From: Saccharomonospora cyanea NA-134
GTDB lineage: Bacteria > Actinomycetota > Actinomycetes > Mycobacteriales > Pseudonocardiaceae
NCBI RefSeq assembly: GCF_000244975.1
Contig: NZ_CM001440.1
Coordinates: 5,041,498 to 5,105,497, forward strand
DNA: 64,000 nt
Direction of reading: 5' to 3'
The first letter of the stretch is position 1. Each line of letters begins with the position of its first letter. A program made the position numbers and the translations under genes. Below, in pieces: positions 1 through 64,000 of this stretch. The notes under the pieces were generated by a model. It saw only the letters and a list, made by a program, of their open reading frames with translations. It was not told the origin of the DNA and did no database searches.

Positions 1-1380
1 GCCGCCACCGCGTTCGTCCACAAAGGCCAGCTCGAACGCGCGAGCGAGCTGTACCGGTGGTCGGGCACCCGGCTCTCCCGCGTCCACTCCGCCCTCGTCG
101 CGGTGCGGAACGGAAAGCTGGCCGAGGCGGAGTCGCTGCTCGACACGCCGACTGGGGACGAACCTCCGACGCTGGTCGGCACGGCCATGACGGCGCTGGT
201 TCGGGGAACGGTCGAGTCGGTGACCGCAGGACCGACGCTCGCGCTGTCCACACTGGCCGATGCGGCGGAAGCCCTCGATCCCGTGGGACGGTCACTGTTC
301 CTGCCCGACACCCCCGCCGCCGTGGGAGCGCTCGTCGGAATGCAGTGCGGGGAGTTGTCACTGGCCGAGACGTTGCTCGACCACGCCATCGAGGCCGACA
401 GCGGAGGTCGCACCGCCCGCACCCGTCACCGGCTGCTGTCGGCGTGGACCGCGATGCTCAGGGGCGACACGGACACGGCCGACCGCACGCTCAAGGCGGT
501 CGGCTGCGAGCTGTCCCCCCGCGACTGGCTCCTCGCCGTCGGGCTCCGAGCGGGCGTGGCCCGCAGGTCCAGCGACCTGGCCGCGCTGCGCGAACTCTGG
601 AACGACGTGCGCGAGGCCGTGATCCGGCTGCGGGTCGAGCTGTTCACCATCCTGCCGTTCGGTGAACTCGCCGTCGCTGCCGCGCGCCTCGGCGAGCGTG
701 AACGTCTCAGCCACCAGCTCGGACGCGCGCGGAACCTGCTGAACGCACTCGGCGAGCCGCCCCTGTGGTCGGCCTCGCTGCACTGGAGTGGCCTGCACGC
801 GGCCATCACCGCCGATCAACGGGACGAGGCGGCCGAGCACGCGCGGGCGCTGTCGCGCTGCGCCGACCGCAGTTCCGACCACACCGGCTACCACCGGGCC
901 CTCGCCGAGGCCGCCGGATGCTGGATCGACACTCTCGGCGGGACCGTCGACGCCGCCCGTGTCGACGCGGCGGCCAGGGCACTGCACGCGGCGGGACTGC
1001 GCTGGGACGCCGCGCGGCTCGCCGGGCAGGCCGCCATCCGCACCACCGACCGCGCCGCGATGGTGGCTCTGCTCGAATGCGCCCGCGCGTTGCAGGGCAC
1101 CTCGCCGTCGGGTACCGCACAACCCGCGCCCCGGCCCGAGGTCGGTGTGCTCAGCGAACGCGAACGCCAGGTGGCGGAGCTGGTCGTGTCCGGTCTGACG
1201 TACCGGCAGGTCGGCGACCGGCTGTTCATCTCGGCCAAGACGGTCGAACACCACATGGCGCGGATGCGGCAGCGACTCGGTGCCACCAGCAGAGCCGACC
1301 TGCTGGCTCAGTTACGCGAGCTCGTCACGACGAACTCGCCCGGCGGACGATCACCTGGTCGTCGGCCGCGCGCCACGTGA
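1..1380 (+). CDS. LuxR-family transcriptional regulator, C-terminal part (5' end outside window)
   Basis: The frame is open from the first base to the TGA at 1378-1380, so about 459 codons of a longer gene are visible. The last 65 or so residues form a LuxR-type DNA-binding helix-turn-helix (SERERQVAELV, then ISAKTVEHHMARMRQRL). The preceding 350 residues are Ala/Leu/Arg-rich and helical, like the TPR-type middle of large LAL/MalT-like regulators. The ATPase N-terminus expected for that family would lie upstream and cannot be checked. The 3' end overlaps the end of the convergent gene by 56 nt. The target genes cannot be told from the sequence. Confidence 0.85.
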   Translation, partial: AATAFVHKGQLERASELYRWSGTRLSRVHSALVAVRNGKLAEAESLLDTPTGDEPPTLVGTAMTALVRGTVESVTAGPTLALSTLADAAEALDPVGRSLFLPDTPAAVGALVGMQCGELSLAETLLDHAIEADSGGRTARTRHRLLSAWTAMLRGDTDTADRTLKAVGCELSPRDWLLAVGLRAGVARRSSDLAALRELWNDVREAVIRLRVELFTILPFGELAVAAARLGERERLSHQLGRARNLLNALGEPPLWSASLHWSGLHAAITADQRDEAAEHARALSRCADRSSDHTGYHRALAEAAGCWIDTLGGTVDAARVDAAARALHAAGLRWDAARLAGQAAIRTTDRAAMVALLECARALQGTSPSGTAQPAPRPEVGVLSERERQVAELVVSGLTYRQVGDRLFISAKTVEHHMARMRQRLGATSRADLLAQLRELVTTNSPGGRSPGRRPRAT

Positions 1381-4036
1381 GGGAACCGCTCTGGAAGTCG
1401 TTACGCCGACCGCCGGGTACGGAGTACTCGCTGGTCAGCGGATAACCGAGGTACGAACGCTCCCATCCGAGCTCCGCCCACCGCACCCGTATCGCGCCGT
1501 ACACGGCGTGCGCTCCCGTGCGGGGCGTCCAGTACACCGAACCGCCCTTGGTGAAGTGGTTGTACCTGCCGATGCCGTCGGGCGTCCTCCGCTCGTCGGT
1601 GGTCGGATAACCCAGAGGCCCCCGCTCCCACTTCATCGCAGCCCAGCGTTTACGCACCTCGCCCCAGACCGCGTGGGCTCCCGTCCGCTGAGTCCAGTAG
1701 ACGGACGCGGTGCGCGTGTAGGACGTGCCGAGGAAGTGGTTGAACCGGCCCTCGCCATCGGGGGTGCTGGTCTGGTCGGTGATGGGCGGCCCGAACCGTT
1801 CGTGCCCACCCAGCTCGACGTACTTCTCCGCGATCGGACCGTGCACCTCGTGCGTCCCCGAACGGGCCGACCAGTACAGCCGCCCTTCGGCGTGCTGGCG
1901 GTAGTACATGCCGCCGTCGATCACCACCGGGCCGGTCGGCTCGCCCAGCACCTCCCTCAGCTCCGGTTCCGCGTCGTAGCGCTGCTCGACGGGGGTGGCG
2001 TACACCGCGCTGACCGTGAGGTCCTCGTCGGGCATCGTGATCGTGCGCGTGCGCTCGGAGACACCGTCGTCCCACTGCGAGAACACCGAAACGCCGTCGG
2101 CCGCCGTCCGTGCCGCCGCGATGCCCACGGTGGCGCCCGCGGTCACCATGGCCGTTCCGGCCGTGCCGTTCGACGTGTCGTCGTCTCCCTCGCTGGTGAT
2201 CTCCACGGCGGCGGGCACGTTGCTCGACAGCGAAAGGCGGTGCTCCCTCGGCATCGCCTCGTAGGTGTAGGTGCTCGAAACTCCTTCGCTGTCGGTGGCC
2301 GTCGCCGTCAGTTCCATGTGGGAGTCGGGGTGATCGGTGAACGGGACGGAGAACACCATCCCCTCACCCGACTCCGTCGGATGCGCGTGGCACGTCTCCT
2401 GTTCCGGGCAGTGCACCACCGTGGCCTGCCACCGCACGTCGACCAGCCCGTCCTCGGCATCGGTGGCCATCACGCTCACCGACACCCGCTCGCCCACCGC
2501 GTAAGTCCTGTCCTCCGGCGCCTTCGCACGCAGCACCGGCGTGTGGTTGCCAGGCACCACGGTGACCTCCGCCGTCCCCTCGGCTCCCGCGGCGTCGGTG
2601 ACCGTGAGTTTCGCGGTGAACCGCTCCTCGGCCTCGCCGTAGGTGTGCTCCACCTGCGCGCCGGTGGCGGTGCCGCCGTCACCGAAGGCCCACTCGTACG
2701 TCAGGTGGTCACCGTCGAAGTCGAACGACTCCGAGCCGTCGAACGAGACCGTGCGGGTGTCCGGGTCGGTCTCCAGGGAGATGCGCGCGACGGGTTCCTG
2801 GTTGCCCGCCGTGTACACGAGGCGTTTCAGCTTCCCCGACGCGATGTCGGCGAACACGATGTCGCCACCCGCGGCCGTACCGAACTTCACGGGACGCCCC
2901 ACGTGCGTGCCCAGCGGCGGGCTCTGCGGTGCCTGGGTCAGTCTGCCCTGGTGGTCGTAGCGGATCGACCACAGCTTCTGGTGGGTGTAGTCGCCGAAGA
3001 AGTAAGCGCCCCGGTACTTCTCCGGATAGGTCGATCCCGTGTAGACCACTCCGCCGGTGACGCTGTTTCCGTTGTCGACGCCCTTGCCGTGGCGGAACTT
3101 CACCAGCGGCGGGGTGTTGGGCGCGTGATCACACTCGGGCAGTTCACGGTAGCCGGGCGTGGGGTCGGAGCCCTCCCAGCACGGCCAGCCGTAGTCGCGG
3201 CCCGGCTGCACGAGGTTGATCTCCTCCCACCGGTTCCACCCGACGTCGCCGACGACGGGCAGCCCGGTGCGTGGGTCGAGGGAGAGCCGGAACGGGCTGC
3301 GGAACCCGCTGGCGAAGATCCTGCTGCGTGCGGAGTCGGGGGCGGCGGGGTCGTAGAAGGGATTGCTCTCGACGCCCTGCCCGTCGGCGGTGAGGTGCAG
3401 GATCTTGCCCTGCAACGCGTGCGGCTTCTGGGCCCGCAGGGCCAGGCGGTCGGTCTCGGTGTAGCTCGCGACGTCGCCGACCGACACCCAGATGGTGCCG
3501 TCGTCGTCGGGCACGATGCCGGTGATGCCGTGCACGTTGGAGTCACCGGGCAGGCGCAGCAGTTCCGTCTCACCAGTCAGGCCCGTCGGTTCGTCAGCTC
3601 CCGTGACCTCCCACCGCGCGAGCGTCAGGTCGTAGGAACCGCCGCCGGTGGGGACCGACCGGGCGAGGTAGACGTGGCGGGTGGTCTCGTAGTCGGACGC
3701 GACCGCGAGCCCCACGAGTCCCATGTCCTGCTGCGATTCGACGGCGAGGCTGCGGAGTGTCCGAGAACGACCGTCGGTCGACACCCACGCGACCGTGCCC
3801 GTCTTGCCCGTGGTGAGCGCGCTCCCGTCGGGCAGGTAGGCGAAGTCGGTCAGGTTTCCCGGTGACTGACCACTCGGCAGCTCCTTCAGCGAGAAACCTT
3901 CGGGCAGGTGCGGCTCTTCCGCCTGCGCACTGCCACCCCCAGTCAGTCCGATCACGGTGGTGAGGCCGGCCGTCAGCAGCATCGTGATGACGACGGCGGC
4001 CAGACGCGCGAACAGACGGTTCCCATCAGAGCACAT
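1325..4036 (-). CDS. Secreted PQQ-type glucose/sorbosone dehydrogenase-like protein with PKD domain and LGFP repeats
   Basis: A 903-residue exported protein. An N-terminal signal peptide (RLAAVVITMLLTAGLTTVIGL, cut near AQA-EE) is followed by a GSDH-like six-bladed propeller (about residues 45-400; LVGLAV, GFRSPFRLSLDPRTG, GRDYGWPCWEG). Next come a PKD domain (about 415-495; FDGSESFDFDGDHLTYEWAFGDG), further beta-sandwich modules, and at least four LGFP repeats at the C-terminus (FGPPITDQ, LGYPTTDERRTPDG, LGYPLTSEY). Family knowledge: GSDH proteins oxidise sugars with PQQ outside the membrane, and LGFP repeats occur on actinobacterial surface proteins and probably bind the envelope. The substrate is unknown. 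The ATG at 4036 is the only sensible start in front of the signal peptide. Transcribed alone. Confidence 0.85.
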   Translation of the reverse strand: MCSDGNRLFARLAAVVITMLLTAGLTTVIGLTGGGSAQAEEPHLPEGFSLKELPSGQSPGNLTDFAYLPDGSALTTGKTGTVAWVSTDGRSRTLRSLAVESQQDMGLVGLAVASDYETTRHVYLARSVPTGGGSYDLTLARWEVTGADEPTGLTGETELLRLPGDSNVHGITGIVPDDDGTIWVSVGDVASYTETDRLALRAQKPHALQGKILHLTADGQGVESNPFYDPAAPDSARSRIFASGFRSPFRLSLDPRTGLPVVGDVGWNRWEEINLVQPGRDYGWPCWEGSDPTPGYRELPECDHAPNTPPLVKFRHGKGVDNGNSVTGGVVYTGSTYPEKYRGAYFFGDYTHQKLWSIRYDHQGRLTQAPQSPPLGTHVGRPVKFGTAAGGDIVFADIASGKLKRLVYTAGNQEPVARISLETDPDTRTVSFDGSESFDFDGDHLTYEWAFGDGGTATGAQVEHTYGEAEERFTAKLTVTDAAGAEGTAEVTVVPGNHTPVLRAKAPEDRTYAVGERVSVSVMATDAEDGLVDVRWQATVVHCPEQETCHAHPTESGEGMVFSVPFTDHPDSHMELTATATDSEGVSSTYTYEAMPREHRLSLSSNVPAAVEITSEGDDDTSNGTAGTAMVTAGATVGIAAARTAADGVSVFSQWDDGVSERTRTITMPDEDLTVSAVYATPVEQRYDAEPELREVLGEPTGPVVIDGGMYYRQHAEGRLYWSARSGTHEVHGPIAEKYVELGGHERFGPPITDQTSTPDGEGRFNHFLGTSYTRTASVYWTQRTGAHAVWGEVRKRWAAMKWERGPLGYPTTDERRTPDGIGRYNHFTKGGSVYWTPRTGAHAVYGAIRVRWAELGWERSYLGYPLTSEYSVPGGRRNDFQSGSLTWRAADDQVIVRRASSS

Positions 4037-4156
4037 ACCGTCACCTTCGACGGCGACGGCCCAGGTGTTTCCGCCGACACGCCGATCGTGTTATTCAGCC
4101 CCCGGTTCGGGTGAACACGCCCACCCGTTCGAGGGGACCGTCGCGGCAGTCGGATG

Positions 4157-4199
4157 AAAAAGAAGAAGCCGGACGACCCGATGTGGATCGCCCGGCTTC
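4157..4199 (-). terminator. Rho-independent terminator of tRNA-Ser
   Basis: On the minus strand an 8-bp stem (GAAGCCGG at 4192-4199 pairing with CCGGCTTC at 4165-4172) is followed by a T-rich tract (complement of 4157-4164). It sits directly after the tRNA 3' end and also upstream of the dehydrogenase-like gene. Confidence 0.75.
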
Positions 4200-4202
4200 C
4201 CG

Positions 4203-4290
4203 TGGCGGTAGCGGTGGGATTTGAACCCACGGACGGTTGCCCGTCACACGATTTCGAGTCGTGCTCCTTCGGCCGCTCGGACACGCTACC
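4203..4290 (-). tRNA. tRNA-Ser(CGA)
   Basis: A class II tRNA of 88 nt including an encoded CCA end. Acceptor stem GGTAGCG/CGCTACC, discriminator G, anticodon stem CACGA/TCGTG with loop CTCGAAA giving anticodon CGA, long variable arm, and T arm with GTTCAAATC. The GTCCGAG after position 8 matches serine tRNAs and fixes the 5' end at 4290. It lies 24 nt after tadA on the same strand. Confidence 0.95.
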
Positions 4291-4314
4291 GCCGAATACG
4301 GTACCGCATGGCCG

Positions 4315-4830
4315 TCAACCGATCTCCGACGGGTCCGCACACGGATCTCGGCCCAGGTCGGCCCGGCCCCGGTGCCCGGCGAAGAAGTCGTTCAGCAACG
4401 CCGAGCACTCGACCTCCAGCACGCCGCCGAGCACCTCGGGCCGGTGGTTGAGCCTGCGATCACGCACGACGTCCCACAGCGAGCCCACCGCTCCCGTCCT
4501 CGGCTCCCACGCACCGAACACCACTCTGGCCACCCGAGCCAGGACGAGCGCCCCCGCGCACATCGTGCAGGGCTCCACGGTGACGGCGAGCGTGCAGCCT
4601 TCCAGCCGCCAGCCGTCACCGTGGACCCGCGCCGCCTCCCGCAGTGCCAGCACCTCCGCGTGCGCGGTGGGGTCGGCCAACTCCTCCCGCGCGTTGTGCG
4701 CACCGGCCAGCAACCGCCCGTCGGGCGCGAACACCGCGGCGCCGATGGGAACGTCGGCCGTGCCCCGCGCGCGCTCGGCGAATCCGAGAGCCACACGCAC
4801 GGCGTCCAGGTCTGCGCGGTCGGGGATCAC
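4315..4830 (-). CDS. tadA: tRNA adenosine(34) deaminase TadA
   Basis: A 171-residue zinc-dependent deaminase that converts A34 to inosine in tRNA-Arg(ACG). The catalytic motif is TAHAEVLALREAA (zinc His and proton-shuttling Glu), and the second zinc motif is PCTMCAGALVLARV, with TadA-type spacing. Length is normal. I place the start at GTG 4830, giving VIPDRADLDAVRVAL; it overlaps the TGA of the upstream gene as GTGA, showing translational coupling. An upstream in-frame start would run deep into the neighbour. A cytosine deaminase is possible by fold, but the partner gene favours TadA. Confidence 0.92.
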   Translation of the reverse strand: MIPDRADLDAVRVALGFAERARGTADVPIGAAVFAPDGRLLAGAHNAREELADPTAHAEVLALREAARVHGDGWRLEGCTLAVTVEPCTMCAGALVLARVARVVFGAWEPRTGAVGSLWDVVRDRRLNHRPEVLGGVLEVECSALLNDFFAGHRGRADLGRDPCADPSEIG

Positions 4831-5309
4831 AGCTCGTCGAGCACCGCCGTGTACTGCTCCGAGAACCCGCACCGCTCGGCGATCATCTGCAACTGCTCGT
4901 CGGGGTAGAGCTCGACCTCGTTGACGATGACCTCGAGTTCCGCCTCCGGCATACCGAGGTCGGCCAGGATCTCCAGGTCCCCGGCGGGCCACACGACGTC
5001 GTCGTCGTCATCGGGCGCGTCGGCCCGCAGCAGGTCGAGCACGTCGGCCGCGATGTCGTAGTCCAGTGCGGCCGCCGCGTCGGAGAGCAGGAGCGACGCA
5101 CCGCCCGGCGTCGGCCGGATGATGACGAAGAACTCGTCGTCCACCGCGAGCAGCCCGAACACCGCGCCGGTCGACCGAAGCTTGCGCAGTTCGGTGATGG
5201 CGGTGTCCAGCTCGGTCAGTGCCGCATCGGCCAGTCGACCGCAACGCCACCGGCCGTCCTCCCTGACGACGGCCACCGCGAACCCCGTGACCTGCTCTTT
5301 CACCGCCAT
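4827..5309 (-). CDS. tRNA adenosine deaminase-associated protein
   Basis: A 160-residue acidic protein of the actinobacterial family encoded next to tadA. Visible features are FAVAVVREDGRWRC near the start, the segment FGLLAVDDEFFVIIRPTPGG in the middle, and an aspartate run before VVWPAGDLEILADLGMP. The ATG at 5309 is chosen because it is the first codon of the conserved part; longer frames upstream run into the divergent promoter region. It overlaps tadA by 4 nt, so the two are one operon. No catalytic residues can be recognised. A role in assisting or regulating TadA is inferred from the constant pairing. Confidence 0.85.
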   Translation of the reverse strand: MAVKEQVTGFAVAVVREDGRWRCGRLADAALTELDTAITELRKLRSTGAVFGLLAVDDEFFVIIRPTPGGASLLLSDAAAALDYDIAADVLDLLRADAPDDDDDVVWPAGDLEILADLGMPEAELEVIVNEVELYPDEQLQMIAERCGFSEQYTAVLDEL

Positions 5310-5392
5310 AGGTCCACCGTATACCGAGCGGGGCCTTCCGGACCGACGAGACGACCGGCGAACGGAACGACCCGCCATGCCAGGATCGAGCC

Positions 5393-6625
5393 ATGACTGG
5401 ACCGACCGACCTGCCCTCGCTGCCCGACGCCCGGTTCGCCGGGCTGCTCGACGAGGCGAAGGCCCTCCAGCCGAGCACCGTCGCACTGCGGCGCGCCATC
5501 CATCGCCACCCCGAGGTGGGACTGCGGTTGCCCGTGACCCAGCAGGCGGTGCTCGACGCGCTCGACGGGCTTCCGATCGAGACCACGCTGGGCACCACGA
5601 CCACGTCCGTCACCGGGGTGCTGCGAGGCGCCGAGCCCGGGCCCGCCGTGCTGCTGCGAGCCGACATGGACGCGCTACCGATGTCCGAGGACACCGGCCT
5701 CGAGTTCGCGTCCGAGGTGCCGGACGCCATGCACGCGTGCGGCCACGACACCCACGTGGCGATGCTGGTGGGAGCCGCCCGGCTGCTGGCCGACCACGTC
5801 GACGAGCTGGCGGGTTCGGTGGTGTTCATGTTCCAGCCCGGCGAGGAAGGCCACCACGGTGCCCGGCACATGATCCACGAAGGCGTGCTCGACGCGCCCG
5901 GCACCCGGGTGCGCAGCGCGTTCGCCCTCCACACCTTCGCCAACCTGCCCACGGGTGTCATCGCCACGAGGTCGGGGCCGGTGATGGCCTCCGAGGACAG
6001 TTTCCTGGTGCGGCTCATCGGCAAGGGCGGGCACGGCTCCATGCCGCACAGCGCGGTGGACCCGATCCCCGCCGCCGCCGAGATCGTCACGGCGTTGCAG
6101 ACCCGCGTGACGCGGACGGTCGACGTGTTCGACCCCGCGGTCGTCACCGTCACCCGGATCGCGGGCGGTACGACCGACAACGTGATCCCCGAGTCCGCCG
6201 AGATCGAGGGCACCATCCGGACGCTGTCCGAACGCACCCGCGCGCGCCTGCGCACGGAGGTGCCCAGGGTGAGTGAACACATCGGCGAGGCACACGGCTG
6301 CCGAGTGGTGGCCGACCTGAGGCCCGGTTTCCCCGCCACGGTCACCGACGAGACCGAGACCCAGCGCGTGCTCGACCTCGCCGCCGAGGTACTGGGGGTC
6401 GACCGCTCGCGGCGGATGCCGAGTCCGATCATGGGCGCGGAGGACTTCTCCTACGTACTGCAGCGCGTGCCCGGCGCGTTCGCGTTCCTCGGCGCGTGCC
6501 CGCCGGACGCCGACCCCGCCGAGGCGGCGTCCAACCACTCCAACCGGGTGCGCTACGACGAGGACGCACTGGCCTACGGCGTCGCCATGTACGCCGCCTA
6601 CGCGCTCGACAGTCTGCGGAAGTGA
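5393..6625 (+). CDS. M20 family amidohydrolase (hippurate/N-acyl-amino-acid hydrolase type)
   Basis: A 410-residue cytosolic metallo-amidohydrolase. Metal-binding motifs are in the usual order: ACGHDTHVAML (about residue 116), FQPGEEGHHGARHM with the catalytic Glu pair, a His in the central dimerisation domain (GGHGSMPHSAVDP), and MGAEDFSY near the C-terminus. Length fits the AmiA/HipO/IAA-amino-acid hydrolase group, which splits N-acylated or N-benzoylated amino acids. The exact substrate cannot be read. It diverges from the tadA operon and lies 8 nt before tyrA, with which it is probably co-transcribed. Confidence 0.88.
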   Translation: MTGPTDLPSLPDARFAGLLDEAKALQPSTVALRRAIHRHPEVGLRLPVTQQAVLDALDGLPIETTLGTTTTSVTGVLRGAEPGPAVLLRADMDALPMSEDTGLEFASEVPDAMHACGHDTHVAMLVGAARLLADHVDELAGSVVFMFQPGEEGHHGARHMIHEGVLDAPGTRVRSAFALHTFANLPTGVIATRSGPVMASEDSFLVRLIGKGGHGSMPHSAVDPIPAAAEIVTALQTRVTRTVDVFDPAVVTVTRIAGGTTDNVIPESAEIEGTIRTLSERTRARLRTEVPRVSEHIGEAHGCRVVADLRPGFPATVTDETETQRVLDLAAEVLGVDRSRRMPSPIMGAEDFSYVLQRVPGAFAFLGACPPDADPAEAASNHSNRVRYDEDALAYGVAMYAAYALDSLRK

Positions 6626-6633
6626 CGGTTCGG

Positions 6634-7644
6634 ATGAGCGGGGACACGGGCGAGGGAACGGGCAAGGGTGGCGCAGTGCGTGACGTGTGTGTGATCGGGC
6701 TCGGGCTGATCGGCGGGTCGGTGCTGCGGGCCGCCGTCTCCTCGGGCAGGAACGCGTGGGGAGCCACGGCGTCCGTCTCGGACGCCGACGCCGCCGCGGC
6801 CGACGGCTACGACGCGGGCACCGACGTGGTGGAAGCGCTGCGCCGGGCGGCCTCGTCGGAGGCCGTCGTGGTGCTCGCCGTCCCCCTCACCGCGGTGGAG
6901 TCGGTGCTCGCCCTCGTCGAGCGGCACGCGCCCGGTTGCCTGCTCACCGACGTGACGAGCGTGAAGGTGCCGGTTCGGGACGCGGCGCGGGCGGTGGCGC
7001 CGTCGGTGACGTTCGTGGGTGGGCATCCGATGGCCGGGACGGCCGAGTCCAGCTGGCACGCGGCGGCGGCGGAGTTGTTCGCGGGCGCCGCGTGGGTGAC
7101 GACCGTGGAGCCCGACACCGTGTTGGCGGCCTGGCAGGAGGTGGCGACCCTGGCCGTCGACCTCGGTGCGCGAGTGGTGCCGTTGGGCGCCGGGACCCAC
7201 GACGAGACGGTGGCGCGCATCTCGCACCTGCCGCACCTGCTCGCGGCGGTGCTGGCGTCGGTCGGTGCGGCGGGCGGCCCGGTCGCGGCGGCACTCGCGG
7301 CCGGTTCGTTCGCCGACGGCACCCGGGTGGCGGGCACGCGGCCCGCGCTCGTGCGAGCCATGACCGAGGGAAACCGCACGGCGCTGCTACCCGTGCTCGA
7401 CGAGGCACTGGGTGCCCTCGGGGCGGCGCGCGGCTCGCTCGCCTCCACCGGAGGATTGGCCTCCACCATCGACGCGGGCCACAAAGCCGCCCGGAAGCTG
7501 GCGGAACACCGGCACGCGCCAACGACGAGCGTGCGGGTGCGGCTGTCCGCACCCGACGCCCGCGACGCGTTGCTCGCGGTCGGAGAACGCGGCGGCTACG
7601 TCACCGCGTTCGACGGTGACGTAGCGCTGGCCGAGGTGCCCTGA
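6634..7644 (+). CDS. tyrA: Prephenate dehydrogenase
   Basis: A 336-residue TyrA-type enzyme that oxidises and decarboxylates prephenate to 4-hydroxyphenylpyruvate for tyrosine synthesis. The NAD-binding motif is GLGLIGGSV at about residue 19. Conserved family segments are LTDVTSVK, GGHPMAGTAESS, the catalytic-region histidine in HDETVARISHLPHLLA, and GTRVAGTRPALVRAM. The ATG at 6634 is preferred: it follows the amidohydrolase stop by 8 nt, and the frame upstream is inside that gene. A short charged N-terminal extension of about 17 residues precedes the Rossmann fold. No ACT domain is visible. Confidence 0.92.
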   Translation: MSGDTGEGTGKGGAVRDVCVIGLGLIGGSVLRAAVSSGRNAWGATASVSDADAAAADGYDAGTDVVEALRRAASSEAVVVLAVPLTAVESVLALVERHAPGCLLTDVTSVKVPVRDAARAVAPSVTFVGGHPMAGTAESSWHAAAAELFAGAAWVTTVEPDTVLAAWQEVATLAVDLGARVVPLGAGTHDETVARISHLPHLLAAVLASVGAAGGPVAAALAAGSFADGTRVAGTRPALVRAMTEGNRTALLPVLDEALGALGAARGSLASTGGLASTIDAGHKAARKLAEHRHAPTTSVRVRLSAPDARDALLAVGERGGYVTAFDGDVALAEVP

Positions 7645-7663
7645 CAGCGGGTCAGGGGCGGGG

Positions 7664-7903
7664 TCAGGGGCGCGGACCGGAAGGCGGCGGCTGGCCGCCC
7701 GGCTGGCCGGTGTCACCGCCGCCGGTGTTCTTGTGCAGGAACTTCTTGGCCTTCTCCGTGGCGGTGTCGATCTTGCTCGACTGCTTGCCGAACCGGGACT
7801 TGGCCATGCCGCTCGCCTTGTCCAAGCCCTGCTCGATCTTGTCGCTGTTCTTGGTCAGCGCGTCCTGTGCCTTGTGTTTCAGCTCGTTGAAGTTGATGCC
7901 CAT
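7664..7903 (-). CDS. Small MT0933/Rv0909-type 'antitoxin' family protein
   Basis: A 79-residue protein: a hydrophilic amphipathic helical part (NFNELKHKAQDALTKNSDKI) with KIDTATEKAKKFLHKNTG, then a Gly/Pro/Gln tail. It resembles the MT0933 antitoxin family of actinobacteria. No toxin gene is adjacent (the neighbours are tyrA and a FUSC transporter), so the antitoxin label rests only on family resemblance. ATG start. It is convergent with tyrA with a 19-nt gap. Confidence 0.75.
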   Translation of the reverse strand: MGINFNELKHKAQDALTKNSDKIEQGLDKASGMAKSRFGKQSSKIDTATEKAKKFLHKNTGGGDTGQPGGQPPPSGPRP

Positions 7904-7960
7904 ACCACCAATGCACCAGCATCCGCGTGATCTCGCAACGTGAGCGCCACGCCCGGATCG

Positions 7961-9913
7961 TCAGCGCACGTGCCGGAACGTCCGTAGGTCCGGCCCGGTG
8001 ACGGAGTCCAACGCACCCGCGAGCTGGCTGCGGACCCCCGCCAGCACCTCGCCACGGGGCAGTTCGACCTCGTTGGGCCTGGCCCCCGTACGCACGGCGA
8101 GGGACAACTCCGCAAGCGCCGCACGGACCTTACGCACTTCGCTGTCCTCGGGCGGCTCGGCCGCCTCCTGCCCGACGGCCACGGCGACCGCGGTGACGGC
8201 GTCGGTGAGTTGTTCGAGGGACACGATCGCGGGCCACCACGCGACGGCCTGCCGCCCGGCGGCCGACGGTTCCACCACGATCTGCTGGAAGGCCGTCCGC
8301 AGGTCGGACAGACCCCGGTAGGCCCGCCTGCGGCGGCGGGAGCGTTCGATGCGGTCGGCCTCGTCGCCGACCGGCCGGAGCGCGTACTCGGCGTACTCCG
8401 CGATCGTCTCGGCGACGTCGGCCAGCCTGCCGCCGAGCACCGGCCTTCGGCTACCCGGCCAGAGCAGGTAGCCGAACACGAGCACCAGCACGCAACCGAT
8501 CGCGGTGTCGAGTATCCGGGCCGAAGCGACCTCGTCGACATCCGACGACAGCTCCATCTGCACCAGGATCAGCGGGGTCACGAACGCGCTCAACAGCCCG
8601 TAGTGACGTCCTTTGCCGAACGCGAGGCCCGCACCGAACAGGGCGATCAGGAGTACGAGCAGCGCTCCGTGCGGCACGAGCAGCAGCGCCGCGGTACCCA
8701 GGCCCGCGCCCAGCACGGTGCCGGCCCCGCGCAACACCGCCCGCCCGAAAACCGACCCGAAGTCCGGCTTCAGCACGAGGCCGACGGTGAGCGTGATCCA
8801 GTACGACTGCTCGGTCGGCACGAGGAACCGCGTCAGTTCGGCCAGCGCCACGCACACCGTGAGCCGCACCGCCGCGAGCCAGGTCAGCGGTCCGGACACG
8901 AGCGAGTGCGCCCACTCGGTGATTCGCTCCCGAGCCGACGTCCTGCTGCGGTGCAGACGTCGCTCCTCCGTGCCGATGTCGCTCAGCGCCTCGTACAACG
9001 CCGTCACGGCGGGGGCCTGCTCTGGACGCTCGTCCCGAGGCGGCTGCAACACGGGCAGCCGCGTGTCGGACAGCACGGCCGTCGCGAGGTCGGTGAAGTG
9101 CCCGATGAGCGCACGCGGTGGGTGCACGCCCGCATTGACCGCGGCGACGGTGGCCTCGATGGCCGGTGTGGTGGCGGCGAGCAGGTTGAGCAGCTTGCGG
9201 TAGGTGTCGTCGCGGCCCGACAGCCACGACCGCGCTGTCAGCAGGCGGTCGTACGCGGTGTTCAGCGCCTCCGTGAGCTGGTGTCGAGCATCCAGCGCCG
9301 ACTTCTCGTCACCCACCGAGACGGCCGACAGCATCGTCGCGAGTTCGAGGTAGACCTGGGCGACGGCGCTGCGTTCCGGGCTGGTGGCGCGCACCGTCCA
9401 GCCCGCGAGAGCCACGGACAACCCCCATACGGCGCCTACGCAGAAGCAGGTGAGCGAGGTGCCCGCCGACACCTCGTCCGTCGAGTGCCCGATGCCGAGC
9501 ACGGTGAAGACGAAGAGCTGCAGCGAGGCGATCGAGGCGTTGCTACCCGCCTCGCTGACCAGTGCGGACACCGCGGCGACGACGATGACGAGAGGCACGG
9601 ACAGAGCGGCGTCGCCTCCGGCGAGCAGCCCGAGGGCGAACCCGAGCACAGCCGCGCACAGCGCTCCGGTCAGTCGCACCGCCCGCGCCCGGTACGTGTC
9701 GGAGATGTCGGCCGTGACCGACGGCAACGCTCCGGTGGACGCGAGCGCGCCGTAGCCGACGTTGCCGAACAGGTAGCCCAGCGCGATCGGCACCGACAGG
9801 ATCACCGCAGCCCGGACGAGCTGCGTCCACTGGATCGGCTTCGGTGCGACACGCAGCAGGTTCACGACCCACCGGGGGGTGACACCGCCCGCGCGCTCGC
9901 CGGACACCTCCAC
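7961..9913 (-). CDS. FUSC-family membrane protein (aromatic acid/efflux type)
   Basis: About 650 residues. Two hydrophobic blocks of several membrane helices (LVRAAVILSVPIALGYLFGN onward, and TWLAAVRLTVCVALAEL onward with VLVFGYLLWPGS) flank a cytosolic helical region, the architecture of FUSC proteins related to AaeB/YccS. Such proteins are thought to export aromatic acids or other small molecules. GTG 9913 or GTG 9907 is the likely start because the first helix begins about 30 residues later; neither has a clear ribosome site. Its 5' part overlaps the open frame of the upstream DedA gene by about 370 nt, which is abnormal and may reflect a frameshift. Confidence 0.8.
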   Translation of the reverse strand: MEVSGERAGGVTPRWVVNLLRVAPKPIQWTQLVRAAVILSVPIALGYLFGNVGYGALASTGALPSVTADISDTYRARAVRLTGALCAAVLGFALGLLAGGDAALSVPLVIVVAAVSALVSEAGSNASIASLQLFVFTVLGIGHSTDEVSAGTSLTCFCVGAVWGLSVALAGWTVRATSPERSAVAQVYLELATMLSAVSVGDEKSALDARHQLTEALNTAYDRLLTARSWLSGRDDTYRKLLNLLAATTPAIEATVAAVNAGVHPPRALIGHFTDLATAVLSDTRLPVLQPPRDERPEQAPAVTALYEALSDIGTEERRLHRSRTSARERITEWAHSLVSGPLTWLAAVRLTVCVALAELTRFLVPTEQSYWITLTVGLVLKPDFGSVFGRAVLRGAGTVLGAGLGTAALLLVPHGALLVLLIALFGAGLAFGKGRHYGLLSAFVTPLILVQMELSSDVDEVASARILDTAIGCVLVLVFGYLLWPGSRRPVLGGRLADVAETIAEYAEYALRPVGDEADRIERSRRRRRAYRGLSDLRTAFQQIVVEPSAAGRQAVAWWPAIVSLEQLTDAVTAVAVAVGQEAAEPPEDSEVRKVRAALAELSLAVRTGARPNEVELPRGEVLAGVRSQLAGALDSVTGPDLRTFRHVR

Positions 9914-10628
9914 GTGCCCATCTTGACGCACGGTTCCGGACGTGGCCGGGTGGCGGACGCCGCCCCACCGGTGCCCGTTCCACGGACGGCCGCGGTGCCA
10001 CCCCGGCGGTGTTCCGGCTGTTCCGGCGGTGGACGCGGAGCACGACCACGCCGAGTCCGGCGAGGACCACCACGAGCGGGACGACCCCGGCGGCGGCCAG
10101 CCGTTCGTACGACGCCCCGGCCAGGTACCCCGCACCGGCCTCCGCGGACGCCCACACCACGGCCCCCGCCCCGCTGTAGGGGGCCAGGTCCCGGTAGCGC
10201 GTACCCGCGGCGCCTGCGACGTACGGGGCGAAGGTCCGCACCACCGGGACGAAGCGGCACAGCAGCAGGGCGGGGCCGCCGAACCGCCGCACCACCGACC
10301 AGGTCCGGTCCCACACCTCGGCGGGCACCCGGCGGCCCAGGCGGCAGCCGCGCAGGCCCGGCCCCAGTCTGCGCCCCGTCCGGTGGGCCAGCAGCTCGCC
10401 GACGACCGCACCCGCGACGGCACAACCGATCACCACGGGGAGGGACAGCGGCCCGGAGTACGCCAGGAAACCCGCGCACAGCAGCAGGCTGAGGGTCGGC
10501 ACGAAGACGCCGACCAACAGCACCGACTCCAGCGACACGGCACCGAGCACGACGCCGTACGCGAGCGGGGAGGGAACTCCCTCCAGCAGCGCGACCGGGT
10601 CCGGCACCGCGGCGAGGTGGAAGGTCAC
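9543..10628 (-). CDS. DedA-family membrane protein with unusual C-terminal extension
   Basis: The first 220 or so residues are a DedA (SNARE-associated) protein: SVLLVGVFVPTLSLLLCAGF near the start, then G-rich helices, LLCRFVPVVRTFAPYVAGAA (the conserved R-x6-R motif region), GAVVWASAEAGAGYLAG, and a last helix VVPLVVVLAGLGVVVL. DedA proteins are linked to flipping of undecaprenyl phosphate or phospholipids. GTG 10628 overlaps the methyltransferase stop as GTGA. After residue 225 the sequence becomes Arg/Pro/Ala-rich and reads inside the FUSC gene in another frame, so the real C-terminus is probably near 9950 and the extension may be artefactual. Confidence 0.75.
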   Translation of the reverse strand: MTFHLAAVPDPVALLEGVPSPLAYGVVLGAVSLESVLLVGVFVPTLSLLLCAGFLAYSGPLSLPVVIGCAVAGAVVGELLAHRTGRRLGPGLRGCRLGRRVPAEVWDRTWSVVRRFGGPALLLCRFVPVVRTFAPYVAGAAGTRYRDLAPYSGAGAVVWASAEAGAGYLAGASYERLAAAGVVPLVVVLAGLGVVVLRVHRRNSRNTAGVAPRPSVERAPVGRRPPPGHVRNRASRWARGGVRRARGRCHPPVGREPAACRTEADPVDAARPGCGDPVGADRAGLPVRQRRLRRARVHRSVAVGHGRHLRHVPGAGGATDRSAVRGCARVRPRAARRRRRRSVRASRHRRRRGVRTGQRGG

Positions 10629-11326
10629 GCGGCGTCCGCCGCCCGGGCCACCGTCCGCTCGGACCGCAGGTGCACGACCCTGGCGGGCGGCAGGTTGCCC
10701 CACACCACGCCCCCTCCGGTGCCGTAACGGGACTCGATCCCGGTCAGCAGGGCGGTCACCGACCGGTGCCGCACGATCTCGGCGCGGCCGGGCAGCAGCG
10801 TACGCAGGACACGCGTGCCCAGGTAACGGAAGTACGACAGGTGTCCGCCGGGAACGAGCAGGGACAGATAGCGGTCCATGATCTCCTGTACCTCCCCGGG
10901 TTCGAAGTTGGCGAAGGGCAGGCAGGAGACGATCACGTCGTAACGACGGCCCAGCTCCAGCCGGGTGATCGATCCGGGCACGATCCTGATGTCCCCGGAC
11001 GCGGCGCACAGCGCGGGGTCGGTCACGAGAGCACGGTCCAGGAGATCGACGAACCTCGGGTTGAGTTCCACCACGTCCAGGCGGTCCTGGGGACCGAGGA
11101 GCCCGGCCAGGGTCCGCGTCACCGAACCGGTTCCGGCGCCGACCTCCAGCACGGACAGCGGCCGGTGAGACCGGTGCCGCTCCCCTGCCAGCCGTTCGGC
11201 GAGCCGGGCGGCGAGGCCGGCGCTGCTCGGGGCGATCGCCCCGGTGGTACGAAAGGTCCGGGTCGCCTCGCGCAGAAAAGCCAGTCGTCCGGCGAGGGTT
11301 GCTGATTCGGTGTGTGTCGCTTCCAT
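10625..11326 (-). CDS. Class I SAM-dependent methyltransferase (phospholipid N-methyltransferase-like)
   Basis: A 233-residue methyltransferase with SAM-binding motif I VLEVGAGTGSVTRTL, an acidic motif II (LDVVELNPRFVDLL), IRIVPGSI, and motif IV YDVIVSCLPFANF. The NLPPA near the C-terminus and the overall pattern resemble PmtA-type phospholipid methyltransferases and KsgA/Erm relatives; the lipid assignment is an inference strengthened by the coupled DedA gene. Start chosen at ATG 11326 (MEATHTES); an ATG 36 nt upstream is possible. It overlaps DedA by 4 nt and diverges from the histidine kinase. Confidence 0.75.
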   Translation of the reverse strand: MEATHTESATLAGRLAFLREATRTFRTTGAIAPSSAGLAARLAERLAGERHRSHRPLSVLEVGAGTGSVTRTLAGLLGPQDRLDVVELNPRFVDLLDRALVTDPALCAASGDIRIVPGSITRLELGRRYDVIVSCLPFANFEPGEVQEIMDRYLSLLVPGGHLSYFRYLGTRVLRTLLPGRAEIVRHRSVTALLTGIESRYGTGGGVVWGNLPPARVVHLRSERTVARAADAA

Positions 11327-11459
11327 GGCGGTGACACTATGGAACGCCGTTTTCGGCACCATCGGCCGTTGTGCGACGGCACACCCCTACGAAAGTAGAG
11401 GGCGCGCCGGGCGTTTCGACGGTGGCACCGGCCGGTGCCTCTCGGCCTATGCTCACGCT

Positions 11460-12596
11460 GTGCTGAGCGCGGTGGAGCGGACGTGGCCGTGGTGGGCCGA
11501 GGTGCTGCTGCTCTTCGGCGTCGGGGCGCTGTCGGTCCAGGAGGCGTACGTGGGCGCCGGAGGCACCCTGGCCAGCCCGCAGGTGGCCCTGGCCGCCGCG
11601 GCGGGGCTGTCCCTGGCGGTGCGCCACCGGTGGCCGGTGGCCGTCTCGGCCTGCACCGTGGCGGTGGCGGCCTTCCTCGGTATCGCGCTGCCGCTCATGG
11701 CCGTGTTGTTCCACCTCGCCTACGTCGGTCGCGTGACCGTCGCGGTGGCCTGCGCCGTCTGTGCCATGGCAGGCAACCTGGTCCTGCAGGAACAACACGG
11801 CCTGTGGACCACCCGGTCGTACGGCCCCTTGCTGCTGCCGGTGGCCGTGCTCGCCCTGGGGTTGTGGATGGGCGGCCGTCGGCGCCTGGTCGCCTCCCTC
11901 GACCGGCAGGTCGAGCAACTGCGGGTGGAACGCGAGTTGCGTGCCGAGCAGGCCCGGTTGGGGGAGCGGGCCAGGATCGCCGCCGAGATGCACGACGTGC
12001 TGGCCCACCGGCTCAGCGTGCTCGCCCTGCACGCGGGCGCGCTTCAGCGCCGCGCCGCCGTCCTCCCCGCGCCGGTGGCCGACCGCGTCGACCTGCTGCG
12101 GACGACGTCCACCGAGGCCCTGCGCGACCTGAGGGACGTGCTCGGGGTGTTGCGCGACAGCGAGCCGGACGGCGAGCACGGAACCCGGTCACCGGGACCG
12201 CGCGACCTGCCGACACTGCTGCACGAGGCACGCACCGCCGGGCAGCGGATCGACGCGGTGGTCGAGGGCGACGTGACCGCGGTACCGGTCAGCCACCGGC
12301 TCGCCGTGCACCGCGTGGTGCAGGAGGCCCTCACCAACGCCAGGAAGCACGCGTCCGGTGCCGCGGTGCGGGTCGTGGTGCGATACGGGCCTCCGAAGTC
12401 CGCGATCGAGGTGAGCAACGAGGCCGGAACGCGGGCCGGGCTCGCCGAGGTGGACAGCGGGTACGGGTTGGCCGGGCTGACCGAACGGATCGCCTCCCTC
12501 GGCGGCCGCCTGGAGTACGGCCCCACCGAGCCGGGCGGGTGGCGTCTCGTCGCCGAGATCCCCCTCCACGACCACACGACCTCGGGAGCGACGTGA
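11460..12596 (+). CDS. Sensor histidine kinase (NarL/DesK-type partner, HisKA_3)
   Basis: A 378-residue membrane kinase. About five N-terminal transmembrane segments (WWAEVLLLFGVGALS, then PQVALAAAAGLSLAV, AAFLGIALPLMAVLFHLAYVG, VACAVCAMAGNLVL, LLPVAVLALGLWMG) are followed by a coiled linker, the phosphoacceptor EMHDVLAHRLSVLALHAGAL and an HATPase domain (QEALTNARKHA, GYGLAGLTERIASLGG). The ligand is unknown. GTG 11460 is chosen because it directly precedes the first membrane helix. It overlaps the response regulator by 4 nt. The head-to-head methyltransferase-DedA-FUSC group is a possible target. Confidence 0.9.
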   Translation: MLSAVERTWPWWAEVLLLFGVGALSVQEAYVGAGGTLASPQVALAAAAGLSLAVRHRWPVAVSACTVAVAAFLGIALPLMAVLFHLAYVGRVTVAVACAVCAMAGNLVLQEQHGLWTTRSYGPLLLPVAVLALGLWMGGRRRLVASLDRQVEQLRVERELRAEQARLGERARIAAEMHDVLAHRLSVLALHAGALQRRAAVLPAPVADRVDLLRTTSTEALRDLRDVLGVLRDSEPDGEHGTRSPGPRDLPTLLHEARTAGQRIDAVVEGDVTAVPVSHRLAVHRVVQEALTNARKHASGAAVRVVVRYGPPKSAIEVSNEAGTRAGLAEVDSGYGLAGLTERIASLGGRLEYGPTEPGGWRLVAEIPLHDHTTSGAT

Positions 12597-13243
12597 TCCG
12601 GACGATGATCGTCGACGACGACCACCTGGTCCGGCTGGCCCTCGCCGACATTCTCGACACCGACCCCGGTATCACGGTGGTGGCGCAGGCGGGCGACGGC
12701 GCCGAGGCCGTCGAGGTGGCGCGCTCTCGCCAGGTGGACGTCGCGTTGCTGGACGTGCGCATGCCCCGCATGGACGGCATCACCGCCACCCGACACCTGC
12801 GCGCGCTGCCCCGGCCACCCCAGGTCGTCGTGCTGACCACCTTCGACCTCGACCAGTACGTCTACGACGCCCTGGCCGCGGGCGCCTCGGGCTTCCTGCT
12901 GAAGGACACCGAGCCGGAGGAGATCGTCAAGGCCCTGCGGGTCGTCGCGGAGGGCCAGGCCATGCTGCACCCGTCCGCCGCCCGGCGCCTCATCGACCGC
13001 TACCACCGCACAGCCCGCACCCTGACGGCCGCCGAACGCTCCCGCGCCGACCGGCTGACCCCGAGGGAACGGGACGTACTGGCGCTGCTCGCCGACGGAG
13101 CGTCCAACGCCGAGATCGCCACCACCCTGGGAATGCGGGAGAGCACCGTGAAGGCACACGTCAGCCGCATCCTGTCCGCCCTGGAAGTGGGCAACAGGGT
13201 GCAGGCAGCCCTGTTCGCCCGGGACGCGGGGATCGCCCACTGA
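12593..13243 (+). CDS. NarL/LuxR-family response regulator
   Basis: A 216-residue regulator. The receiver domain has the acidic pocket MIVDDD, phospho-acceptor Asp in VALLDVRMPRMDGI, the switch Thr in VVLTTFD and Lys in GFLLKDTEPEEI. The C-terminal LuxR HTH is LTPRERDVLALLADG followed by NAEIATTLGMRESTVKAHVS. GTG 12593 overlaps the kinase TGA (GTGA), so the pair is translationally coupled and is the cognate two-component system. A long GC-rich frame in the same phase upstream is a shadow of the kinase gene. Confidence 0.93.
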   Translation: MIRTMIVDDDHLVRLALADILDTDPGITVVAQAGDGAEAVEVARSRQVDVALLDVRMPRMDGITATRHLRALPRPPQVVVLTTFDLDQYVYDALAAGASGFLLKDTEPEEIVKALRVVAEGQAMLHPSAARRLIDRYHRTARTLTAAERSRADRLTPRERDVLALLADGASNAEIATTLGMRESTVKAHVSRILSALEVGNRVQAALFARDAGIAH

Positions 13244-13373
13244 CCGCTCGACGGCCGCGCTCCGCACCGGTCGCCGGTGACCGTCCGAAGTGGAGAAGAA
13301 GCCGGTGATCCGACGGCACAGGAGCCGGAACACGGGACGCGCTGTCAGGGAGCCCAAGACGGTGCGGCAGTGG

Positions 13374-15950
13374 TCAGCCCGCGCCGAGACAGAGGAACGG
13401 GCGGCGGAACGGATCCACGGCGGTGGCCTCGGCGAGGGCCACCGCGGGCGACCTGCCGGAGGCGAGCCGTTCGTGGAGGTCGGCCATCGCTTCCGCCGAC
13501 GCGTTGTCACCGACGCGCGCCACCGCGCCGACCACCGTGCGACACCCGCTCGCCAGCAGCGCACCCGCGAACCCGAGCGCCTCCTCGCCCGGCCGGATGT
13601 GGCTCAACGCCAGTTCACAGGCAGCGAGCACCACGCGGTCCGGTGGGTTCGCCAGTCGCGCGGCCTCGTGCGCGAAGAGCGGTCCGTCCACAAGCTCCAG
13701 GCGGGAGAACAGCGCGTTCGCCGGTTCGTGGGCTCCGTGGGCGACGAGGTGAGCGAGCCCCGAACCGTCCAGTGCCTCCAGTACCGCGTGACTCGTCGCC
13801 TTCTCACCGTCCACGAGCCTCGCCGACGGGTACACCGACGTCAGTTTGCCCACCTCACCGACCGCGCCCGGCACACCGGGCCCGCCGACCAGCACCACCG
13901 GCTCGGATCTCCCGGCGCTCGCCGCGCCGAGCCACGCGGTGGCGGACGGAGCGACCGAAAGCGGTCGCCCGCGCATGCTCGGCAACGCGGCCCACGGCAG
14001 CGCGTGCAACGAACCCGTCGGGATGATCACCAGCTCCCGGTCGCCGAGGAGCGGCCCGAGCGGTTCGAGCAGCACCTCGTCGAGCCGGTCGGCTCGACGG
14101 CGTGCCGACGCCAGCACCGCCGTGGCGAGCGGCGTGGGCAGATGGTCCGGAGCGAGCGCGTCGAGGTCGGCCCGGAGCTGGTGAGTGATCTCCACGGCGT
14201 CCCCGAGCGGCCCCAGCCGCACGAGTTCGAACCGGCCGTCGCGCACCACCACGGCGGCGAGGGTGTCCGCGTGCCCCACGAAGCTCACCATCACGCGTTC
14301 ACCGAGCTCGGCGGCCACCTGGTCCGGCGCCGCCACCGGGCGCGGGCGGCCCCACTGGCTCGTGTACCAGCCGAGTCTGCTCGCCTCCCGCTGCAACCAC
14401 GCGTAGCGGTTCTCCAGCGCGGTCACCGGTTTGCCCGCGAGCCGGTTGTGCTGCACCGAGCGCTGGACGTGCCGCATCTCCGCGAGGTACTTCGCCAGCA
14501 CCGGATCGTCGATCGTGGGCATCGGCTCGTAGCGGTACACCTGGGCTCGCGTGCGTTCCTGCCAGCCGAACAACCGGCGCGCCCCGGCCTGCCCCCGGGC
14601 GCTCTCCAGCACCAGCCCGACGGCCAGGGTGCCCAGTTCGTGGCCGTGCACCGCGGTGCCGCAAAGCAGGTCCAGACCACCCATGCGATCACGTGCCCAC
14701 CCGAGTTCCACCAGCCCGGCCCGCGCCTGGGCCAGCGCCGAGCGCCGGTTCCGCGTGGCCACCGCGAGTTCGGCCCGGCACAGCCGTAACAGCATCCGGT
14801 GGTCGACCGGGCTGGTACGGCGAGGCTTCGGCACCTGCGCGAGCAGGGCCTTCGCCGTCTCCAGCTCCCCTCGCCGCAGCCGGAGGCGGACGGCGAGCAG
14901 GCGTGCCGCCGCGGTCTCGTCGCGCAGCCCGAGTCGCTCCAGCCGGTGCGACAGGTCCACGAGCGCCGACGGCAGCCGGGCGGGTGGCCGCGCGCACTGT
15001 TCGAGTACCTCGGTGGCGTCGGCCCGCAGCCGCGCGAGCGCGGCGACCTCCGCCCACGGCAGGTTGCCGCGCCTCAGAAACCGTCGTCGCGCCGACACCG
15101 CGAGGCGACGAGCGGTGTCGAACTCACCCTCCAGCAGCGCGGCAGCGGCTCTCGCCACCTCCGCCTCGGCCAGGTCCTGGATCACGCGGTTGCGCCGGAA
15201 CTCCGGCAGCGCCTCGTCCAGGTGGCGCGCGGCCTCCGTTGCGAGGCCCGCCACCAGCAACGCCCGCGCCTGGTCGAGTCGCACCCTCGCCACCCAGCCC
15301 GGTGCGGCGTTCTCCAGGATGCGCGCCGCCTCGTCGTAGTGCCGCAGCGCACCGGGGATGTCGCCGGTGAGCTGGGCGAGGTCTCCCAGTCCGTGCCGGG
15401 CCTTGCCCTCGATGCGGGTGAGCCGGTGTTCGGCCGCCAACCGGATCGCCTGGTCGAAGTCCTTGGCCGCCGCGTCGAGGTCGCCCGTCTCGGCGTGGAT
15501 CTGCGCCCGGTTGGTCAGCGTGCGCGCGAGCAGCAGCCCGTCGTCGAGGTGCAGCCTCTCCAGTGCCGGGATGATGGAGTCGAACAGCGCGACGGACTCG
15601 GACGCACGCCCCACCCGGAACAGCAGCAGGGCACGCTGTCCGGTGATGACGGCGCCGAGCTCCTGCCGTAGCGGGCCTTCCGGGAGCCGCTCCAGTTCGG
15701 CTCTCGCTCGCTTCAACCCACGGAACCCGTCGGCCGTCGAACCGACCTCGGCGGTCGCCAACGCCAGGCTGATGCGCACCCGGATCCGGGCGGCCACCCA
15801 CTCCGGGGTGTCGCGACCGGAACCGTCGATCAGGCGCAGCGCCTTCCGCAGCAGGCGGATGGCCTCGACGTTGTGCGCGCTCGCCGCCGCGTCGTTCGCC
15901 CGACGGTGAAGTGCGAGAACGGCGGGGAGGCGCGTGTGGTGAGGAGACAC
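13374..15950 (-). CDS. TPR-CHAT protein (caspase-like cysteine protease)
   Basis: An 858-residue protein without signal peptide or membrane segment. Residues about 1-480 are TPR-like helical repeats (HNVEAIRLLRKALRLID, HAETGDLDAAAKDFDQAI, GDIPGALRHYDEAA). A CHAT domain occupies about 550-858, with both catalytic residues in place: His738 in HLVAHGAHEP and Cys778 in VVLAACELA. Family knowledge: CHAT domains are clan CD proteases related to caspases and separase, and TPR-CHAT proteins act in Craspase and other conflict systems. It is the last gene of the six-gene operon, 10 nt after the 157-residue protein. GTG 15950 is the likely start. The substrate is unknown; the small upstream protein is a candidate. 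Confidence 0.9.
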   Translation of the reverse strand: MSPHHTRLPAVLALHRRANDAAASAHNVEAIRLLRKALRLIDGSGRDTPEWVAARIRVRISLALATAEVGSTADGFRGLKRARAELERLPEGPLRQELGAVITGQRALLLFRVGRASESVALFDSIIPALERLHLDDGLLLARTLTNRAQIHAETGDLDAAAKDFDQAIRLAAEHRLTRIEGKARHGLGDLAQLTGDIPGALRHYDEAARILENAAPGWVARVRLDQARALLVAGLATEAARHLDEALPEFRRNRVIQDLAEAEVARAAAALLEGEFDTARRLAVSARRRFLRRGNLPWAEVAALARLRADATEVLEQCARPPARLPSALVDLSHRLERLGLRDETAAARLLAVRLRLRRGELETAKALLAQVPKPRRTSPVDHRMLLRLCRAELAVATRNRRSALAQARAGLVELGWARDRMGGLDLLCGTAVHGHELGTLAVGLVLESARGQAGARRLFGWQERTRAQVYRYEPMPTIDDPVLAKYLAEMRHVQRSVQHNRLAGKPVTALENRYAWLQREASRLGWYTSQWGRPRPVAAPDQVAAELGERVMVSFVGHADTLAAVVVRDGRFELVRLGPLGDAVEITHQLRADLDALAPDHLPTPLATAVLASARRRADRLDEVLLEPLGPLLGDRELVIIPTGSLHALPWAALPSMRGRPLSVAPSATAWLGAASAGRSEPVVLVGGPGVPGAVGEVGKLTSVYPSARLVDGEKATSHAVLEALDGSGLAHLVAHGAHEPANALFSRLELVDGPLFAHEAARLANPPDRVVLAACELALSHIRPGEEALGFAGALLASGCRTVVGAVARVGDNASAEAMADLHERLASGRSPAVALAEATAVDPFRRPFLCLGAG

Positions 15951-15960
15951 TCCGCCGACG

Positions 15961-16434
15961 TCAGAGAACGACCGCGGGCGTCACCACTGTTCGCCGTCCG
16001 CCTTCACCGCCGACGTGGACGACGATCTGGGTGGTACCGCTCGGGACGTCGTTCAACACGAACCGGCCTCCGTCGTCGGCGACGGTCGAACACGTGTCGT
16101 GGCCCGCCACCCGGACCTCGACGGCATGCTCCCCCTCGGGGACGAGCCAGCCGTCGATACGGTGGCACGGCCCCGTCTTCGTAAGGTTGATCATGACGGT
16201 GAGGTCGCTGACGGTGAAGGTGATCGTCCCCTGGGTGACGCTGCGCACGCCCGCCATAGCGTCGGCCCGCTCCCACTGAGCCACCTCGACGTCGAGATCC
16301 TCCAGCGCGAGGGCGAACTGCACCCGTTCGACGAGGTCGGCGGGAGGTGGATCGAACTCGTCGACCAGCCGGTCGAGGTCCAGAAGCAGTGTGTCGAGTG
16401 TGTCGTCGTCCGGGTAGGAACTGCCCTCATGCAT
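15961..16434 (-). CDS. 157-residue two-part protein between sigma factor and CHAT protease
   Basis: Function unknown. Residues 1-60 are acidic and helical (DDDTLDTLLLDLDRLVDEFD, then DPPPADLVERVQFALALEDL). Residues 70-157 are all-beta with a carboxypeptidase-regulatory-like look (RIDGWLVPEGEHAVEV, GGRFVLNDVPSGTTQIVV). A variable linker joins them. No catalytic motif, zinc finger or membrane segment is present. ATG 16434 overlaps the sigma-factor stop by 8 nt, so the two proteins are likely made in similar amounts. I recall similar genes between a sigma factor and a CHAT gene in other actinomycetes but cannot verify this. Inferred roles are sigma-binding regulator, protease substrate, or both. 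Confidence 0.7.
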   Translation of the reverse strand: MHEGSSYPDDDTLDTLLLDLDRLVDEFDPPPADLVERVQFALALEDLDVEVAQWERADAMAGVRSVTQGTITFTVSDLTVMINLTKTGPCHRIDGWLVPEGEHAVEVRVAGHDTCSTVADDGGRFVLNDVPSGTTQIVVHVGGEGGRRTVVTPAVVL

Positions 16435-17140
16435 CCGCTGCCCCCTCCTGAGCGTCCAGCGTCTCCCGCAGGCGCCGCAGGCACCGGCCTCTGGTGGGCC
16501 CGATGCTCCCGCGCGGCATCCGCAACACGTCGGCCACCAACCCGTACTCGGCGCGGCCCGCGAGCACCGTCAGCCGGATCAGTTCCTGGCAGCGATCGGG
16601 CAGCGTGCGGAACGCCGCCCAGATGCGCCGGTCGCGGTCGGCCCGCATCGCTTCGGCCTCCGGCTCGGGCTGGCTGCTCGGCACGGTCTCGGCCAGCTCG
16701 TCGGTCAGCGGCACCGGGCGGCTCAGCCGTTGGGCGACGTCCCGGGACTCACGCCGCGTCGTGGTGATCAACCACTTCGCGAGCGCCTTCGGATCCTCGA
16801 TCCTCTCCAGATTCCGGAAAAGGGCCAACCACACGGTCTGCACCACGTCCTCGGCCGTGTGTCTGTCGAGACCGTTACCTCGCGCGACCTGCCACACCAG
16901 CGGGGTCAGTTCCTTGACCAGCCGGTTCATGGCTGTGCGGTCACCGGCCTTCGCCGCGTGCATGCACGCCGCGTACAGCTCGTGACCGTCCAAACCGTCC
17001 CACGACGGATCGGCCTCGGCCGTTCTGGCGTCGGTCAACGCATTCGCCTTCCCGGATCTCGGTGTCGATATTCGCGAAGGCAGTATCTCCGGCTGGTCGG
17101 ACCGACACAGCGTCTTGGTGGAAACCAATCCCATACTCAC
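16427..17140 (-). CDS. ECF-like sigma-70 family RNA polymerase sigma factor
   Basis: A 237-residue sigma factor with a short N-terminal extension, region 2 at about 60-135 (LTPLVWQVARGNGLDRHTAE, VVQTVWLALFRNLERI, KWLITTTRRESRDV) and region 4 at about 165-230 (FRTLPDRCQELIRLTVLAG, LRMPRGSIGPTRGRCLRRLR). There is no zinc-binding anti-sigma gene beside it, unlike most ECF loci. The GTG at 17140 overlaps the inhibitor stop as GTGA; ATG 17134 is an alternative. It overlaps the 157-residue gene by 8 nt. It is expected to redirect polymerase to a small set of promoters when released; what it recognises cannot be read here. Confidence 0.88.
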   Translation of the reverse strand: MSMGLVSTKTLCRSDQPEILPSRISTPRSGKANALTDARTAEADPSWDGLDGHELYAACMHAAKAGDRTAMNRLVKELTPLVWQVARGNGLDRHTAEDVVQTVWLALFRNLERIEDPKALAKWLITTTRRESRDVAQRLSRPVPLTDELAETVPSSQPEPEAEAMRADRDRRIWAAFRTLPDRCQELIRLTVLAGRAEYGLVADVLRMPRGSIGPTRGRCLRRLRETLDAQEGAADA

Positions 17141-17499
17141 TCGTTCGGGCTAGCGGACACGACGAAGCGAACCGAGCGGCGCGGCCGTGGGTCCCAGGGC
17201 CGCGCCAGCTCGGTTTCGATGAGGTGCCGGCCGGCGACGACGACGTCGAACACCAGCCGACGCACCCCACCTCCCCCAGGGGCCCCACCCCCAACGGGCC
17301 CCTTCTCCGGATGGCCGCCACCCCCACGGACGTACTCGTCGGCGACCAGCCGGACCCCCTCGGAAAGGCGCGATGACCAGTGGTAACCGGACGTCCTGCG
17401 CTCCGGGAGCCGCAGCTCCACGGTGTCGCCGACGCGGAGCCGCACCGGGCGGTCCGCGTCGGCCTCGGTGAGCCGGACGATCGTCACCTCACCTCTCAC
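17137..17499 (-). CDS. Chagasin-type (I42) cysteine protease inhibitor
   Basis: A 120-residue cytosolic protein with the three inhibitory loops of chagasin in order: RTSGYHW (about 35-41, family consensus NPTTGYxW), the Gly-rich loop GGAPGGGGVRRLVF (71-84), and RPWDP (100-104). The scaffold is the expected Ig-like beta fold (VGDTVELRLPE, RSVRFVVSAS). Chagasins block papain-family (C1) proteases, and a C1 protease is encoded two genes upstream in the same operon, so this is probably its cognate inhibitor. No signal peptide is present, which fits a cytosolic target. GTG 17499 follows a GGGAGG site. GTGA overlap with the sigma factor. Confidence 0.85.
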   Translation of the reverse strand: MRGEVTIVRLTEADADRPVRLRVGDTVELRLPERRTSGYHWSSRLSEGVRLVADEYVRGGGGHPEKGPVGGGAPGGGGVRRLVFDVVVAGRHLIETELARPWDPRPRRSVRFVVSASPNE

Positions 17500-17521
17500 C
17501 TGCCTCCCACCACCGGCGACA

Positions 17522-17552
17522 TGTCACCGGGCTCCCCCAGCACCCGGTGACA
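17522..17552. promoter_or_regulatory. Perfect inverted repeat between repeat protein and inhibitor genes
   Basis: TGTCACCGGG at 17522-17531 and CCCGGTGACA at 17543-17552 form a perfect 10-bp inverted repeat with an 11-nt spacer, in the only sizeable gap (131 nt) inside the operon. It could be an operator, an attenuator or an mRNA-stabilising hairpin. No T tract follows on either strand. Confidence 0.5.
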
Positions 17553-17574
17553 ACCCCCGATCCGGCGGTACTGC

Positions 17575-17607
17575 GGTGGCCGGCGGCCCCCTCGACTGCC
17601 GGCCACC
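17575..17607. promoter_or_regulatory. Second strong hairpin in the same gap
   Basis: GGTGGCCGGC at 17575-17584 pairs perfectly with GCCGGCCACC at 17598-17607 (10-bp GC-rich stem, 13-nt loop). It lies 24 nt after the repeat-protein stop. It may partly terminate or stabilise the upstream two-gene message and so set a different level for the inhibitor-sigma-CHAT part. The absence of a U tract argues against simple intrinsic termination. Confidence 0.5.
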
Positions 17608-17630
17608 TGCTCGACACGTGGGTCACGCCC

Positions 17631-18269
17631 TCAGACGAGCAGCTGATCGATGTGCCCACGTGAGTCCTCGTGATACGCCACCGGAAGCCGGTGGGTCCTC
17701 GCCAGCAACGCCAGCAGCACCAGGTGGCTGTGCCCGGAGTCCGATGCCGACGACAGCAGCCTCCACCCGATGCCGTGGATCGCGATCCACACGCCGGGGC
17801 TCTCGGACGCCGACCACAGGTGGGTGATCGAGGCTCCCTGGACCCAACCACCTGCCGAGGCGACCGAGGCGGGCCTCGCCTCGGTGTGCGGCACCGGCAC
17901 GGGAGCCGGCACCGGGGCGCCGGCGGTACCCGCGGTGCCCGTCAGGCCCGCCGTACCGTTGTGCGGCGGCTGGTACGGATCCCACCCGGTCGGCATCACC
18001 GGTCGAGCGGGCGGTGCGTACGGGTCCCATCCCATGGGCAGCACGGGCGCGGTCCGCACGGGCGGGGTGTACGGATCCCACCCGGCGGGCGTCACCGGAG
18101 CCGACCGCACCGGAGGTGAGTACGGATCCCAGCCGGTCGGCGCCACCGGCCGGGCAGGCGGCGTGTACGGGTCCCACCCGGTAGGGGGGAGCGGCGGCTG
18201 CTCGTCGGCCGTCGGCTTCTCCTCCGGCTCGGTGCCGTTGTCCTGGTCGGTGACCATGTCCTGCGTCAT
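17631..18269 (-). CDS. PxGWDPY-repeat protein sharing a C-terminal module with the C1 protease
   Basis: A 212-residue protein, function unknown. After a charged start (MTQDMVTDQDNGTEPEEK) come five near-identical units of the form PxGWDPYxPP spaced about 16 residues apart (about 30-105). An Ala/Pro/Val linker follows, then a compact C-terminal domain (148-212: ITHLWSASESPGVWIAIHG, IGWRLLSS, LVLLALLARTHRLPVAYHED, HIDQL). That domain aligns by eye with the last 60 residues of the upstream C1 protease. The repeats resemble multivalent Pro/aromatic binding motifs. ATG 18269 has an AAGGAAG ribosome site. The gene starts 17 nt after the protease stop. It may be an adaptor or substrate of the proteases. 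Confidence 0.75.
   Translation of the reverse strand: MTQDMVTDQDNGTEPEEKPTADEQPPLPPTGWDPYTPPARPVAPTGWDPYSPPVRSAPVTPAGWDPYTPPVRTAPVLPMGWDPYAPPARPVMPTGWDPYQPPHNGTAGLTGTAGTAGAPVPAPVPVPHTEARPASVASAGGWVQGASITHLWSASESPGVWIAIHGIGWRLLSSASDSGHSHLVLLALLARTHRLPVAYHEDSRGHIDQLLV
17967..18186 (-). repeat. Five tandem coding repeats, about 48-nt period
   Basis: The core unit TACGGATCCCA (or TACGGGTCCCA) recurs at about 17974, 18019, 18070, 18121 and 18165, each encoding GWDPY on the minus strand with Pro-rich spacers. DNA-level similarity between units suggests recent expansion by slippage or unequal crossing-over. Confidence 0.8.
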
Positions 18270-18286
18270 GTGCGTTCTTCCTTCGT

Positions 18287-19435
18287 TCAGCCGGCGAGTT
18301 GGACGGCGCCGAGTTCCTGCCCCACGACGAACGGCGCGCAGCTCAGTCCTCGCGCCCTGGCCAGACCGAGCACGGCGAGATCGGTGGTCTGGTCCCCCTT
18401 CCGCGACAGCCGGGCCCAACCCAGGTTCTCCAGGTACGCCCAGCTGTTGCCCTCATGGGCCGAGGTGAACAGTCCGAGCGCGCGCTGGGCGGGAAGCCAG
18501 GCGCGCAGATCCACACCCGTGCAGCCGAGGGTGGTCGGGCGCGGGTCCGGATAGTCCTCGATGAAGGCCTCTCCATAGGCGACACGCAGGAACCCGCTCT
18601 CCCCCCAGTCGCGTCCCCACGAGTTCTTGGCGATCCAGCACCCGGCGTCGTCGTCCCAGCCGATCAGCGCGACGCAGTGTCCGCCGCTGGTCTGCTCGGT
18701 GGTGTGCCGGTAGACGCCCCCGGTGTAGTGGAACAGGTCGTCGTACACCACGAGGCACGCCGTGACGGGCCCGTACGCGTACAGGTGCTCCTTGATCGCG
18801 ACCGGATCGCGGCTGAGGTCGACGACGTCACGTGCCCGGGCCGTCCGGTCGCGCCATCCCGGGTTGAGGGCGCCGGCGTCGTCGTCGGTGTACGGGTAGT
18901 GGTCCTCGAACGTGACACCGATGTCGCGACAGTCGGCGAGCAGCTCGTCGGGCCAGGTGCCGTCGGGCAGGATCGCCTCGCGTGCCGCCGCGTGCCCGAA
19001 GAAGAGGTGGGCCTCGGACAGGTCCAGTGCCAGCCCCGGCGCACGCCGCGTGTACGCCGCCGTGGACTCCAGCGTGGCCAGGACTCCGAACGCGCTGCAC
19101 GAGCCGCAGTCACCCTGGTCCTTCACCGCGGTGACGTAGTCGGCGCCGTCGACGTCGCGGAGGTCGAACGCCCGGGGCAGGTGCGGAGTCGACGCGTGCG
19201 GAGCCGTGGTGTCCCCGCCACGAAGCGCGAGCGCCGCCTCGGCCATGCGGGCAGGCAGCTCGGCTCGGGCGTCGATCTCCTCGGCCGCGGGCGCGGGCAC
19301 GCCGAGTCGGCGTCGGCGGGCGTCGCGCGCGAGCCTGCCGACGGGTGTCTCACCGCACTGCCACGGATCACCCAGTGCGGCCAGGGAGTCGCGGATCGCC
19401 GCGATCTCCGAGGCGCAGGGATGCTCTGGGCTCAC
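18287..19435 (-). CDS. Cytosolic papain-like C1 family peptidase with C-terminal accessory module
   Basis: A 382-residue cysteine protease. Order: a prodomain-like N-terminus (1-85), then the C1 catalytic domain beginning RAFDLRDVD. Active-site residues are all present: Gln107 and Cys113 in DQGDCGSCSAF (Ser replaces the usual Trp after Cys), His253 in GGHCVALIGWD, and Asn271 in KNSWGRDWGESGF. A 70-residue C-terminal module (312-382) resembles that of the next gene. No signal peptide is visible, unusual for papain homologues. GTG 19435 is chosen because GGAGG lies 4 nt upstream; GTG 19468 is in frame but has no ribosome site. First gene of the operon, 91 nt after the GbsR/MarR stop, with which it could be co-transcribed. 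Confidence 0.87.
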   Translation of the reverse strand: MSPEHPCASEIAAIRDSLAALGDPWQCGETPVGRLARDARRRRLGVPAPAAEEIDARAELPARMAEAALALRGGDTTAPHASTPHLPRAFDLRDVDGADYVTAVKDQGDCGSCSAFGVLATLESTAAYTRRAPGLALDLSEAHLFFGHAAAREAILPDGTWPDELLADCRDIGVTFEDHYPYTDDDAGALNPGWRDRTARARDVVDLSRDPVAIKEHLYAYGPVTACLVVYDDLFHYTGGVYRHTTEQTSGGHCVALIGWDDDAGCWIAKNSWGRDWGESGFLRVAYGEAFIEDYPDPRPTTLGCTGVDLRAWLPAQRALGLFTSAHEGNSWAYLENLGWARLSRKGDQTTDLAVLGLARARGLSCAPFVVGQELGAVQLAG

Positions 19436-19526
19436 GGGTCCTCCAAAGATCACCGAATCGGCTGACACTCCACAGGAGGGTGAGGCGGCCCCTCAGATAC
19501 ATCGGCGATCGAAAATTCTTGTGCGC

Positions 19527-20036
19527 TCACGTTTCCGCACGTCGGCCGCGTTCCTCGTGCCACCGGTCGAAGAGTGCGGGGATCTCCGTGACGAGGAAGT
19601 CGAGGAAGTCGGCCATCTCGGCCAGCCGCCGTCCCGCCGGGGTGCCCGCGCCGACCGCGTCGACCCCCTCGATCGTCGCGTCCCGCCACATCTTGAGCAT
19701 GCGATCCCGCTTCAGAAAGGAGGCGAACCAGAGGTCGTCGTAGAGCCGGTAGTGGTCCCGGCGCTCACCGGGGAGACGCTCTCGGGCCACCATCCCCACG
19801 TGCTCCAGGTAGCGCACCGCGCCGGAGACGGCCGCCGGGCTGAGGGAGAGTTCCTCGGCGAGTTCCCGAGCCGTCATCCTGCCGCTCTGCGACACCGTCA
19901 GCGCGGCGAACACCCTCGCCGCCGTGCGTTGAAGGCCGATGTCGGTGAGGGTGATCGCGAGCTTCTCCACGTAGGAGCGCACGGTGTCCTCACTGCCCTC
20001 GCTCGGGTCCCGTTGCGACTGCGGCCTGCTCGACAT
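19527..20036 (-). CDS. GbsR/MarR-type transcriptional regulator
   Basis: A 169-residue winged-helix regulator. The HTH is MTARELAEELSLSPAAVSGA with VRYLEHVGMVARERLPGERR as the wing; a helical dimerisation part follows. ATG 20036 is preferred over GTG 20045 because GGAGAG lies 8 nt before it. It diverges from an ABC-2 exporter, and a near-perfect 26-bp palindrome lies between them, so it very likely represses both itself and the exporter. The C1-protease operon follows on the same strand, and read-through regulation of that operon is possible. Confidence 0.88.
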   Translation of the reverse strand: MSSRPQSQRDPSEGSEDTVRSYVEKLAITLTDIGLQRTAARVFAALTVSQSGRMTARELAEELSLSPAAVSGAVRYLEHVGMVARERLPGERRDHYRLYDDLWFASFLKRDRMLKMWRDATIEGVDAVGAGTPAGRRLAEMADFLDFLVTEIPALFDRWHEERGRRAET

Positions 20037-20055
20037 GTGGATCACTCTCCGTTCT

Positions 20056-20081
20056 GAACATTCACAAATTTATGAATGTTC
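20056..20081. promoter_or_regulatory. 26-bp palindromic operator between regulator and ABC exporter
   Basis: Arms GAACATTCA (20056-20064) and TGAATGTTC (20073-20081) are perfectly inverted. The centre CAAATTTA is itself palindromic except for one pair. AT-rich in a GC-rich genome, 20 nt from the regulator start and 15 nt from the ABC ATPase start: the expected place and form of a MarR-type operator. Confidence 0.75.
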
Positions 20082-20096
20082 TGTATGTTCCATCGT

Positions 20097-21002
20097 ATGG
20101 GCAACTGCATCTCCATATCAGGACTGCGCAAGGCGTTCGGGCCCACCGTCGCCCTCGACGGTCTCGACCTCTCCGTGACGACCGGCGAGGTGCACGGCTT
20201 CCTCGGCCCCAACGGCTCGGGCAAGTCGACCACCATCCGCGTGCTGCTCGGCATGCTCAAGGCCGACGGCGGATCGGTGACGCTGCTCGGTGGAGACCCG
20301 TGGCGGGACGCCACCCGGCTGCACCGCCGCCTCGCCTACGTTCCCGGCGACGTGAACCTGTGGCCGACCCTGAGCGGCGGGGAGGTCATCGACCTGCTCG
20401 GACGGCTTCGCGGCGGCCTCGACGCCCGCCGGAGAGCAGAGCTGATCGAACGGTTCGACCTCGACCCGAGGAAGAAGGGCCGCGCCTACTCGAAGGGCAA
20501 CCGGCAGAAGGTGGCGCTCGTGGCCGCGCTGGCCTCGGACGTGGACCTGCTGGTGCTCGACGAGCCCACGTCCGGCCTCGACCCGCTCATGGAGGCCACC
20601 TTCCGCGACGTGGTCAGGGAGGAGCGCGCTCGGGGCCGCACGGTGCTGCTGTCCAGCCACATCCTCTCCGAGGTCGAGGACCTCTGCGACCGCGTGAGCA
20701 TCATCCGCGCGGGCCGCACGGTCGAGTCCGGCACGCTCACGGAGCTGCGCCACCTCACCCGTACGACGATCACCGCCGAGCTGGCGGGCCCACCGGACGG
20801 TCTGACGAGCCTCGGCACCGTCCACGACCTCCGTGTCGAGGGCAGCCGGGTGCGCTTCGCCGTCGAGAGCGGCGCGCTCGGCGAGGCGCTGCGCACGCTC
20901 ACCTCCATCGGCGTGCACAGCCTCACCAGCCAGCCGCCCACTCTGGAGGAGCTGTTCCTGCGCCACTACACGCACTCCGCCGCCGAAGCGGGGACGCGAT
21001 GA
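20097..21002 (+). CDS. ABC exporter ATP-binding protein
   Basis: A 301-residue DrrA/CcmA-type ATPase. Walker A is GPNGSGKST (about residue 38), the Q-loop region [11 protein letters not shown], a degenerate signature ([16 protein letters not shown] instead of LSGGQ), Walker [14 protein letters not shown], and the switch His in [13 protein letters not shown]. The C-terminal domain ends LEELFLRHY as in drug-export ATPases. ATG 20097 begins MGNCISISG; the operator ends 15 nt upstream, leaving a very short or absent leader. The stop overlaps the permease start as ATGA. The exported substrate is unknown. Confidence 0.92.
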
Positions 21003-22651
21003 GCGAGACGAACACCGCCACGCGGACCTCACCCACCGGCACCGTGCTCACCCCGGCGGGCGGAGCACTCACCGGCACCGGACAGCTCGTGCGCCTCGCA
21101 CTGCGCCGCGACCGCCTGCTGCTGCCGCTGTGGACCGTCGTGATCGCCGCCCTGCCCGCCGCGAGCGCGGGCGCCTACGAACAGCTCTATCCCGATCCGG
21201 CGCAGCGGGCCTCACTGACGACCAGCCTCGGCGACAACCCCTCGATCTCGCTGCTGTACGGCCCGGCCCACGACCTGTCGACGGCGGGCGGCTTCACCGC
21301 CTGGCGGTTCGGCACGATGCTGTCGGTGTTCGCCGCGTTGGTGTGCGTGTTCACGATGGTGCGGCACACGCGGCAGGAGGAGGACACCGGCAGGCAGGAA
21401 CTGCTGTCGTCCACCGTGGTCGGAAGGTACGCGCCCCTCACCGCGGCGCTCGCCGTGTGCATGGGTTTCGCGCTGGTCACCGGGGTCGCCACCGCGGTCG
21501 CGCTGGCGGCCACGGGCATCGCCGCGGCGGGCGCGTTCGCGTTCGGGCTCGGGCTGACGGCGGTGGCGCTGGTCTTCACCGGGGTCGCGGCGGTCACCGC
21601 GCAGCTCGCCGAGTACTCCAGGACGGCCAACGGGCTGGCGGGCGCGATCCTCGGGGTCGCGTTCGCACTGCGAGCCGTGGGCGACTCGGCGGAGGTGACG
21701 TGGTTGTCGTGGTTGTCGCCCGTCGCCTGGTCGACCCAGGCTCGCCCGTTCGCGGGGGACCGGTTCTGGGTGCTGCTGCTCCCGCTGGTGGTCACCGGTG
21801 TGCTCGTCGCCGTGGCGTACGTGTTGCAACGCAGGCGGGACGTGGGACTCGGGCTGCTGCCCTCGGCGCTCGGTCCCGCCTCCGCCGGGCCCCGGCTGCG
21901 CACGACGTTCGCCCTCGCCACGCGCCTGCACCGGGGAACCCTCATCGGCTGGGTCGTCGGTTTCGCACTGCTGAGCGCGCTGTTCGGAGCGCTGGCCTCC
22001 GACATCGGCGACATCGTCGGCGGCAACGAACAGATGCGCGAGGTACTGGCCCGGATGGGCGGCAGCCAGGGCGTGGTCGACGCCTACCTCGCCTCCACGG
22101 CCAACATCCTGGGCATGGTGGCCGCCCTGTACGTCGTGCAGTCGGCGCTGCGGATGCGCTCCGAGGAGACCGCGCTGCGGGCCGAGCCCCTGCTGACCAC
22201 CGGCGTCTCCCGGCTCCGCTGGATCGCGGGACACCTGGTGTTCGTGTTCGGGGGCGGTACCGCGCTGCTGCTGGCGTCGGGAGTCGGCATGGGACTCGCC
22301 CACGGGGTCCGGACGGGCGACGTCGCCGGGCAGGCCCCGGACGTGCTGCTGGCGTGCCTCGTGCAGCTTCCCGCCGTGTTCGTCGTCGGTGGTGCCGCCG
22401 TGGCGCTGTTCGGCATCCTGCCCGCGTACACCGGTGCGGCGTGGGCCGTGGCGGCCGTGCTCCTGCTGCTGACGATGTTCGGTCCGGTGCTCGACCTCGA
22501 CCAGGCCGTGTTGAACGCGTCGCCGTTCCAGCACGTGCCCAAGGTGCCGAGTGTCGACGTCACCGCGGCGCCGCTGCTCTGGCTGGCCCTGGCGGCGGTC
22601 GCGCTGACGGCGGCGGGCGTCGTGCGGTTCCGGGGCCGCGACATCGGGTGA
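20999..22651 (+). CDS. ABC-2 type exporter permease (two-half, about 12 TM)
   Basis: A 550-residue membrane protein with two repeats of about six helices, the size of actinobacterial polyketide/antibiotic export permeases (TipC-like). The first half includes [39 protein letters not shown] and [20 protein letters not shown]; the second half starts [20 protein letters not shown] and ends with [18 protein letters not shown]. Coupled to the ATPase by a 4-nt overlap. Together they form a GbsR/MarR-controlled efflux pump, probably for a lipophilic drug or signal. Confidence 0.9.
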
Positions 22652-22658
22652 GCGTCAC

Positions 22659-23147
22659 TCAGCGGCCGACGGTCACCCGACCGTCGGCGGCCACGTCGAG
22701 CTGGAGCTGGGGGCCGGCGGCGCCGCAGTGGGGGCCGTTGGGGTGAACCCAGCGCGGCGTGGCCTCCAGAGTGCTGGTCACCAGCGACTCCCCGGACCGG
22801 TCGGTGACCGTGAGAGTCAGCTCCACCGGCCCGTCCGGCAGTCCGGGGACGCTCGCGAACCCGACGGCACCCCCGGTCGGGCGTAAGCGGGCCGAGCACA
22901 CGTCCTCGGGCGCGTCGCCCTGGCAGCCCTCGTCGACGGGTTCGGTGGCCGGGTCCAGCACGGCCTCCGCGGAACGGCACTCCCCCTCCCAGCACACCCG
23001 CACCTCGGCGGTGTGGGCGGGCAGGCCGGGCGCGGTGTCCACACCGATCCCGGCAGGAGCGCCGATCGCGGTGCAGGCCATCTGTCCACCGGGCGCGGCA
23101 CCACATCCGGCGAGCAGGAGGAGGGAGAGAACGAGAAAGGCACGCAC
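22659..23147 (-). CDS. Putative lipoprotein of unknown function
   Basis: A 162-residue protein starting VRAFLVLSLLLLAGCGAAPG: a short signal sequence and lipobox LLAGC, so it is probably anchored outside the membrane by a lipidated Cys. The mature part has six further Cys residues (CTAIG, CWEGECRS, EGCQGD, DVCSARL, HCGAAG) that could form disulfides, and beta-strand-like segments (ELTLTVTDRSG). No known domain is recognised. GTG 23147 is the only start in front of the signal sequence. Convergent with the ABC permease. Confidence 0.7.
   Translation of the reverse strand: MRAFLVLSLLLLAGCGAAPGGQMACTAIGAPAGIGVDTAPGLPAHTAEVRVCWEGECRSAEAVLDPATEPVDEGCQGDAPEDVCSARLRPTGGAVGFASVPGLPDGPVELTLTVTDRSGESLVTSTLEATPRWVHPNGPHCGAAGPQLQLDVAADGRVTVGR
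22665..22688. terminator. Hairpin at convergent gene ends
   Basis: GCCGACGGT (22665-22673) pairs with ACCGTCGGC (22680-22688), loop 6 nt, 14 nt past the permease stop and inside the end of the lipoprotein gene. There is no clear T tract, so it is a weak candidate terminator for the exporter operon. Confidence 0.4.
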
Positions 23148-23222
23148 GACGGTAAGGACGTGACGCCCCGCCCCTCGGGTTGCACGGGTGTCACCATCAC
23201 GGCACTCGGGTAACCCAGGGGC

Positions 23223-24683
23223 ATGAGCGAGCGCGACATCATCGACCGGGTTCCGAAGCAGGTCTTCGTCGACGGCGCCTGGCGCGCCTCGTCCGACGGC
23301 AGCGTGTTCGGTGTGGACGACCCCGGCACGGAATCGACGCTGTGCGAGGTGGCCGACGGACAGGCCGACGACGCGAAGGCCGCGGTGGAGGCCGCCGTCG
23401 AGGCGCAGGAGGAGTGGGCGGCCACTCCCCCGAGGCAACGCGGCGAGATCCTGCGGCGGGCGTGGCAGCTCATGACCGACCGGACCGACGAGCTCGCCAC
23501 ACTCATGACGTTGGAGATGGGCAAGAGCCTCACCGAGTCACGGGCCGAGGTCGCCTACGCCGCCGACTACTTCCGGTGGTTCTCCGAGGAGGCCGTGCGC
23601 ATCGACGGCGACTACTCGCGCACGCCGGACGGCAAAGCCCGCATGATCGTCACCCGTCAACCCGTCGGGCCCTGCCTGCTGATCACGCCGTGGAACTTCC
23701 CGCTCGCCATGGGCACCCGCAAGATCGGGCCCGCGGTCGCGGCGGGCTGCACGATGATCGTCAAACCCGCGCAGCTCACGCCGCTGTCGATGCTCGCCCT
23801 CGCGGACCTGCTCACGGAGGCTGGGCTTCCCGGCGGCGTGTTGAACGTCGTGCCGAGCACGTCGGCCAGCCGGGTCGTGAACCCAGTGCTCGCCGACCCC
23901 CGCATCCGGAAGATGTCGTTCACGGGTTCGACGGAGGTGGGCCGCAAGCTCGTCGAGCAGTGTGCTCCGAACCTCCAGCGCATGTCCATGGAACTCGGGG
24001 GCAACGCCGCCTTCCTGGTCTTCGAGGACGCCGACCTCGACGCCGCCGTGGAGGGCGCGGTGACCGCGAAGATGCGGAACAACGGTGAGTCGTGCGTGGC
24101 GGCGAACCGGTTCCTCGTGCACACCTCGATCGCCGAGGAGTTCACCCGCAGGCTCACCGACCGGATGGCGGGCCTGCGAATGGGTCACGGAACGGAACCC
24201 GACGTCGTCGTGGGGCCGCTCGTGAACGACGGGCAGCGCGCCAAGGTGTCCGAACTCGTGGAGGACGCCGTCAGTCGCGGTGCGCGCGCGACCACGGGTG
24301 GCGAACCCGGTGACGGAGCGGGCTACTTCTACCGGCCCACGGTGCTCGCCGACGTCGGAGACGACGCCCGCATCCTCCGCGAGGAGGTGTTCGGCCCGGT
24401 CGCCCCGGTGACGACGTTCGCCGACGAGGACGAGGCGCTGGCCGGCGCGAACGACACCGAGTACGGGCTCGTGGGCTATGTCTTCACCCGCGACCTCGAA
24501 CGTGCCGTGCGGGTGGGCGAGGGCCTGGCGACCGGCATGGTCGGCATCAACACCGGGCTCGTATCCAACACCTCCGCCCCGTTCGGCGGGGTCAAGGCGT
24601 CCGGGTTCGGCCGCGAGGGCGGCCACGAGGGCATCACCGAGTACCTCGACACCAAGTACCTGTCGCTGGCCCTGCGGTCGTGA
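23223..24683 (+). CDS. NAD(P)-dependent succinate-semialdehyde dehydrogenase-type aldehyde dehydrogenase
   Basis: A 486-residue ALDH. Motifs: oxyanion Asn in ITPWNFPLAM, cofactor Lys in MIVKPAQLTPLS, Rossmann FTGSTEVGRKL, general base Glu in MELGGNAAF, catalytic Cys in NNGESCVAANRF, and the C-terminal GREGGHEGITEYLDTKYLSL typical of GabD/SSADH enzymes. Probably oxidises succinate semialdehyde or a similar aldehyde. ATG 23223 (MSERDIID) opens a standard-length protein. It stands alone, so no pathway context sharpens the substrate. Confidence 0.9.
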   Translation: MSERDIIDRVPKQVFVDGAWRASSDGSVFGVDDPGTESTLCEVADGQADDAKAAVEAAVEAQEEWAATPPRQRGEILRRAWQLMTDRTDELATLMTLEMGKSLTESRAEVAYAADYFRWFSEEAVRIDGDYSRTPDGKARMIVTRQPVGPCLLITPWNFPLAMGTRKIGPAVAAGCTMIVKPAQLTPLSMLALADLLTEAGLPGGVLNVVPSTSASRVVNPVLADPRIRKMSFTGSTEVGRKLVEQCAPNLQRMSMELGGNAAFLVFEDADLDAAVEGAVTAKMRNNGESCVAANRFLVHTSIAEEFTRRLTDRMAGLRMGHGTEPDVVVGPLVNDGQRAKVSELVEDAVSRGARATTGGEPGDGAGYFYRPTVLADVGDDARILREEVFGPVAPVTTFADEDEALAGANDTEYGLVGYVFTRDLERAVRVGEGLATGMVGINTGLVSNTSAPFGGVKASGFGREGGHEGITEYLDTKYLSLALRS

Positions 24684-24693
24684 CGCGCGCGGT

Positions 24694-25497
24694 TCACCGC
24701 GTGTACCGCCGCACCTGCCGCTCCGCCGCTTCCAGGGCGGCCCTGGCCGCTTCGGTCCGCCGATGCGCCTTCGCCTCCTCCCGCTCGGCGGCCCGAAGCT
24801 CCCTGCGGGCCTCGTCGCGGACGCGACGGGCCCGCACCTCCGCGTCGCGGCGCCGGCGTTCCGCCTCGACCCGCTCGTTGTCCCGTCGTGAGACGGTCGG
24901 CTCGCGGGTGCTCGGGGCGGGCGGCTCGGCCGGTCGCGGGGTCTCGGTCCGCCCCGGGCGGGACGCGGAACCGTCGCGGCGAGTCGGTGTGCTGGGGAGG
25001 TCGGTGGGCAGCCAGTCCGATTCGAAGACGTCCGGTGGCGACAACGCCGACACCAGGTGGCCCTCGACGACCGCCCTGGCGGCCTCCTCGTCGCCCACCG
25101 CCGCCTGAAGCGTGGCCGCGATCTCCTGCCGGATCGACTCGCCGACGGAACCCCCGGCAGGCGAACACGCCAGCTCGACGAGAGCGGCGACACGCTTGTT
25201 GCGCTCGTGTGTCAGCTCGCGCAGTCGGTCGCCCGCGAGCTGCCGGTGCGCCTCCCGCAGCCGGTCACCGAGTTCGGGCAGCACAGCGACCTCGTCCGCG
25301 TGGTGACGCGCCAACCGGTTCACGAGTGCTGCGGCCTTGGTGGGTTTGCGCAGTCTCCGGATCTTCTCGGCGAGATCTTTCTCACCCCGTTCCCGCGCCT
25401 GCGCCGCATGGCGGTCACGCTCCCTCACGAATTCGCCGGGATCGACGCCGTACACCTCGTTGACCACGGCTTCGAGGCCCTTGTCGGTCGTTGCCAT
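24694..25497 (-). CDS. Coiled-coil protein of unknown function
   Basis: A 267-residue actinobacterial hypothetical. The N-terminal 140 residues are helical with the segments VNEVYGVDPGEFVRERDRH, RRLRKPTKAAALVNRLARHH, LTHERNKRVAALVELA. A Pro/Ser/Arg-rich linker follows. The C-terminal 80 residues are almost entirely Arg/Glu/Ala heptad-like coiled coil ending near RQVRRYTR. No signal peptide or catalytic motif. ATG 25497 (MATTDKGLEA). Similar proteins are common in actinomycetes; function unknown. Confidence 0.75.
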   Translation of the reverse strand: MATTDKGLEAVVNEVYGVDPGEFVRERDRHAAQARERGEKDLAEKIRRLRKPTKAAALVNRLARHHADEVAVLPELGDRLREAHRQLAGDRLRELTHERNKRVAALVELACSPAGGSVGESIRQEIAATLQAAVGDEEAARAVVEGHLVSALSPPDVFESDWLPTDLPSTPTRRDGSASRPGRTETPRPAEPPAPSTREPTVSRRDNERVEAERRRRDAEVRARRVRDEARRELRAAEREEAKAHRRTEAARAALEAAERQVRRYTR

Positions 25498-25575
25498 GCG
25501 TCCCGGATTCCCGCGGGGCGGGCGATCGAGGCGTGGATTGTCGCGGTTACGGTGTCGCCAGAGGGAGGACACACC

Positions 25576-25878
25576 TTGGGTATTGACACGATCGAGTTCT
25601 ACTGGCGCCCCGGATGCCCGTTCTGCGCGATCCTGCGGGGTCGACTGCGGGAGAGCGGCCTGCCGGTGCGGGAGACCAACATCTGGGAGGACTCGGACGC
25701 CGCCGCACGCGTGCGTTCGGTCAACGGCGGCAACGAGACCGTCCCCACCGTCTTCATCGGGGAGCGGGCGCTGGTCAACCCGAGCATGGACGAGTTGACG
25801 GCCGTGATCGAGCAGGAGGCGCCGGAGCTGTTCGCGCTGGCCCAGCCCGCCGCCCAGGGCCACGGCTCGCGGCACTGA
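25576..25878 (+). CDS. Mycoredoxin/glutaredoxin-like protein
   Basis: A 100-residue thioredoxin-fold protein with an RPGCPFCAILRG active site, the conserved SVNGGNETVPTVFIG (cis-Pro region) and NPSMDEL, as in actinobacterial mycoredoxins that reduce mycothiol mixed disulfides. The start is TTG 25576 (LGIDTIEFYW), supported by GGGAGG 7 nt upstream; no ATG or GTG suits. A C-terminal tail of about 20 residues (QPAAQGHGSRH) is extra compared with mycoredoxin-1. It diverges from the coiled-coil gene. Confidence 0.88.
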   Translation: MGIDTIEFYWRPGCPFCAILRGRLRESGLPVRETNIWEDSDAAARVRSVNGGNETVPTVFIGERALVNPSMDELTAVIEQEAPELFALAQPAAQGHGSRH

Positions 25879-25890
25879 AGCGATTTCACC

Positions 25891-26379
25891 TCAGCTCCGG
25901 TCCTCCGGCGTCGGCGTGGGCACGATCCGGAACACGGGGTGCTTACCGGCCGCGGCCCGGAGTTCGTCGTCGGACGTACCAGCGGTCACTCCGTCGAAGA
26001 ACGCGCCGGCCTCCCAGGCCCAGCGGCGGAGGTAGGCACGGAGCACGGGCAACCGGGTGTCGTCGAGAACCTCGACACCGGTGAACCACTGCTCGCGCCT
26101 GCCCACCGTGAGCCTGCCGCGTCCGGCGGCCCGCAGGTTGCGCACCCACTCGGTGTTGCCGCGTGCCGCGACCAGGTACTGCTCGCCGTCGAGGGTGAGC
26201 ACGTTCACCGGCGTCGAGCGCATGATCCCGGTGTTACGTCCCGCGACGGAGAGCACCCGGCTTCCCCACAGACTCAGACCCCGCCGGGTCAGCGCGGCGA
26301 CGATGCGGTTCACGGCCCTGGACAGCCGTCCGGGCGGCAGGTAGCGGGTCGTGCCGGTCCTGTTGGCGGCGTCGGTCAT
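25891..26379 (-). CDS. DDN-family (F420-dependent) nitroreductase-like oxidoreductase
   Basis: A 162-residue split-barrel protein of the deazaflavin-dependent nitroreductase family. Characteristic segments are SVAGRNTGIMRSTPVNVL, YLVAARGNTEWVRNLRAAG and the C-terminal HPVFRIVPT. These enzymes use F420H2 to reduce quinones or nitro compounds. ATG 26379 (MTDAANR) is preceded by AAGGGG; a frame 36 nt longer exists but lacks support. It diverges from the TetR gene, and the gap between them holds three palindromes, so TetR control is likely. Confidence 0.85.
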   Translation of the reverse strand: MTDAANRTGTTRYLPPGRLSRAVNRIVAALTRRGLSLWGSRVLSVAGRNTGIMRSTPVNVLTLDGEQYLVAARGNTEWVRNLRAAGRGRLTVGRREQWFTGVEVLDDTRLPVLRAYLRRWAWEAGAFFDGVTAGTSDDELRAAAGKHPVFRIVPTPTPEDRS

Positions 26380-26407
26380 CGGGAGCCCCTTCCCTCGCGG
26401 AGATTCA

Positions 26408-26473
26408 GAGAGCACTGCTCTCGATTGTGTTCAGTGAACACGAGAAGTCGCGACAAAGCAAGAGCAGTGCTCT
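26408..26473. promoter_or_regulatory. Operator cluster: three palindromes upstream of TetR and DDN genes
   Basis: AGAGCACTGCTCT at 26409-26421, GTGTTCAGTGAACAC at 26427-26441 (7-bp arms about a central G), and AGAGCAGTGCTCT at 26461-26473, which is the exact reverse complement of the first. They lie between divergent genes and are the natural binding sites for the TetR regulator and perhaps a second factor. Confidence 0.65.
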
Positions 26474-26514
26474 CGTCTGTGTTCGTCGATCTCGGATGTG
26501 TCAGACTGACGGGC

Positions 26515-27255
26515 ATGGCCCCGACTCCCGTCCACCGGAGCGCCCGGCAACGCGCCAGAGCGGAGATCACGCTCGCGATCAAGGAAGAAGCCCGGCGGCA
26601 GCTCGGCGTCCAGGGCGCCCAGGCGCTGTCCCTGCGCGCCGTCGCCAGAGAACTGGGCATGGTGTCGTCAGCGCTGTACCGCTACTTCACCAGCCGCGAC
26701 GACCTTCTCACCGCCCTGATCATCGACGCGTACGACAGCCTGGGCGAGGCCGCCGAGTCGGCCGTGCGCCACCACGACGGCGCACGCGCACAGTGGACCG
26801 CGGCCTGTCACGCCGTACGCGACTGGGCGCTGCGAAGCCCACACGAATACCTGCTGATCTACGGTTCACCGGTTCCCGGCTACCAGGCACCACAGGACAC
26901 GATCGGTCCGGCCAGCCGCGTCCCGCGCGTGCTCGTCGGGGCACTCGCAACAGCCGTCTCCCGCGGCGAACTCACGAAAACCCCGGGGACCACGGAGAAC
27001 CCCGACGGAGCCCGGCTGCCCGCCCCGCTGCTCCCACAGCTCGACGCCGTCGTCGCCGCGCTCGATGTCGACGTGCCCGCTCCACTGCTCACGAGGGGAC
27101 TCGTCGCATGGACACAGTTGTTCGGGATGGTCAGTTTCGAGCTGACAGGCCAGTTCACAGGCACTCTCGACCCGGCCGACGCCTTCTTCTCCCACACGAT
27201 CGAACGAATGGCCGACTTCGTCGGGCTTGCCGGTGGACGCCGGAATGGCGGGTGA
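26515..27255 (+). CDS. TetR-family transcriptional regulator
   Basis: A 246-residue regulator with an N-terminal HTH (QGAQALSLRAVARELGMVSS, then ALYRYFTSRDDLLTALI) and a C-terminal domain of the TetR_C_33 kind (HEYLLIYGSPVPGYQAP, AWTQLFGMVSFELTGQF). ATG 26515 is the first codon before the HTH; the long frame upstream is non-coding. The palindromes between 26408 and 26473 are its likely operators, making it an autoregulator and a controller of the DDN gene. The ligand is unknown. Confidence 0.9.
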   Translation: MAPTPVHRSARQRARAEITLAIKEEARRQLGVQGAQALSLRAVARELGMVSSALYRYFTSRDDLLTALIIDAYDSLGEAAESAVRHHDGARAQWTAACHAVRDWALRSPHEYLLIYGSPVPGYQAPQDTIGPASRVPRVLVGALATAVSRGELTKTPGTTENPDGARLPAPLLPQLDAVVAALDVDVPAPLLTRGLVAWTQLFGMVSFELTGQFTGTLDPADAFFSHTIERMADFVGLAGGRRNGG

Positions 27256-27328
27256 AAGGCAACGGCGCGACCATCGACTAGGGAGGACAGCAGCCGGTCA
27301 AAGCCCCGAGGTCACCGAAGGAGAAGCC

Positions 27329-27760
27329 ATGGCCACACGCGACGCGACCACTCACTGGAAGGGCGGGCTCAACTCGGGAACGGGCGAGCTCACGCTCGAC
27401 TCGTCGAACTCGGCCCGGTTCAACGTCTCGTTCCCCCGCCGGGTCGGCGAGCCCGAGGGCACGACGAGCCCCGAGGAGTTGATCGCCGCGGCACAGGCGT
27501 CCTGCCTGGCCATGAACCTCGCCGGAACCCTGGAGAAGGACGGGCTGACCCCGAGCACCATCGACGTCACCGCCTCGGTGACCGTCGAACCCGCCGACGG
27601 GGGCTTGAGCATCAACACCGTCGACATCACCCTGCGAGCCGCCGTGGACGGCGTCGACGAGGAGCGGTTCAGCCGCCTCGCGGAGAAGGCGAAGGAGACG
27701 TGTCCCGTCAGCCGCGCGCTCGCGGGGACCACGATCACGATGGATGCCGACCTCGCCTGA
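27329..27760 (+). CDS. OsmC/Ohr-family peroxiredoxin
   Basis: A 143-residue OsmC-type protein with both redox Cys residues: AAQASCLAMNLAGTL (peroxidatic) and KETCPVSRALAGT (resolving). WKGGLNSGTGELTLDS and the SPEELIAAAQ motif are typical of the OsmC subgroup that reduces organic hydroperoxides. ATG 27329 is preceded by GAAGGAGA at 4 nt. The gene lies 73 nt after the TetR gene on the same strand and may be co-transcribed with it. Confidence 0.9.
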   Translation: MATRDATTHWKGGLNSGTGELTLDSSNSARFNVSFPRRVGEPEGTTSPEELIAAAQASCLAMNLAGTLEKDGLTPSTIDVTASVTVEPADGGLSINTVDITLRAAVDGVDEERFSRLAEKAKETCPVSRALAGTTITMDADLA

Positions 27761-27775
27761 CGCCGCCCGTCCGGC

Positions 27776-28975
27776 TCAGGCAGGTGGCGCGAGGACGACC
27801 ACGGAGTTGTGCCCACCCATGCCCAGAGACGACTTCACGGTGAGGCGGTCGTCCACGTCCACGGTCCCGTGCAGCAGCCTCGGGTGAGCTTCGGAGACTC
27901 GGGGTGGCGCGGGTACGTGACCACGGTCGTAGCCGAGCGCCGCCACGGCCACCTCCACGGCAGCCGCCGCCCCCTGACAGTGCCCGACCAGCGGCTTCAC
28001 CGAGTACAGGCCCGCGTCGTCGGCGAACAACTCGTCGGCGATCGCCGCCTCCGCCGTGTCGCACTGCCGGGTGCCGGGGCCGTGGGCGTTCAGGTAGCCG
28101 ACCGCGCTGGCCGGCACGCCCGCGTCGCGCAGGGCCTCATGGAAGGCGAGCCTGACCTGCGGCAGCTCCGGATCGATCGACGTGGCGTGGAAGGCGTCGT
28201 GCGACATGGCACCGCCCAGCAACGTCGAGTACGGCGCCCGCGCCCGCCTCGACACCACGAAGGCCACCGACGCCTCGCCCATCACGAACCCGCGGCTGCC
28301 CTCCTGGAACGGGCGGCACCCGTCGAGCGGGTCGGTGTCCACCACCGTGACCCCCAGCCGCACGAAGTGCCGGACGTTCTCGGGCGTCAACGACAGGTCG
28401 GTGGCCACCAGCACGACGTCGTCGACGAGGCCCGCTTCCAGCCACAGCTTCGCGGTGAGCAGGCCCGCGTTGCCGGACGCGCACATGGCCGAGACGTTCA
28501 TCGCGGGACCGTGGAAACCGTACTCCTGCATGAGCGTGGACATCGGCGTCGACGGCATCAGCGCGAGGTAGTCCCTCGCCCTGAGGTCACCGTGTTCCAG
28601 CAGGTAGAAGTCTCGCCACAGGTCCACCTCCCCGAGCACGACCGCGTGGAGCAGACCTACCCGGCGACCCTCGCGCCACCCGCGCCGGTGTGCGTCGTCG
28701 ATCGCCTCGCGAGCAGCCGCCCGCATGGCTCTGGCGAACCGCCCCCTGCCGTCCGACGGGTCTCCCCCCTCCGGGACCCGCGCCACCCAGCCGTCGCCGG
28801 GGACGCCGGGGACACCGGGGACGCCGGGGACACTGCCCTCCCCACAGCCGTACCCCCGGGTGAGCGTCGCCGCGGGCTTGGCCGTCCGCAGCCCCTCCCA
28901 CAGGGCCTCGCGCCCCCAGCCGTAGCCGGTGACCGCCCCGACTCCACAAATCCCGATTCCGCCTCGTGGGCTCAC
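27776..28975 (-). CDS. Stand-alone beta-ketoacyl synthase-like protein
   Basis: A 399-residue thiolase-fold condensing enzyme with a complete KS triad: Cys in NVSAMCASGNAG, His in YLNAHGPGTRQCD, and His in VKPLVGHCQGAAA; GMGGHNSVVVLAP closes the fold. The pattern resembles FabF and polyketide KS proteins, but there is no ACP, acyltransferase or other polyketide gene nearby. GTG 28975 follows GAGGGG by 6 nt. Residues 51-64 contain a VPGVPGVPGVPG run encoded by a 9-nt tandem repeat. It may make a special fatty acid or pigment precursor; this is not determined. Confidence 0.8.
   Translation of the reverse strand: MSPRGGIGICGVGAVTGYGWGREALWEGLRTAKPAATLTRGYGCGEGSVPGVPGVPGVPGDGWVARVPEGGDPSDGRGRFARAMRAAAREAIDDAHRRGWREGRRVGLLHAVVLGEVDLWRDFYLLEHGDLRARDYLALMPSTPMSTLMQEYGFHGPAMNVSAMCASGNAGLLTAKLWLEAGLVDDVVLVATDLSLTPENVRHFVRLGVTVVDTDPLDGCRPFQEGSRGFVMGEASVAFVVSRRARAPYSTLLGGAMSHDAFHATSIDPELPQVRLAFHEALRDAGVPASAVGYLNAHGPGTRQCDTAEAAIADELFADDAGLYSVKPLVGHCQGAAAAVEVAVAALGYDRGHVPAPPRVSEAHPRLLHGTVDVDDRLTVKSSLGMGGHNSVVVLAPPA
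28798..28834 (-). repeat. 9-nt tandem repeat inside the ketosynthase gene
   Basis: Four copies of CCGGGGACG/CCGGGGACA in a row encode Val-Pro-Gly repeats in a surface loop of the ketosynthase. A change in copy number would keep the frame. Confidence 0.7.
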
Positions 28976-29174
28976 GATGCACCCCTCACTTCGGTTCGCA
29001 TTCCTGACGGGCCGTCCCGACGCTGTCGAACGGCGCAGCGCGAAATGACCGCCTACTCTGGTGACGGCCGGTCGAGAGACCGCAAGACGCATGCCGCGAC
29101 AGATGAGGACGATTCCTCCTATTCGCCTAGCGGTGATTTCATGCTGTAATCAAACTCCCGGTGACGAGCAGCGG

Positions 29175-31946
29175 ATGGACTTGATCATGGAGGCGTACAC
29201 CCAAGACGAGGTTTCCACCGGGCGGAACCGGGAGGACGTCGTCGAGCTCGCGCTTGCCGCGAGCGCCGCGGGCACGTGGTCTGTCGAGTTCCCCGGCTAC
29301 GGCGTTACGTGGAGTGCGGAGCTGCCCGAGGTCCTCGGAGCGGATCACGACAGCGCCGAGGCGGTGCGCGAGCGGCTGCTCGAATTGATCGAGCCGTTGA
29401 CCATGGCGGCAGAGAATTGCCCGGTGTGGCACAATTTCGATCTCGAGCAGAGCCACACGACGCCCGGCGGTGAAACTCGATGGACCCGCTTTCTCGCCCG
29501 CGCGCAGGGCAATGCCGTCACCGGCAGGGTGGACCGACTCGTGGGAATCGCCACGGACGTGACTGAACGGCGCGGAAACACGCAGGCACTGGCCGATCTC
29601 GCCGACCGCTACCGCCTGCTCGTGGAGTTCAGCCCCGACGGCATCTGCGTGCACCAGGACGGCGATCTGGTCTACGTCAACCCCGCCGCGGCCCGGTTCG
29701 TCGCGGCCGAGGAACCCGCGGCGCTGCTCGGCCGCCCGATCATCGACTTCGTGAGCCCGTCGGCGGTGTCGGAGTTGCTGCGGCGGGTGTCCTCCCTCGG
29801 GAGCCCCGGTGAGGCCACCAAACCCACCAAGGTGCGGCTCTCCCGGCTCGACGGAGGCTCGATGCTCATCGAGTCGGTGTCGGTGCGCACCACCTGGAAG
29901 GGCAAGCCCGCCTACCAGGTGATCATGCGGGACATCTCGGCGCAGAAGGCCGCGGAGGCGGCGCTGCGCTACCAGGCCGCCCTGGTGAGCCACGTCAGCG
30001 ACGCGATCATCGGCACGACGTCGGACGGCATGGTGACGAGCTGGAACCCGGCCGCCGAACGCATCTACGGGCACGGGGAGAACGCCGCGCTCGGCAGACC
30101 GGTGGGCGAACTCGTGGGCGCGACACTCGATCCGCAGGCCGTGATCGCCGGGGGTGGTGTGGTCGAGGCGGAACATCGCAAGGCCGACGGATCCGCACTG
30201 ACCGTGCGGGTGTCGGCCTCCCCGATGGACCGCGGTTACGTGTTGGTCTGTGCCGACGAGACCGCCCGCAGGGCCGCCGAACGCCGTTATCGCACGGTGG
30301 TGGCCGCGCTCGACGAGGGCGTCGTCGTGACGGACGCCCACGGCTTCGTCGCCTCGGCCAACCCCGCGTCGGGCCGGATCCTGGGGCTACCGGTCGAAGC
30401 GATGATCGGCTGCTCGCCGACCCTGTTCCCGCTGTACGACGAGTCGGGTGCGCGTATCCCGCCGAGTGAGTACCCCTCGGCGACGACGCGGACCACGGGC
30501 CTGGCGATGAACGGCCGCGTGGTGCGGGCACGTCGTCCCGACGGGCGCTGGGTGTGGCTGTCGATGAGCTGCCGTCCGCTGGACCCGAACGCCACCCCTC
30601 CCTACCAGGTCGTCACGTCCTTCACCGACATCACCGAGCGCAAGGCCATCGGCGAGCGGCTCGAACACGACGCCACCCACGACCCGCTCACCAACCTCGC
30701 CAACCGCACGCTCGTGCTCCAACGGTTGGAGGAGGCCCTGCGGCGGCGCGACGGCAGGTCGCCGGCCTGCGTGCTGTTCATCGACCTGGACAAGTTCAAG
30801 GTCATCAACGACTCCCTGGGCCACGGCATCGGTGACAAGGTGCTGCGGATCGCCGGGCAGCGGCTGAAGAACTGCGTGCGCCGCCACGACGTGGTCGGCA
30901 GGCTCGGTGGCGACGAGTTCGCGGTCGTGACCTTCGACGTGGAGCACGGCAAGCAGATCCAGGCGCTCATCGACCACATCCGCACCGCGCTCACCGAACC
31001 CATCACGGTGGAGGGGCGCAGGCTGCGCGTCGACGCGAGCATCGGAGTCGTGACGGCCCGCGAGGGTGACGAGCGTTCGGCCGAGGACCTGCTGCGCGAC
31101 GCCGACGTGGCGATGTACCAGGCCAAGACGCGCGGTCGGGGCAGGCACGAGTTCTTCGACGTCGAGTTGCGGGAGCGGGTGCAGCGGCAGCTACGGCTGG
31201 AGCAGGACCTGCGCGACTCGGTTCGGGGTGGGCAACTCTGGGTCGCCTACCAACCCGTCGTCGACCTGCGCACCTACCAGCGGGTGGCCGTGGAGGGCCT
31301 GCTGCGCTGGCAGCACCCCGTGCACGGGTCGATCTCGCCGGCCGAGTTCATCCCGCTGGCCGAGGAGAGCGACCTCATCAACCTCATCGGCGGGCACATG
31401 ATGAGGACGGCCACGCGTGAGCTCGCGCGGCGCAGGCTGCGCGAGGGCGTGCGCACGAGGCTCACCGTGAATCTCTCCGCTCGGCAGCTCGACGACGACT
31501 CCGTGGTCGACGCCGTCAACGACGCGCTGCGCAGCACGGGCCTTCCGCCCGGGGAGCTCTGCCTCGAAATCACCGAGAGCGCCCTCATGCGGGACCCCGG
31601 AGCGGCGGCCGAGGTGCTCACCTCGTTGCGCGGCCTCGGAGTCCGGCTGGCGATCGACGACTTCGGCACGGGCTACTCGTCGCTGGCACAGCTGTGGAAG
31701 CTGCCCCTGGACACCCTCAAGATCGACCGTTCGTTCGTGGCCGGTCTCGACGGTCCGGACCAGGCAGATGCCGAGGCGATCATCAAGGGCATCGTCACGA
31801 TGGCCCACTCGATCGGCCTCACCGTGATCGCCGAAGGCACCGAGAACGAACGCCAGGTGGCGATCCTGCGGGAACTCGGCTGTGACCAGGCACAGGGCTT
31901 CCACTTCGGCAGGCCGGCACCCGCCGACGAGGTGTTCGGGAACTGA
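29175..31946 (+). CDS. PAS-GGDEF-EAL cyclic-di-GMP signalling protein
   Basis: A 923-residue cytosolic protein with about four PAS-like sensor domains (residues 15-490; YRLLVEFSPDGICVHQDGDL, VSHVSDAIIGTTSDGMVTSW, VVAALDEGVVVTDAHGF). The GGDEF cyclase domain (about 500-660) has an intact active site RLGGDEFAVV and an inhibitory RxxD (RRHD) five residues upstream. The EAL phosphodiesterase domain (about 675-920) has VEGLLRW, NLSARQL, LEITESAL, DDFGTGYSSL, KIDRSFV and VIAEGTEN, so catalysis is likely retained. ATG 29175 (MDLIMEAYTQ) is chosen; ATG 29187 is possible. Stands alone. It probably makes and breaks c-di-GMP in answer to a small ligand or redox cue. Confidence 0.92.
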   Translation: MDLIMEAYTQDEVSTGRNREDVVELALAASAAGTWSVEFPGYGVTWSAELPEVLGADHDSAEAVRERLLELIEPLTMAAENCPVWHNFDLEQSHTTPGGETRWTRFLARAQGNAVTGRVDRLVGIATDVTERRGNTQALADLADRYRLLVEFSPDGICVHQDGDLVYVNPAAARFVAAEEPAALLGRPIIDFVSPSAVSELLRRVSSLGSPGEATKPTKVRLSRLDGGSMLIESVSVRTTWKGKPAYQVIMRDISAQKAAEAALRYQAALVSHVSDAIIGTTSDGMVTSWNPAAERIYGHGENAALGRPVGELVGATLDPQAVIAGGGVVEAEHRKADGSALTVRVSASPMDRGYVLVCADETARRAAERRYRTVVAALDEGVVVTDAHGFVASANPASGRILGLPVEAMIGCSPTLFPLYDESGARIPPSEYPSATTRTTGLAMNGRVVRARRPDGRWVWLSMSCRPLDPNATPPYQVVTSFTDITERKAIGERLEHDATHDPLTNLANRTLVLQRLEEALRRRDGRSPACVLFIDLDKFKVINDSLGHGIGDKVLRIAGQRLKNCVRRHDVVGRLGGDEFAVVTFDVEHGKQIQALIDHIRTALTEPITVEGRRLRVDASIGVVTAREGDERSAEDLLRDADVAMYQAKTRGRGRHEFFDVELRERVQRQLRLEQDLRDSVRGGQLWVAYQPVVDLRTYQRVAVEGLLRWQHPVHGSISPAEFIPLAEESDLINLIGGHMMRTATRELARRRLREGVRTRLTVNLSARQLDDDSVVDAVNDALRSTGLPPGELCLEITESALMRDPGAAAEVLTSLRGLGVRLAIDDFGTGYSSLAQLWKLPLDTLKIDRSFVAGLDGPDQADAEAIIKGIVTMAHSIGLTVIAEGTENERQVAILRELGCDQAQGFHFGRPAPADEVFGN

Positions 31947-31955
31947 CGACACCGA

Positions 31956-31987
31956 CACGGGATTTTCCCGCACAGGATAATCCCGTG
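31956..31987 (+). terminator. Hairpin after the c-di-GMP gene
   Basis: CACGGGATT (31956-31964) pairs with AATCCCGTG (31979-31987), loop 14 nt, starting 9 nt after the stop. TTTT lies in the loop rather than after the stem, so termination is plausible but not certain. Confidence 0.45.
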
Positions 31988-32000
31988 CAGGATAATCCCG
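31973..32000 (+). repeat. Tandem 13-mer CAGGATAATCCCG, two copies
   Basis: Exact copies at 31973-31985 and 31988-32000 (15-nt period) lie just before the broken ATPase gene. The start codon of that gene is missing directly after this repeat, so a slippage or deletion event here may have removed it. Confidence 0.6.
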
Positions 32001-32005
32001 CGTAG

Positions 32006-33431
32006 GAGAATTCTGGGCGCTTCTTCAACCGGGCCGACGAACTCGCCTTCCTGCGAAGGCGGCTCGCCGGTGACCGAGCCGAACTGCTCGTCGTCTACGG
32101 TCGCCGCCGGGTCGGCAAGACCGAGCTGCTCAACCACCTGGCCACCGAGGTGCGCTCCTTCGTCCTGGAAGCCACCGAGACGGTGAAGCAGGAGCAGCTT
32201 TCCGACTTCACCGCCGAACTGGCCCGGGTGTCGGGCGACGACCTGTTGGCCAGACAGCCTCTGACGAGCTGGGAGGCCGCGCTCGCCGCGCTCACCCGGT
32301 TCGTGGGAGACCGGCGCACCCTCGTGGTGCTGGACGAGTTCCAGTTGCTCGCCGGGCAGGCCCCCGAGCTGGAGAGCGTGCTGAGTCGCTGGTGGCGGAC
32401 GACGGGACGGACCCTGCCGCTCGTACTCGTCCTCGCGGGCAGCGAGATCTCGTTCTTCGAGGACGAGGTACTCGCCGGGCGTCTCTACGGCCGCCGCACC
32501 GGCCGGCTCGAGGTGGAGCCGTTCCTCGCCAGGGACACGGGACTGTTCCATCCCGCGTACTCGGCCGAGGACAGGGTGCGGGCCTTCGCCGTCTGTGGAG
32601 GTGTCCCCTACTACCTCGACCGGTTCACCGACGACCGCCCGTTGCCCGAACACCTGCTCGACGAGGTCTTCGACCGAGGTGGCCTGCTCCACGACGAAGC
32701 GGAGCTGCTGCTGCGGCAGTCCCTTCGCGACCCGGCCGGGCACGTCGCCGTCCTGCGTTCCATCGCCGACGGACACAACCGCAAACAGCACCATCGCCGC
32801 GCGGACCGGCCTGGAACCCGCCGGGATCACGAAGATCCTGCGCACGTTGGAACGGCTGGGACTGGTGGAGCAGCAACGCCCGGTCACCGCGTCGCAGCGC
32901 AGCAAGAAGACGACGTACCGGGTCCGCGACCACTTCCTGCGCTTCCACTGCCGGTTCGTGGAGCCGGCACGCACCCGGACGCGGGCCCGCGAACTCGCCG
33001 AGGCCTATCCGCACGGGGAGGTGCTGCCGCGGTTCGACCACCACGTCTCGTCGGCCTGGGAGGACGTGTGCCGCGAACACGTTCTCCTGGCCTTCGCTGA
33101 GGCGAGCCACCTCGGCCGGTGGTGGGGTCAGGTGCCGACCGGCGACGGCAGGCGCACGGAGGAACGGGAGATCGGCATCGTGGGGGTGGACCCCAACCAG
33201 CGGGTGTCGGTCGTCGGCATGTGCAAGTGGACCACCTCACCCGTCGACTTCGACGAGCTGAACCCGCTCGACCGGCTGACCCCGTTCGTGGAGCGAGAGG
33301 CACGGCCGCACCGTGTGCTCTGCTCCCGAACGGGGTTCTCCGCGCGCCTGCGCGCGTACGCCGACGACGACTCCAAGCTCACGCTCCTGACACCGGCGGA
33401 CGTCGTCGGCGGTCCCGGCTCAGGGCCTTAG
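32006..33431 (+). pseudogene. AAA+ ATPase with DUF234-type C-terminus, degraded
   Basis: From 32006 one frame reads RFFNRADELAFLRRRLAG and the P-loop GRRRVGKTELL, then TLVVLDEFQLLAG (Walker B), AGSEISFFED and GVPYYLDRF. Near 32780 the reading moves to another frame: STIAARTGLEPAGITKILRT, a winged helix, then HFLRFHCRFVEP and the restriction-nuclease-like VVGMCKWTTSPVDF to the stop at 33431. Removing one A from the AAA at about 32785 restores the frame. No ATG, GTG or TTG precedes the P-loop, and a TAG lies at 32003. Two lesions suggest real decay, though the homopolymer one could be a sequencing error. The intact family is found alone in many prokaryotes; function uncertain. Confidence 0.75.
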
Positions 33432-36400
33432 CCGCGCCTCGCCGTACGGCACGAGCCGGACCGGCCCGAGAAGCCCGCAGTCCTGCCGCGCCACGCCGCC
33501 GTAGACGTCCGGCTGGGTCACGCGCATGCGGTTGATCAGCGTGCCCGCCACCTCCACCTCGATGACGTTGCGGCCGGTGCGCAGGTACCCGCCGACGTCG
33601 ACCACGGGACGGAACAGGTTCACGGGCTCGGTCGCCTTACCGTTGACCCACACCCGCGCGGTGTCGGTGACGGCGCCGAGGTCGAGGTAGGCGCCGTGAC
33701 CGCCCGTCCACGCCTTCGGCAGCTCCACGGTCGTGCGGTAGCGCCCGACGCCGGAGGCGTCCTCCAGCCCGGGGATGCGCGACCAGGGCAGGAGTTCGGA
33801 CAGCTCACGCTCGTGCAGTACCTCCTCGGTCCGGGTGGCCGAACCACCGGGTCTCCAGTCGGACATCCGCAGGGTCCACGCCGAAAGCGTGCGCGCGGCG
33901 GGCACGTCTGGCAGGTCCACCTGCCGCCGCCCGCCGTTCGACAGCGTCACCGAGTACGTGCCGGCCCGCGTGTCCCGGACCCGCAGTTCGCGATCGGACC
34001 AGAACGTCTCAGCCGCCTCGGTGGCCACCACGTGCCGTCCCGGCCCGCCCGCTCCGGGGAGCCAGCTCGGATGGGCCACGACCACCATCGTGGACTCTCC
34101 CGGCCGGAGGGTGATCCGCACCCGGATCTCGTCGCCGTCGGACGCGTAGACGGCCAGCTTCCGCACCTCACCGGTCCAGGCGTCCAGCACGTGCGGCACC
34201 GCTGCCGGGGACGTCCTCGGCAGCCAGACGTCGTGGTCGACGTCCTCGTTGTCCGACGAGTTCACGAAGTAGTACAGCCCCGTCTTCCCGTCGAGACGGC
34301 GTGCGTGCAGCAGCGGGGACGGCTCCGCGTAGCGGACGTCGGGACGCAGGCCCAGTGCCGCGATCCCGTCGGGGATCTGGGGGCGGTCGTCGACCCGGTG
34401 GACCGACGGTTGGGCCAGCAGCCGCCGGAACACCTCGGCGAGCTCGTCGTTCTCCCCCGGCAGCGGCACGCCCGGCACGCTCGGCTCGGTCCACGGACCC
34501 ACCACGAGGATCGGCAACCCGGCCTTCGCGAACTCCAGCAGCTTGCGGGCCGCGGAGAGGGGCATCGTGTTCGCCCTGCCGGAGAACGCGTCGCCCTCGA
34601 ACACGAGCAGCTTGAACCCCGGTCCGCCTGGTGCGAGCCTGCCACCGGACACGGTGGCGCTGGGCAGCTCCAGCAGGCGCGGGCTGAGAAACTCGTGTGT
34701 CCACCCGTGGGTCACCCCGGTGGCGGAGAACCACGCCGCGCCGAAGCCCGACCCCGCATAGCCCTTCTGCCGCAGGAACGCGACGTCACAGCGAGCCACT
34801 CCGGTCTGCAGCACCAGTTGCGTGCGTGCGAGGTAGCCCGCGACGTCACCGGCGTGTCGCCACGTCGGTTGCCTCGGGCCCCACGACTCGCTGTAGCCGA
34901 CACCGCCGTCGTAGGGCGTGAACGCCGCGAAACCCGGCCACTGCGCCCCCGGCGCGTCGGCGTAGGAGAAGCCGTGCAGCACCGCCTGGTTGACGCCCGC
35001 GGCGTACTCGCGGCTGATGGTGCGGGCGGCGCGCTTCCAGGTCACGCTGTACGACCCGCCGTAGACGGCGGCCGCCTCGCTGGACAGGATCGTCTTGCCG
35101 CCCATGTCCCGCCCGCCGGCCAGCGAGCGGAAGTCGTCGAGGTTCTTGAACCCGAGTGTCTCGCCCTCGGCGATGTCCACCACGGCCGCCTTGGCCACCG
35201 CGTCGGTCTGCAGTCCGTAGGGCTGAATGCGCAGCTTCATGCCGAGGCCGTGCAACCACTCCTGCAACGGGCGCAGGTGGTTGTCCAGGTAGAGCTGGCT
35301 GAGCAGCTCGTTGACGTCGTCGCGGACCCGGCTCGACACACCCGAGTCGAACTCGAACACGGGGTCCTCGTCGTAGGTGACGACCACGGGCAGGTAGGGC
35401 CGCAGTGAGTAGCCGAGGCGGGCCTCGAACTCCTCCGGCAGGCCGGGTGTCCACAGTGTCGCCTCGGTCTCCATCTCGATGGAGTCCTCGAACATCGCAC
35501 CGCCGGAGGCCCGCAGCAGTCGCCTGATCGAGGGCGTGAGGATGTGCTTCTCCCAGAAGTCCACGACCGCCGAGGTGCCTTCGCGACTGAAGTGGTCGAC
35601 CACGTACGACACCGGAGTGGTGTGCGGGCCTCGTTCCGGCCGCTGCCCGGACCCCCGCAGCCAGTACGAGATCAGCAACCAGGTGCCGTCCTCGGGCGCC
35701 GTCCACGTGACGGTCTCGCCGTCGGTGGCGACGTCGACCACGGAGTCCTCGACGAGGCGGGGACGGCGGGCGTCGGGCGAGCTGTCCGCGCTGACCCGCG
35801 CTGCCTGCACGGCGAACAGCTCCTGCCGGTTCACTCCCTCGGCCGCTTCCGCCACCGCCCTCGGCACCGGGCCCGAGTACGTCCGCCCGCCCTGCACCAC
35901 CGTGACGCCGTGGGCGAGTTCCTTGACCGCGCCCGCGTCGTCGGGCGTCACCGACGGGACCGCGGCGGGCCACGACGGCCCGATCGTGACGTCGACGACG
36001 ACGCCGCGGCGGTTGGCCGCCTTCAGCGCGGTCTCCAGGGCGGCCACCCACGCGGGCGTGCCCCAGCCGAACCGCTCGGGGTCGATCTCCTCACCCACGC
36101 TGTGGTGCACGTCGGCGATCTCGACGCCGCCGAAGCCCGCGTCGGCGATGGCGTCGATCTCCCGCCGCAGCTCGGCGACGTCCACCATGCCGTGTGGCCA
36201 CCACCAGCGGAACTTCGCCTGCACCTCGCGCGCGGGGTCGGCGAACGCGCGGGCGAAACCGCGCGGTCCCGGACCTCCCGCCGCACCCGCCGGTGCCGCA
36301 CCCGCCGGCGCGGCACCCATCGGGCCCAATCCCAGGGCGACGGCCGCCGCCCCGGCTCCGGCCAGGAACACCCTGCGGGTGACCGCGCCGGATCTGTCGT

Positions 36401-36443
36401 GCGAATCCCTGTCCTCGTTCACCACTTCACCTTCCGAACTCAT
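33420..36443 (-). CDS. Tat-exported GH106-like alpha-L-rhamnosidase
   Basis: A 1007-residue secreted enzyme. A twin-arginine signal (VTRRVFLAGAGAAAVALGLG) is followed by a TIM-barrel region beginning RWWWPHGMVDVAELRREIDA, with GFGGVEIADVHHS and MFEDSIEMETEATLWTPG, features of the GH106 rhamnosidase group. A glutamine-amidotransferase-like insert follows (LLVFEGDAFSG), and a C-terminal beta-sandwich (YRTTVELPKAWTGGHGAYLD) resembles the sugar-binding domain of GH2. Catalytic Glu residues cannot be assigned with certainty. ATG 36443 overlaps the GH78 stop (ATGA). Expected to remove L-rhamnose from plant or microbial polysaccharides outside the membrane. Confidence 0.8.
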   Translation of the reverse strand: MSSEGEVVNEDRDSHDRSGAVTRRVFLAGAGAAAVALGLGPMGAAPAGAAPAGAAGGPGPRGFARAFADPAREVQAKFRWWWPHGMVDVAELRREIDAIADAGFGGVEIADVHHSVGEEIDPERFGWGTPAWVAALETALKAANRRGVVVDVTIGPSWPAAVPSVTPDDAGAVKELAHGVTVVQGGRTYSGPVPRAVAEAAEGVNRQELFAVQAARVSADSSPDARRPRLVEDSVVDVATDGETVTWTAPEDGTWLLISYWLRGSGQRPERGPHTTPVSYVVDHFSREGTSAVVDFWEKHILTPSIRRLLRASGGAMFEDSIEMETEATLWTPGLPEEFEARLGYSLRPYLPVVVTYDEDPVFEFDSGVSSRVRDDVNELLSQLYLDNHLRPLQEWLHGLGMKLRIQPYGLQTDAVAKAAVVDIAEGETLGFKNLDDFRSLAGGRDMGGKTILSSEAAAVYGGSYSVTWKRAARTISREYAAGVNQAVLHGFSYADAPGAQWPGFAAFTPYDGGVGYSESWGPRQPTWRHAGDVAGYLARTQLVLQTGVARCDVAFLRQKGYAGSGFGAAWFSATGVTHGWTHEFLSPRLLELPSATVSGGRLAPGGPGFKLLVFEGDAFSGRANTMPLSAARKLLEFAKAGLPILVVGPWTEPSVPGVPLPGENDELAEVFRRLLAQPSVHRVDDRPQIPDGIAALGLRPDVRYAEPSPLLHARRLDGKTGLYYFVNSSDNEDVDHDVWLPRTSPAAVPHVLDAWTGEVRKLAVYASDGDEIRVRITLRPGESTMVVVAHPSWLPGAGGPGRHVVATEAAETFWSDRELRVRDTRAGTYSVTLSNGGRRQVDLPDVPAARTLSAWTLRMSDWRPGGSATRTEEVLHERELSELLPWSRIPGLEDASGVGRYRTTVELPKAWTGGHGAYLDLGAVTDTARVWVNGKATEPVNLFRPVVDVGGYLRTGRNVIEVEVAGTLINRMRVTQPDVYGGVARQDCGLLGPVRLVPYGEARLRP

Positions 36444-39211
36444 GCGGGCACGGGCACGAACCTCGCGCCACCCGAGCCCACCTCGAAGATCATTCGTCCG
36501 TCCTCGGTCGCGACGTGCTCGGCTTCGGCACGCCCCACCGACCGGTACGTCATGCCGTCCGTGACGGGCAGCTCCACCCGGGCCACGACGTTGACGGGAA
36601 CGTCGAGCCGCACGTGCGTCCCCTTGCCCGCACGCTTCCACGACAGCGACACGGGGCCGCGTTGCGTGTGGACGGTGCCCTCGGCCGAGGTCAGCCCCGA
36701 CTCCGGCACCACGACGTCCACCGTGGCACCGCCCGGTGTGCCCGGACGGACACCGAGCAGCGTCTCCACCACGTCCACGGCGGCCTGCGCTCCCCAGCCG
36801 TGCGACTGGCTGTGGTTGGAGCCCTCGTCGAGGGTCCAGGCCTCCCACGTGAACGTCCCGCCCCGCGCCAGGATGTTCGCCCAGCCGTGGTCGTCGGGAT
36901 TCGTCAGCAGTGCGAGCACGGCGTCGGGGCGGTCGGCGTCGGACAGTGCCTGGAGCAGCCAGTGCGCGGTCATCGGGCCCTGCCGCATGCCCATGCCCGC
37001 CAGGTGTTCCGCCAGCTCGGCGTGGTCGGACTCGGGCGCGACACCGAAGGCGACGGCGTACGAGGTGCTGTGCTGTCCCTTGTGGTCACTGCGGGTGCCG
37101 TCGGTGTGGAGGCCGTCCACGTACAGCCCGTCGTCGGCGCGCAGCCGCTCGTTCATCACGTCCACGAGGTCGTTCTCGGCCTGCCGGTACCGCCGCACGT
37201 CCGCGTCCGGCTCGCCCAGCACGTCGGCCATGTCGGCCGTGCGGCGCAGCACCTCCACCGCCAGCGCGTTGATCGTCGTGCGCGCGGCCGTGTCCATGTC
37301 GTAGCCGAAGCGCCCGGGTGCGGGCCAGTCCACGATCCCGTACCGGTACGCGCCGCTGCCACCCGACAGGTTCGTGACGAGCCCGGCCGTGGGACCGTCG
37401 TCGGGGATGTGCCGCAACACGTACTCGGCCGTCTCCCGCACCGCGGGATACGCCTCCGCGAGCAGGTGCTCGTCGCCGGTCACCTCGTAGTAGCGCCACA
37501 CCCAGTCGACGAACATCTCGGTGTAGTCGGGGATGTCGCGCTTGCCGTCGCCGTTGGGGTACACGGCGTTGTAGCGGCCCGCGTCCTGCCCTTTCGACCA
37601 GAACCGCTCCTGCGAGGCCAGGAACTCCCTGATGGCCTGCCGGGTGTGGGTCCGCTCCGCGAAGCCCTGCATGGTGGCGTACGAGATGTTGGCCGCGTCG
37701 CCGAGGAACTGGCCCTTCTCCCGCGTCGGGGTGTCGACGAAGTGTTCCTGCACCGAGTACAGCGCCGACCGTTGCAGCAGCTCCCACACCCGGTTCAGCG
37801 TCTCATCGGACGTCCTCAGGCTCGCCGTCCTGTCCTCGGGCACGGCGGTGTGGAGGACCACGGCCGAGACGTCGTCGGGTTCGATGTCCTCACCCGCGCC
37901 CGGAATCTCCAGGTAGCGGAAGGCGAGATGCGTGAACGCCCGGTAGGACTGCGCGCCCTCGGCCTGCACGTACGGGAAGGACATGTCGGTGCTCTGCGTG
38001 GACAGCTTCGAGGTGTCGACCCTTCCGGTGTCGGTCAGCTCGTAGCCCGCGCGCAGCTCGATCGTCCGGCCCGCGACGCCCTCGTCGAACCGGACGCCGG
38101 GCAACGCGGGGATCACCGTGCCGAAGTCGGCCACCACGGTGCCGTCGTCGGCGGTGAGAAGTCGCTCCGGCTGCACCTCGGTCTCGACCATGCGGGTCTG
38201 CTGCGCGTTCAGGTGCGGCAGCCGCTCGGTGGGATGCGCGCCCAGCGACGTCGCGGAGGCCCAGGCCGAGTCGTCGAAGCCCGGCTCCGCCCAGCCCCGG
38301 ATCACACCCCGGCCGTCCTGGTGGTCGATCCACTCGCCCTCGCCGTTGCGCCGCGAGGTGTCGGCGACGAACCTCGTGTCCCGCGTGACCCGCCAGCTCC
38401 CGTCACTGGTCACGACCTGCCGGGTGCCGTCGGCGTGCTCGACGACGAGCTTGTGCAGCAACCCCCGTTCCGACGCGGGCCTGCCCTGTCCGCTGCCGTA
38501 CCAGTGGTAGCGGACGCCGATGGCGAGCTCGGCTCCCGGCTTCACCAGCTCGGTGACGTCGGTGACCTGGTAGTAGCCTTCGCCGGGGTAGCCGAACGAC
38601 GCGCCGCGGTCGGCGCGCTCGCCGTTCAGGAACAGCTCGTAGGTGTGGTTCGCCGCCGTGTACGCCCGTGCGCTGACCACGGGACTGTCGGCGATCTCGA
38701 CCTCCGTGCGGGCCAGCGTGTAGTCGTCGGTCTCGGTGCTGTCGCGCCGGATCCACTCGGCGCCCTCCCAGTCGCCGTCACCGATGGCGGTGGTGAACCG
38801 CGAGGGCGACGAGGGCGGGGACACCTCACCGGCGCGGTCCCACGTGCGGACCGTCCACGTGTAGTCCTCCCCCGGCCGCAACGGCGCACCGGCGTAGGCC
38901 ACATAGGACTGCTCGGCGGAGTTCACCCGGCCGCTGTCCCAGACGGTCCTGCCCGAGTCGGTGGCCACGACCTCGATCTCGTAAGCGGTCTGCCGCTCGT
39001 TCGGGTCGCGGTCGCGTGGCTGCCAGCCGAACAACGGGAGGCCTTCCACCGACAACGGCGCCGCCATGTCGCCCACCGTCAGTGCCGTCGGCGCCAGCGG
39101 CGGGGTGTTGCGGGGTTGCGCCACCGCCGCGGGCGCCGTGACGGCAATGCCGATTCCCACTCCCACAACGGAAAGCAGTGCGATCCCTCGTGTGGTCCGA
39201 CCTTGGTGCAT
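36440..39211 (-). CDS. Secreted GH78 alpha-L-rhamnosidase
   Basis: A 923-residue enzyme with a Sec-type signal (IALLSVVGVGIGIAVTAPAAVAQ). Bac_rhamnosid domains come in order: N-terminal Ig-like (LPLFGWQPRDRDPNERQTAY), the sugar-binding beta domain (ARAYTAANHTYELFLNGERAD), a concanavalin-like part, the six-hairpin catalytic barrel (DTPTREKGQFLGDAANISYA with the acidic residue, MFVDWVWRYYEVTGD, TFTWEAWTLDEGSNHSQSHG) and a C-terminal beta domain. It inverts and releases terminal L-rhamnose. ATG 39211 has GGGGAG 7 nt upstream; a longer frame exists but would lack a sensible signal peptide. First gene of a two-gene operon with a LacI-type operator upstream. Confidence 0.92.
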   Translation of the reverse strand: MHQGRTTRGIALLSVVGVGIGIAVTAPAAVAQPRNTPPLAPTALTVGDMAAPLSVEGLPLFGWQPRDRDPNERQTAYEIEVVATDSGRTVWDSGRVNSAEQSYVAYAGAPLRPGEDYTWTVRTWDRAGEVSPPSSPSRFTTAIGDGDWEGAEWIRRDSTETDDYTLARTEVEIADSPVVSARAYTAANHTYELFLNGERADRGASFGYPGEGYYQVTDVTELVKPGAELAIGVRYHWYGSGQGRPASERGLLHKLVVEHADGTRQVVTSDGSWRVTRDTRFVADTSRRNGEGEWIDHQDGRGVIRGWAEPGFDDSAWASATSLGAHPTERLPHLNAQQTRMVETEVQPERLLTADDGTVVADFGTVIPALPGVRFDEGVAGRTIELRAGYELTDTGRVDTSKLSTQSTDMSFPYVQAEGAQSYRAFTHLAFRYLEIPGAGEDIEPDDVSAVVLHTAVPEDRTASLRTSDETLNRVWELLQRSALYSVQEHFVDTPTREKGQFLGDAANISYATMQGFAERTHTRQAIREFLASQERFWSKGQDAGRYNAVYPNGDGKRDIPDYTEMFVDWVWRYYEVTGDEHLLAEAYPAVRETAEYVLRHIPDDGPTAGLVTNLSGGSGAYRYGIVDWPAPGRFGYDMDTAARTTINALAVEVLRRTADMADVLGEPDADVRRYRQAENDLVDVMNERLRADDGLYVDGLHTDGTRSDHKGQHSTSYAVAFGVAPESDHAELAEHLAGMGMRQGPMTAHWLLQALSDADRPDAVLALLTNPDDHGWANILARGGTFTWEAWTLDEGSNHSQSHGWGAQAAVDVVETLLGVRPGTPGGATVDVVVPESGLTSAEGTVHTQRGPVSLSWKRAGKGTHVRLDVPVNVVARVELPVTDGMTYRSVGRAEAEHVATEDGRMIFEVGSGGARFVPVPA

Positions 39212-39243
39212 CTTCGCTCCCCAGGCTTCGTCGACCGGTGATC

Positions 39244-39253
39244 GAAACGTTTC
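39244..39253 (-). promoter_or_regulatory. LacI-type operator upstream of the rhamnosidase operon
   Basis: GAAACGTTTC, a perfect palindrome with the CG centre typical of LacI-family sites, flanked as TTGAAACGTTTCGAT. It matches the site at 56282-56293 beside the LacI gene. A possible -10 TAGGGT (complement of 39259-39264) lies just upstream in the transcription direction, so binding would block initiation. Confidence 0.7.
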
Positions 39254-39307
39254 AATGCACCCTAGGTCGCGCACCCCCCTCTGCCCAGACCGCTAACCGG
39301 AAACGGC

Positions 39308-39331
39308 CATATTCGCTATGTTCTGAATATG
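39308..39331. promoter_or_regulatory. Inverted repeat overlapping the hydrolase start codon
   Basis: CATATTC (39308-39314) and GAATATG (39325-39331), 10-nt spacer; the right arm includes the ATG of the alpha/beta hydrolase. AT-rich and well placed as the operator of the MarR-type regulator encoded downstream in the same operon. The short distance suggests a leaderless transcript. Confidence 0.5.
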
Positions 39332-40159
39332 TTGAATCTGACTGGCGTCCTCGACCGAGGTCATGCCCGACTGCGGTACCGCGATCTCCCAGGGCCACGA
39401 GGCCCGGTGGTCTTCACCCACGGCGCCGGTATGGACCATTCGATGTTCGACAGCCAGGTCCTCGACCTCCACGGAGCCGGTTATCGCGTCGTCACCTGGG
39501 ACCTGCGCGGGCACGGGGCCTCCACCCTGGCCGGCGACGTCCGGTTCGAAGCCGCCGCGGCACTGGCCGACCTCGCCGCGCTGCTCGACCACCTCGCCCT
39601 CGACCGCCCCGTCCTCGTGGGGCACTCCCTCGGCGGGAACCTCTCCCAGGAGTTCGTCCGGCGTCACCCCCGGGCTGTCCGGGGACTGGTGGTGCTGGAC
39701 TCGACGTGGAACACGGGACCGCTCACCCTCGTCGAGCGGCTGCTGCTCCCCCTGGCGGCCCCGGTACTGGCGCTCGTCCCCGCCTCGGGACTTCCCGCCC
39801 GGCTGGCTCGCGCTTCGGCGGTCACGCCCGCCGGCGTGGCCGCGTGCGAAGCCGCGTTCACGGCCATGCCGAAACGACGGTTCCTCGACGTGTGGCGGGC
39901 GACGACGACCCTGGTGGCCCCCGACCCGGACTACCGCACGCCGGTACCGCTGGCACTCGTACGCGGTGAGCACGACCGAACGGGCAACATCGCGGCGGCC
40001 ATGCCCCGGTGGGCGAGGTCCGACGGCGTCCGCGAGTACGTCGTCGCGGACGCGGGCCACGTCGTGACGGTCGACGCCCCCGAGCGGACGGCACGGCTGT
40101 TGCGCGACATCATCGCCGGGTGGGAGACGGACGAGCGGAACGAGGCGGGCACGGCATGA
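39329..40159 (+). CDS. Alpha/beta hydrolase
   Basis: A 276-residue hydrolase. The oxyanion motif is FTHGAGMDHSMF, the nucleophile elbow VLVGHSLGGNL (Ser about 96), the acid probably Asp in ALVRGEHDRTGN, and the catalytic His in VVADAGHVVTVDAP. The sequence resembles small esterase/haloperoxidase-like enzymes; the substrate is unknown. ATG 39329 starts inside a palindrome with no ribosome site, consistent with leaderless translation. The stop overlaps the regulator ATG (ATGA). Confidence 0.85.
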   Translation: MLNLTGVLDRGHARLRYRDLPGPRGPVVFTHGAGMDHSMFDSQVLDLHGAGYRVVTWDLRGHGASTLAGDVRFEAAAALADLAALLDHLALDRPVLVGHSLGGNLSQEFVRRHPRAVRGLVVLDSTWNTGPLTLVERLLLPLAAPVLALVPASGLPARLARASAVTPAGVAACEAAFTAMPKRRFLDVWRATTTLVAPDPDYRTPVPLALVRGEHDRTGNIAAAMPRWARSDGVREYVVADAGHVVTVDAPERTARLLRDIIAGWETDERNEAGTA

Positions 40160-40602
40160 CGGACACGGCGCGCCGGGACTTCGTGAACACCGTGGGCGAC
40201 GTCCTCGCCTCGTGGAACCTGCCACGGGCCACCGGACGCGTCTACGGTCACCTGCTCCTGTGCTCCGAACCCACGACACTCGACGAGGTGAGCTCCGCAC
40301 TCGGACTCAGCAAGGGAGCGGTGAGCACGTCGGTGCGCGAGCTCTCCTCCTGGGGCCTCGCCCGCACGATCCCGCAGCCCGGTAGCAGGCGGCTGCTCAT
40401 CGAGGCCGAGGCCGGGTTCGAACGGCTGCTCGCGGCGAGCCACGAGCGGACCAGAGCCTTCGTCCGCACGCTACGGCAGGGAAGCGAACTCACCGACGAC
40501 GACGGCGCGAAACGCAGGCTGGCGGACGTGATCACCCTGTTCGAGACCTACGTGGACGTGGGCGACGAGATGCTGCGCCGGGCCCGCCGAAGCGGTTCGT
40601 GA
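40156..40602 (+). CDS. GbsR/MarR-type transcriptional regulator
   Basis: A 148-residue winged-helix protein: LASWNLPRATGRVYGHLLLC leads into the HTH TTLDEVSSALGLSKGAVSTS and wing WGLARTIPQPGSRR; the rest is helical. Coupled to the hydrolase by ATGA, so it probably senses the hydrolase substrate or product and represses the operon at the 39308-39331 palindrome. Convergent with the small LuxR gene, 10 nt apart. Confidence 0.87.
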   Translation: MTDTARRDFVNTVGDVLASWNLPRATGRVYGHLLLCSEPTTLDEVSSALGLSKGAVSTSVRELSSWGLARTIPQPGSRRLLIEAEAGFERLLAASHERTRAFVRTLRQGSELTDDDGAKRRLADVITLFETYVDVGDEMLRRARRSGS

Positions 40603-40612
40603 GCGACACGCC

Positions 40613-40822
40613 CTAGAACAGGCCCTGCCGCACCGCCCAGACCACGGCCTCGATGCGCGTGCTCACGCCGATGCGGTCACAGACGTCCCGGACCCGCCGG
40701 CGCACGGTGCGTTCGGACAGTCCCACGCGCCGAGCCACCGCGTCCAGCGGCAACCCCTTCGCCAACAGCCGCAGCAGCTCGACGTCCCGGTCGGCCAGCC
40801 TCACTCGCTCGCACAGCGTCAT
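40613..40822 (-). CDS. Minimal LuxR-type HTH protein at the end of the lut operon
   Basis: Only 69 residues, consisting almost wholly of a LuxR-type HTH (LADRDVELLRLLAKGLPLDA, then VGLSERTVRRRVRDVCDRIG). There is no receiver or sensor domain. The ATG overlaps the lutC stop as ATGA, so it is made with the lactate genes. It resembles short GerE-like regulators. It may feed back on the operon or be the remnant of a larger regulator; the intact start and coupling argue for a functional gene. Confidence 0.75.
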   Translation of the reverse strand: MTLCERVRLADRDVELLRLLAKGLPLDAVARRVGLSERTVRRRVRDVCDRIGVSTRIEAVVWAVRQGLF

Positions 40823-41430
40823 CCGTCCACCACCAGCACTTCCAGCGTCCTCGGGCCGTGCACGCCCTCGACCCGGTCCAGCTCGATGTCGCTCGTGGCC
40901 GAGGGTCCGCTCACGAACGTCAGCGGCCGGGTGGGATCGAGGCGACGCAACGCCTCGGGCACGCTGACCTCGACCTGGTCGGCCCGTACCACGCAGAGGT
41001 GGTAGTCGGGCACCAGGGTGAGCAGGCGCCGGCCCTGCACAGCGCCCGCGTCGAGCACGATCGTGCCGGTCTCGGCGATGGCCACCGCGGAGCCCGTCAG
41101 CACGCCGTCAACGGAGTCCACATCGGGCAAACTCAGCGGCGGATCGTCGAGTCGCCACCGCACACCGGCCACGCGCCACGACTCGGGCAGGTCGGGCGGC
41201 GCCACCATGCTCGACACCTCGCGGCGGGCGAGGCAGTCGCCGATCCGCTGCGGCAACTCCGCCTCCGTCACGCGGTGGACGACCGCCTTGTAGTCCTCCA
41301 CGCGTTCGACGAAGAGGCCGACGCGGTCGTCCGCGGCGCGTTCGGTGTCGTAGTCCCTCGGCACGGGCGCGGGCTTCGGCCTCGCAACGGCGCGGATACG
41401 GGCCAGGATCTCGCTGCGAGCACTATCCAC
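40819..41430 (-). CDS. lutC: Lactate utilization protein C
   Basis: A 203-residue LUD-domain protein of the L-lactate oxidase complex LutABC. It carries GVLTGSAVAIAETGTIVLDA, LLTLVPDYHLCVVRADQVEV and the C-terminal FVSGPSATSDIELDRVEGVHG with GPRTLEVLVVD, the hallmark of LutC. GTG 41430 overlaps the lutB stop by 8 nt. It acts in the cytosol with LutA and LutB to convert L-lactate to pyruvate. Confidence 0.92.
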   Translation of the reverse strand: MDSARSEILARIRAVARPKPAPVPRDYDTERAADDRVGLFVERVEDYKAVVHRVTEAELPQRIGDCLARREVSSMVAPPDLPESWRVAGVRWRLDDPPLSLPDVDSVDGVLTGSAVAIAETGTIVLDAGAVQGRRLLTLVPDYHLCVVRADQVEVSVPEALRRLDPTRPLTFVSGPSATSDIELDRVEGVHGPRTLEVLVVDG

Positions 41431-42835
41431 GGTTGCGCCTCCACCACATCCGGAAGGACTCCTTCGGCACCGCCGGAACGTCGCGGGTCGCCGTCCACTT
41501 GGAGCCCGGCCACGGGAGCTTCGAGATCGTGCCGTCGTCGGCGGCGAGGAACCGCGACAGCGACCCCACCCGCTGCGCCTTCTCGTACCGGCGCGGATCG
41601 CGGAACACCCACGCCGCGCTCGACATGGCGAGCGCCTCGGGACTCCGCTTCGGTTTCGCCTTCACGGCCTGCGCCCGCAGGTGGGTCAGTGCCTCCGGGA
41701 TGTTGATGCGCACCGGGCAGACCTCGTAACACGCGCCGCACAGCGACGACGCGTAGGGCAGCGAAGCCGCCTGCTTGTCCGTCATGTCCCCGGCGAGCTG
41801 CGGTGCGAGGATCGCCCCGATCGGCCCCGGGTACACCGACCCGTACGCCTGCCCGCCCGTGCGCTCGTAGACGGGGCACACGTTGAGGCAGGCGGAGCAG
41901 CGGATGCACCGCAGCGCCTGCCTGCCCACCTCGTCGGCGAGCGTGGCCGTGCGGCCGTTGTCCAGGAGCACGAGGTGGAACTCGCTCGGGCCGTCCCCGG
42001 GAGTCACACCGGTCCAGACCGACGTGTAGGGGTTCATCCGCTCGGCCGTCGACGACCGGGGAAGCAGCTGCAGGAACACCTCCAGGTCCCGCCACGTCGG
42101 CACGAGCTTCTCGATGCCCATGACCGTGATCAGCGTCTCGGGCAGGGTGAGGCACATGCGCCCGTTGCCCTCCGACTCCACGACGGCGATGGAACCGGTG
42201 TCGGCCACGGCGAAGTTGGCACCCGACACCGCGACCTTCGCCGAGAGGAACCTGCGCCGCAGGTGCCGCCGCGCCGCCTCCGCGAGCACGCGCGGGTCGT
42301 CACTGGCGGGTGCCTCCGCCATCGTGCGCGAGAAGATCTCCCTGATCTCGGCCCGGTTGCGGTGGATGGCGGGCACGAGGATGTGCGACGGCCGGTCGTC
42401 ACCGAGCTGCACGATCAGTTCGGCGAGGTCCGTCTCGACCGGGCGCACGCCCCTCGACCGGAGGTACTCGTTGAGCCCGATCTCGGCCGTGGCCATGGAC
42501 TTCACCTTCACGACCTCGTCGGCCCCCTTGGCCCGGGCGAGGTCGAACACGATGCGGTTCGCCTCCTCCGCGTCGCGCGCCCAGTGCACCACACCGCCGC
42601 GGGCGGTGACGGCCTCCTCCAGCCGCACCAGGTAGGTGTCGAGGTTGGCGAGCACGTCGTCCTTGATGGCCTCGCCCGCCCTGCGCAACTGCTCCCAGTC
42701 GGACAGTTCGGCGACGGCCTGCGCGCGCTTGCCGCGGATGGTGGTCGTCGCCTTGCGCAGGTTGGTGCGCAGCTGCGTGTCGCCGAGCGCGGCGTGTGCC
42801 GCGCGGGGGAAGGTCGGACTGCCAAGCCACGTCAC
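41423..42835 (-). CDS. lutB: Lactate utilization iron-sulfur protein B
   Basis: A 470-residue protein: LUD domain (SGANFAVADTGSIAVVESEG, NPYTSVWTGVTPGDGPSEFH) followed by two 4Fe-4S motifs, CIRCSACLNVCPVY and CGACYEVCPVRINIPEAL. GTG 42835, giving VTWLGSPTFPRAAHAALGD, overlaps the lutA stop as GTGA and matches the usual LutB N-terminus; GTG 42850 is the alternative. It passes electrons in L-lactate oxidation. Confidence 0.93.
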   Translation of the reverse strand: MTWLGSPTFPRAAHAALGDTQLRTNLRKATTTIRGKRAQAVAELSDWEQLRRAGEAIKDDVLANLDTYLVRLEEAVTARGGVVHWARDAEEANRIVFDLARAKGADEVVKVKSMATAEIGLNEYLRSRGVRPVETDLAELIVQLGDDRPSHILVPAIHRNRAEIREIFSRTMAEAPASDDPRVLAEAARRHLRRRFLSAKVAVSGANFAVADTGSIAVVESEGNGRMCLTLPETLITVMGIEKLVPTWRDLEVFLQLLPRSSTAERMNPYTSVWTGVTPGDGPSEFHLVLLDNGRTATLADEVGRQALRCIRCSACLNVCPVYERTGGQAYGSVYPGPIGAILAPQLAGDMTDKQAASLPYASSLCGACYEVCPVRINIPEALTHLRAQAVKAKPKRSPEALAMSSAAWVFRDPRRYEKAQRVGSLSRFLAADDGTISKLPWPGSKWTATRDVPAVPKESFRMWWRRNRG

Positions 42836-43578
42836 GGGGTTGCGACCCACGGCTGCTCCTCCGTACTCGCGAGAATCTCCGCCAGGTGCACGGCGCGCAC
42901 GCCGGTGCGCAGCCGGGAAAGTCCGCCGCCGATGTGCATGAGGCAGGAGTTGTCGCCCGCCGTGAGCACCTGTGCGCCCGTGTGCTGCACGCAGCGCATC
43001 TTGTCGGCCAGCATGGCCGTGGACGTCTCCGCGTTCTTCAACGCGAACGTGCCACCGAAGCCGCAGCACTGCTCCGCCTGCGGCAGCTCGACCAGCTCCA
43101 GGCCCCGTACCTCCCGCAGCAGGCGCAGCGGCCGGTCGCCCACGCCCAGCATCCGCAGTGAGTGGCACGTCGGGTGGTAGGTGACCTTGTGCGGGAAGTA
43201 CGCACCGACGTCGGTGACGCCGAGCACGTCGATCAGGAACTCGCTCAACTCGTACGTGCGCTCGACGGCGGGGCTGGTGCCGCACACCCCGGGGTGGATC
43301 TCGCGGACCATGCCCGCGCACGAGCCCGAGGGCGCCACCACGTAGTCGTAGCCGTCGAACACCTCGGCATAGCGGCGGGCGAGCGGAACGGTCTCGTCCT
43401 GGTAGCCCGTGTTGTAGTGCATCTGCCCGCAGCACGTCTGGTCCAGCGGGAAGTCCACCTCGCAGCCGAGTCGCTCCAGCAGCCGGACGACGGCTTTCGC
43501 CGTGTCCGGGTAGAGGGTGTCGGTGAGGCAGGTGGCGAACAACGCCACCTTCGGGCCGGCTTTCGATGCGGACGTCAT
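42832..43578 (-). CDS. lutA: Lactate utilization protein A (CCG-domain)
   Basis: A 248-residue protein with two cysteine-rich CCG motifs, DQTCCGQMHYNTG and AEQCCGFGGTFAL, as in LutA/GlpC/heterodisulfide reductase subunits that hold a non-cubane Fe-S cluster. ATG 43578 (MTSASKAG) overlaps the rhamnulokinase stop (ATGA), tying lactate oxidation to rhamnose catabolism in one transcript. With LutBC it oxidises L-lactate, the product expected from lactaldehyde. Confidence 0.93.
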   Translation of the reverse strand: MTSASKAGPKVALFATCLTDTLYPDTAKAVVRLLERLGCEVDFPLDQTCCGQMHYNTGYQDETVPLARRYAEVFDGYDYVVAPSGSCAGMVREIHPGVCGTSPAVERTYELSEFLIDVLGVTDVGAYFPHKVTYHPTCHSLRMLGVGDRPLRLLREVRGLELVELPQAEQCCGFGGTFALKNAETSTAMLADKMRCVQHTGAQVLTAGDNSCLMHIGGGLSRLRTGVRAVHLAEILASTEEQPWVATP

Positions 43579-44984
43579 TCCAGCTCCACCCCTACCCGCT
43601 TCGCGGCGTCGCGCCACTCACGGCGCGGACCCGTCGGTTCGTACCGGGCGTGCGGTGTCACGGCGGGCGTGTCCGCGAGCACCCTGGCTGACCTGGCCTG
43701 CACGAAGACGTTGCCGAGCGCGCTCGCCTCCACCGGCCCGGCCGCGACGGGCAGGCCGCAGGCGTCGGCGGTCAGCCTGCACAGCGGCTCGTTGAGCGAT
43801 CCGCCGCCGACGAGGTGGACCACCCGTGGGTCCCGCCCGGCCAGCGTCGCCGCCGTCCGCACCGAGTCGGCGTGGGCCACGGCCAGCGATTCGAGAATCG
43901 TCCGGACCACGGCGGGCGGCGTCGTCGGCACCGGTTGCCCCGTGTCCGCACAGAACTGCGCGATCCGCGCCGGTATGTCCCCCGGCGGGAGAAACATCGG
44001 ATGATTGGGGTCGACGACCGACTTGAACGCCGGTTCCCTCATGGCCTCACGCAACACGCGGTCGAGAGTAATGGGGTGCCCCTTCTCACGCCAGAGGCGC
44101 ATCGATTCACTGAGCAGCCACAAACCCATCGTGTTGCGGAGGAAACGCACGGTGCCGTCGATGCCCGCCTCGTTGGTGAAGTTGGCCCTTCGGGCGGATT
44201 CTCCCAGGACAGGGGCGGGAAGCCGCAGTCCGACAAGCGACCACGTGCCGCACGAGATGTAGGCGAAGTCGTCGTGTTCGGCCGGGACCGCGGCCACCGC
44301 GGAGGCCGTGTCGTGCGAGGCCACGGCGACGACCGGGGTGCCGTCGAAAGCCGTGCCGACGAGCTCGCCCGGCTGCCGCAGCGGAGGCAGCAGCGTCGGG
44401 GGAAGCCCGATTTTGGCCACGAGGTCGTCCGACCATTGCCGTGTCGTCGCGTCGAGCAGCGCCGTCGTGGACGCGTTGGTGACCTCGGCTCCCACCGCAC
44501 CCGTCAGGCGGTACGCGAGGAGGTCGGGCAACAGCAACATCGTCTTGTCGGCGAGCCGTTCCGGCGGCTCGGCCAGCAGCTGGTACACCGTGTTGAACGG
44601 GAGGTGCTGGATGCCCGTGATCCGGTACAGCGTCTCGTCGTCGACGAGCTCCCGCAGCCGCTCGGTCATACCGTCCGTGCGCGGGTCCCGGTAACACCGC
44701 ACGTCACCGTCCAGCTCGCCGTCGGGACCGACGAGACCGTAGTCGACGGCCCACGAGTCGATGCCCATCGAGACCACTCGCGCGGGCGCCGCGTCCCGCA
44801 ACCCCGCCAGGATCTCGTCGTGGACGGCGTCGACGTCCCACCGCAGACCTCCACCGGGCCGCTGTCTCGGCCCCGTGGGGAACCGCCGCAGTTCGGACAG
44901 CTCGACGGCACCACGGTCGACCCGGCCCAGCATGACCCTGCCGCTGGTCGCGCCCAGGTCGACGGCGACGAAGTTGTCGACCAC
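43575..44984 (-). CDS. rhaB: Rhamnulokinase
   Basis: A 469-residue FGGY-family sugar kinase that phosphorylates L-rhamnulose at C1. ATP-site and family motifs: VAVDLGATSGRVMLGRV at the start, SMGIDSWAVDYGLVGPDG (catalytic Asp region), GIQHLPFNTVYQL, ASHDTASAVAAVP, YISCGTWSLVGL and VHLVGGGSLNEPLCRLTADA. GTG 44984 follows the isomerase stop by 1 nt and shares an AGGTC-TGAGG ribosome-site region. The frame upstream is a shadow. Coupled to lutA downstream. Confidence 0.92.
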   Translation of the reverse strand: MVDNFVAVDLGATSGRVMLGRVDRGAVELSELRRFPTGPRQRPGGGLRWDVDAVHDEILAGLRDAAPARVVSMGIDSWAVDYGLVGPDGELDGDVRCYRDPRTDGMTERLRELVDDETLYRITGIQHLPFNTVYQLLAEPPERLADKTMLLLPDLLAYRLTGAVGAEVTNASTTALLDATTRQWSDDLVAKIGLPPTLLPPLRQPGELVGTAFDGTPVVAVASHDTASAVAAVPAEHDDFAYISCGTWSLVGLRLPAPVLGESARRANFTNEAGIDGTVRFLRNTMGLWLLSESMRLWREKGHPITLDRVLREAMREPAFKSVVDPNHPMFLPPGDIPARIAQFCADTGQPVPTTPPAVVRTILESLAVAHADSVRTAATLAGRDPRVVHLVGGGSLNEPLCRLTADACGLPVAAGPVEASALGNVFVQARSARVLADTPAVTPHARYEPTGPRREWRDAAKRVGVELE

Positions 44985-44985
44985 C

Positions 44986-46392
44986 TCAGACCTCCACCAC
45001 CGCGATGCCGAGCAGGCTCGCCACCGCTTCGATCTCCGCCACCCGATGTCCCACGCCGAGCGCCCAGTGGTGGGCGACCCCGCTCGCGGCCCACTCGTCG
45101 GTCCACTCACCCGGATCGCGCCCGAAGTCGACGCGGCTGGTGGTGTTGCCGATACGCATGAGCGGGCCCGCCACGACCTCGCCCTCCGACACTATGAAGC
45201 TGTAACGACCGTCGCGGTCCTGGCCCAGGCCGAGCAGCGTGACAGGGCCGTGGGCGACGTCGAACTCCACCGACACGCCCCAGCCACGTTTGCCGTGGTA
45301 CACACCGAGTCCCCGCAGCAGCGGCCTGCGCGAGCTGATGCGCAGGTGCGCGGGCCCGTCGTGGCCCATCTCGACGTGGCCCCGTTCGAAGTCGAGCGCC
45401 TGCAACTCGGTGAACGAGCCGCCCGCGCCGAGGACGTCCATGACCAGCATGGCGATGCTGGTCCGCAGCTCGTACTCGCCCGCGGCGGGAATCCCGCGCG
45501 CGGTCAGCAGGCTCGCGCCGAGGATCATGCCCGCGCCGAGGCGTTCGTGCAGCTCGCCGTCGAGGCCGCGGTGGTAGTAGGCGAGGCTGTCGAGGTCGAA
45601 GTCGGCCACGAGGCGATCGAGGCCGACCGCCACCCTGGCTCCCCACTCCAGGTCCTCGCGGTTCACCGAGGAGTCCAGCTCGAACACCGACTCGGCCTCC
45701 GCGACCTTCTCGGACACCTCGGAGTCGGTCACCTTCTCCACGCGCACCCGGAGGTCGTCGAACTCCAGCACCTCGACGTGTCCGCCGAAGTGGGCGTTCA
45801 CCATCGTGAGGTCGGTCGACACGTCGTACATGCCAGGGTAGAGGTGCCCCATCAGGCCGTGCCTGCCGTGACGCAGTACCCGGCGCACCGACGCCGCCGA
45901 CACCCACCGGCCGATCTTCGTCCACGCCCGCTCGTCGTGCAGGTGACCGGAAACGCTGCGGAACTCCACCCCGGCCCGGCGGAAGGCGTTGGCCATCTCC
46001 GGCAGCGGGCACGCGCCGCAGTACGCCAACCACTGGCCGGTGTCGACCGTCGCGTGGTCCATCGAGGCGGTCGGCTGGAGGTTGATCAGCAGCACGGGCG
46101 CACCGCTGCGCTGCGCGATCGGCATGAGCATCGTCGCGGTCATGTAGGTGGTGAGGAACCCGACGATGAGGTCGCAGTCCCCGGCGCGCAGCTTCTCGGC
46201 GGCCGTCGCGGCCTCCTGAGCGTCCGAGACGAACCCGGCGTCGACGATCTCGGCATCGAAACCGCGGAGCCGCTCGCCGACGTAGGAGGCCGACTTCTTC
46301 AGGGTCGGCAACAGGTCGGGGAACTGCGGCCAGTACGCGCCGAGACCCCCGGCCACCAGTCCGATCGTGGGCCGTCGTGTGCTGGTGCTCAT
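44986..46392 (-). CDS. L-fucose/L-arabinose isomerase-like protein
   Basis: A 468-residue cytosolic protein of the FucI/AraA-like group: TIGLVAGGLGAYWPQFPDL at the N-terminus, CDLIVGFLTTYMTATMLMPI, APVLLINLQPTASMDH, GACPLPEMANAF, and GHVEMGHDGPAHLRISSRRP near the C-terminal metal and substrate site. ATG 46392 has AAGGAG 6 nt upstream. The operon already encodes a dedicated L-rhamnose isomerase, so this one may act on another sugar released with rhamnose (for example fucose or arabinose) or on a C-epimer. The exact substrate is not readable. Confidence 0.8.
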   Translation of the reverse strand: MSTSTRRPTIGLVAGGLGAYWPQFPDLLPTLKKSASYVGERLRGFDAEIVDAGFVSDAQEAATAAEKLRAGDCDLIVGFLTTYMTATMLMPIAQRSGAPVLLINLQPTASMDHATVDTGQWLAYCGACPLPEMANAFRRAGVEFRSVSGHLHDERAWTKIGRWVSAASVRRVLRHGRHGLMGHLYPGMYDVSTDLTMVNAHFGGHVEVLEFDDLRVRVEKVTDSEVSEKVAEAESVFELDSSVNREDLEWGARVAVGLDRLVADFDLDSLAYYHRGLDGELHERLGAGMILGASLLTARGIPAAGEYELRTSIAMLVMDVLGAGGSFTELQALDFERGHVEMGHDGPAHLRISSRRPLLRGLGVYHGKRGWGVSVEFDVAHGPVTLLGLGQDRDGRYSFIVSEGEVVAGPLMRIGNTTSRVDFGRDPGEWTDEWAASGVAHHWALGVGHRVAEIEAVASLLGIAVVEV

Positions 46393-46442
46393 GAAGACTC
46401 CTTTCCTACGGACGGGTGGGCCGGCGGGCCGTGGGGACCGGA

Positions 46443-46454
46443 GCAAACGCTTGC
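46443..46454. promoter_or_regulatory. LacI-type half-matched operator inside the rhamnose operon
   Basis: GCAAACGCTTGC: CG-centred 12-mer with one mismatched pair, in the 84-nt gap between the aldolase gene and the second isomerase. Similar in form to LacI-family sites but different in sequence from TGAAACGTTTCA. Confidence 0.35.
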
Positions 46455-46483
46455 GCTGAGGCCCCCACGGCGGACCTCAGCGC
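46453..46483 (-). terminator. Hairpin spanning the aldolase stop codon
   Basis: GCGCTGAGG (46453-46461) and CCTCAGCGC (46475-46483) are perfectly inverted, 13-nt loop; the right arm contains the TGA of the aldolase gene. No T run follows. Could attenuate read-through or protect the upstream message and so set a step in expression between the two halves of the operon. Confidence 0.4.
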
Positions 46484-48522
46484 AGGAACGCAGCCGCGAC
46501 CCCGGCATCCACCGGCACGTGCAGCCCGGTGGTGTGGGACAGCTCCCCCGCGGTCAGCACGAACACGGCGTTCGCGACGTGCTCGGGCAGGACCTCCCGC
46601 TTGAGCAGGGTGCGCTTGGCGTAGAACGCGCCCAGTTCCTCCTCCGCGACGCCGTACACGGCGGCGCGCTGGGCGCCCCAGCCCGAGGCGAAGATGCCCG
46701 AGCCCCGCACGACGCCGTCGGGGTTGACGCCGTTGACCCGGATGCCGTGCTCGCCGAGCTCGGCGGCGAGCAGGCGCACCTGATGTGCCTGGTCGGCCTT
46801 GGTGGCGCCGTAGGCGATGTTGTTGGGCCCCGCGAACACACCGTTCTTGCTGACGATGTAGACGATGTCGCCGCCCATGCCCTGCTCGATCATCACTCGG
46901 GCCGTCTCCCTCGCCACGAGGAACGATCCCTTGGCCATGACGTCGTGCTGCAGGTCCCAGTCCTTCGCCGAGGTCTCCAGCAGCGGCTTCGACACCGAGA
47001 GCCCGGCGTTGTTGACCACGAGGTCCACACCACCGAACGCGAGCGTGGTGGCGGCCACGGCGTCGACGATCGCCGACTCGTCGGTGACGTCGACGGCCAC
47101 GGCCACGGCCCGGTCGCTGCCGCCGATCTCCTCGGCCACGGCCTTGGCGGCGTCGACGTCACGGTCTGCCACGGCCACGCACGCGCCCTCGGACGCGAGC
47201 CGCAGCGCGATGGCCCTGCCGATCCCGGAACCGCCGCCCGTCACGAGCGCGACCCGGGTGGCCAGCGGCTTCGGCTTCGGCATGCGCCGCAGCTTGGCCT
47301 CCTCCAGCTCCCAGTACTCGATGCGGAACTTCTCCGACTCGGGGATCGGCGAGTACGTCGACACCGACTCCGCGCCGCGCATGACGTTGATGGCGTTGAC
47401 GTAGAACTCGCCCGCCACGCGGGCGGTCTGCTTGTCGCGGCCGAAGCTGAACATGCCGACGCCGGGCACCAGCACGATCGCCGGGTCGGCTCCCCGCATG
47501 GGCGGGGAGTCGGGCGTGGCGTGCCGGTCGTAGTAGGCGGCGTAGTCCTCCCGGTAGGCGGCGTGCAGCTCCTTCACGCGCTCGACCACCTGCTCCACCG
47601 GCGCGGTGCCCGGCAGGTCGACGACCAGCGGCCGCACCTTGGTGCGCAGGAAGTGGTCCGGGCACGACGTGCCGAGCGCGGCCAGCGCCGGGTGCTTCTC
47701 CCGGGCGAGGAAGTCGAGCACCTCGTCGCTGTCGGTGAAGTGGCCGAGCTGCGGCGAGTCGGTGGACGCCAGCCCGCGCAGCACGGGGAACAGCGCCGCC
47801 GCGCGCTCGCGGCGCTGAGCCTCCGGCAGCGGTTCGTAGCCCGGCAGCACCTTGCCGAACGGTTCGGCCGCGCCGTGCTCGGCGAGGTACGCCTCGGCGG
47901 TGCGGATGATGTGCAGCGAGTTGCGCTTGCACTCCTCACTGGTCGCGCCCCAGGCCGTGATGCCGTGTCCACCGAGGACGCAACCGATGGCCTGCGGGTT
48001 CTCGGCCTTGATCTTCGCGATGTCGAGGCCGAGCTGGAAGCCGGGGCGCCGCCACGGCACCCACACCACCTGGTCACCGAAGATCGTGCGGGTCAGCTCC
48101 TCACCGTCGACGGCGGTGGCGATCGCGATGCCGGAGTCGGGGTGCAGGTGGTCGACGTGGGCGGCGTCCACCAGCCCGTGCATGGCGGTGTCGATGCTCG
48201 GTGCGGCTCCGCCCCTGCCGTGCAGGCAGTAGTCGAACGCCGCCACCATCTCGTCCTCGCGCTCCTCGCCGGGGTAGACGTCCACCAGCGCGCGCATCCG
48301 GTCGAGCCGCAGCACGGCGAGTCCCGCCTCCGTGAGGGTGCCCAGGTCGCCGCCCGAGCCCTTGACCCACATCAGCTCCACGTCCCGCCCCGTGGCCGGG
48401 TCGACGTCGACGCCCTTGGCCGACGCGTTGCCGCCCGCGTAGTTCGTGTTGCGGCGGTCGGACCCGAGCTCGTGCGAACGTGCGAGCAGTTCGGCGACGG
48501 CCGGGTGTGTTTCGTTGCTCAA
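46477..48522 (-). CDS. rhaEW: Bifunctional rhamnulose-1-phosphate aldolase / short-chain (lactaldehyde) dehydrogenase
   Basis: A 681-residue fusion. Residues 1-400 are a class II aldolase/adducin-type domain (TNYAGGNASAKGVDVDPATG, the metal site in HVDHLHPDSGIAIATAVDG, CVLGGHGITAWGATSEECKR). Residues 430-681 are an SDR dehydrogenase (VALVTGGGSGIGRAIALRLA, NNAGLSVSKP, catalytic Tyr-Lys in AYGATKADQAHQ). Family knowledge: RhaEW cleaves L-rhamnulose-1-phosphate to DHAP and L-lactaldehyde and oxidises the latter to L-lactate. TTG 48522 has AAGGAG 6 nt upstream. Its product is the substrate of LutABC in the same operon. Confidence 0.92.
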   Translation of the reverse strand: MSNETHPAVAELLARSHELGSDRRNTNYAGGNASAKGVDVDPATGRDVELMWVKGSGGDLGTLTEAGLAVLRLDRMRALVDVYPGEEREDEMVAAFDYCLHGRGGAAPSIDTAMHGLVDAAHVDHLHPDSGIAIATAVDGEELTRTIFGDQVVWVPWRRPGFQLGLDIAKIKAENPQAIGCVLGGHGITAWGATSEECKRNSLHIIRTAEAYLAEHGAAEPFGKVLPGYEPLPEAQRRERAAALFPVLRGLASTDSPQLGHFTDSDEVLDFLAREKHPALAALGTSCPDHFLRTKVRPLVVDLPGTAPVEQVVERVKELHAAYREDYAAYYDRHATPDSPPMRGADPAIVLVPGVGMFSFGRDKQTARVAGEFYVNAINVMRGAESVSTYSPIPESEKFRIEYWELEEAKLRRMPKPKPLATRVALVTGGGSGIGRAIALRLASEGACVAVADRDVDAAKAVAEEIGGSDRAVAVAVDVTDESAIVDAVAATTLAFGGVDLVVNNAGLSVSKPLLETSAKDWDLQHDVMAKGSFLVARETARVMIEQGMGGDIVYIVSKNGVFAGPNNIAYGATKADQAHQVRLLAAELGEHGIRVNGVNPDGVVRGSGIFASGWGAQRAAVYGVAEEELGAFYAKRTLLKREVLPEHVANAVFVLTAGELSHTTGLHVPVDAGVAAAFLR

Positions 48523-48535
48523 CGCCTCTCCTTTC

Positions 48536-49990
48536 TCAACCGAGCTTGAAGTCGACGACCCGGATCGGCGACGGTGACGTCCCGGAAGACGACTGCTGGT
48601 ACTGCACGGACAGAACTCCGTCGGACGCCAGGCGAGAGGTGTCCACGTTGACCTCGCCGTAGGCGTTCATCGACGGCTGGTCGAACAGGACGGTCCAGTC
48701 ACTCCACCCGCTCTCGGCGCTGGCCGCGACGATCCGTCCCTTCGGCATGACGAGGTAGGCGTTGTCGTCGTCGTCGAACACCAGCTTCGTGCGCTGGGTG
48801 TGGTTCGGCGGCACCGGCACCTCACGCTTGGTCCAGGTGCCGTCGGAGTCGCGGAACACGTGGAACGTGCGGCCCCAGCGGGCGCGGTCGGCCGCGTAGT
48901 CGGTGACGCACTGGGTGAACCGGCCCGGCACGTAGCTGACGACGACGTGCGGGTTGCCCCGCGAGTCGACTGCCTGGCTCTCCTGGTTCATGAGGCCGTG
49001 GTTCGGGCCGAGCGGGTCGACGACGAGCCCGGGGTCGGTGATGCCGACCGGGTCGGAACCGGTGACGCCCACGACGTCACCGGCGTCGTTGCGCCATGTG
49101 CGGCCGCGGTCGTCGCTGTAGACGTAGCCGGTGTCGTGGTTGGTCAGCCCGCCCGGGTGGCACAGCACGTCCCAGTTGCCCTCGCGCCACGTGAACGCCG
49201 CGTGCAGGCGGCCGGTCTCGTCGTAGGTGAGGCCGTGCAGGTACATGTTGCGGGTCTGCGACACCACGCCGTTCGGGCCGGTCCACGGCCCGGTGGCGGA
49301 CGACCACACGCCCAGCTTGCGCCACGTGCCCCCGGCGTACTCCGCCAGCTCCAGCGTGCCGTTGCCCGAGCCGCCCGTGCGGTAGCTGAGCTGCAGCTCG
49401 CCCTCCGGCGTGACCAGGAAGCGCGGGTAGGTCATGCCGCCCAGCTCCACGCCGTCGAGCGTGCGCTGCACCTCCCCGAACCGCTCGATCGTCCAGTCGT
49501 GCGCGGCGGGCCTCGAAGCCAGTCCCGGCTCGGACTTCACGTAGTACAGCCGCGTGTTGTGGGTGTCCATGGCGACGTGCAGGCGGCCGTCACGCGGCGA
49601 GACGCCGAGCGAGATGACGTTGTGCGAGTCGTCGGCCGACAGCCGGTGCGGCAGCCGCACCGTCTCCCACTCCCCCGGCGTCCCGCCCTTCAGCGCCCTG
49701 CGGGCCACGACGGCGTGCCGGGTCTCGGTGTACCAGGCCGCGTACTGGTAGCCGGCGTGGGTGAGCACGGCGTCCTGCTGGAAGGAGTTGTTGTTGACCA
49801 GACCGTCGTAGGACACGAAGTACAGCGCCCGCGGATCGAGCAGCGTGTCCGACAGCTTCTCCACCCGCGGCTGGTCGGTCTTCGGGCCCTTTCCCGGCTT
49901 CGCTCCGGCGACCGCCGTGGCCGTGGAGGTCAGGGTCAGCGCCACGGCCACGGCCACGGCGCCCGCGAACCGGAGTGCGGCACGGCGCAT
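48536..49990 (-). CDS. Secreted BNR-propeller protein, possible rhamnose-specific polysaccharide lyase
   Basis: A 484-residue exported protein with signal ALRFAGAVAVAVALTLTSTA and a predicted seven-bladed BNR-type propeller (QYAAWYTETRHAVVARRALK, DDSHNVISLGVSPRDGRLHV, GYVYSDDRGRTWRNDAGD, GNPHVVVSYVPGRF). BNR_4 propellers include ulvan and rhamnose-glucuronate lyases (PL24/25/27 types), which cut at rhamnose-uronic acid links. Location in a rhamnose operon supports such a role, but catalytic residues cannot be assigned and a plain binding protein is possible. ATG 49990 follows the isomerase stop by 1 nt. Confidence 0.7.
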   Translation of the reverse strand: MRRAALRFAGAVAVAVALTLTSTATAVAGAKPGKGPKTDQPRVEKLSDTLLDPRALYFVSYDGLVNNNSFQQDAVLTHAGYQYAAWYTETRHAVVARRALKGGTPGEWETVRLPHRLSADDSHNVISLGVSPRDGRLHVAMDTHNTRLYYVKSEPGLASRPAAHDWTIERFGEVQRTLDGVELGGMTYPRFLVTPEGELQLSYRTGGSGNGTLELAEYAGGTWRKLGVWSSATGPWTGPNGVVSQTRNMYLHGLTYDETGRLHAAFTWREGNWDVLCHPGGLTNHDTGYVYSDDRGRTWRNDAGDVVGVTGSDPVGITDPGLVVDPLGPNHGLMNQESQAVDSRGNPHVVVSYVPGRFTQCVTDYAADRARWGRTFHVFRDSDGTWTKREVPVPPNHTQRTKLVFDDDDNAYLVMPKGRIVAASAESGWSDWTVLFDQPSMNAYGEVNVDTSRLASDGVLSVQYQQSSSGTSPSPIRVVDFKLG

Positions 49991-49991
49991 G

Positions 49992-51170
49992 TCAGGCCCC
50001 CCACCCTGCGGCGTTACCGCCGACGCGTTCGGCCCTGACCTTCTCCGCGTGACCGCTGCGCCGGTACGCCTCCAGCGGGTCGGGGTCGAGTCCCATCTCC
50101 TCGCGTAGCTCCGCGAGCAGGGGACGCACGTCGGTGGAGAACGCGTCCACCAGCACGGCGTTCGCTCCGAGGACGTCCCCGGCCCGCTGCGCCGAGGCGA
50201 GCGCGTCGGTGTCCACGAGCAGGGCCTTGGCCGTGGCCTCCTGCACGTTCATCACCGAGCGGATCAACGCGGGGATCTTCGGCTCGATGTTGTGGCACTG
50301 GTCGAGCATGAACGCCACGCCCGAACTCGGGTCGAGCCCACCGCCGAGCACGATCTCCACCATGATGCGGAAGAGCTGGTACGGGTCCGCCGCACCGACC
50401 ATGAGGTCGTCGTCGGCGTAGAACCGCGAGTTGAAGTGGAACCCGCCCAGCCTGCCCTTGCGCAGCAGGAACGCGACGATGAACTCGATGTTGGTTCCGG
50501 GTGCGTGGTGCCCGGTGTCCACCAGTACCTGCGCCTTCGGACCCAGTTCGAGGCAGTGCGCGTAGCTGGTGCCCCAGTCGGGCACGTCGGTGGCGTAGAA
50601 GGCGGGTTCGAAGAACTTGTACTCCAGCAACATCCGCTGGTCGTCACCGAGTCGCTCGTAGACGGTCGTGAGCGCCTCCTCCAGCCGCGCCTGGCGGTCG
50701 GCGATCGAGTCCTGCCCCGGGTAGTTGAGGCCGTCGGCGAGCCACACCGAGAGGTCCCGCGAGCCAGTGACGTCCATGATGTCGACGCATTCGAGCAGGT
50801 GGTCGACGGCCTTGCGGCGCACGGCCGGGTCCGGGTTGCAGACACTGCCGAGGCGGTAGTCGTCCTCCTGGAAGACGTTCGGGTTCACGGCTCCGATCCG
50901 CACGCCCGCGTCCTCGGCGTGCCGGGCCAGGTCGGCGTAGTCGGACACCTTGTCCCACGGGATGTGCACGGCCACGCTCGGGGCCACCCCGGTGAAGCGG
51001 TGCACCGTCGCCGCGTCGTCGATCTTCTCGTAGGCGTTGCGGGGAACGCCCTCCTGGGCGAACACCTTGAAGCGAGTGCCCGAGTTGCCGAAGGCCCACG
51101 ACGGGGTCTCGATGTGCTGCGCCCGCAGTGCGGCCTTGACGGCTGCACGGTCGGAGTGGTCGGCGGACAT
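49992..51170 (-). CDS. rhaI: L-rhamnose isomerase (RhaI type)
   Basis: A 392-residue TIM-barrel isomerase of the RhaI family converting L-rhamnose to L-rhamnulose. Distinctive segments: [52 protein letters not shown] (metal Glu), [15 protein letters not shown] (His), [19 protein letters not shown] (metal ligands) and [20 protein letters not shown] 51170. This is the non-E. coli rhamnose isomerase type common in actinobacteria and Rhizobiales. It starts the catabolic block after the mutarotase. Confidence 0.94.
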
Positions 51171-51203
51171 GATGAGGTTGTGCCTCCTTGCTCGATCGCC
51201 TCG

Positions 51204-51536
51204 TCAGGCGAGGTGGAAGACTTCGGTCAACGGCACGATGCCCTCGTCGGGCCTGCCGTCGAGGTTCTCGAAGAACGGCGCCATCTCCGCCTGCCAGCGG
51301 GCGTTGACGTCGGTGGCGGCCATGCCCTCGACCGCCGCGTCGAAGTCGTCGGTCTCGAAGTAGCCCACGAGCTGGCCGTCGGGCGCGAGGAACAGCGAGT
51401 AGTTGCGCCAGCCGGTGTCGCGGAGAGCCTGTTGCATCTCGGGCCACACCTCCGCGTGCCTGCGGCGGTACTCCTCCATCCGGTCCGGCTTGACCCGCAG
51501 CAGGAAGCAGATCCGCCTCGGTTCGCCGTCTGCCAT
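51204..51536 (-). CDS. rhaM: L-rhamnose mutarotase
   Basis: A 110-residue dimeric ferredoxin-like-fold protein interconverting alpha and beta anomers of L-rhamnose. Motifs: CFLLRVKPDRMEEYRRRHAE with the catalytic His, VWPEMQQALRDTGWRNYSLF, GQLVGYFETDDF and MAPFFENL. ATG 51536; the open frame upstream lies in the binding-protein gap. It sits between the transporter and the isomerase, as in rhizobial rha operons (RhaU). Confidence 0.93.
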   Translation of the reverse strand: MADGEPRRICFLLRVKPDRMEEYRRRHAEVWPEMQQALRDTGWRNYSLFLAPDGQLVGYFETDDFDAAVEGMAATDVNARWQAEMAPFFENLDGRPDEGIVPLTEVFHLA

Positions 51537-51597
51537 CGCAAGAGTCCTTTCGAGGGGGCCGCGAGCGGAGAGCCCGCCCGCGGCCCCGCCGGTCGCG

Positions 51598-52689
51598 TCA
51601 GAAGTCGTAGTCGTCGATGTTGTCGGCGTTGAACACCGTCGGCGGGCCGAGGATGATCTCGCCGTCCTTGCCGATGGTGCGTTCGCCCAGCTCACCGGCC
51701 TTCAACGTCTCGCCCTCGGCTCCGGTGATCTGGCCCGACGCCAGCGCGGCGGCCGCGTAGCCCGCGAGGTAGCCGAGCTGCTTCGGGTCCCACAGCGCGA
51801 ACTCGGTGACCGTGCCGTCCTTGACGTACTGCCGCATCTGGTTCGGCGTACCGAGCCCGGTCAGCACCACCTCGCCCTTGTACGGCGACGACGAGATGTA
51901 ACGCGCGGCGGCGGCGAGGCCGACCGTCGTGGGCGACACGATGGCCTTCAGGTCCGGGTTGGCCTGCAACAACGCCTGCGTCTCCTGGAAGGACTTCTGG
52001 TCGTCGTCGTCACCGTAGGCGACCGTGACGAGCTCGATGTCGGAGTACTCCGGCTTCGACAGCTCGTCCTTCATGTACTCGATCCAGGTGTTCTGGTTCG
52101 TCGCGTTGGGCGTCGCCGAGAGGATGGCGATCTTGCCCTTGTGGTCGATCTGCTCGGCGACCATCTGGATCTGCTTCCGGCCGATCGACTCCGAGTCGGC
52201 CTGGTTGACGAACACCTGGCGGGCGTCGGTGGCGGCGTCGGAGTCGTAGGTCACCACGGCGATGCCCTTCGACATCGCGTCCTTCAGGGCCGGGGCGACC
52301 GCGTTGGGGTCGTTGGCCGCGATCACGATCGCGTCCTGCCGCTGCTGGATCAGCGTGTTGATGTAGGAGACCTGCGACGACGCGGACGCGTCGGACGGGC
52401 CGACCTCCTTGCCCTCACCACCGAGTTCGGTGACGGCCTCGATGCCGCCCTCGTCGACGATGTTCTCGTACGGGTTGTCGATCTCCTTCGGCAGGAAGGT
52501 GATCTTCAGGCCCTCCTTGATGGGAGCGTCCGGGTTCGCGGTCGCCTGCGGGCCCTCCTCGGAGCCACCGCCCGAGGCGGCGTCCGAACCCTTCGTCGTC
52601 CCGCCGCAGCCCGCGATCAACGCCGCCGCCAGGCCTGCGGCGGTCACGGCGAGCGCCGTCCGGCTTCTCCTCCATCGCGAGTGGATCAT
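51598..52689 (-). CDS. rhaS: Rhamnose ABC transporter substrate-binding lipoprotein
   Basis: A 363-residue periplasmic-binding-protein-like lipoprotein: signal RTALAVTAAGLAAALIAGC with lipobox LIAGC, Ser/Gly linker, then the sugar-binding fold (ITFLPKEIDNPYENIVDEGG, QRQDAIVIAANDPNAVAPAL, KGIAVVTYDSDAATDARQVF, GEVVLTGLGTPNQMRQYVKD). The KEIDNPY segment is typical of RhaS. ATG 52689 follows GGAGG by 7 nt. Captures L-rhamnose for the permeases encoded upstream. Confidence 0.92.
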   Translation of the reverse strand: MIHSRWRRSRTALAVTAAGLAAALIAGCGGTTKGSDAASGGGSEEGPQATANPDAPIKEGLKITFLPKEIDNPYENIVDEGGIEAVTELGGEGKEVGPSDASASSQVSYINTLIQQRQDAIVIAANDPNAVAPALKDAMSKGIAVVTYDSDAATDARQVFVNQADSESIGRKQIQMVAEQIDHKGKIAILSATPNATNQNTWIEYMKDELSKPEYSDIELVTVAYGDDDDQKSFQETQALLQANPDLKAIVSPTTVGLAAAARYISSSPYKGEVVLTGLGTPNQMRQYVKDGTVTEFALWDPKQLGYLAGYAAAALASGQITGAEGETLKAGELGERTIGKDGEIILGPPTVFNADNIDDYDF

Positions 52690-52711
52690 CGTTGGTCCTC
52701 CTCTGTCGTCA

Positions 52712-53752
52712 CTACGAGCGCGCTGGCGCGTCGGCTTGGTCGGCCGCAGGCTCCGCCGTCCGGTCGGGCGGCGCGGGCTCGGCGTTTCGCGAGACCCTCG
52801 ACCTGCGGTTACGGATCGAGTTGGTGACCACCGGGACCAGCACCGAGACGATCAGCAGCAGGCCGCTGACCACGTTCTGGATCTCGTTGGTCACGTCGTT
52901 GAGAATCAGCACGTTGCGCAGGCCCGCCATCAACAGCAGGGCTCCCGCCACGCCCGCCACGGTGCCCCGGCCACCGAAGATCGACACCCCGCCCAGCAGC
53001 ACCGCGGCGACGGCCGTCAACTCCATGCCGAGGGCGTTGTCGGCGCGAGCGCTGTTGTAGCGAAGCGTGTAGATCAGCGACGCCACGGCACACAGCACAC
53101 CGGAGGTGATGTAGAGCGCGAACTTGATGCGGTCGGCCCTGATCCCGGAGAACACGGCGGTCTGCTCACCGAGCCCGATGGCGTACAGCGAGCGCCCGAT
53201 CGGAGTGTGGTGCACCAGCACGGCCACTAGCACGCCCACCACCAGCGCCAAGATCGTGGCGTACGGCAGGAACTCCGCGATCGAGTCGGTCGCCAGCGGC
53301 CGGTAGTTGTCGGGGAATCCCGTGACGGCGCCGTCGCCCAGCACCACGTATGCCAGCCCCCGGTACAGGCCCAGCGTGCCGATGGTGACCGCGAGCGCGG
53401 GAAGACCGAACCTCACGATCAGAGTGGCGTTCACCGAACCCAGCACGGCCCCGGCGAACAACACGATCGGCACGATCGTCTCGAACGGCAGACCCGAGTT
53501 CCACAACACGCCGGTGAGCGCGGAGCAGAAACCGAGGATCGAGGCCACCGAAAGGTCGATCTGTCCCGTCAGGATGATCGGCAACAGCGCCAGCGCCAGC
53601 AGCGCCACCTCGGTGTAGTCGAGCAGCAGGAAGCTGATGTTTCCGGCCTCGGCGAAGCCCGGTGTGCTCACCGAGCCCCACACGAACACCACCACGCACA
53701 GCAGGGCCAGGATCGATTCCCAGCGCAGCACCTTCTCACGCACGCCGCTCAC
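52712..53752 (-). CDS. rhaQ: Rhamnose ABC transporter permease
   Basis: A 346-residue RbsC-type permease with about ten helices (ILALLCVVVFVWGSVSTPGF, LALALLPIILTGQIDLSVAS, GTVAGVAGALLLMAGLRNVL). The conserved EAA-like loop ELTAVAAVLLGGVSIFGGRG is present. The C-terminus has an Arg/Pro/Ala tail. GTG 53752 overlaps the stop of the other permease by 17 nt. Works with RhaS, RhaT and the second permease, which is interrupted in this sequence. Confidence 0.9.
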   Translation of the reverse strand: MSGVREKVLRWESILALLCVVVFVWGSVSTPGFAEAGNISFLLLDYTEVALLALALLPIILTGQIDLSVASILGFCSALTGVLWNSGLPFETIVPIVLFAGAVLGSVNATLIVRFGLPALAVTIGTLGLYRGLAYVVLGDGAVTGFPDNYRPLATDSIAEFLPYATILALVVGVLVAVLVHHTPIGRSLYAIGLGEQTAVFSGIRADRIKFALYITSGVLCAVASLIYTLRYNSARADNALGMELTAVAAVLLGGVSIFGGRGTVAGVAGALLLMAGLRNVLILNDVTNEIQNVVSGLLLIVSVLVPVVTNSIRNRRSRVSRNAEPAPPDRTAEPAADQADAPARS

Positions 53753-54739
53753 TCCTTTCCCTGCGCAGTCGTTCCGACAGCCGGACCATCACGGCCCGGT
53801 CCAACGAGATCGCCAGCAGCAGTGCCGCGCCGTCGACGGCGCGCTGCCAGAAGGCGGGAACCCCGAGGATCGGAAGCGCGGAGGTGATGGTGGTGAGCAG
53901 CAGCGCGCCCAGCACCGCACCGAGCACCGTGCCGCTGCCACCGAAGATCGCGACCCCACCGACCACGACGGCGGCCACGACACTGAGTTCCTCGCCCGTA
54001 CCGACGGAGGCGTTGATCGTTCCGAAGTACGACGCGTGCAGCACTCCGGCCAGCCCCACGAGCGCACCCGAGATCACGAACGCCGAGAACACCCGCTTGC
54101 CCGCCGGGATACCGGCCAGCCGAGCGGCGTCCGGGTTCGACCCGATGGCGTACAACTCGCGGCCCGACCGCCAGTTGTGCAACGCGTACCCCGCGACGGC
54201 CAGCACGACGAGCATGATCAACGTGAGGTTGGGGATGCCGAGCACCGAACCGCTGCCGAAGGCCAGGAAGTCGGGCGACATCTGGTCGGCGTTGATCTGC
54301 AACACCCCGGTGGCGCTGGCCCAACCGTGGTCGAGACCGCGGAACACGTACAGCGTTCCCAGCGTGACCACGAGAGCGGGCACCTTCGCCACTGTGCCAC
54401 GAGCGCACCGTTGATCGCACCGCACACCGCGCCGAGCGCCATCCCCGCCAGCACGACGAGCAGCGTCGGCGTCTCCTGGTCGGCCAGGAACAGCTGCCCG
54501 GACAGGTAGGCCGTCAACCCCATCACCGAGCCCACGGAGAGGTCGATGTTGCGGGTGATCACAAGCAGGGTCTGCCCGATGGCGAGCAACCCGATGATCG
54601 AGGCGTTGAGGAAGAGGTCGTGCACGCCCTGGGCGCTGAGGAACGACGGGCTGACCACCGTCGTCACCGCCACCACGGCGACGAAGGCGCCGATGATGCT
54701 CAGCTCTCGCCCGGACAGCACTTCGCGGATGCGGCTCAT
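53736..54739 (-). pseudogene. rhaP: Rhamnose ABC transporter permease, frameshifted
   Basis: The N-terminal half (ATG 54739: MSRIREVLSGRELSIIGAFV, TLLVITRNIDLSVGSVMGL, CGAINGALVA) and the C-terminal half (KVPALVVTLGTLYVFRGLDH, ELSVVAAVVVGGVAIFGGSG to TGA 53736) are in different frames. The break is at about 54385-54395 in the minus-strand sequence GTGGCACAGTGGCGAAG; adding one base after GTGGC restores one continuous RbsC-type permease of about 333 residues. Either a real inactivating mutation, which would cripple the transporter unless RhaQ suffices, or a sequencing error. Both ends keep normal couplings (ATGA with the ATPase). Confidence 0.8.
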
Positions 54740-56259
54740 GTCGCCGTCCCGTTCCCGGTAGCCGCGTACATGACGGACTCCTCTGTCGCTTCGTCGCCGG
54801 GCAGTTCGGCGGTGATTCGTCCTTCGTGCATGACGAGCACGCGATCGGCCATGCCGAGCACCTCGGGCAGCTCCGAGGAGATCAGCAGCACGGCCATCCC
54901 CTTCGCCGCCAGGTCGGACAGCAGTGCGTGCACCTCGACCTTCGCGCCGATGTCGATACCGCGCGTCGGCTCGTCGACGATGAGCACGGACGGCTCGGTC
55001 GCCAACCACTTGCCGAGCACGACCTTCTGCTGGTTACCACCCGACAGCGTGCCCGCCGGGTCGGAAAGGCGCCCGTACTTCAGCGACAGCTTCTCGCCCC
55101 AGCTGCGCGCGAGTTCTCGTTCCTTCGCCGCCCTCGTGAGCCCACCCGGCGAAACCTGACGCAGCCGGGCGAGTGCGGCGTTGCGCTCGATGGGAAGTTC
55201 CAGCACCAATCCCTGTTCCCTGCGGTCCTCGGGAACGAGGGCGAGTCCCGCGTCGATGGCCTTACGCGGATCGCCCTTCGGCAGCGCCTTGCCCTTCAGC
55301 GAGACGGAACCCGAGTCGTAGTCGTCCACGCCGAACACCGCGCGGGCCACTTCGGACCGTCCGGACCCGACGAGACCGGCCAGACCCACGATCTCGCCCT
55401 CACGCACGGAGAAGGAGATGTCGGCGAACACGCCCTCGCGCGTCAGGTTCCGTACCGACAGCACCTCGTCCCCGGCCGTGGTGTCCCGCTTCGGGAACAA
55501 CTGCTCGACCGAACGGCCGACCATGTTGCGCACCAGCGTGTCCCGGTCTACCTCGTGCATGGCCGACGTCGCCACGAACGTGCCGTCGCGGAGCACCGTG
55601 ACGCGGTCGCACAGCGCGTACATCTCGTCGAGCCGGTGGGAGATGAACAGCAGGGCCGCTCCGTCCTCGGCCAGACCGCGGGCCACGCGGAAGAGCCGTT
55701 CCGCCTCGACCGCCGACAGCGCGGCGGTGGGCTCGTCCATCACGATGATCCGCGCGTCCGACACCAGCGCCTTGGCGATCTCGATGATCTGCTGGTCGGC
55801 GATGGACAGACCCCTGGTCTGCCGCGCGGGATCGATCGGCACCCCCAGACGCTCGAACACCTCGGTGGCCCTGCGGTGCATCGTGCGCCTGTCGATACGG
55901 CGTCCGGGGCGCAGCGGCTGCCGCCCCATGAAGACGTTCTCCGCGACGGACAGATCGGGGAACTGGATCGGTTCCTGGTGGATGACGGCGACGCCACGTT
56001 GCTGGGCTTCGCGTGGTGCGCCGAAGCTCACCGGACGGCCGTCCATGAGTACCTCGCCGGTGTCCGGCTGGTGCTCGCCGCCGATGATCCGGACGACGGT
56101 CGACTTCCCGGCACCGTTCTCACCGGCCAGCGCGTGCACCTCTCCGGCCCTCAACGCGAGGGAAACACCGCGGAGCGCCCGGACGGCCTGGAACGACTTG
56201 GTGACGTCGACCAGCTCCAGCAACGGTGGTGCGGCGGAGTGTTCCGGTGCTCCCACCAT
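54736..56259 (-). CDS. rhaT: Rhamnose ABC transporter ATP-binding protein
   Basis: A 507-residue double ATPase of the RbsA/RhaT type. First cassette: Walker A GENGAGKST, signature LSIADQQIIEIAKAL, Walker B IIVMDEPTAALSAVE, switch LLFISHRLDEM. Second cassette: degenerate Walker A GLVGSGRSEV, signature LSGGNQQKVVLGKWL, Walker B VLIVDEPTRGIDIGAK, LLISSELPEVLGM. ATG 56259 is 1 nt after GGAGG; the next codon, GTG 56256, has better spacing and may be the true start. First gene of the operon, downstream of a clear promoter and operator. Confidence 0.93.
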   Translation of the reverse strand: MVGAPEHSAAPPLLELVDVTKSFQAVRALRGVSLALRAGEVHALAGENGAGKSTVVRIIGGEHQPDTGEVLMDGRPVSFGAPREAQQRGVAVIHQEPIQFPDLSVAENVFMGRQPLRPGRRIDRRTMHRRATEVFERLGVPIDPARQTRGLSIADQQIIEIAKALVSDARIIVMDEPTAALSAVEAERLFRVARGLAEDGAALLFISHRLDEMYALCDRVTVLRDGTFVATSAMHEVDRDTLVRNMVGRSVEQLFPKRDTTAGDEVLSVRNLTREGVFADISFSVREGEIVGLAGLVGSGRSEVARAVFGVDDYDSGSVSLKGKALPKGDPRKAIDAGLALVPEDRREQGLVLELPIERNAALARLRQVSPGGLTRAAKERELARSWGEKLSLKYGRLSDPAGTLSGGNQQKVVLGKWLATEPSVLIVDEPTRGIDIGAKVEVHALLSDLAAKGMAVLLISSELPEVLGMADRVLVMHEGRITAELPGDEATEESVMYAATGNGTAT

Positions 56260-56281
56260 GCCTCCTTCGTTGGAGTGATCG

Positions 56282-56293
56282 TGAAACGTTTCA
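56282..56293. promoter_or_regulatory. LacI operator of the rhamnose transporter operon
   Basis: TGAAACGTTTCA, a perfect 12-bp palindrome, lies 22 nt upstream of the ATPase gene and downstream of the -10 box, where a bound LacI repressor would block elongation. The core GAAACGTTTC is identical to the site at 39244. Confidence 0.75.
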
Positions 56294-56309
56294 TTCACGA
56301 GGTGCGCCA

Positions 56310-56339
56310 AAGCTAAGGTAGTGCGGCCCAAGACGTCAA
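56310..56339 (-). promoter_or_regulatory. Promoter of the rhamnose operon
   Basis: On the minus strand a -35 TTGACG (complement of 56334-56339) and a -10 TAGCTT (complement of 56310-56315) are separated by 18 nt. This is a good vegetative-type promoter directing transcription toward the transporter genes. Confidence 0.65.
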
Positions 56340-56391
56340 GATCCTGTGCTAACTTGCTCGTAACGACGGTTTCTCAGCGTGATGACGTGGT

Positions 56392-56403
56392 TGACACGTT
56401 TCA
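56392..56403 (+). promoter_or_regulatory. Second LacI-type site before the regulator gene
   Basis: TGACACGTTTCA differs by one base from TGAAACGTTTCA and lies 40 nt before the LacI start. It overlaps a TTGACA hexamer (56391-56396), a possible -35 box, so autorepression is likely. Confidence 0.5.
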
Positions 56404-56442
56404 GCGCTTCAGTGCTTCAATGCTTCGGGGTCGAGGAGGGGC

Positions 56443-57453
56443 ATGTCGCCGAGCATCAAGGACGTCGCCGAGCGCGCGGGTGTTTCCGTGGGCACCGTCT
56501 CCAATGTGCTCAACCACCCCGAGCGGGTCTCGGACACCACGCGCGCGGCGGTCCAGGCCGCCATCTCCGAGCTGGGCTTCGTCCGTAACTCCTCGGCCGC
56601 CCAACTACGGGCGGGCACGAGCCAGTCGATCGGGCTGATCGTGCTCGACATGACGAACCCGTTCTTCCAGTACGTCGCACGCGGTGTCGAGGAGGTGGCC
56701 GACGAGCTCGGCTACGCCGTCGTACTGTGCAATTCGGACGAGCAGGCTGCCAGGGAGAACCGCTACCTGCAGGTACTGGAGGAGCAGCGGGTCCGGGGTG
56801 TGCTCATCACCCCGGTGGAGGTCAGTTCCAAGCGGCTCGACGCGCTGCGTCGCCGCGGCACCCCGACCGTTCTCGTCGACCGCCACGACCCGAGGGTCAA
56901 CTGCTGTTCGGTGGCGGTGGACGACGTGGCGGGCGGTGCCTTCGCGGGAGCACACCTGACCTCGCTCGGGCACGAACGCATCACCTACTACTCCGGCCCC
57001 TTGTCGCTGCGGCAGTGCGCCGACCGGCTCGCGGGACTGCGGCAGGCGGTGCAGGAGGCGGGACTGGACCCGGACCAGGCCGTGGACGTGGTCGAGGAGA
57101 AGGCGCTCAACGCGAGGACGGGCTACGCCGCGGCGAAAGCGCGGCTGGCGAGCGGCGACGACGACACCACCGCCGTGTTCTGCGCCAACGACCTCATGGC
57201 GCTCGGGGTGCTGCGCGCCGCGCTGAGCTCGGGCCGCAAGGTGCCGGACGACCTCGCCATCGTGGGCTACGACGACATCGAGTTCGCCGCCGACGCCACC
57301 GTGCCGCTGACCTCCGTCAGGCAACCGACACAGCAGATCGGTCGCGCGGCGGCGCAGCTCCTCGTCGAGGAGTGCGACCACCCGGACACGCACGCCCACC
57401 AGCAGGTGATGTTCAAACCGGAACTGGTGACCAGGGAGTCCACGACCCGCTGA
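56443..57453 (+). CDS. LacI-family regulator of rhamnose utilisation
   Basis: A 336-residue repressor: N-terminal HTH IKDVAERAGVSVGTVSNVLN with hinge helix RNSSAAQLRAG, then a periplasmic-binding-like effector domain (IGLIVLDMTNPFFQYVARGV, TTAVFCANDLMALGVLRA, IVGYDDIEFAADATVPLTSV). Divergent from the transporter operon with operators on both sides of the gap. The effector is expected to be L-rhamnose or rhamnulose. ATG 56443. Confidence 0.9.
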   Translation: MSPSIKDVAERAGVSVGTVSNVLNHPERVSDTTRAAVQAAISELGFVRNSSAAQLRAGTSQSIGLIVLDMTNPFFQYVARGVEEVADELGYAVVLCNSDEQAARENRYLQVLEEQRVRGVLITPVEVSSKRLDALRRRGTPTVLVDRHDPRVNCCSVAVDDVAGGAFAGAHLTSLGHERITYYSGPLSLRQCADRLAGLRQAVQEAGLDPDQAVDVVEEKALNARTGYAAAKARLASGDDDTTAVFCANDLMALGVLRAALSSGRKVPDDLAIVGYDDIEFAADATVPLTSVRQPTQQIGRAAAQLLVEECDHPDTHAHQQVMFKPELVTRESTTR

Positions 57454-57462
57454 CGAAACACC

Positions 57463-57573
57463 GTGTCCGCACTTCCCGCACGCGTGTCCGCAGCCTACGG
57501 CGCGAACACGCGAACACCGGCTGCAAAGACCCGTACCCAACCTGCGGACACGCGTGCACAGCCTGCGGACACG
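57463..57573. repeat. Cluster of GTGTCCGCA/TGCGGACAC repeats after the LacI gene
   Basis: CGCGTGTCCGCAG at 57481-57493 is exactly inverted as CTGCGGACACGCG at 57542-57554 and partly again as CTGCGGACACG at 57563-57573; GTGTCCGCA occurs at 57463-57471. The 13-bp arms with a 48-nt middle could fold into a large hairpin ending the LacI transcript. No coding frame explains it. Confidence 0.6.
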
Positions 57574-57709
57574 ATCCCTGGGCGGGCGACCCACCATCGG
57601 CGGAGGAGCCGATCCAGCCACACGGACCGAGGTGGGCCCGTTCGTGTGGCTCCTGAGCGCGGCCGGACCCGAAGGGCGAAACGCAACACGGCTACGGTTG
57701 GATTGGACC

Positions 57710-58231
57710 ATGGCATCGGGTCAGGCGGACAGCAGCAGCGTGGCAACTCCCCGACCGGGGCACTACGAGATCGACATCGCGAACTCCACGGTCGCATTCA
57801 CCACGAGACACCTGTTCGGGCTGCTCTCGGTGCCGGGAACGTTCGCCATCTCGGGGGGCACTGCGAACGTCGCCGAACCGATCACGGAGTCCGGCGTGGA
57901 GGTGGAGATCGACGCGGCGAGTTTCCGCACCCCCACACCGCTGCGCGACAAGGTCGTCCGCTCGGCGATGTATCTGAACACCGCCCGGTACCCCACGATC
58001 ACCTTCAGCTCGAAGCAGTGGGACGGAGAAACCCTCACGGGCACGCTCACCGTCTGTGGGGTCGCAAGCCCGGTCGTTCTGCACGTCACGGAGTCGTCCG
58101 TGGACGAGCACTCCTTCACCGCCCGCGCGACGGCGCGTGTCGACCGCACCGACTTCGGCGTCACGGCGACGCGGGGGATGCTCGACCGTTACCTCGACTT
58201 CACTCTCACCGTGCGGTTCGTGAGGCAGTGA
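57710..58231 (+). CDS. YceI-family lipid-binding-like protein
   Basis: A 173-residue YceI-like beta-barrel: YEIDIANSTVAFTTRHLFGL at the N-terminus, TESGVEVEIDAASFRTPTPL, FSSKQWDGETLTGTLTVCG, and ending TARVDRTDFGVTATRGMLDR, LDFTLTVRF. YceI proteins bind polyisoprenoid-like lipids. Unlike the E. coli protein this copy has no signal peptide and is probably cytosolic, as often in actinomycetes. ATG 57710 is followed by MASGQADSSS. Confidence 0.88.
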   Translation: MASGQADSSSVATPRPGHYEIDIANSTVAFTTRHLFGLLSVPGTFAISGGTANVAEPITESGVEVEIDAASFRTPTPLRDKVVRSAMYLNTARYPTITFSSKQWDGETLTGTLTVCGVASPVVLHVTESSVDEHSFTARATARVDRTDFGVTATRGMLDRYLDFTLTVRFVRQ

Positions 58232-58249
58232 GCCGGAAGGCCCCCGCGG

Positions 58250-59107
58250 TCAGACGTACTCGGCGGTCTTCTGCGCACCGCTGGCGTCAGCCTGGAGTCG
58301 CGGGGCCGCCGAGCGGTTCGAAGTGGCCAGCAGGACCGCGACGGCGATCGCCTGGATACCGATGATCATGGCCTGGGTGACGGGGGCCTGGACGCCCAGC
58401 AGGACCATCGTCGAGTTGACCGCGAAGTGCACCGCGATCGAGGCGACGACGCCGGCGCGCTCGTAGGCGCAGCAGCACAGCATGGCCATCGGGACGGAGC
58501 TGGCCGCGAAGAGCACACCGCTCGGGGTCGTGAGACCGAGCTGGTTCTGGACGGTCCCGGTGATGAAGAACAGCGGCAGGTGCCACACGGCCCAGCTGAC
58601 GCCCAGCACCAGGCCGACCTGGAAGCGGCCCGTCGACGCGCGCATCCTCGGGTAGGCGGTGCCGCGCCAGCCCGGCTCCTCGGACAGCGGGCCGGAGATC
58701 ACCATCATGGCGAGGAACATCGCGGGGCCCTGGCTGTTCAGCACGTTCAGCGCGTAGTCGAGGCTCGGCGCGGGGCCGCCCGCCGCGTGCCCCAGGAACG
58801 CGCCCGCCAGCACGGTCGCCGAGGCCAGCACGAGCAGCACCGGCGCCCAGAGCAGGGTCCTGCTCCGGAACCGGATCGCGCGCTCCGGGGCTGGCTCACC
58901 GCGCCGCCCTCGACGGATTCGGATCACCAGTGCCGCGACCAGGGGACCGAAGGCGCCGAACAGGTAGGGCAGTACGGTGGGCGGGTTCATCGCCGGGCCG
59001 CCCATCCCGATCGCCGCACCCCAGGACGCCCAGCTGACGCCGAAGGCGATCGCCGTGAACAGGACGAGGTCGCTGCGGTACCTGCCGGTCGAAGGTGTCG
59101 AGGACAT
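58250..59107 (-). CDS. CPBP-family intramembrane metalloprotease
   Basis: A 285-residue membrane protein with about eight helices. The CPBP motifs are SEEPGWRGTAYPRM (EExxxR) and VSWAVWHLPLFF (H-containing motif 2), with a later HFAVNSTMVLLG (motif 3 His and Asn). Such proteins include CAAX-prenyl endopeptidases and bacteriocin-immunity proteases. ATG 59107 follows AAGGAG. It is 45 nt downstream of the alpha/beta hydrolase and probably in its operon. Confidence 0.88.
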   Translation of the reverse strand: MSSTPSTGRYRSDLVLFTAIAFGVSWASWGAAIGMGGPAMNPPTVLPYLFGAFGPLVAALVIRIRRGRRGEPAPERAIRFRSRTLLWAPVLLVLASATVLAGAFLGHAAGGPAPSLDYALNVLNSQGPAMFLAMMVISGPLSEEPGWRGTAYPRMRASTGRFQVGLVLGVSWAVWHLPLFFITGTVQNQLGLTTPSGVLFAASSVPMAMLCCCAYERAGVVASIAVHFAVNSTMVLLGVQAPVTQAMIIGIQAIAVAVLLATSNRSAAPRLQADASGAQKTAEYV

Positions 59108-59152
59108 GCCGAATACTCCTTGTGTTGGGGTGCCAGGGGTTCGTAGCGGGAA

Positions 59153-60088
59153 TCAGTCGCCGGTGACGGCGTGCAGTTCGCGGGCCAGCCAGGTGCCGAC
59201 GAGGGTGAGCAGGCCGGAGTCGACCGGCTCGCGCAGCAGGCGGCGGTAGGAGCGCAGGGTGTGGTGCGCGGGGTCGTGGCGCAGGACGTGCGTGAGGCCG
59301 GGGACGCGGTGGGTCTCGGCTCCGCCCGGCACCAGCCGGGCGATCTCGGCCAGGTCGGCGGGGTCGACCTGGATGTCCTTGTCGCCGGTGACGGCCAGGA
59401 CGCGGGCCTTCGCGGAGGCGAGGTCGTCGCGGGTGTCGTGGACGAGCATTTCGCGCAGCCACCGGGCGTTGACCGGAAACCCCGCGATGCGCGTCACGTC
59501 CGTGTCGGTCTTCTTGACGCGGTCGATGACGCGGTTGCCCACGGCCGCGAGCGGGCGCCGCAGCAGACGCACGGGTGCTGGCAGGCTCCGGACGATCGAG
59601 CGGGCCTGCCAGCGCAGGGCTTCCTCACCCAGGCGGGCGTAGCCGGCCAGCAGCACCACGGCCCGCACCTCCTGGTGGGCGGCGAGGGACATGGCGTGCA
59701 GGGCGCCTTCGCTGTGTCCGACGGCTCCGACGGCATCGGCGCGGACGGCGGGATGCGCGGCCAGAGCCCGCACCGCGGCCGCGGCGTCCTGGCAGTTGCC
59801 GGTGAAGCCCGTGGCCTGCCAGTCGCCAGGAGTGGCGCCGACCCCGCGCCGGTCGTAGCGCAGGGTGCCGATCCCCTCGGCCGCGAGTGCCGAGGCCAGT
59901 GACGGACCGAGGTTCGTCGGGAGTCTCGGCGTGTTGCCGTCACGGTCCAGCGGACCTGAACCGTGCAACAGCAGGACAGCGGGGTGCGGGCCACGTCCGG
60001 CGGGCAGCGTCAGCGTGCCGGCCAGGGGAGTCCCGTCGTCCGCGAGGACCGTCATGTCGAGGTCGGGCAACGCTTCGCTCCATCTCAC
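59153..60088 (-). CDS. Alpha/beta hydrolase (serine aminopeptidase S33-like)
   Basis: A 311-residue hydrolase. Oxyanion region LLLHGSGPLDRDGNT, nucleophile elbow VGAVGHSEGALHAM, acid Asp in AVTGDKDIQVDPAD, catalytic His in VPGLTHVLRHDP. Resembles dienelactone hydrolase/S33 peptidase relatives; the substrate is unknown. GTG 60088 begins 3 nt from a perfect palindrome, suggesting a leaderless, repressor-controlled transcript. The divergent HTH gene is the likely regulator. Confidence 0.85.
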   Translation of the reverse strand: MRWSEALPDLDMTVLADDGTPLAGTLTLPAGRGPHPAVLLLHGSGPLDRDGNTPRLPTNLGPSLASALAAEGIGTLRYDRRGVGATPGDWQATGFTGNCQDAAAAVRALAAHPAVRADAVGAVGHSEGALHAMSLAAHQEVRAVVLLAGYARLGEEALRWQARSIVRSLPAPVRLLRRPLAAVGNRVIDRVKKTDTDVTRIAGFPVNARWLREMLVHDTRDDLASAKARVLAVTGDKDIQVDPADLAEIARLVPGGAETHRVPGLTHVLRHDPAHHTLRSYRRLLREPVDSGLLTLVGTWLARELHAVTGD

Positions 60089-60090
60089 TA

Positions 60091-60110
60091 TGTTCTCAAC
60101 ATTGAGAACA
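60091..60110. promoter_or_regulatory. Perfect palindromic operator between hydrolase and HTH regulator
   Basis: TGTTCTCAA and TTGAGAACA, separated by CA, form a 20-bp palindrome lying between the divergent start codons at 60088 and 60136. AT-rich relative to its surroundings and ideally placed for autoregulation by the HTH protein. Confidence 0.75.
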
Positions 60111-60135
60111 TTATCAGATATGAGATCATGGAGTC

Positions 60136-60666
60136 ATGGCAACCGCAGATCTTCTTCTCCACCCCGTCCGTCTGCGCATCCTGCAGACCCTGCTGGGCTC
60201 CGGTGAGCTGACCACCGCCCAGCTCCGCGACCGGCTGCCCGATGTCTCCGCGGCGACGATGTACCGGCACGTCGCGGCGCTCACCGAAGCGGAGATCCTG
60301 GAGGTGGTACAGGAAAGACCCGTGCGCGGCACTGTCGAACGCAGCTACCGGGTCCGCCAGGACAAGGCCCTCGTCGACGACGACGCCCGCAACACCATGA
60401 CCAAGGACGACCACCGGCGGGCGTTCACCGTCTTCGGCGGGGCCCTGCTGGCCGACTTCGACCGCTACCTCTCCCGTGACGACACCGAACCCGCCCGCGA
60501 GAACCTGCTCTACCGACAGGGCGCGGTCTGGATCACCGACGAGGAGTTCACCGAACTCGTCGAGGAGATCGAGGCCGCCGTCGAGCGCCGCGCCCATACC
60601 AGCCCTGGCGACGGCCGCACCCGCCACATCATCAGCCTGGTGCTGCTACCGGACAAACCCGCGTGA
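60136..60666 (+). CDS. ArsR/winged-helix transcriptional regulator
   Basis: A 176-residue regulator with an N-terminal winged helix: LLLHPVRLRILQTLLGSGEL, TTAQLRDRLPDVSAATMYRH, LTEAEILEVVQERPVRGTVE. A C-terminal helical ligand domain follows (RRAFTVFGGALLADFDRYLS, WITDEEFTELVEEIEAAVER). The type is common next to hydrolase or efflux genes. ATG 60136. It probably binds the 60091-60110 palindrome. Confidence 0.87.
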   Translation: MATADLLLHPVRLRILQTLLGSGELTTAQLRDRLPDVSAATMYRHVAALTEAEILEVVQERPVRGTVERSYRVRQDKALVDDDARNTMTKDDHRRAFTVFGGALLADFDRYLSRDDTEPARENLLYRQGAVWITDEEFTELVEEIEAAVERRAHTSPGDGRTRHIISLVLLPDKPA

Positions 60667-60906
60667 CACCGGGTACACCGAAGCCCCTCCCACTGGTGTG
60701 ACCGACTTTCGGCCCCGGCCCGTATCCCCTCGGACGACTCGGCGGCTCCGGCCGAGCTCGACAGCGAAGGTCCGGGCCGGGTGCCGGAGAACCCACCGGT
60801 TCCGGTCGGCCGGCCACGCTTCCCGCCACGGACGGGTGCCGCACAGCCCGAACCGCACTACGACGACTGAACGACTGAGACCCCAACTGAGCACCTAGAC
60901 AAAGCA

Positions 60907-60940
60907 AAACGGCCCACCTCTGAATCGAGGTGGGCCGTTT
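60907..60940. terminator. Bidirectional terminator at the tRNA operon end
   Basis: AAACGGCCCACCTC (60907-60920) pairs perfectly with GAGGTGGGCCGTTT (60927-60940), loop 6 nt: a 14-bp stem with A/T ends, working in both directions. It closes the tRNA operon on the minus strand. Confidence 0.9.
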
Positions 60941-60956
60941 CTGCAGCTCAGGAGCG

Positions 60957-61030
60957 TGGCCAGGGCCGGGGTCGAACCGGCGACCTTCCGCTTTTCAGGC
61001 GGACGCTCGTACCAACTGAGCTACCTGGCC
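60957..61030 (-). tRNA. tRNA-Phe(GAA)
   Basis: Acceptor GGCCAGG/CCTGGCC, discriminator A, D arm GCTCAGTTGGTACGAGC, anticodon stem TCCGC/GCGGA with loop CTGAAAA giving GAA, T arm GGTTCGACC. 74 nt; CCA is not encoded. Confidence 0.96.
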
Positions 61031-61058
61031 AAAACGCCGGTGCAACACCGGAACGCCG

Positions 61059-61135
61059 TGGCGACCCTGACGGGACTCGAACCCGCGACCTTCGCCGTGA
61101 CAGGGCGACGCGCTAACCAACTGCGCCACAGGGCC
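61059..61135 (-). tRNA. tRNA-Asp(GTC)
   Basis: Acceptor GGCCCTG/CAGGGTC, discriminator G, encoded CCA, D arm GCGCAGTTGGTTAGCGC, anticodon stem TCGCC/GGCGA with loop CTGTCAC giving GTC, T arm GGTTCGAGTCC. 77 nt. Confidence 0.96.
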
Positions 61136-61153
61136 TTGCTATTGAGTTGTTCG

Positions 61154-61226
61154 TACTCCCAACGGGATTCGAACCCGCGTTGCCGCCTTGAAAGGGCGGA
61201 GTCCTAGGCCGCTAGACGATGGGAGC
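61154..61226 (-). tRNA. tRNA-Glu(TTC)
   Basis: Acceptor GCTCCCA/TGGGAGT, anticodon stem CCGCC/GGCGG with loop CTTTCAA giving TTC, T arm GGTTCGAATCC. 73 nt without CCA. First of the Glu-Asp-Phe operon. Confidence 0.95.
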
Positions 61227-61284
61227 CCAGTCGGTTCGGCGAACCGATCGACCGTGCTCTCAGGTCCCCCTGGGAGCGATGACT

Positions 61285-61314
61285 AGTTTACGGTACGGGA
61301 TCCACCCCTTTCAA
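61285..61314 (-). promoter_or_regulatory. Promoter of the Glu-Asp-Phe tRNA operon
   Basis: On the minus strand -35 TTGAAA (complement of 61309-61314) and -10 TAAACT (complement of 61285-61290) are 18 nt apart, about 60 nt before tRNA-Glu. The -35 lies inside the small palindrome CCCCTTT-C-AAAGGGG (61305-61319). Confidence 0.65.
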
Positions 61315-61645
61315 AGGGGGGTCACTTAAGTCGCCATCACACCTCTGACCTGCATAAACGAGGCGACCATCGACCCTCGCACCGAGCCTGCCGCGGCAGC
61401 GGGCTTCGACACCTCGCACCGCCACCCCGGCCGATCTCCCCAACCACAACATCGTTACGCAAACCTTCCTGGCCGAACCCGAGCCGCGAGGACGTTCCGC
61501 GTCTTCGCTGTGGCATGGACCGGAAATGATTGCACCGCGTCCGGCGTCGCCAGTACCTTGACCGAGGACTGCCCAGGTGCCCGACCAGGGGGTGTGCACC
61601 TGGGCACCCGCAACGCGACCGCCCGGGGCACCTCGACCTCCCAGC
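61315..61645. other. Non-coding stretch upstream of the tRNA operon
   Basis: About 330 nt between the tRNA promoter and the end of the small gene at 61646. No frame with coding character, no RNA gene and no strong hairpin was recognised. Confidence 0.5.
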
Positions 61646-61891
61646 TCAGTGCTGCACCGGGCTGCGCCCACTGTCGTCCGGGGCGAGCCCCAACATCTCC
61701 AGCAGCCGCGCGCAGTCCTCCGCTCCGGTGGCGCCGTGTGCGACGGCGATACGAGCTCTGCGGACCTGGTCATCCGAAATTCGCGGGCTCTCCTGGGCCG
61801 CCCGCTGCGCGGGTACTCCGCCGTACCCGCCGCCGTGTCCCTCTCCCTCGTACCGAAGGAGGAACTGCCGCACCTCGACCGACCCGTTCAT
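61646..61891 (-). CDS. Small hypothetical protein
   Basis: An 81-residue protein, unrecognised: MNGSVEVRQFLLRYEGEGHG, a Gly/Gln-rich loop, then a helical part SDDQVRRARIAVAHGA, EDCARLLEMLGLAPDD. No signal peptide or known domain. Codon third positions are mostly G/C, and a strong GGAGGAG ribosome site lies 2 nt before the ATG at 61891, which supports a real gene. It stands alone. Confidence 0.65.
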   Translation of the reverse strand: MNGSVEVRQFLLRYEGEGHGGGYGGVPAQRAAQESPRISDDQVRRARIAVAHGATGAEDCARLLEMLGLAPDDSGRSPVQH

Positions 61892-62280
61892 GGCTCCTCC
61901 AGGGGCTCGACGTCAGGCCGCGAGGCTAACGACCACGAGGAAACGCCCGCAGCCCCCCGGAGAGTGAACTAATGAACACGGAGAGTGGCGACAAGGACAA
62001 CCTCGATCGCGTGGGTCATGAACAGAACCCCACTACCGGGTAACGGCTCCGCAAGCTTTTTTCGTTCCAACACTCGCGATCGTGCTGGAGCTCGTGTAAC
62101 AATCGACGTGCTGACACACCCCCGGTCAGCGCCTGTGGAGATCCCCTCCGGCCCCCGCGTTCCTCCCCCTGGCGCGGGGGCCTCTCCATGTCCGGCCCCG
62201 GTTTCCTCCACCCCCGGTGACCGCCGCAGGATGTGCGCAAGACCACAGATTACCGATCGCCGAGACACAACCGTTATCGT
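61892..62280. other. Intergenic region with a strong GC hairpin
   Basis: 389 nt without a convincing gene between divergent small genes. GGCCCCCGCG (62150-62159) pairs perfectly with CGCGGGGGCC (62173-62182), 13-nt loop. The segment CAAGCTTTTTTCG near 62052 is unusually AT-rich and may belong to a promoter. No known riboswitch was recognised. Confidence 0.5.
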
Positions 62281-62781
62281 GTGGGCGTGCCTCTTCCCTC
62301 ATTCGGACGCAGCCGAAGCTCGAACCGGGCCGCGACCCCAGCGCGCCGCACCGACAGGCCGAAGCCTGCGGCTGACGAGCCGGCCGCCGACGATCCCGAG
62401 CTGTCCAGCTACCTCGCGGCGTTGGCTCCCGAGAGCGATCTCGAGAGCACCGGCTCCGGGCGGCGGTTCGGGGAAGCGCAGGTCTACCAACTGAGGTTCA
62501 GCCTCGCCGCGGGCCAGCAGCTCAAGGAGCTCGCCTCGCAGCTCGGCACCTCCCCCCAGGCCCTGGCCCAGGAATGGGTACTGGAACGCCTCGCGAGCGA
62601 GGCGGGCTCCCAGAGCGCTCCCCGGACGCGGCAACAGCCCCCCGCCCCGCAACCGGCCGCGCAGGAGTTCCCCGCAGGCGAGCCCGCAGAACCCACGGGG
62701 TTCGCGGAGCCCGCGACCGAGGAGTTGTTCCTCGACCAGCACCAGTGGCCCAGCGAACCGGTGCGCGGCCACCACGGCTGA
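62281..62781 (+). CDS. Hypothetical protein with ribbon-helix-helix-like segment
   Basis: A 166-residue protein from GTG 62281 (VGVPLPSFGRSRSSN; GTG 62287 also possible). A basic N-terminus and an acidic linker (ELSSYLAALAPESDLE) precede a core VYQLRFSLAAGQQLKELASQ, LGTSPQALAQEWVLERLA, which looks like a ribbon-helix-helix DNA-binding fold. A Pro/Gln/Glu-rich acidic tail follows. Could be a small DNA-binding regulator; no toxin partner is adjacent. Confidence 0.7.
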   Translation: MGVPLPSFGRSRSSNRAATPARRTDRPKPAADEPAADDPELSSYLAALAPESDLESTGSGRRFGEAQVYQLRFSLAAGQQLKELASQLGTSPQALAQEWVLERLASEAGSQSAPRTRQQPPAPQPAAQEFPAGEPAEPTGFAEPATEELFLDQHQWPSEPVRGHHG

Positions 62782-62807
62782 CCGCGACGCTCGAACCCCG
62801 ACACGAA

Positions 62808-62840
62808 AACGAGCCCCCGCCGATACGGCAGGGGCTCGTT
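62808..62840. terminator. Bidirectional terminator between convergent genes
   Basis: AACGAGCCCC (62808-62817) pairs with GGGGCTCGTT (62831-62840), continued by an inner stem around the loop ATA, with one mismatch. It lies between the RHH-like gene and the cold-shock gene, which end toward each other. Confidence 0.85.
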
Positions 62841-62867
62841 CGTCGTCAGTGGGGGCGACTCAGGTCC

Positions 62868-63071
62868 TCAGAGGGCCCGCACCCTCTGAGCCTGGGGGCC
62901 CTTCTGGCCCTGGCCGACCTCGAACTCCACACGCTGGTTCTCCTCCAGCGTGCGGAAGCCGCGTCCTTCGATCTCCGAGTAGTGAACGAACACATCGCCC
63001 TCACCGCCGTCCTGGGCGATGAAGCCGAAACCCTTCTCGGCGTTGAACCACTTCACAGTGCCTTGCGCCAC
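62868..63071 (-). CDS. Cold-shock protein (CspA family)
   Basis: A 67-residue single-stranded nucleic-acid chaperone with [17 protein letters not shown] (RNP1 KGFGFI) and [14 protein letters not shown] (RNP2 VFVHY). GTG 63071 (VAQGTVKWF) has GAGGAG 7 nt upstream. Length is standard. Probably the major CspA of the organism, acting as an RNA chaperone in the cytosol. Confidence 0.96.
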
Positions 63072-63541
63072 CGCTGTACTCCTCGTTGCTGTTCCGCATG
63101 GTCGCCGCCGAAGCGACGTCCTGGCCGTCCCGGGCGGTTCCAACGAGACGAGCGCGTGAGCGTGTTCGGCTAACGGCTCGCGTCAGAAGTTCCGCGAGTG
63201 TGAAGCCACGAACACGCAAAACGACGGCCACCGAAGAGCCTACCGGCATTTCCGGGTTTGCGAACCCCTTTATGGCTTGGTTGGCCCAACCGGGCGGATC
63301 ATGGGCGGGGATGTTGCGCGAACACCGCCGTCCGCGACCACACACTCGGTCACATCTCGCTCCCGCCACGCTCGATCACAACTCGCTCTCATCCCCCCGA
63401 AGCGGGAACACGGAGAGAAGCCGCAGACGTCATCTATAGGGGTGAATCGACACGAAGGTGTGAGAGTGATCACTCGCCCTGAGGGGCAACGAACAGTCAT
63501 TCCACGACGTCAGCCAGGTACGCGGGGAGAAGGGGACCACA
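63072..63541. other. Divergent intergenic region (cold-shock gene / L,D-transpeptidase gene)
   Basis: 470 nt without a convincing gene. It must hold the leader and promoter of the cold-shock gene and of the transpeptidase. The stretch 63438-63530 contains GGGGTGAATCG and later GTCAGCC-AGGTACGCG, reminiscent of parts of a c-di-AMP (ydaO) riboswitch, but the whole fold could not be traced. Confidence 0.4.
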
Positions 63542-64000
63542 TTGACGGACTCGATGCCGGCATCCAGAAGAAGACCACTCACGCTCTTGGCCTTCGCGCT
63601 CGTCGCGATCCTGGGACTGGCGGCATGCACCGGTTCCGGGGGCGGCAGCAGCACGGCTCAGGGCGCGCCGAACGGTGACGGCACGTCGACGGACTCGTCG
63701 GCGTCGGTCTCCCTCGAACCGGGTGCCGGAAGCGACGACGTCGCCCCGCGCGACCCGGTGTCGGTGACCGTGCAGAACGGCACCATCACCGAGGTCGCTC
63801 TCACCAACCCCGAGGGCGAGGAAGTCGAGGGGGAGCTCTCGGAGGACAAGACCAGCTGGTCGGTGGCCGAGCCACTCGGCTACGGCAAGAAGTACACGTG
63901 GTCGGGCAGCGCCAAGGGCGCGGACGGCAAGGCCGTGCCGATCAAGGGTTCGTTCACCACGGTGAGCCCGTCGGCCACCAACGGCGTGTCGTCCCTCATC
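63542..64000 (+). CDS. L,D-transpeptidase lipoprotein, N-terminal part (3' end outside window)
   Basis: 153 residues are visible. A signal sequence PLTLLALVAILGL-like stretch with lipobox LAAC (LGLAACTGSGG) indicates a membrane-anchored lipoprotein. A Ser/Asp-rich linker is followed by an Ig-like domain (VSVTVQNGTITEVALTNPEG, WSVAEPLGYGKKYTWSGSA), as in the N-terminal domains of mycobacterial LdtB (LdtMt2)-type L,D-transpeptidases that make 3-3 crosslinks in peptidoglycan. The YkuD catalytic domain should follow beyond the window. TTG 63542 has GAAGGGG 6 nt upstream; ATG 63554 is the alternative. Confidence 0.82.
   Translation, partial: MTDSMPASRRRPLTLLAFALVAILGLAACTGSGGGSSTAQGAPNGDGTSTDSSASVSLEPGAGSDDVAPRDPVSVTVQNGTITEVALTNPEGEEVEGELSEDKTSWSVAEPLGYGKKYTWSGSAKGADGKAVPIKGSFTTVSPSATNGVSSLI

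Follow-up and report, generated by a model that had tools for sequence, protein, structure and literature searches.

Introduction

Sigma factors of the ECF54 group, attributed to Huang 2015 and Casas-Pastor 2021 (PMC8999054), have CHAT, subtilase and carboxypeptidase-type neighbours, and the accessible part of that source proposes that they are under proteolytic control. A TPR-CHAT protein, an ECF sigma factor and a partner protein also share one locus in the type III-E Craspase/CASP system (Csx29-Csx30-CASP-sigma; PMC10028731), and a caspase-like peptidase is found with an ECF sigma factor, and also with a TPR protein, in predicted conflict systems of the EACC2-caspase type (PMC8195603), both according to the accessible portions of these reports.

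We analysed a locus in a 64,000-nucleotide stretch of DNA from Saccharomonospora cyanea NA-134 (the whole stretch is called the window here). An earlier note had read the locus as an intracellular protease switch, in which a CHAT protease and/or a papain-like protease controls the release of a sigma factor and a chagasin-type inhibitor acts as a brake.

Gene content of the locus

All six open reading frames of that set (C1, GW, I42, SIG, P157 and TPR-CHAT) are present on the minus strand at 13374-19435, as described earlier, and Pfam names C1, I42, the sigma factor, and the CHAT and TPR parts of the last protein. The features, in the direction of reading, are as follows.

Promoter-like element TGTATC-N17-CTCCTGTG: 19471..19501, minus strand; GTATC starts 65 nt ahead of the C1 start
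C1: 18287..19435, minus strand; papain-like protease, 382 aa (Cys113 codon 19099-19097; His253; Asn271)
GW: 17631..18269, minus strand; 212 aa, PxGWDPY repeats followed by a C-terminal domain common to C1
I42: 17137..17499, minus strand; chagasin-family inhibitor, 120 aa (PF09394, 9.8e-16)
Intergenic region before SIG: 17039..17136, minus strand; 98 nt
SIG: 16427..17038, minus strand; ECF-type sigma factor, 203 aa (start inferred from homologues)
P157: 15961..16434, minus strand; 157 aa, candidate sigma regulator; 8-nt overlap with SIG
TPR-CHAT: 13374..15950, minus strand; caspase-like protease, 858 aa (TPR N-terminal part; CHAT 618-842; His738/Cys778)

Alignment with homologues places the SIG start at 17038 rather than 17140. 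The locus thus has two long gaps, the 131-nt gap (GW-I42) reported earlier as the single exception to gaps of 17 nt or less, and a second one of 98 nt (I42-SIG). A promoter/terminator scan found a terminator-like site directly past the operon (13314-13301), about one being expected by chance, and no sigma-70 site.

C1 matches Peptidase_C1 (PF00112, 1.5e-36) and TPR-CHAT matches CHAT (8.2e-30) plus TPR. The catalytic residues that the earlier note had listed are intact in both proteases (Cys113, His253 and Asn271 in C1; His738 and Cys778 in TPR-CHAT, both invariant in 34/34 aligned TPR-CHATs). No signal peptide is evident by eye in C1, whose structural model (mean pLDDT only 64) has procathepsins and cathepsins as its best Foldseek matches. 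At E up to 0.001 the genome has no CHAT match other than TPR-CHAT. Among solved structures, the closest to its CHAT domain is 8rot (1.6e-5), followed by chains that bear the name TPR-CHAT or CHAT domain protein (from 0.011); the Csx29 model scores the protein at 18.5 bits against a cut-off of 300. Neither Pfam nor NCBIfam matches GW at E up to 0.1, and the repeats of this protein differ among relatives. A further observation, beyond those reported before, is that C1 and GW are related over their last ~65 residues (hhalign over 48 columns: P-value 2.6e-6, probability 88.6%).

Distribution and modular composition

A C1 relative is present in 61 of 390 genomes of the host's taxonomic family and, weakly, in one of 395 further genomes sampled across the phylum. 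SIG-P157 lies in cis at 47 of the 61 C1 loci read, TPR-CHAT too at 37 of these 47, and all six genes stand together at 28/47, in eight genus groups. An arrangement kept in 28 loci of eight genus groups is far beyond chance, and the proposal of the earlier note survives the co-occurrence test that the note had set for it. The set splits into three parts: SIG-P157, whose genes overlap; TPR-CHAT, which is often present; and a block of C1 and GW, with or without I42. GW and I42 were found at 0/15 and 0/47 C1-less loci with enough sequence. Since SIG-P157-TPR-CHAT exists without C1, while 47/61 C1 loci have SIG, C1 is more likely an output than a controller of the sigma factor, which weakens the earlier suggestion that C1 activity might govern sigma release.

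A subtilisin fills the position of C1 in several relatives. This points to an intracellular executioner protease as the exchangeable output. PF00082 was detected in 10/10 neighbours tested, which had been chosen for a serine-protease motif or for their position. In the window and at C1+SIG loci, no subtilase motif occurs closer than 3 kb to the core, L044 excepted; at L044, the remote C1 lies on the other strand.

This distribution bears on two functional readings. The relay might serve development or stress response by running intracellular protein turnover in the host's family (for example hyphal lysis or sporulation). The concentration of the C1 form in that family, the sharing of chromosomal flanks and the purifying selection that C1 is under (eight pairs with the cysteine, dN/dS 0.09-0.24) would fit such a role, but the patchy presence, with at least five changes of C1 and at least nine of CHAT in cis, is unusual for a core developmental pathway, and we regard this reading as possible though doubtful. 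Independent-pair tests on the tree (C1 with CHAT; I42 with C1) were uninformative, with too few pairs.

Abortive anti-phage defence, in which infection would activate TPR-CHAT and C1 would kill the cell, had been named as another outcome. None of the six proteins matched PADLOC 2023 at E up to 0.1, the PADLOC matches in four of ten flanking genes look generic-domain, flanking genes are shared among several genera, and P157 relatives occur in one plasmid-collection record (11.85 Mb) and one phage-collection record (34% identity). These results give defence no positive support, and we consider it decidedly unlikely, even though the data-backed precedent that we found for TPR-CHAT with a sigma factor is a CRISPR defence effector (PMC10028731, accessible part) and caspase-ECF associations are predicted conflict systems (PMC8195603, likewise).

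A promoter-like element upstream of C1

The consensus GTATC-N17-C[GT][TC][CT] lies upstream of C1 in 46 of the 47 distinct upstream regions of C1 loci with SIG and ahead of 19 of 1139 other genes, so SIG probably drives its own operon, C1 included. Counting all C1 upstream regions, 48/59 carry the element; the 11 without it are ten divergent C1-GW-I42 trios, which are also without SIG, and L020, where a similar element with an 18-nt spacer is visible by eye but failed the strict pattern. The same element precedes SIG in 22/32 CHAT loci without C1 (it is missing in 10/32), and it is missing in 26/30 SIG-P157 regions with neither CHAT nor C1. A second sigma-type element stands before SIG in 21 of the 47 distinct C1 loci, the window not being one of them.

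The trios and L020, with C1-GW-I42 apart from SIG, would be expected if this block were a passenger with no relation to the sigma-CHAT locus next to it. We think this very unlikely: gene order and element are kept together in 46/47 distinct C1+SIG upstream regions, and L020 still has its similar element.

With a pattern modelled on the genus, the operon element is the only exact match in each of five genomes of the genus. A wider regulon did not emerge in these genomes: allowing up to two mismatches gave 18 matches, below the 51 of the reversed control, and an earlier pattern, which does not match the operon element, gave 11 against 6. Two of those 11, L099 and L100, resemble a single conserved site; this candidate was rejected because no gene start in the right direction lies just downstream.

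The sigma factor and its overlapping neighbour

SIG matches Sigma70_r2 (Pfam, 9.9e-11) and TIGR02937 (NCBIfam, 1.8e-20); NCBIfam gives general ECF models for it, with no ECF54 model among the best 25 of 64 matches. SIG adjoins P157 at 79 of the 80 P157 loci that were named, the remaining one being truncated by a contig end, and at 10 of 12 distant P157 loci; at the other two (L085 and L089) neither SIG nor CHAT is nearby. The two genes overlap by 4 or 8 nt in 36/36 loci with gene-caller starts, and when the start nearest the SIG stop is chosen they overlap in 104/107 distinct family pairs and 10/13 distant pairs. Such overlap resembles that of sigma/anti-sigma pairs.

P157 is predicted to fold into a helical N-terminus (10-45), a low-confidence linker, in which a near-invariant GVR (62-64) sits, and a beta-sandwich (69-151). 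It matches no anti-sigma family. The weak match that it does have is to a carboxypeptidase-regulatory fold: CarboxypepD_reg matches the window's P157 at 0.01 (Pfam; 16.6 bits against a cut-off of 32.3) and 29/29 P157 members at E up to 0.05, the best at 2.5e-4. A fold search returned fibronectin/Ig-like matches, none at E up to 0.001, and a search of PDB sequences a single match (0.75); no Csx30-like chain appears in the sequence search or among the best 50 matches of the fold search. The GVR motif was considered as a CHAT-specific cleavage site and rejected as such, since it is equally kept (34/34) at loci without CHAT in cis; 11/11 searched genomes without CHAT in cis carry TPR-CHAT relatives elsewhere.

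Proteolysis could also work in the opposite sense and keep the sigma factor off, TPR-CHAT (with subtilisin or papain) degrading SIG and P157 being only an adaptor or chaperone. This is unlikely in our estimation: the gene overlap resembles that of sigma/anti-sigma pairs, SIG-P157 is retained at many loci that have no C1 and no CHAT in cis, and P157, likely the "carboxypeptidase" of the ECF54 context, resembles a regulatory domain more than an enzyme. The lack of an anti-sigma family match for P157 would agree with SIG degradation, as would the control of the same kind proposed for ECF54 (PMC8999054, accessible part).

The inhibitor

I42 has the chagasin-type family assignment given to it earlier (Inhibitor_I42, 9.8e-16) and carries TSGY, GGGG and RPW, which we take to be the three I42 loops. 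It occurs in 30/47 C1+SIG+P157 loci and in 0/15 family-type SIG-P157 loci without C1. Of the 40 loci whose C1 cysteine is intact, 10 yielded no I42, so I42 is not an obligatory brake, and the proposal of the inhibitor as a brake holds at most in an optional form. Cys113 of C1 is replaced by Ser in seven loci, all of one clade, and 7/7 are without I42 and without CHAT in cis; the lack of I42 there is expected if I42 serves active C1, with the caveat that a single clade is involved. In close relatives I42 looks to be decaying: it is split over two frames in L002, it was not found in L042, and its dN/dS in the window-L004 pair is about 0.7.

Discussion

The part of the protease-switch reading that gains support is a single co-regulated system of proteases with a sigma factor; the parts that are weakened are control of sigma by C1, an obligatory brake and abortive defence. 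From the gene content and its conservation, we tentatively favour an ECF54-like sigma switch that is gated by a protease in the cytosol and has papain and chagasin as its output module. P157, from the overlapping next gene, would hold SIG inactive. TPR-CHAT would sense a signal via its TPR part and cleave P157, perhaps within the linker that holds the near-invariant GVR, freeing SIG; this cleavage is proposed by analogy with Csx29-Csx30-CASP-sigma. SIG would then turn on its own operon from the GTATC-N17-C[GT][TC][CT] element in a positive loop, and intracellular proteolysis by the C1 so produced would be the output. GW, sharing the C-terminal domain of C1, is probably a scaffold or substrate of C1, and I42, where kept, may bind C1 and set a threshold for proteolysis, as an optional safety catch.

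A broader and more doubtful proposal is that SIG-P157-TPR-CHAT, which would occur here and there across the phylum, is a putative CRISPR-free counterpart of the Craspase relay. A soluble anti-sigma factor would be cut by the caspase-like protease, and the executioner output would be exchangeable (a subtilisin, or a papain with its chagasin antidote), giving a bacterial cascade of two proteases amplified through transcription. If this holds, the protease/anti-sigma/sigma logic of one CRISPR type would stand alone in actinobacteria, with interchangeable cytosolic executioners. The proteins are small and soluble, so P157-SIG binding, CHAT cleavage, I42-C1 inhibition and promoter use are directly testable, and natural variants (Cys113Ser loci lacking both I42 and CHAT in cis; C1-less loci) offer ready-made controls.

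Comparison with known systems

The locus resembles Craspase in its CHAT domain, whose closest solved relatives include TPR-CHAT chains of the Craspase type; it differs in that a Csx30-like chain is absent among the PDB matches listed for P157. EACC2-caspase systems have another architecture, and an accessory domain of their kind was found in none of the six proteins (Pfam, E up to 0.1). Profiles, catalytic residues and loop motifs tie the papain and the inhibitor to the C1 and I42 families, but here the pair is apparently without signal peptides and stands in a bacterial operon with a sigma factor. With ECF54 the window shares an ECF sigma factor with a CHAT neighbour, by profile; however, the fold of its carboxypeptidase-like partner (P157) seems regulatory, not enzymatic, the subtilase adjoins in relatives and not in the window, and papain, chagasin and GW are not mentioned for ECF54 in the accessible part of PMC8999054. 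The earlier statement that no described system combines these elements is weakened: sigma/CHAT/subtilase is in print there, and the papain/chagasin form is not mentioned for ECF54 in that same part. Judged against the open-access literature, the switch part had been noted before and the papain-plus-inhibitor form looks new.

Conservation of the six-gene set

All six genes described in the earlier note are present in the window, and the named families matched wherever families exist:

18287-19435, minus strand: C1, papain-like protease (family match)
17631-18269, minus strand: GW, PxGWDPY-repeat protein (ORF)
17137-17499, minus strand: I42, chagasin-type inhibitor (family match)
16427-17038, minus strand: SIG, ECF-type sigma factor (family match; start at 17038 by homologues)
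15961-16434, minus strand: P157, 157-residue candidate sigma regulator (ORF)
13374-15950, minus strand: TPR-CHAT, caspase-like protease (family match)

The catalytic residues named for C1 and CHAT are intact, and the CHAT match is the only one in this genome at E up to 0.001. The run contains two long gaps, not the single one first described, because the SIG start placed by homologues leaves 98 nt between I42 and SIG.

A C1 relative occurs in 61 of 390 Pseudonocardiaceae genomes (14 of 46 genera). Sequence around C1 was read at 61 loci, covering 60 of the 61 genomes (all but G260, with two loci in G277). SIG and P157 are present in cis at 47 loci; ten are divergent C1-GW-I42 trios without SIG from one genus group (g16), two are C1-GW-I42 without SIG (L020, and L073, truncated at a contig end), and two are remote relatives (L044, L078). 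Among the 47 loci, GW is found at 44, TPR-CHAT at 37 and I42 at 30. All six genes are conserved together at 28 of the 47, in genus groups g1, g9, g15, g16, g19, g21, g26 and g44, counting L002 (I42 in two frames) and L004 (I42 diverged). In a 120-genome family sample, C1 was found in 24 genomes and a TPR-CHAT match in 77 at the cut-offs used. By listed coordinates, 18 of these 24 C1 copies lie within about 5 kb of TPR-CHAT on the same strand. A second collection, which overlaps the first in many species and is not independent of it, gave 80 named P157 loci (the top-scoring 80 of 135), with SIG at 79, TPR-CHAT at 43 and C1 at 27; these 27 have TPR-CHAT (20), GW (25) and I42 (13).

Beyond the family, the other 395 genomes of a phylum sample gave a single weak C1 match (1.1e-29, 105 bits). 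P157 relatives occur in 12 of 296 genomes of a phylum sample (own genome counted). SIG is present at 10 of the 12 distant P157 loci fetched; TPR-CHAT is close and on the same strand at six, farther away or on the other strand at two (L084, L090) and absent from four. The gene set is real and conserved, and probably co-regulated.

Three records bear comment. The P157 relative L209, in an 11.85-Mb Nonomuraea record filed as a plasmid, is likely chromosomal. A 7.5-kb Bacteriophage sp. record contains a weak P157 relative (MT838002.1:1777-2118; 33.9% identity over 70%). L140, titled Rhodococcus rhodnii, is a Kibdelosporangium-type locus from a probably mislabelled assembly.

A SIG-P157 core with probably exchangeable proteases

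P157 and SIG overlap by 4 or 8 nt at 36/36 loci with gene-caller starts. A wider count gave the same overlap in 104/107 distinct family pairs and 1-8 nt in 10/13 distant pairs; here P157 was taken to begin at the start closest to the SIG stop, which biases the count towards overlap. GW and I42 occur at none of the 15 C1-less loci of the family collection, where TPR-CHAT is found at 15/15 (a biased figure, these loci having been chosen via CHAT matches), nor at any of the 47 named loci that lack C1 and have sufficient upstream sequence; L139 has I42 without C1, in a locus truncated at a contig end. A rapidly built tree of 107 distinct SIG+P157 pairs, with sufficient flank in 98 rows and many weak branches, requires at least five changes for C1, nine for TPR-CHAT in cis and seven for I42. 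TPR-CHAT relatives were found elsewhere in all 11 genomes searched, of 12 whose SIG-P157 locus is without TPR-CHAT in cis.

In related loci a subtilisin adjoins the core: all ten proteins examined, preselected for serine-protease motif or position, are PF00082, and seven lie upstream of SIG or P157, like C1 (L033, L079 and L084 are placed otherwise). At 14 loci a serine-protease-motif ORF is found no more than 3 kb from SIG, P157 or CHAT, by a motif that missed at least L081; C1 is found at only one of the 14 (L044, a remote C1 on the opposite strand). The papain-GW-chagasin block is a variant found almost only in one family, and a subtilisin takes its place in some relatives. At L033 (confirmed PF00082), L039 and L041, a subtilisin-motif ORF directly precedes TPR-CHAT, with no SIG or P157 found nearby.

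A promoter-like element

A two-part element upstream of C1 is conserved against poorly conserved spacers. Scored within 200 nt of distinct upstream regions, the pattern GTATC-N17-C[GT][TC][CT] is present before C1 in 46/47 (the miss is L022), a partly circular figure since the pattern was drawn from C1 loci. The fairer test is provided by SIG-first loci: 22/32 TPR-CHAT loci without C1 have the element before SIG, compared with 4/30 loci that have neither C1 nor TPR-CHAT (some loci truncated at contig ends are counted as C1-less) and, among the remaining genes of the fetched loci, 19/1139. In 21/47 distinct C1 loci the element recurs before SIG, the window not among them. A genus-type pattern matches exactly only at the operon in each of five genomes of the genus. 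We infer that SIG positively autoregulates the operon; its regulon is perhaps very small. In the ten g16 trios (L048-L051, L053-L055, L057-L059), the fetched stretch contains no SIG, P157 or TPR-CHAT, and another upstream stretch, conserved by eye, replaces the sigma element.

C1, its likely inhibitor and the proposed mechanism

Cys113 is retained with TPR-CHAT and I42 at 28 of the 47 loci, with TPR-CHAT and no I42 at nine, with I42 and no TPR-CHAT at two, and alone at one. The earlier note cast the inhibitor as a brake; a strict brake is disfavoured, as I42 was not found at ten Cys-intact loci of the 47. In the window's genus, I42 is seen in two frames in L002, drifts in L004 (dN/dS about 0.7) and was not found in L042. 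The GW repeat is fast-changing and proline-rich, and varies in motif and number among genera (for example PxGWDPY, GAWDPNTPP and GGAYDPNTPP; L004, L014, L015, L016).

Seven loci (L019, L021, L023, L024, L061, L075, L077) have Ser for the catalytic Cys, retain His and Asn, and are without I42 and TPR-CHAT in cis; no Ser form occurs with I42 among the 47 loci. All seven belong to one clade (Kibdelosporangium and neighbours) and therefore represent one or a few events at best. The Ser form has probably lost cysteine-protease activity. dN/dS is similar in Ser (0.10-0.27; 15 pairs, 6/7 forms) and Cys forms (0.09-0.24; eight pairs), indicating purifying selection, so C1 keeps a use even in the Ser form, a probable pseudoprotease or altered enzyme.

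In the predicted P157 fold, a low-confidence linker (54-67) separates two helices (10-45) from a beta-sandwich, with blocks across 71-140 at pLDDT 84-93 (mean 72 overall). Whether or not TPR-CHAT lies in cis, Trp54, Gly62 and Val63 are present in 107/107 rows, and a single row lacks Arg64. In the mechanism that we offer, TPR-CHAT would inactivate the P157 brake, SIG would amplify its own operon and C1 would be the output, with I42 an optional safety catch. We regard this scheme as a whole as plausible, at slightly under an even chance.

Comparison with known systems

The nearest solved relative of the CHAT-domain profile is 8rot (1.6e-5), followed from 0.011 by what we take to be Craspase subunits, chains labelled TPR-CHAT or CHAT domain protein. 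These relatives only loosely support a Craspase-like mode of action and do not make the window's TPR-CHAT, which falls far below the Csx29 model cut-off, a member.

In Craspase, Csx29 cleaves Csx30, an inhibitor of CASP-sigma (PMC10028731). Caspase systems with ECF sigma factors are described in PMC8195603; PMC7159879 has passages on caspases, and the words CHAT and sigma are absent from its main text. The earlier view that no described system combines these genes may hold for the papain/chagasin version, of which no description was found in the mainly open-access literature searched. It very probably does not hold for the core, a sigma/CHAT context being published for the ECF54 group (PMC8999054). 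According to that review, carboxypeptidase, subtilase and CHAT genes are conserved next to ECF54 members, and others have proposed that proteolysis controls sigma there with no anti-sigma factor (PMC8999054). The core is a sigma/protease locus of an already noted kind, very probably covered by the ECF54 description.
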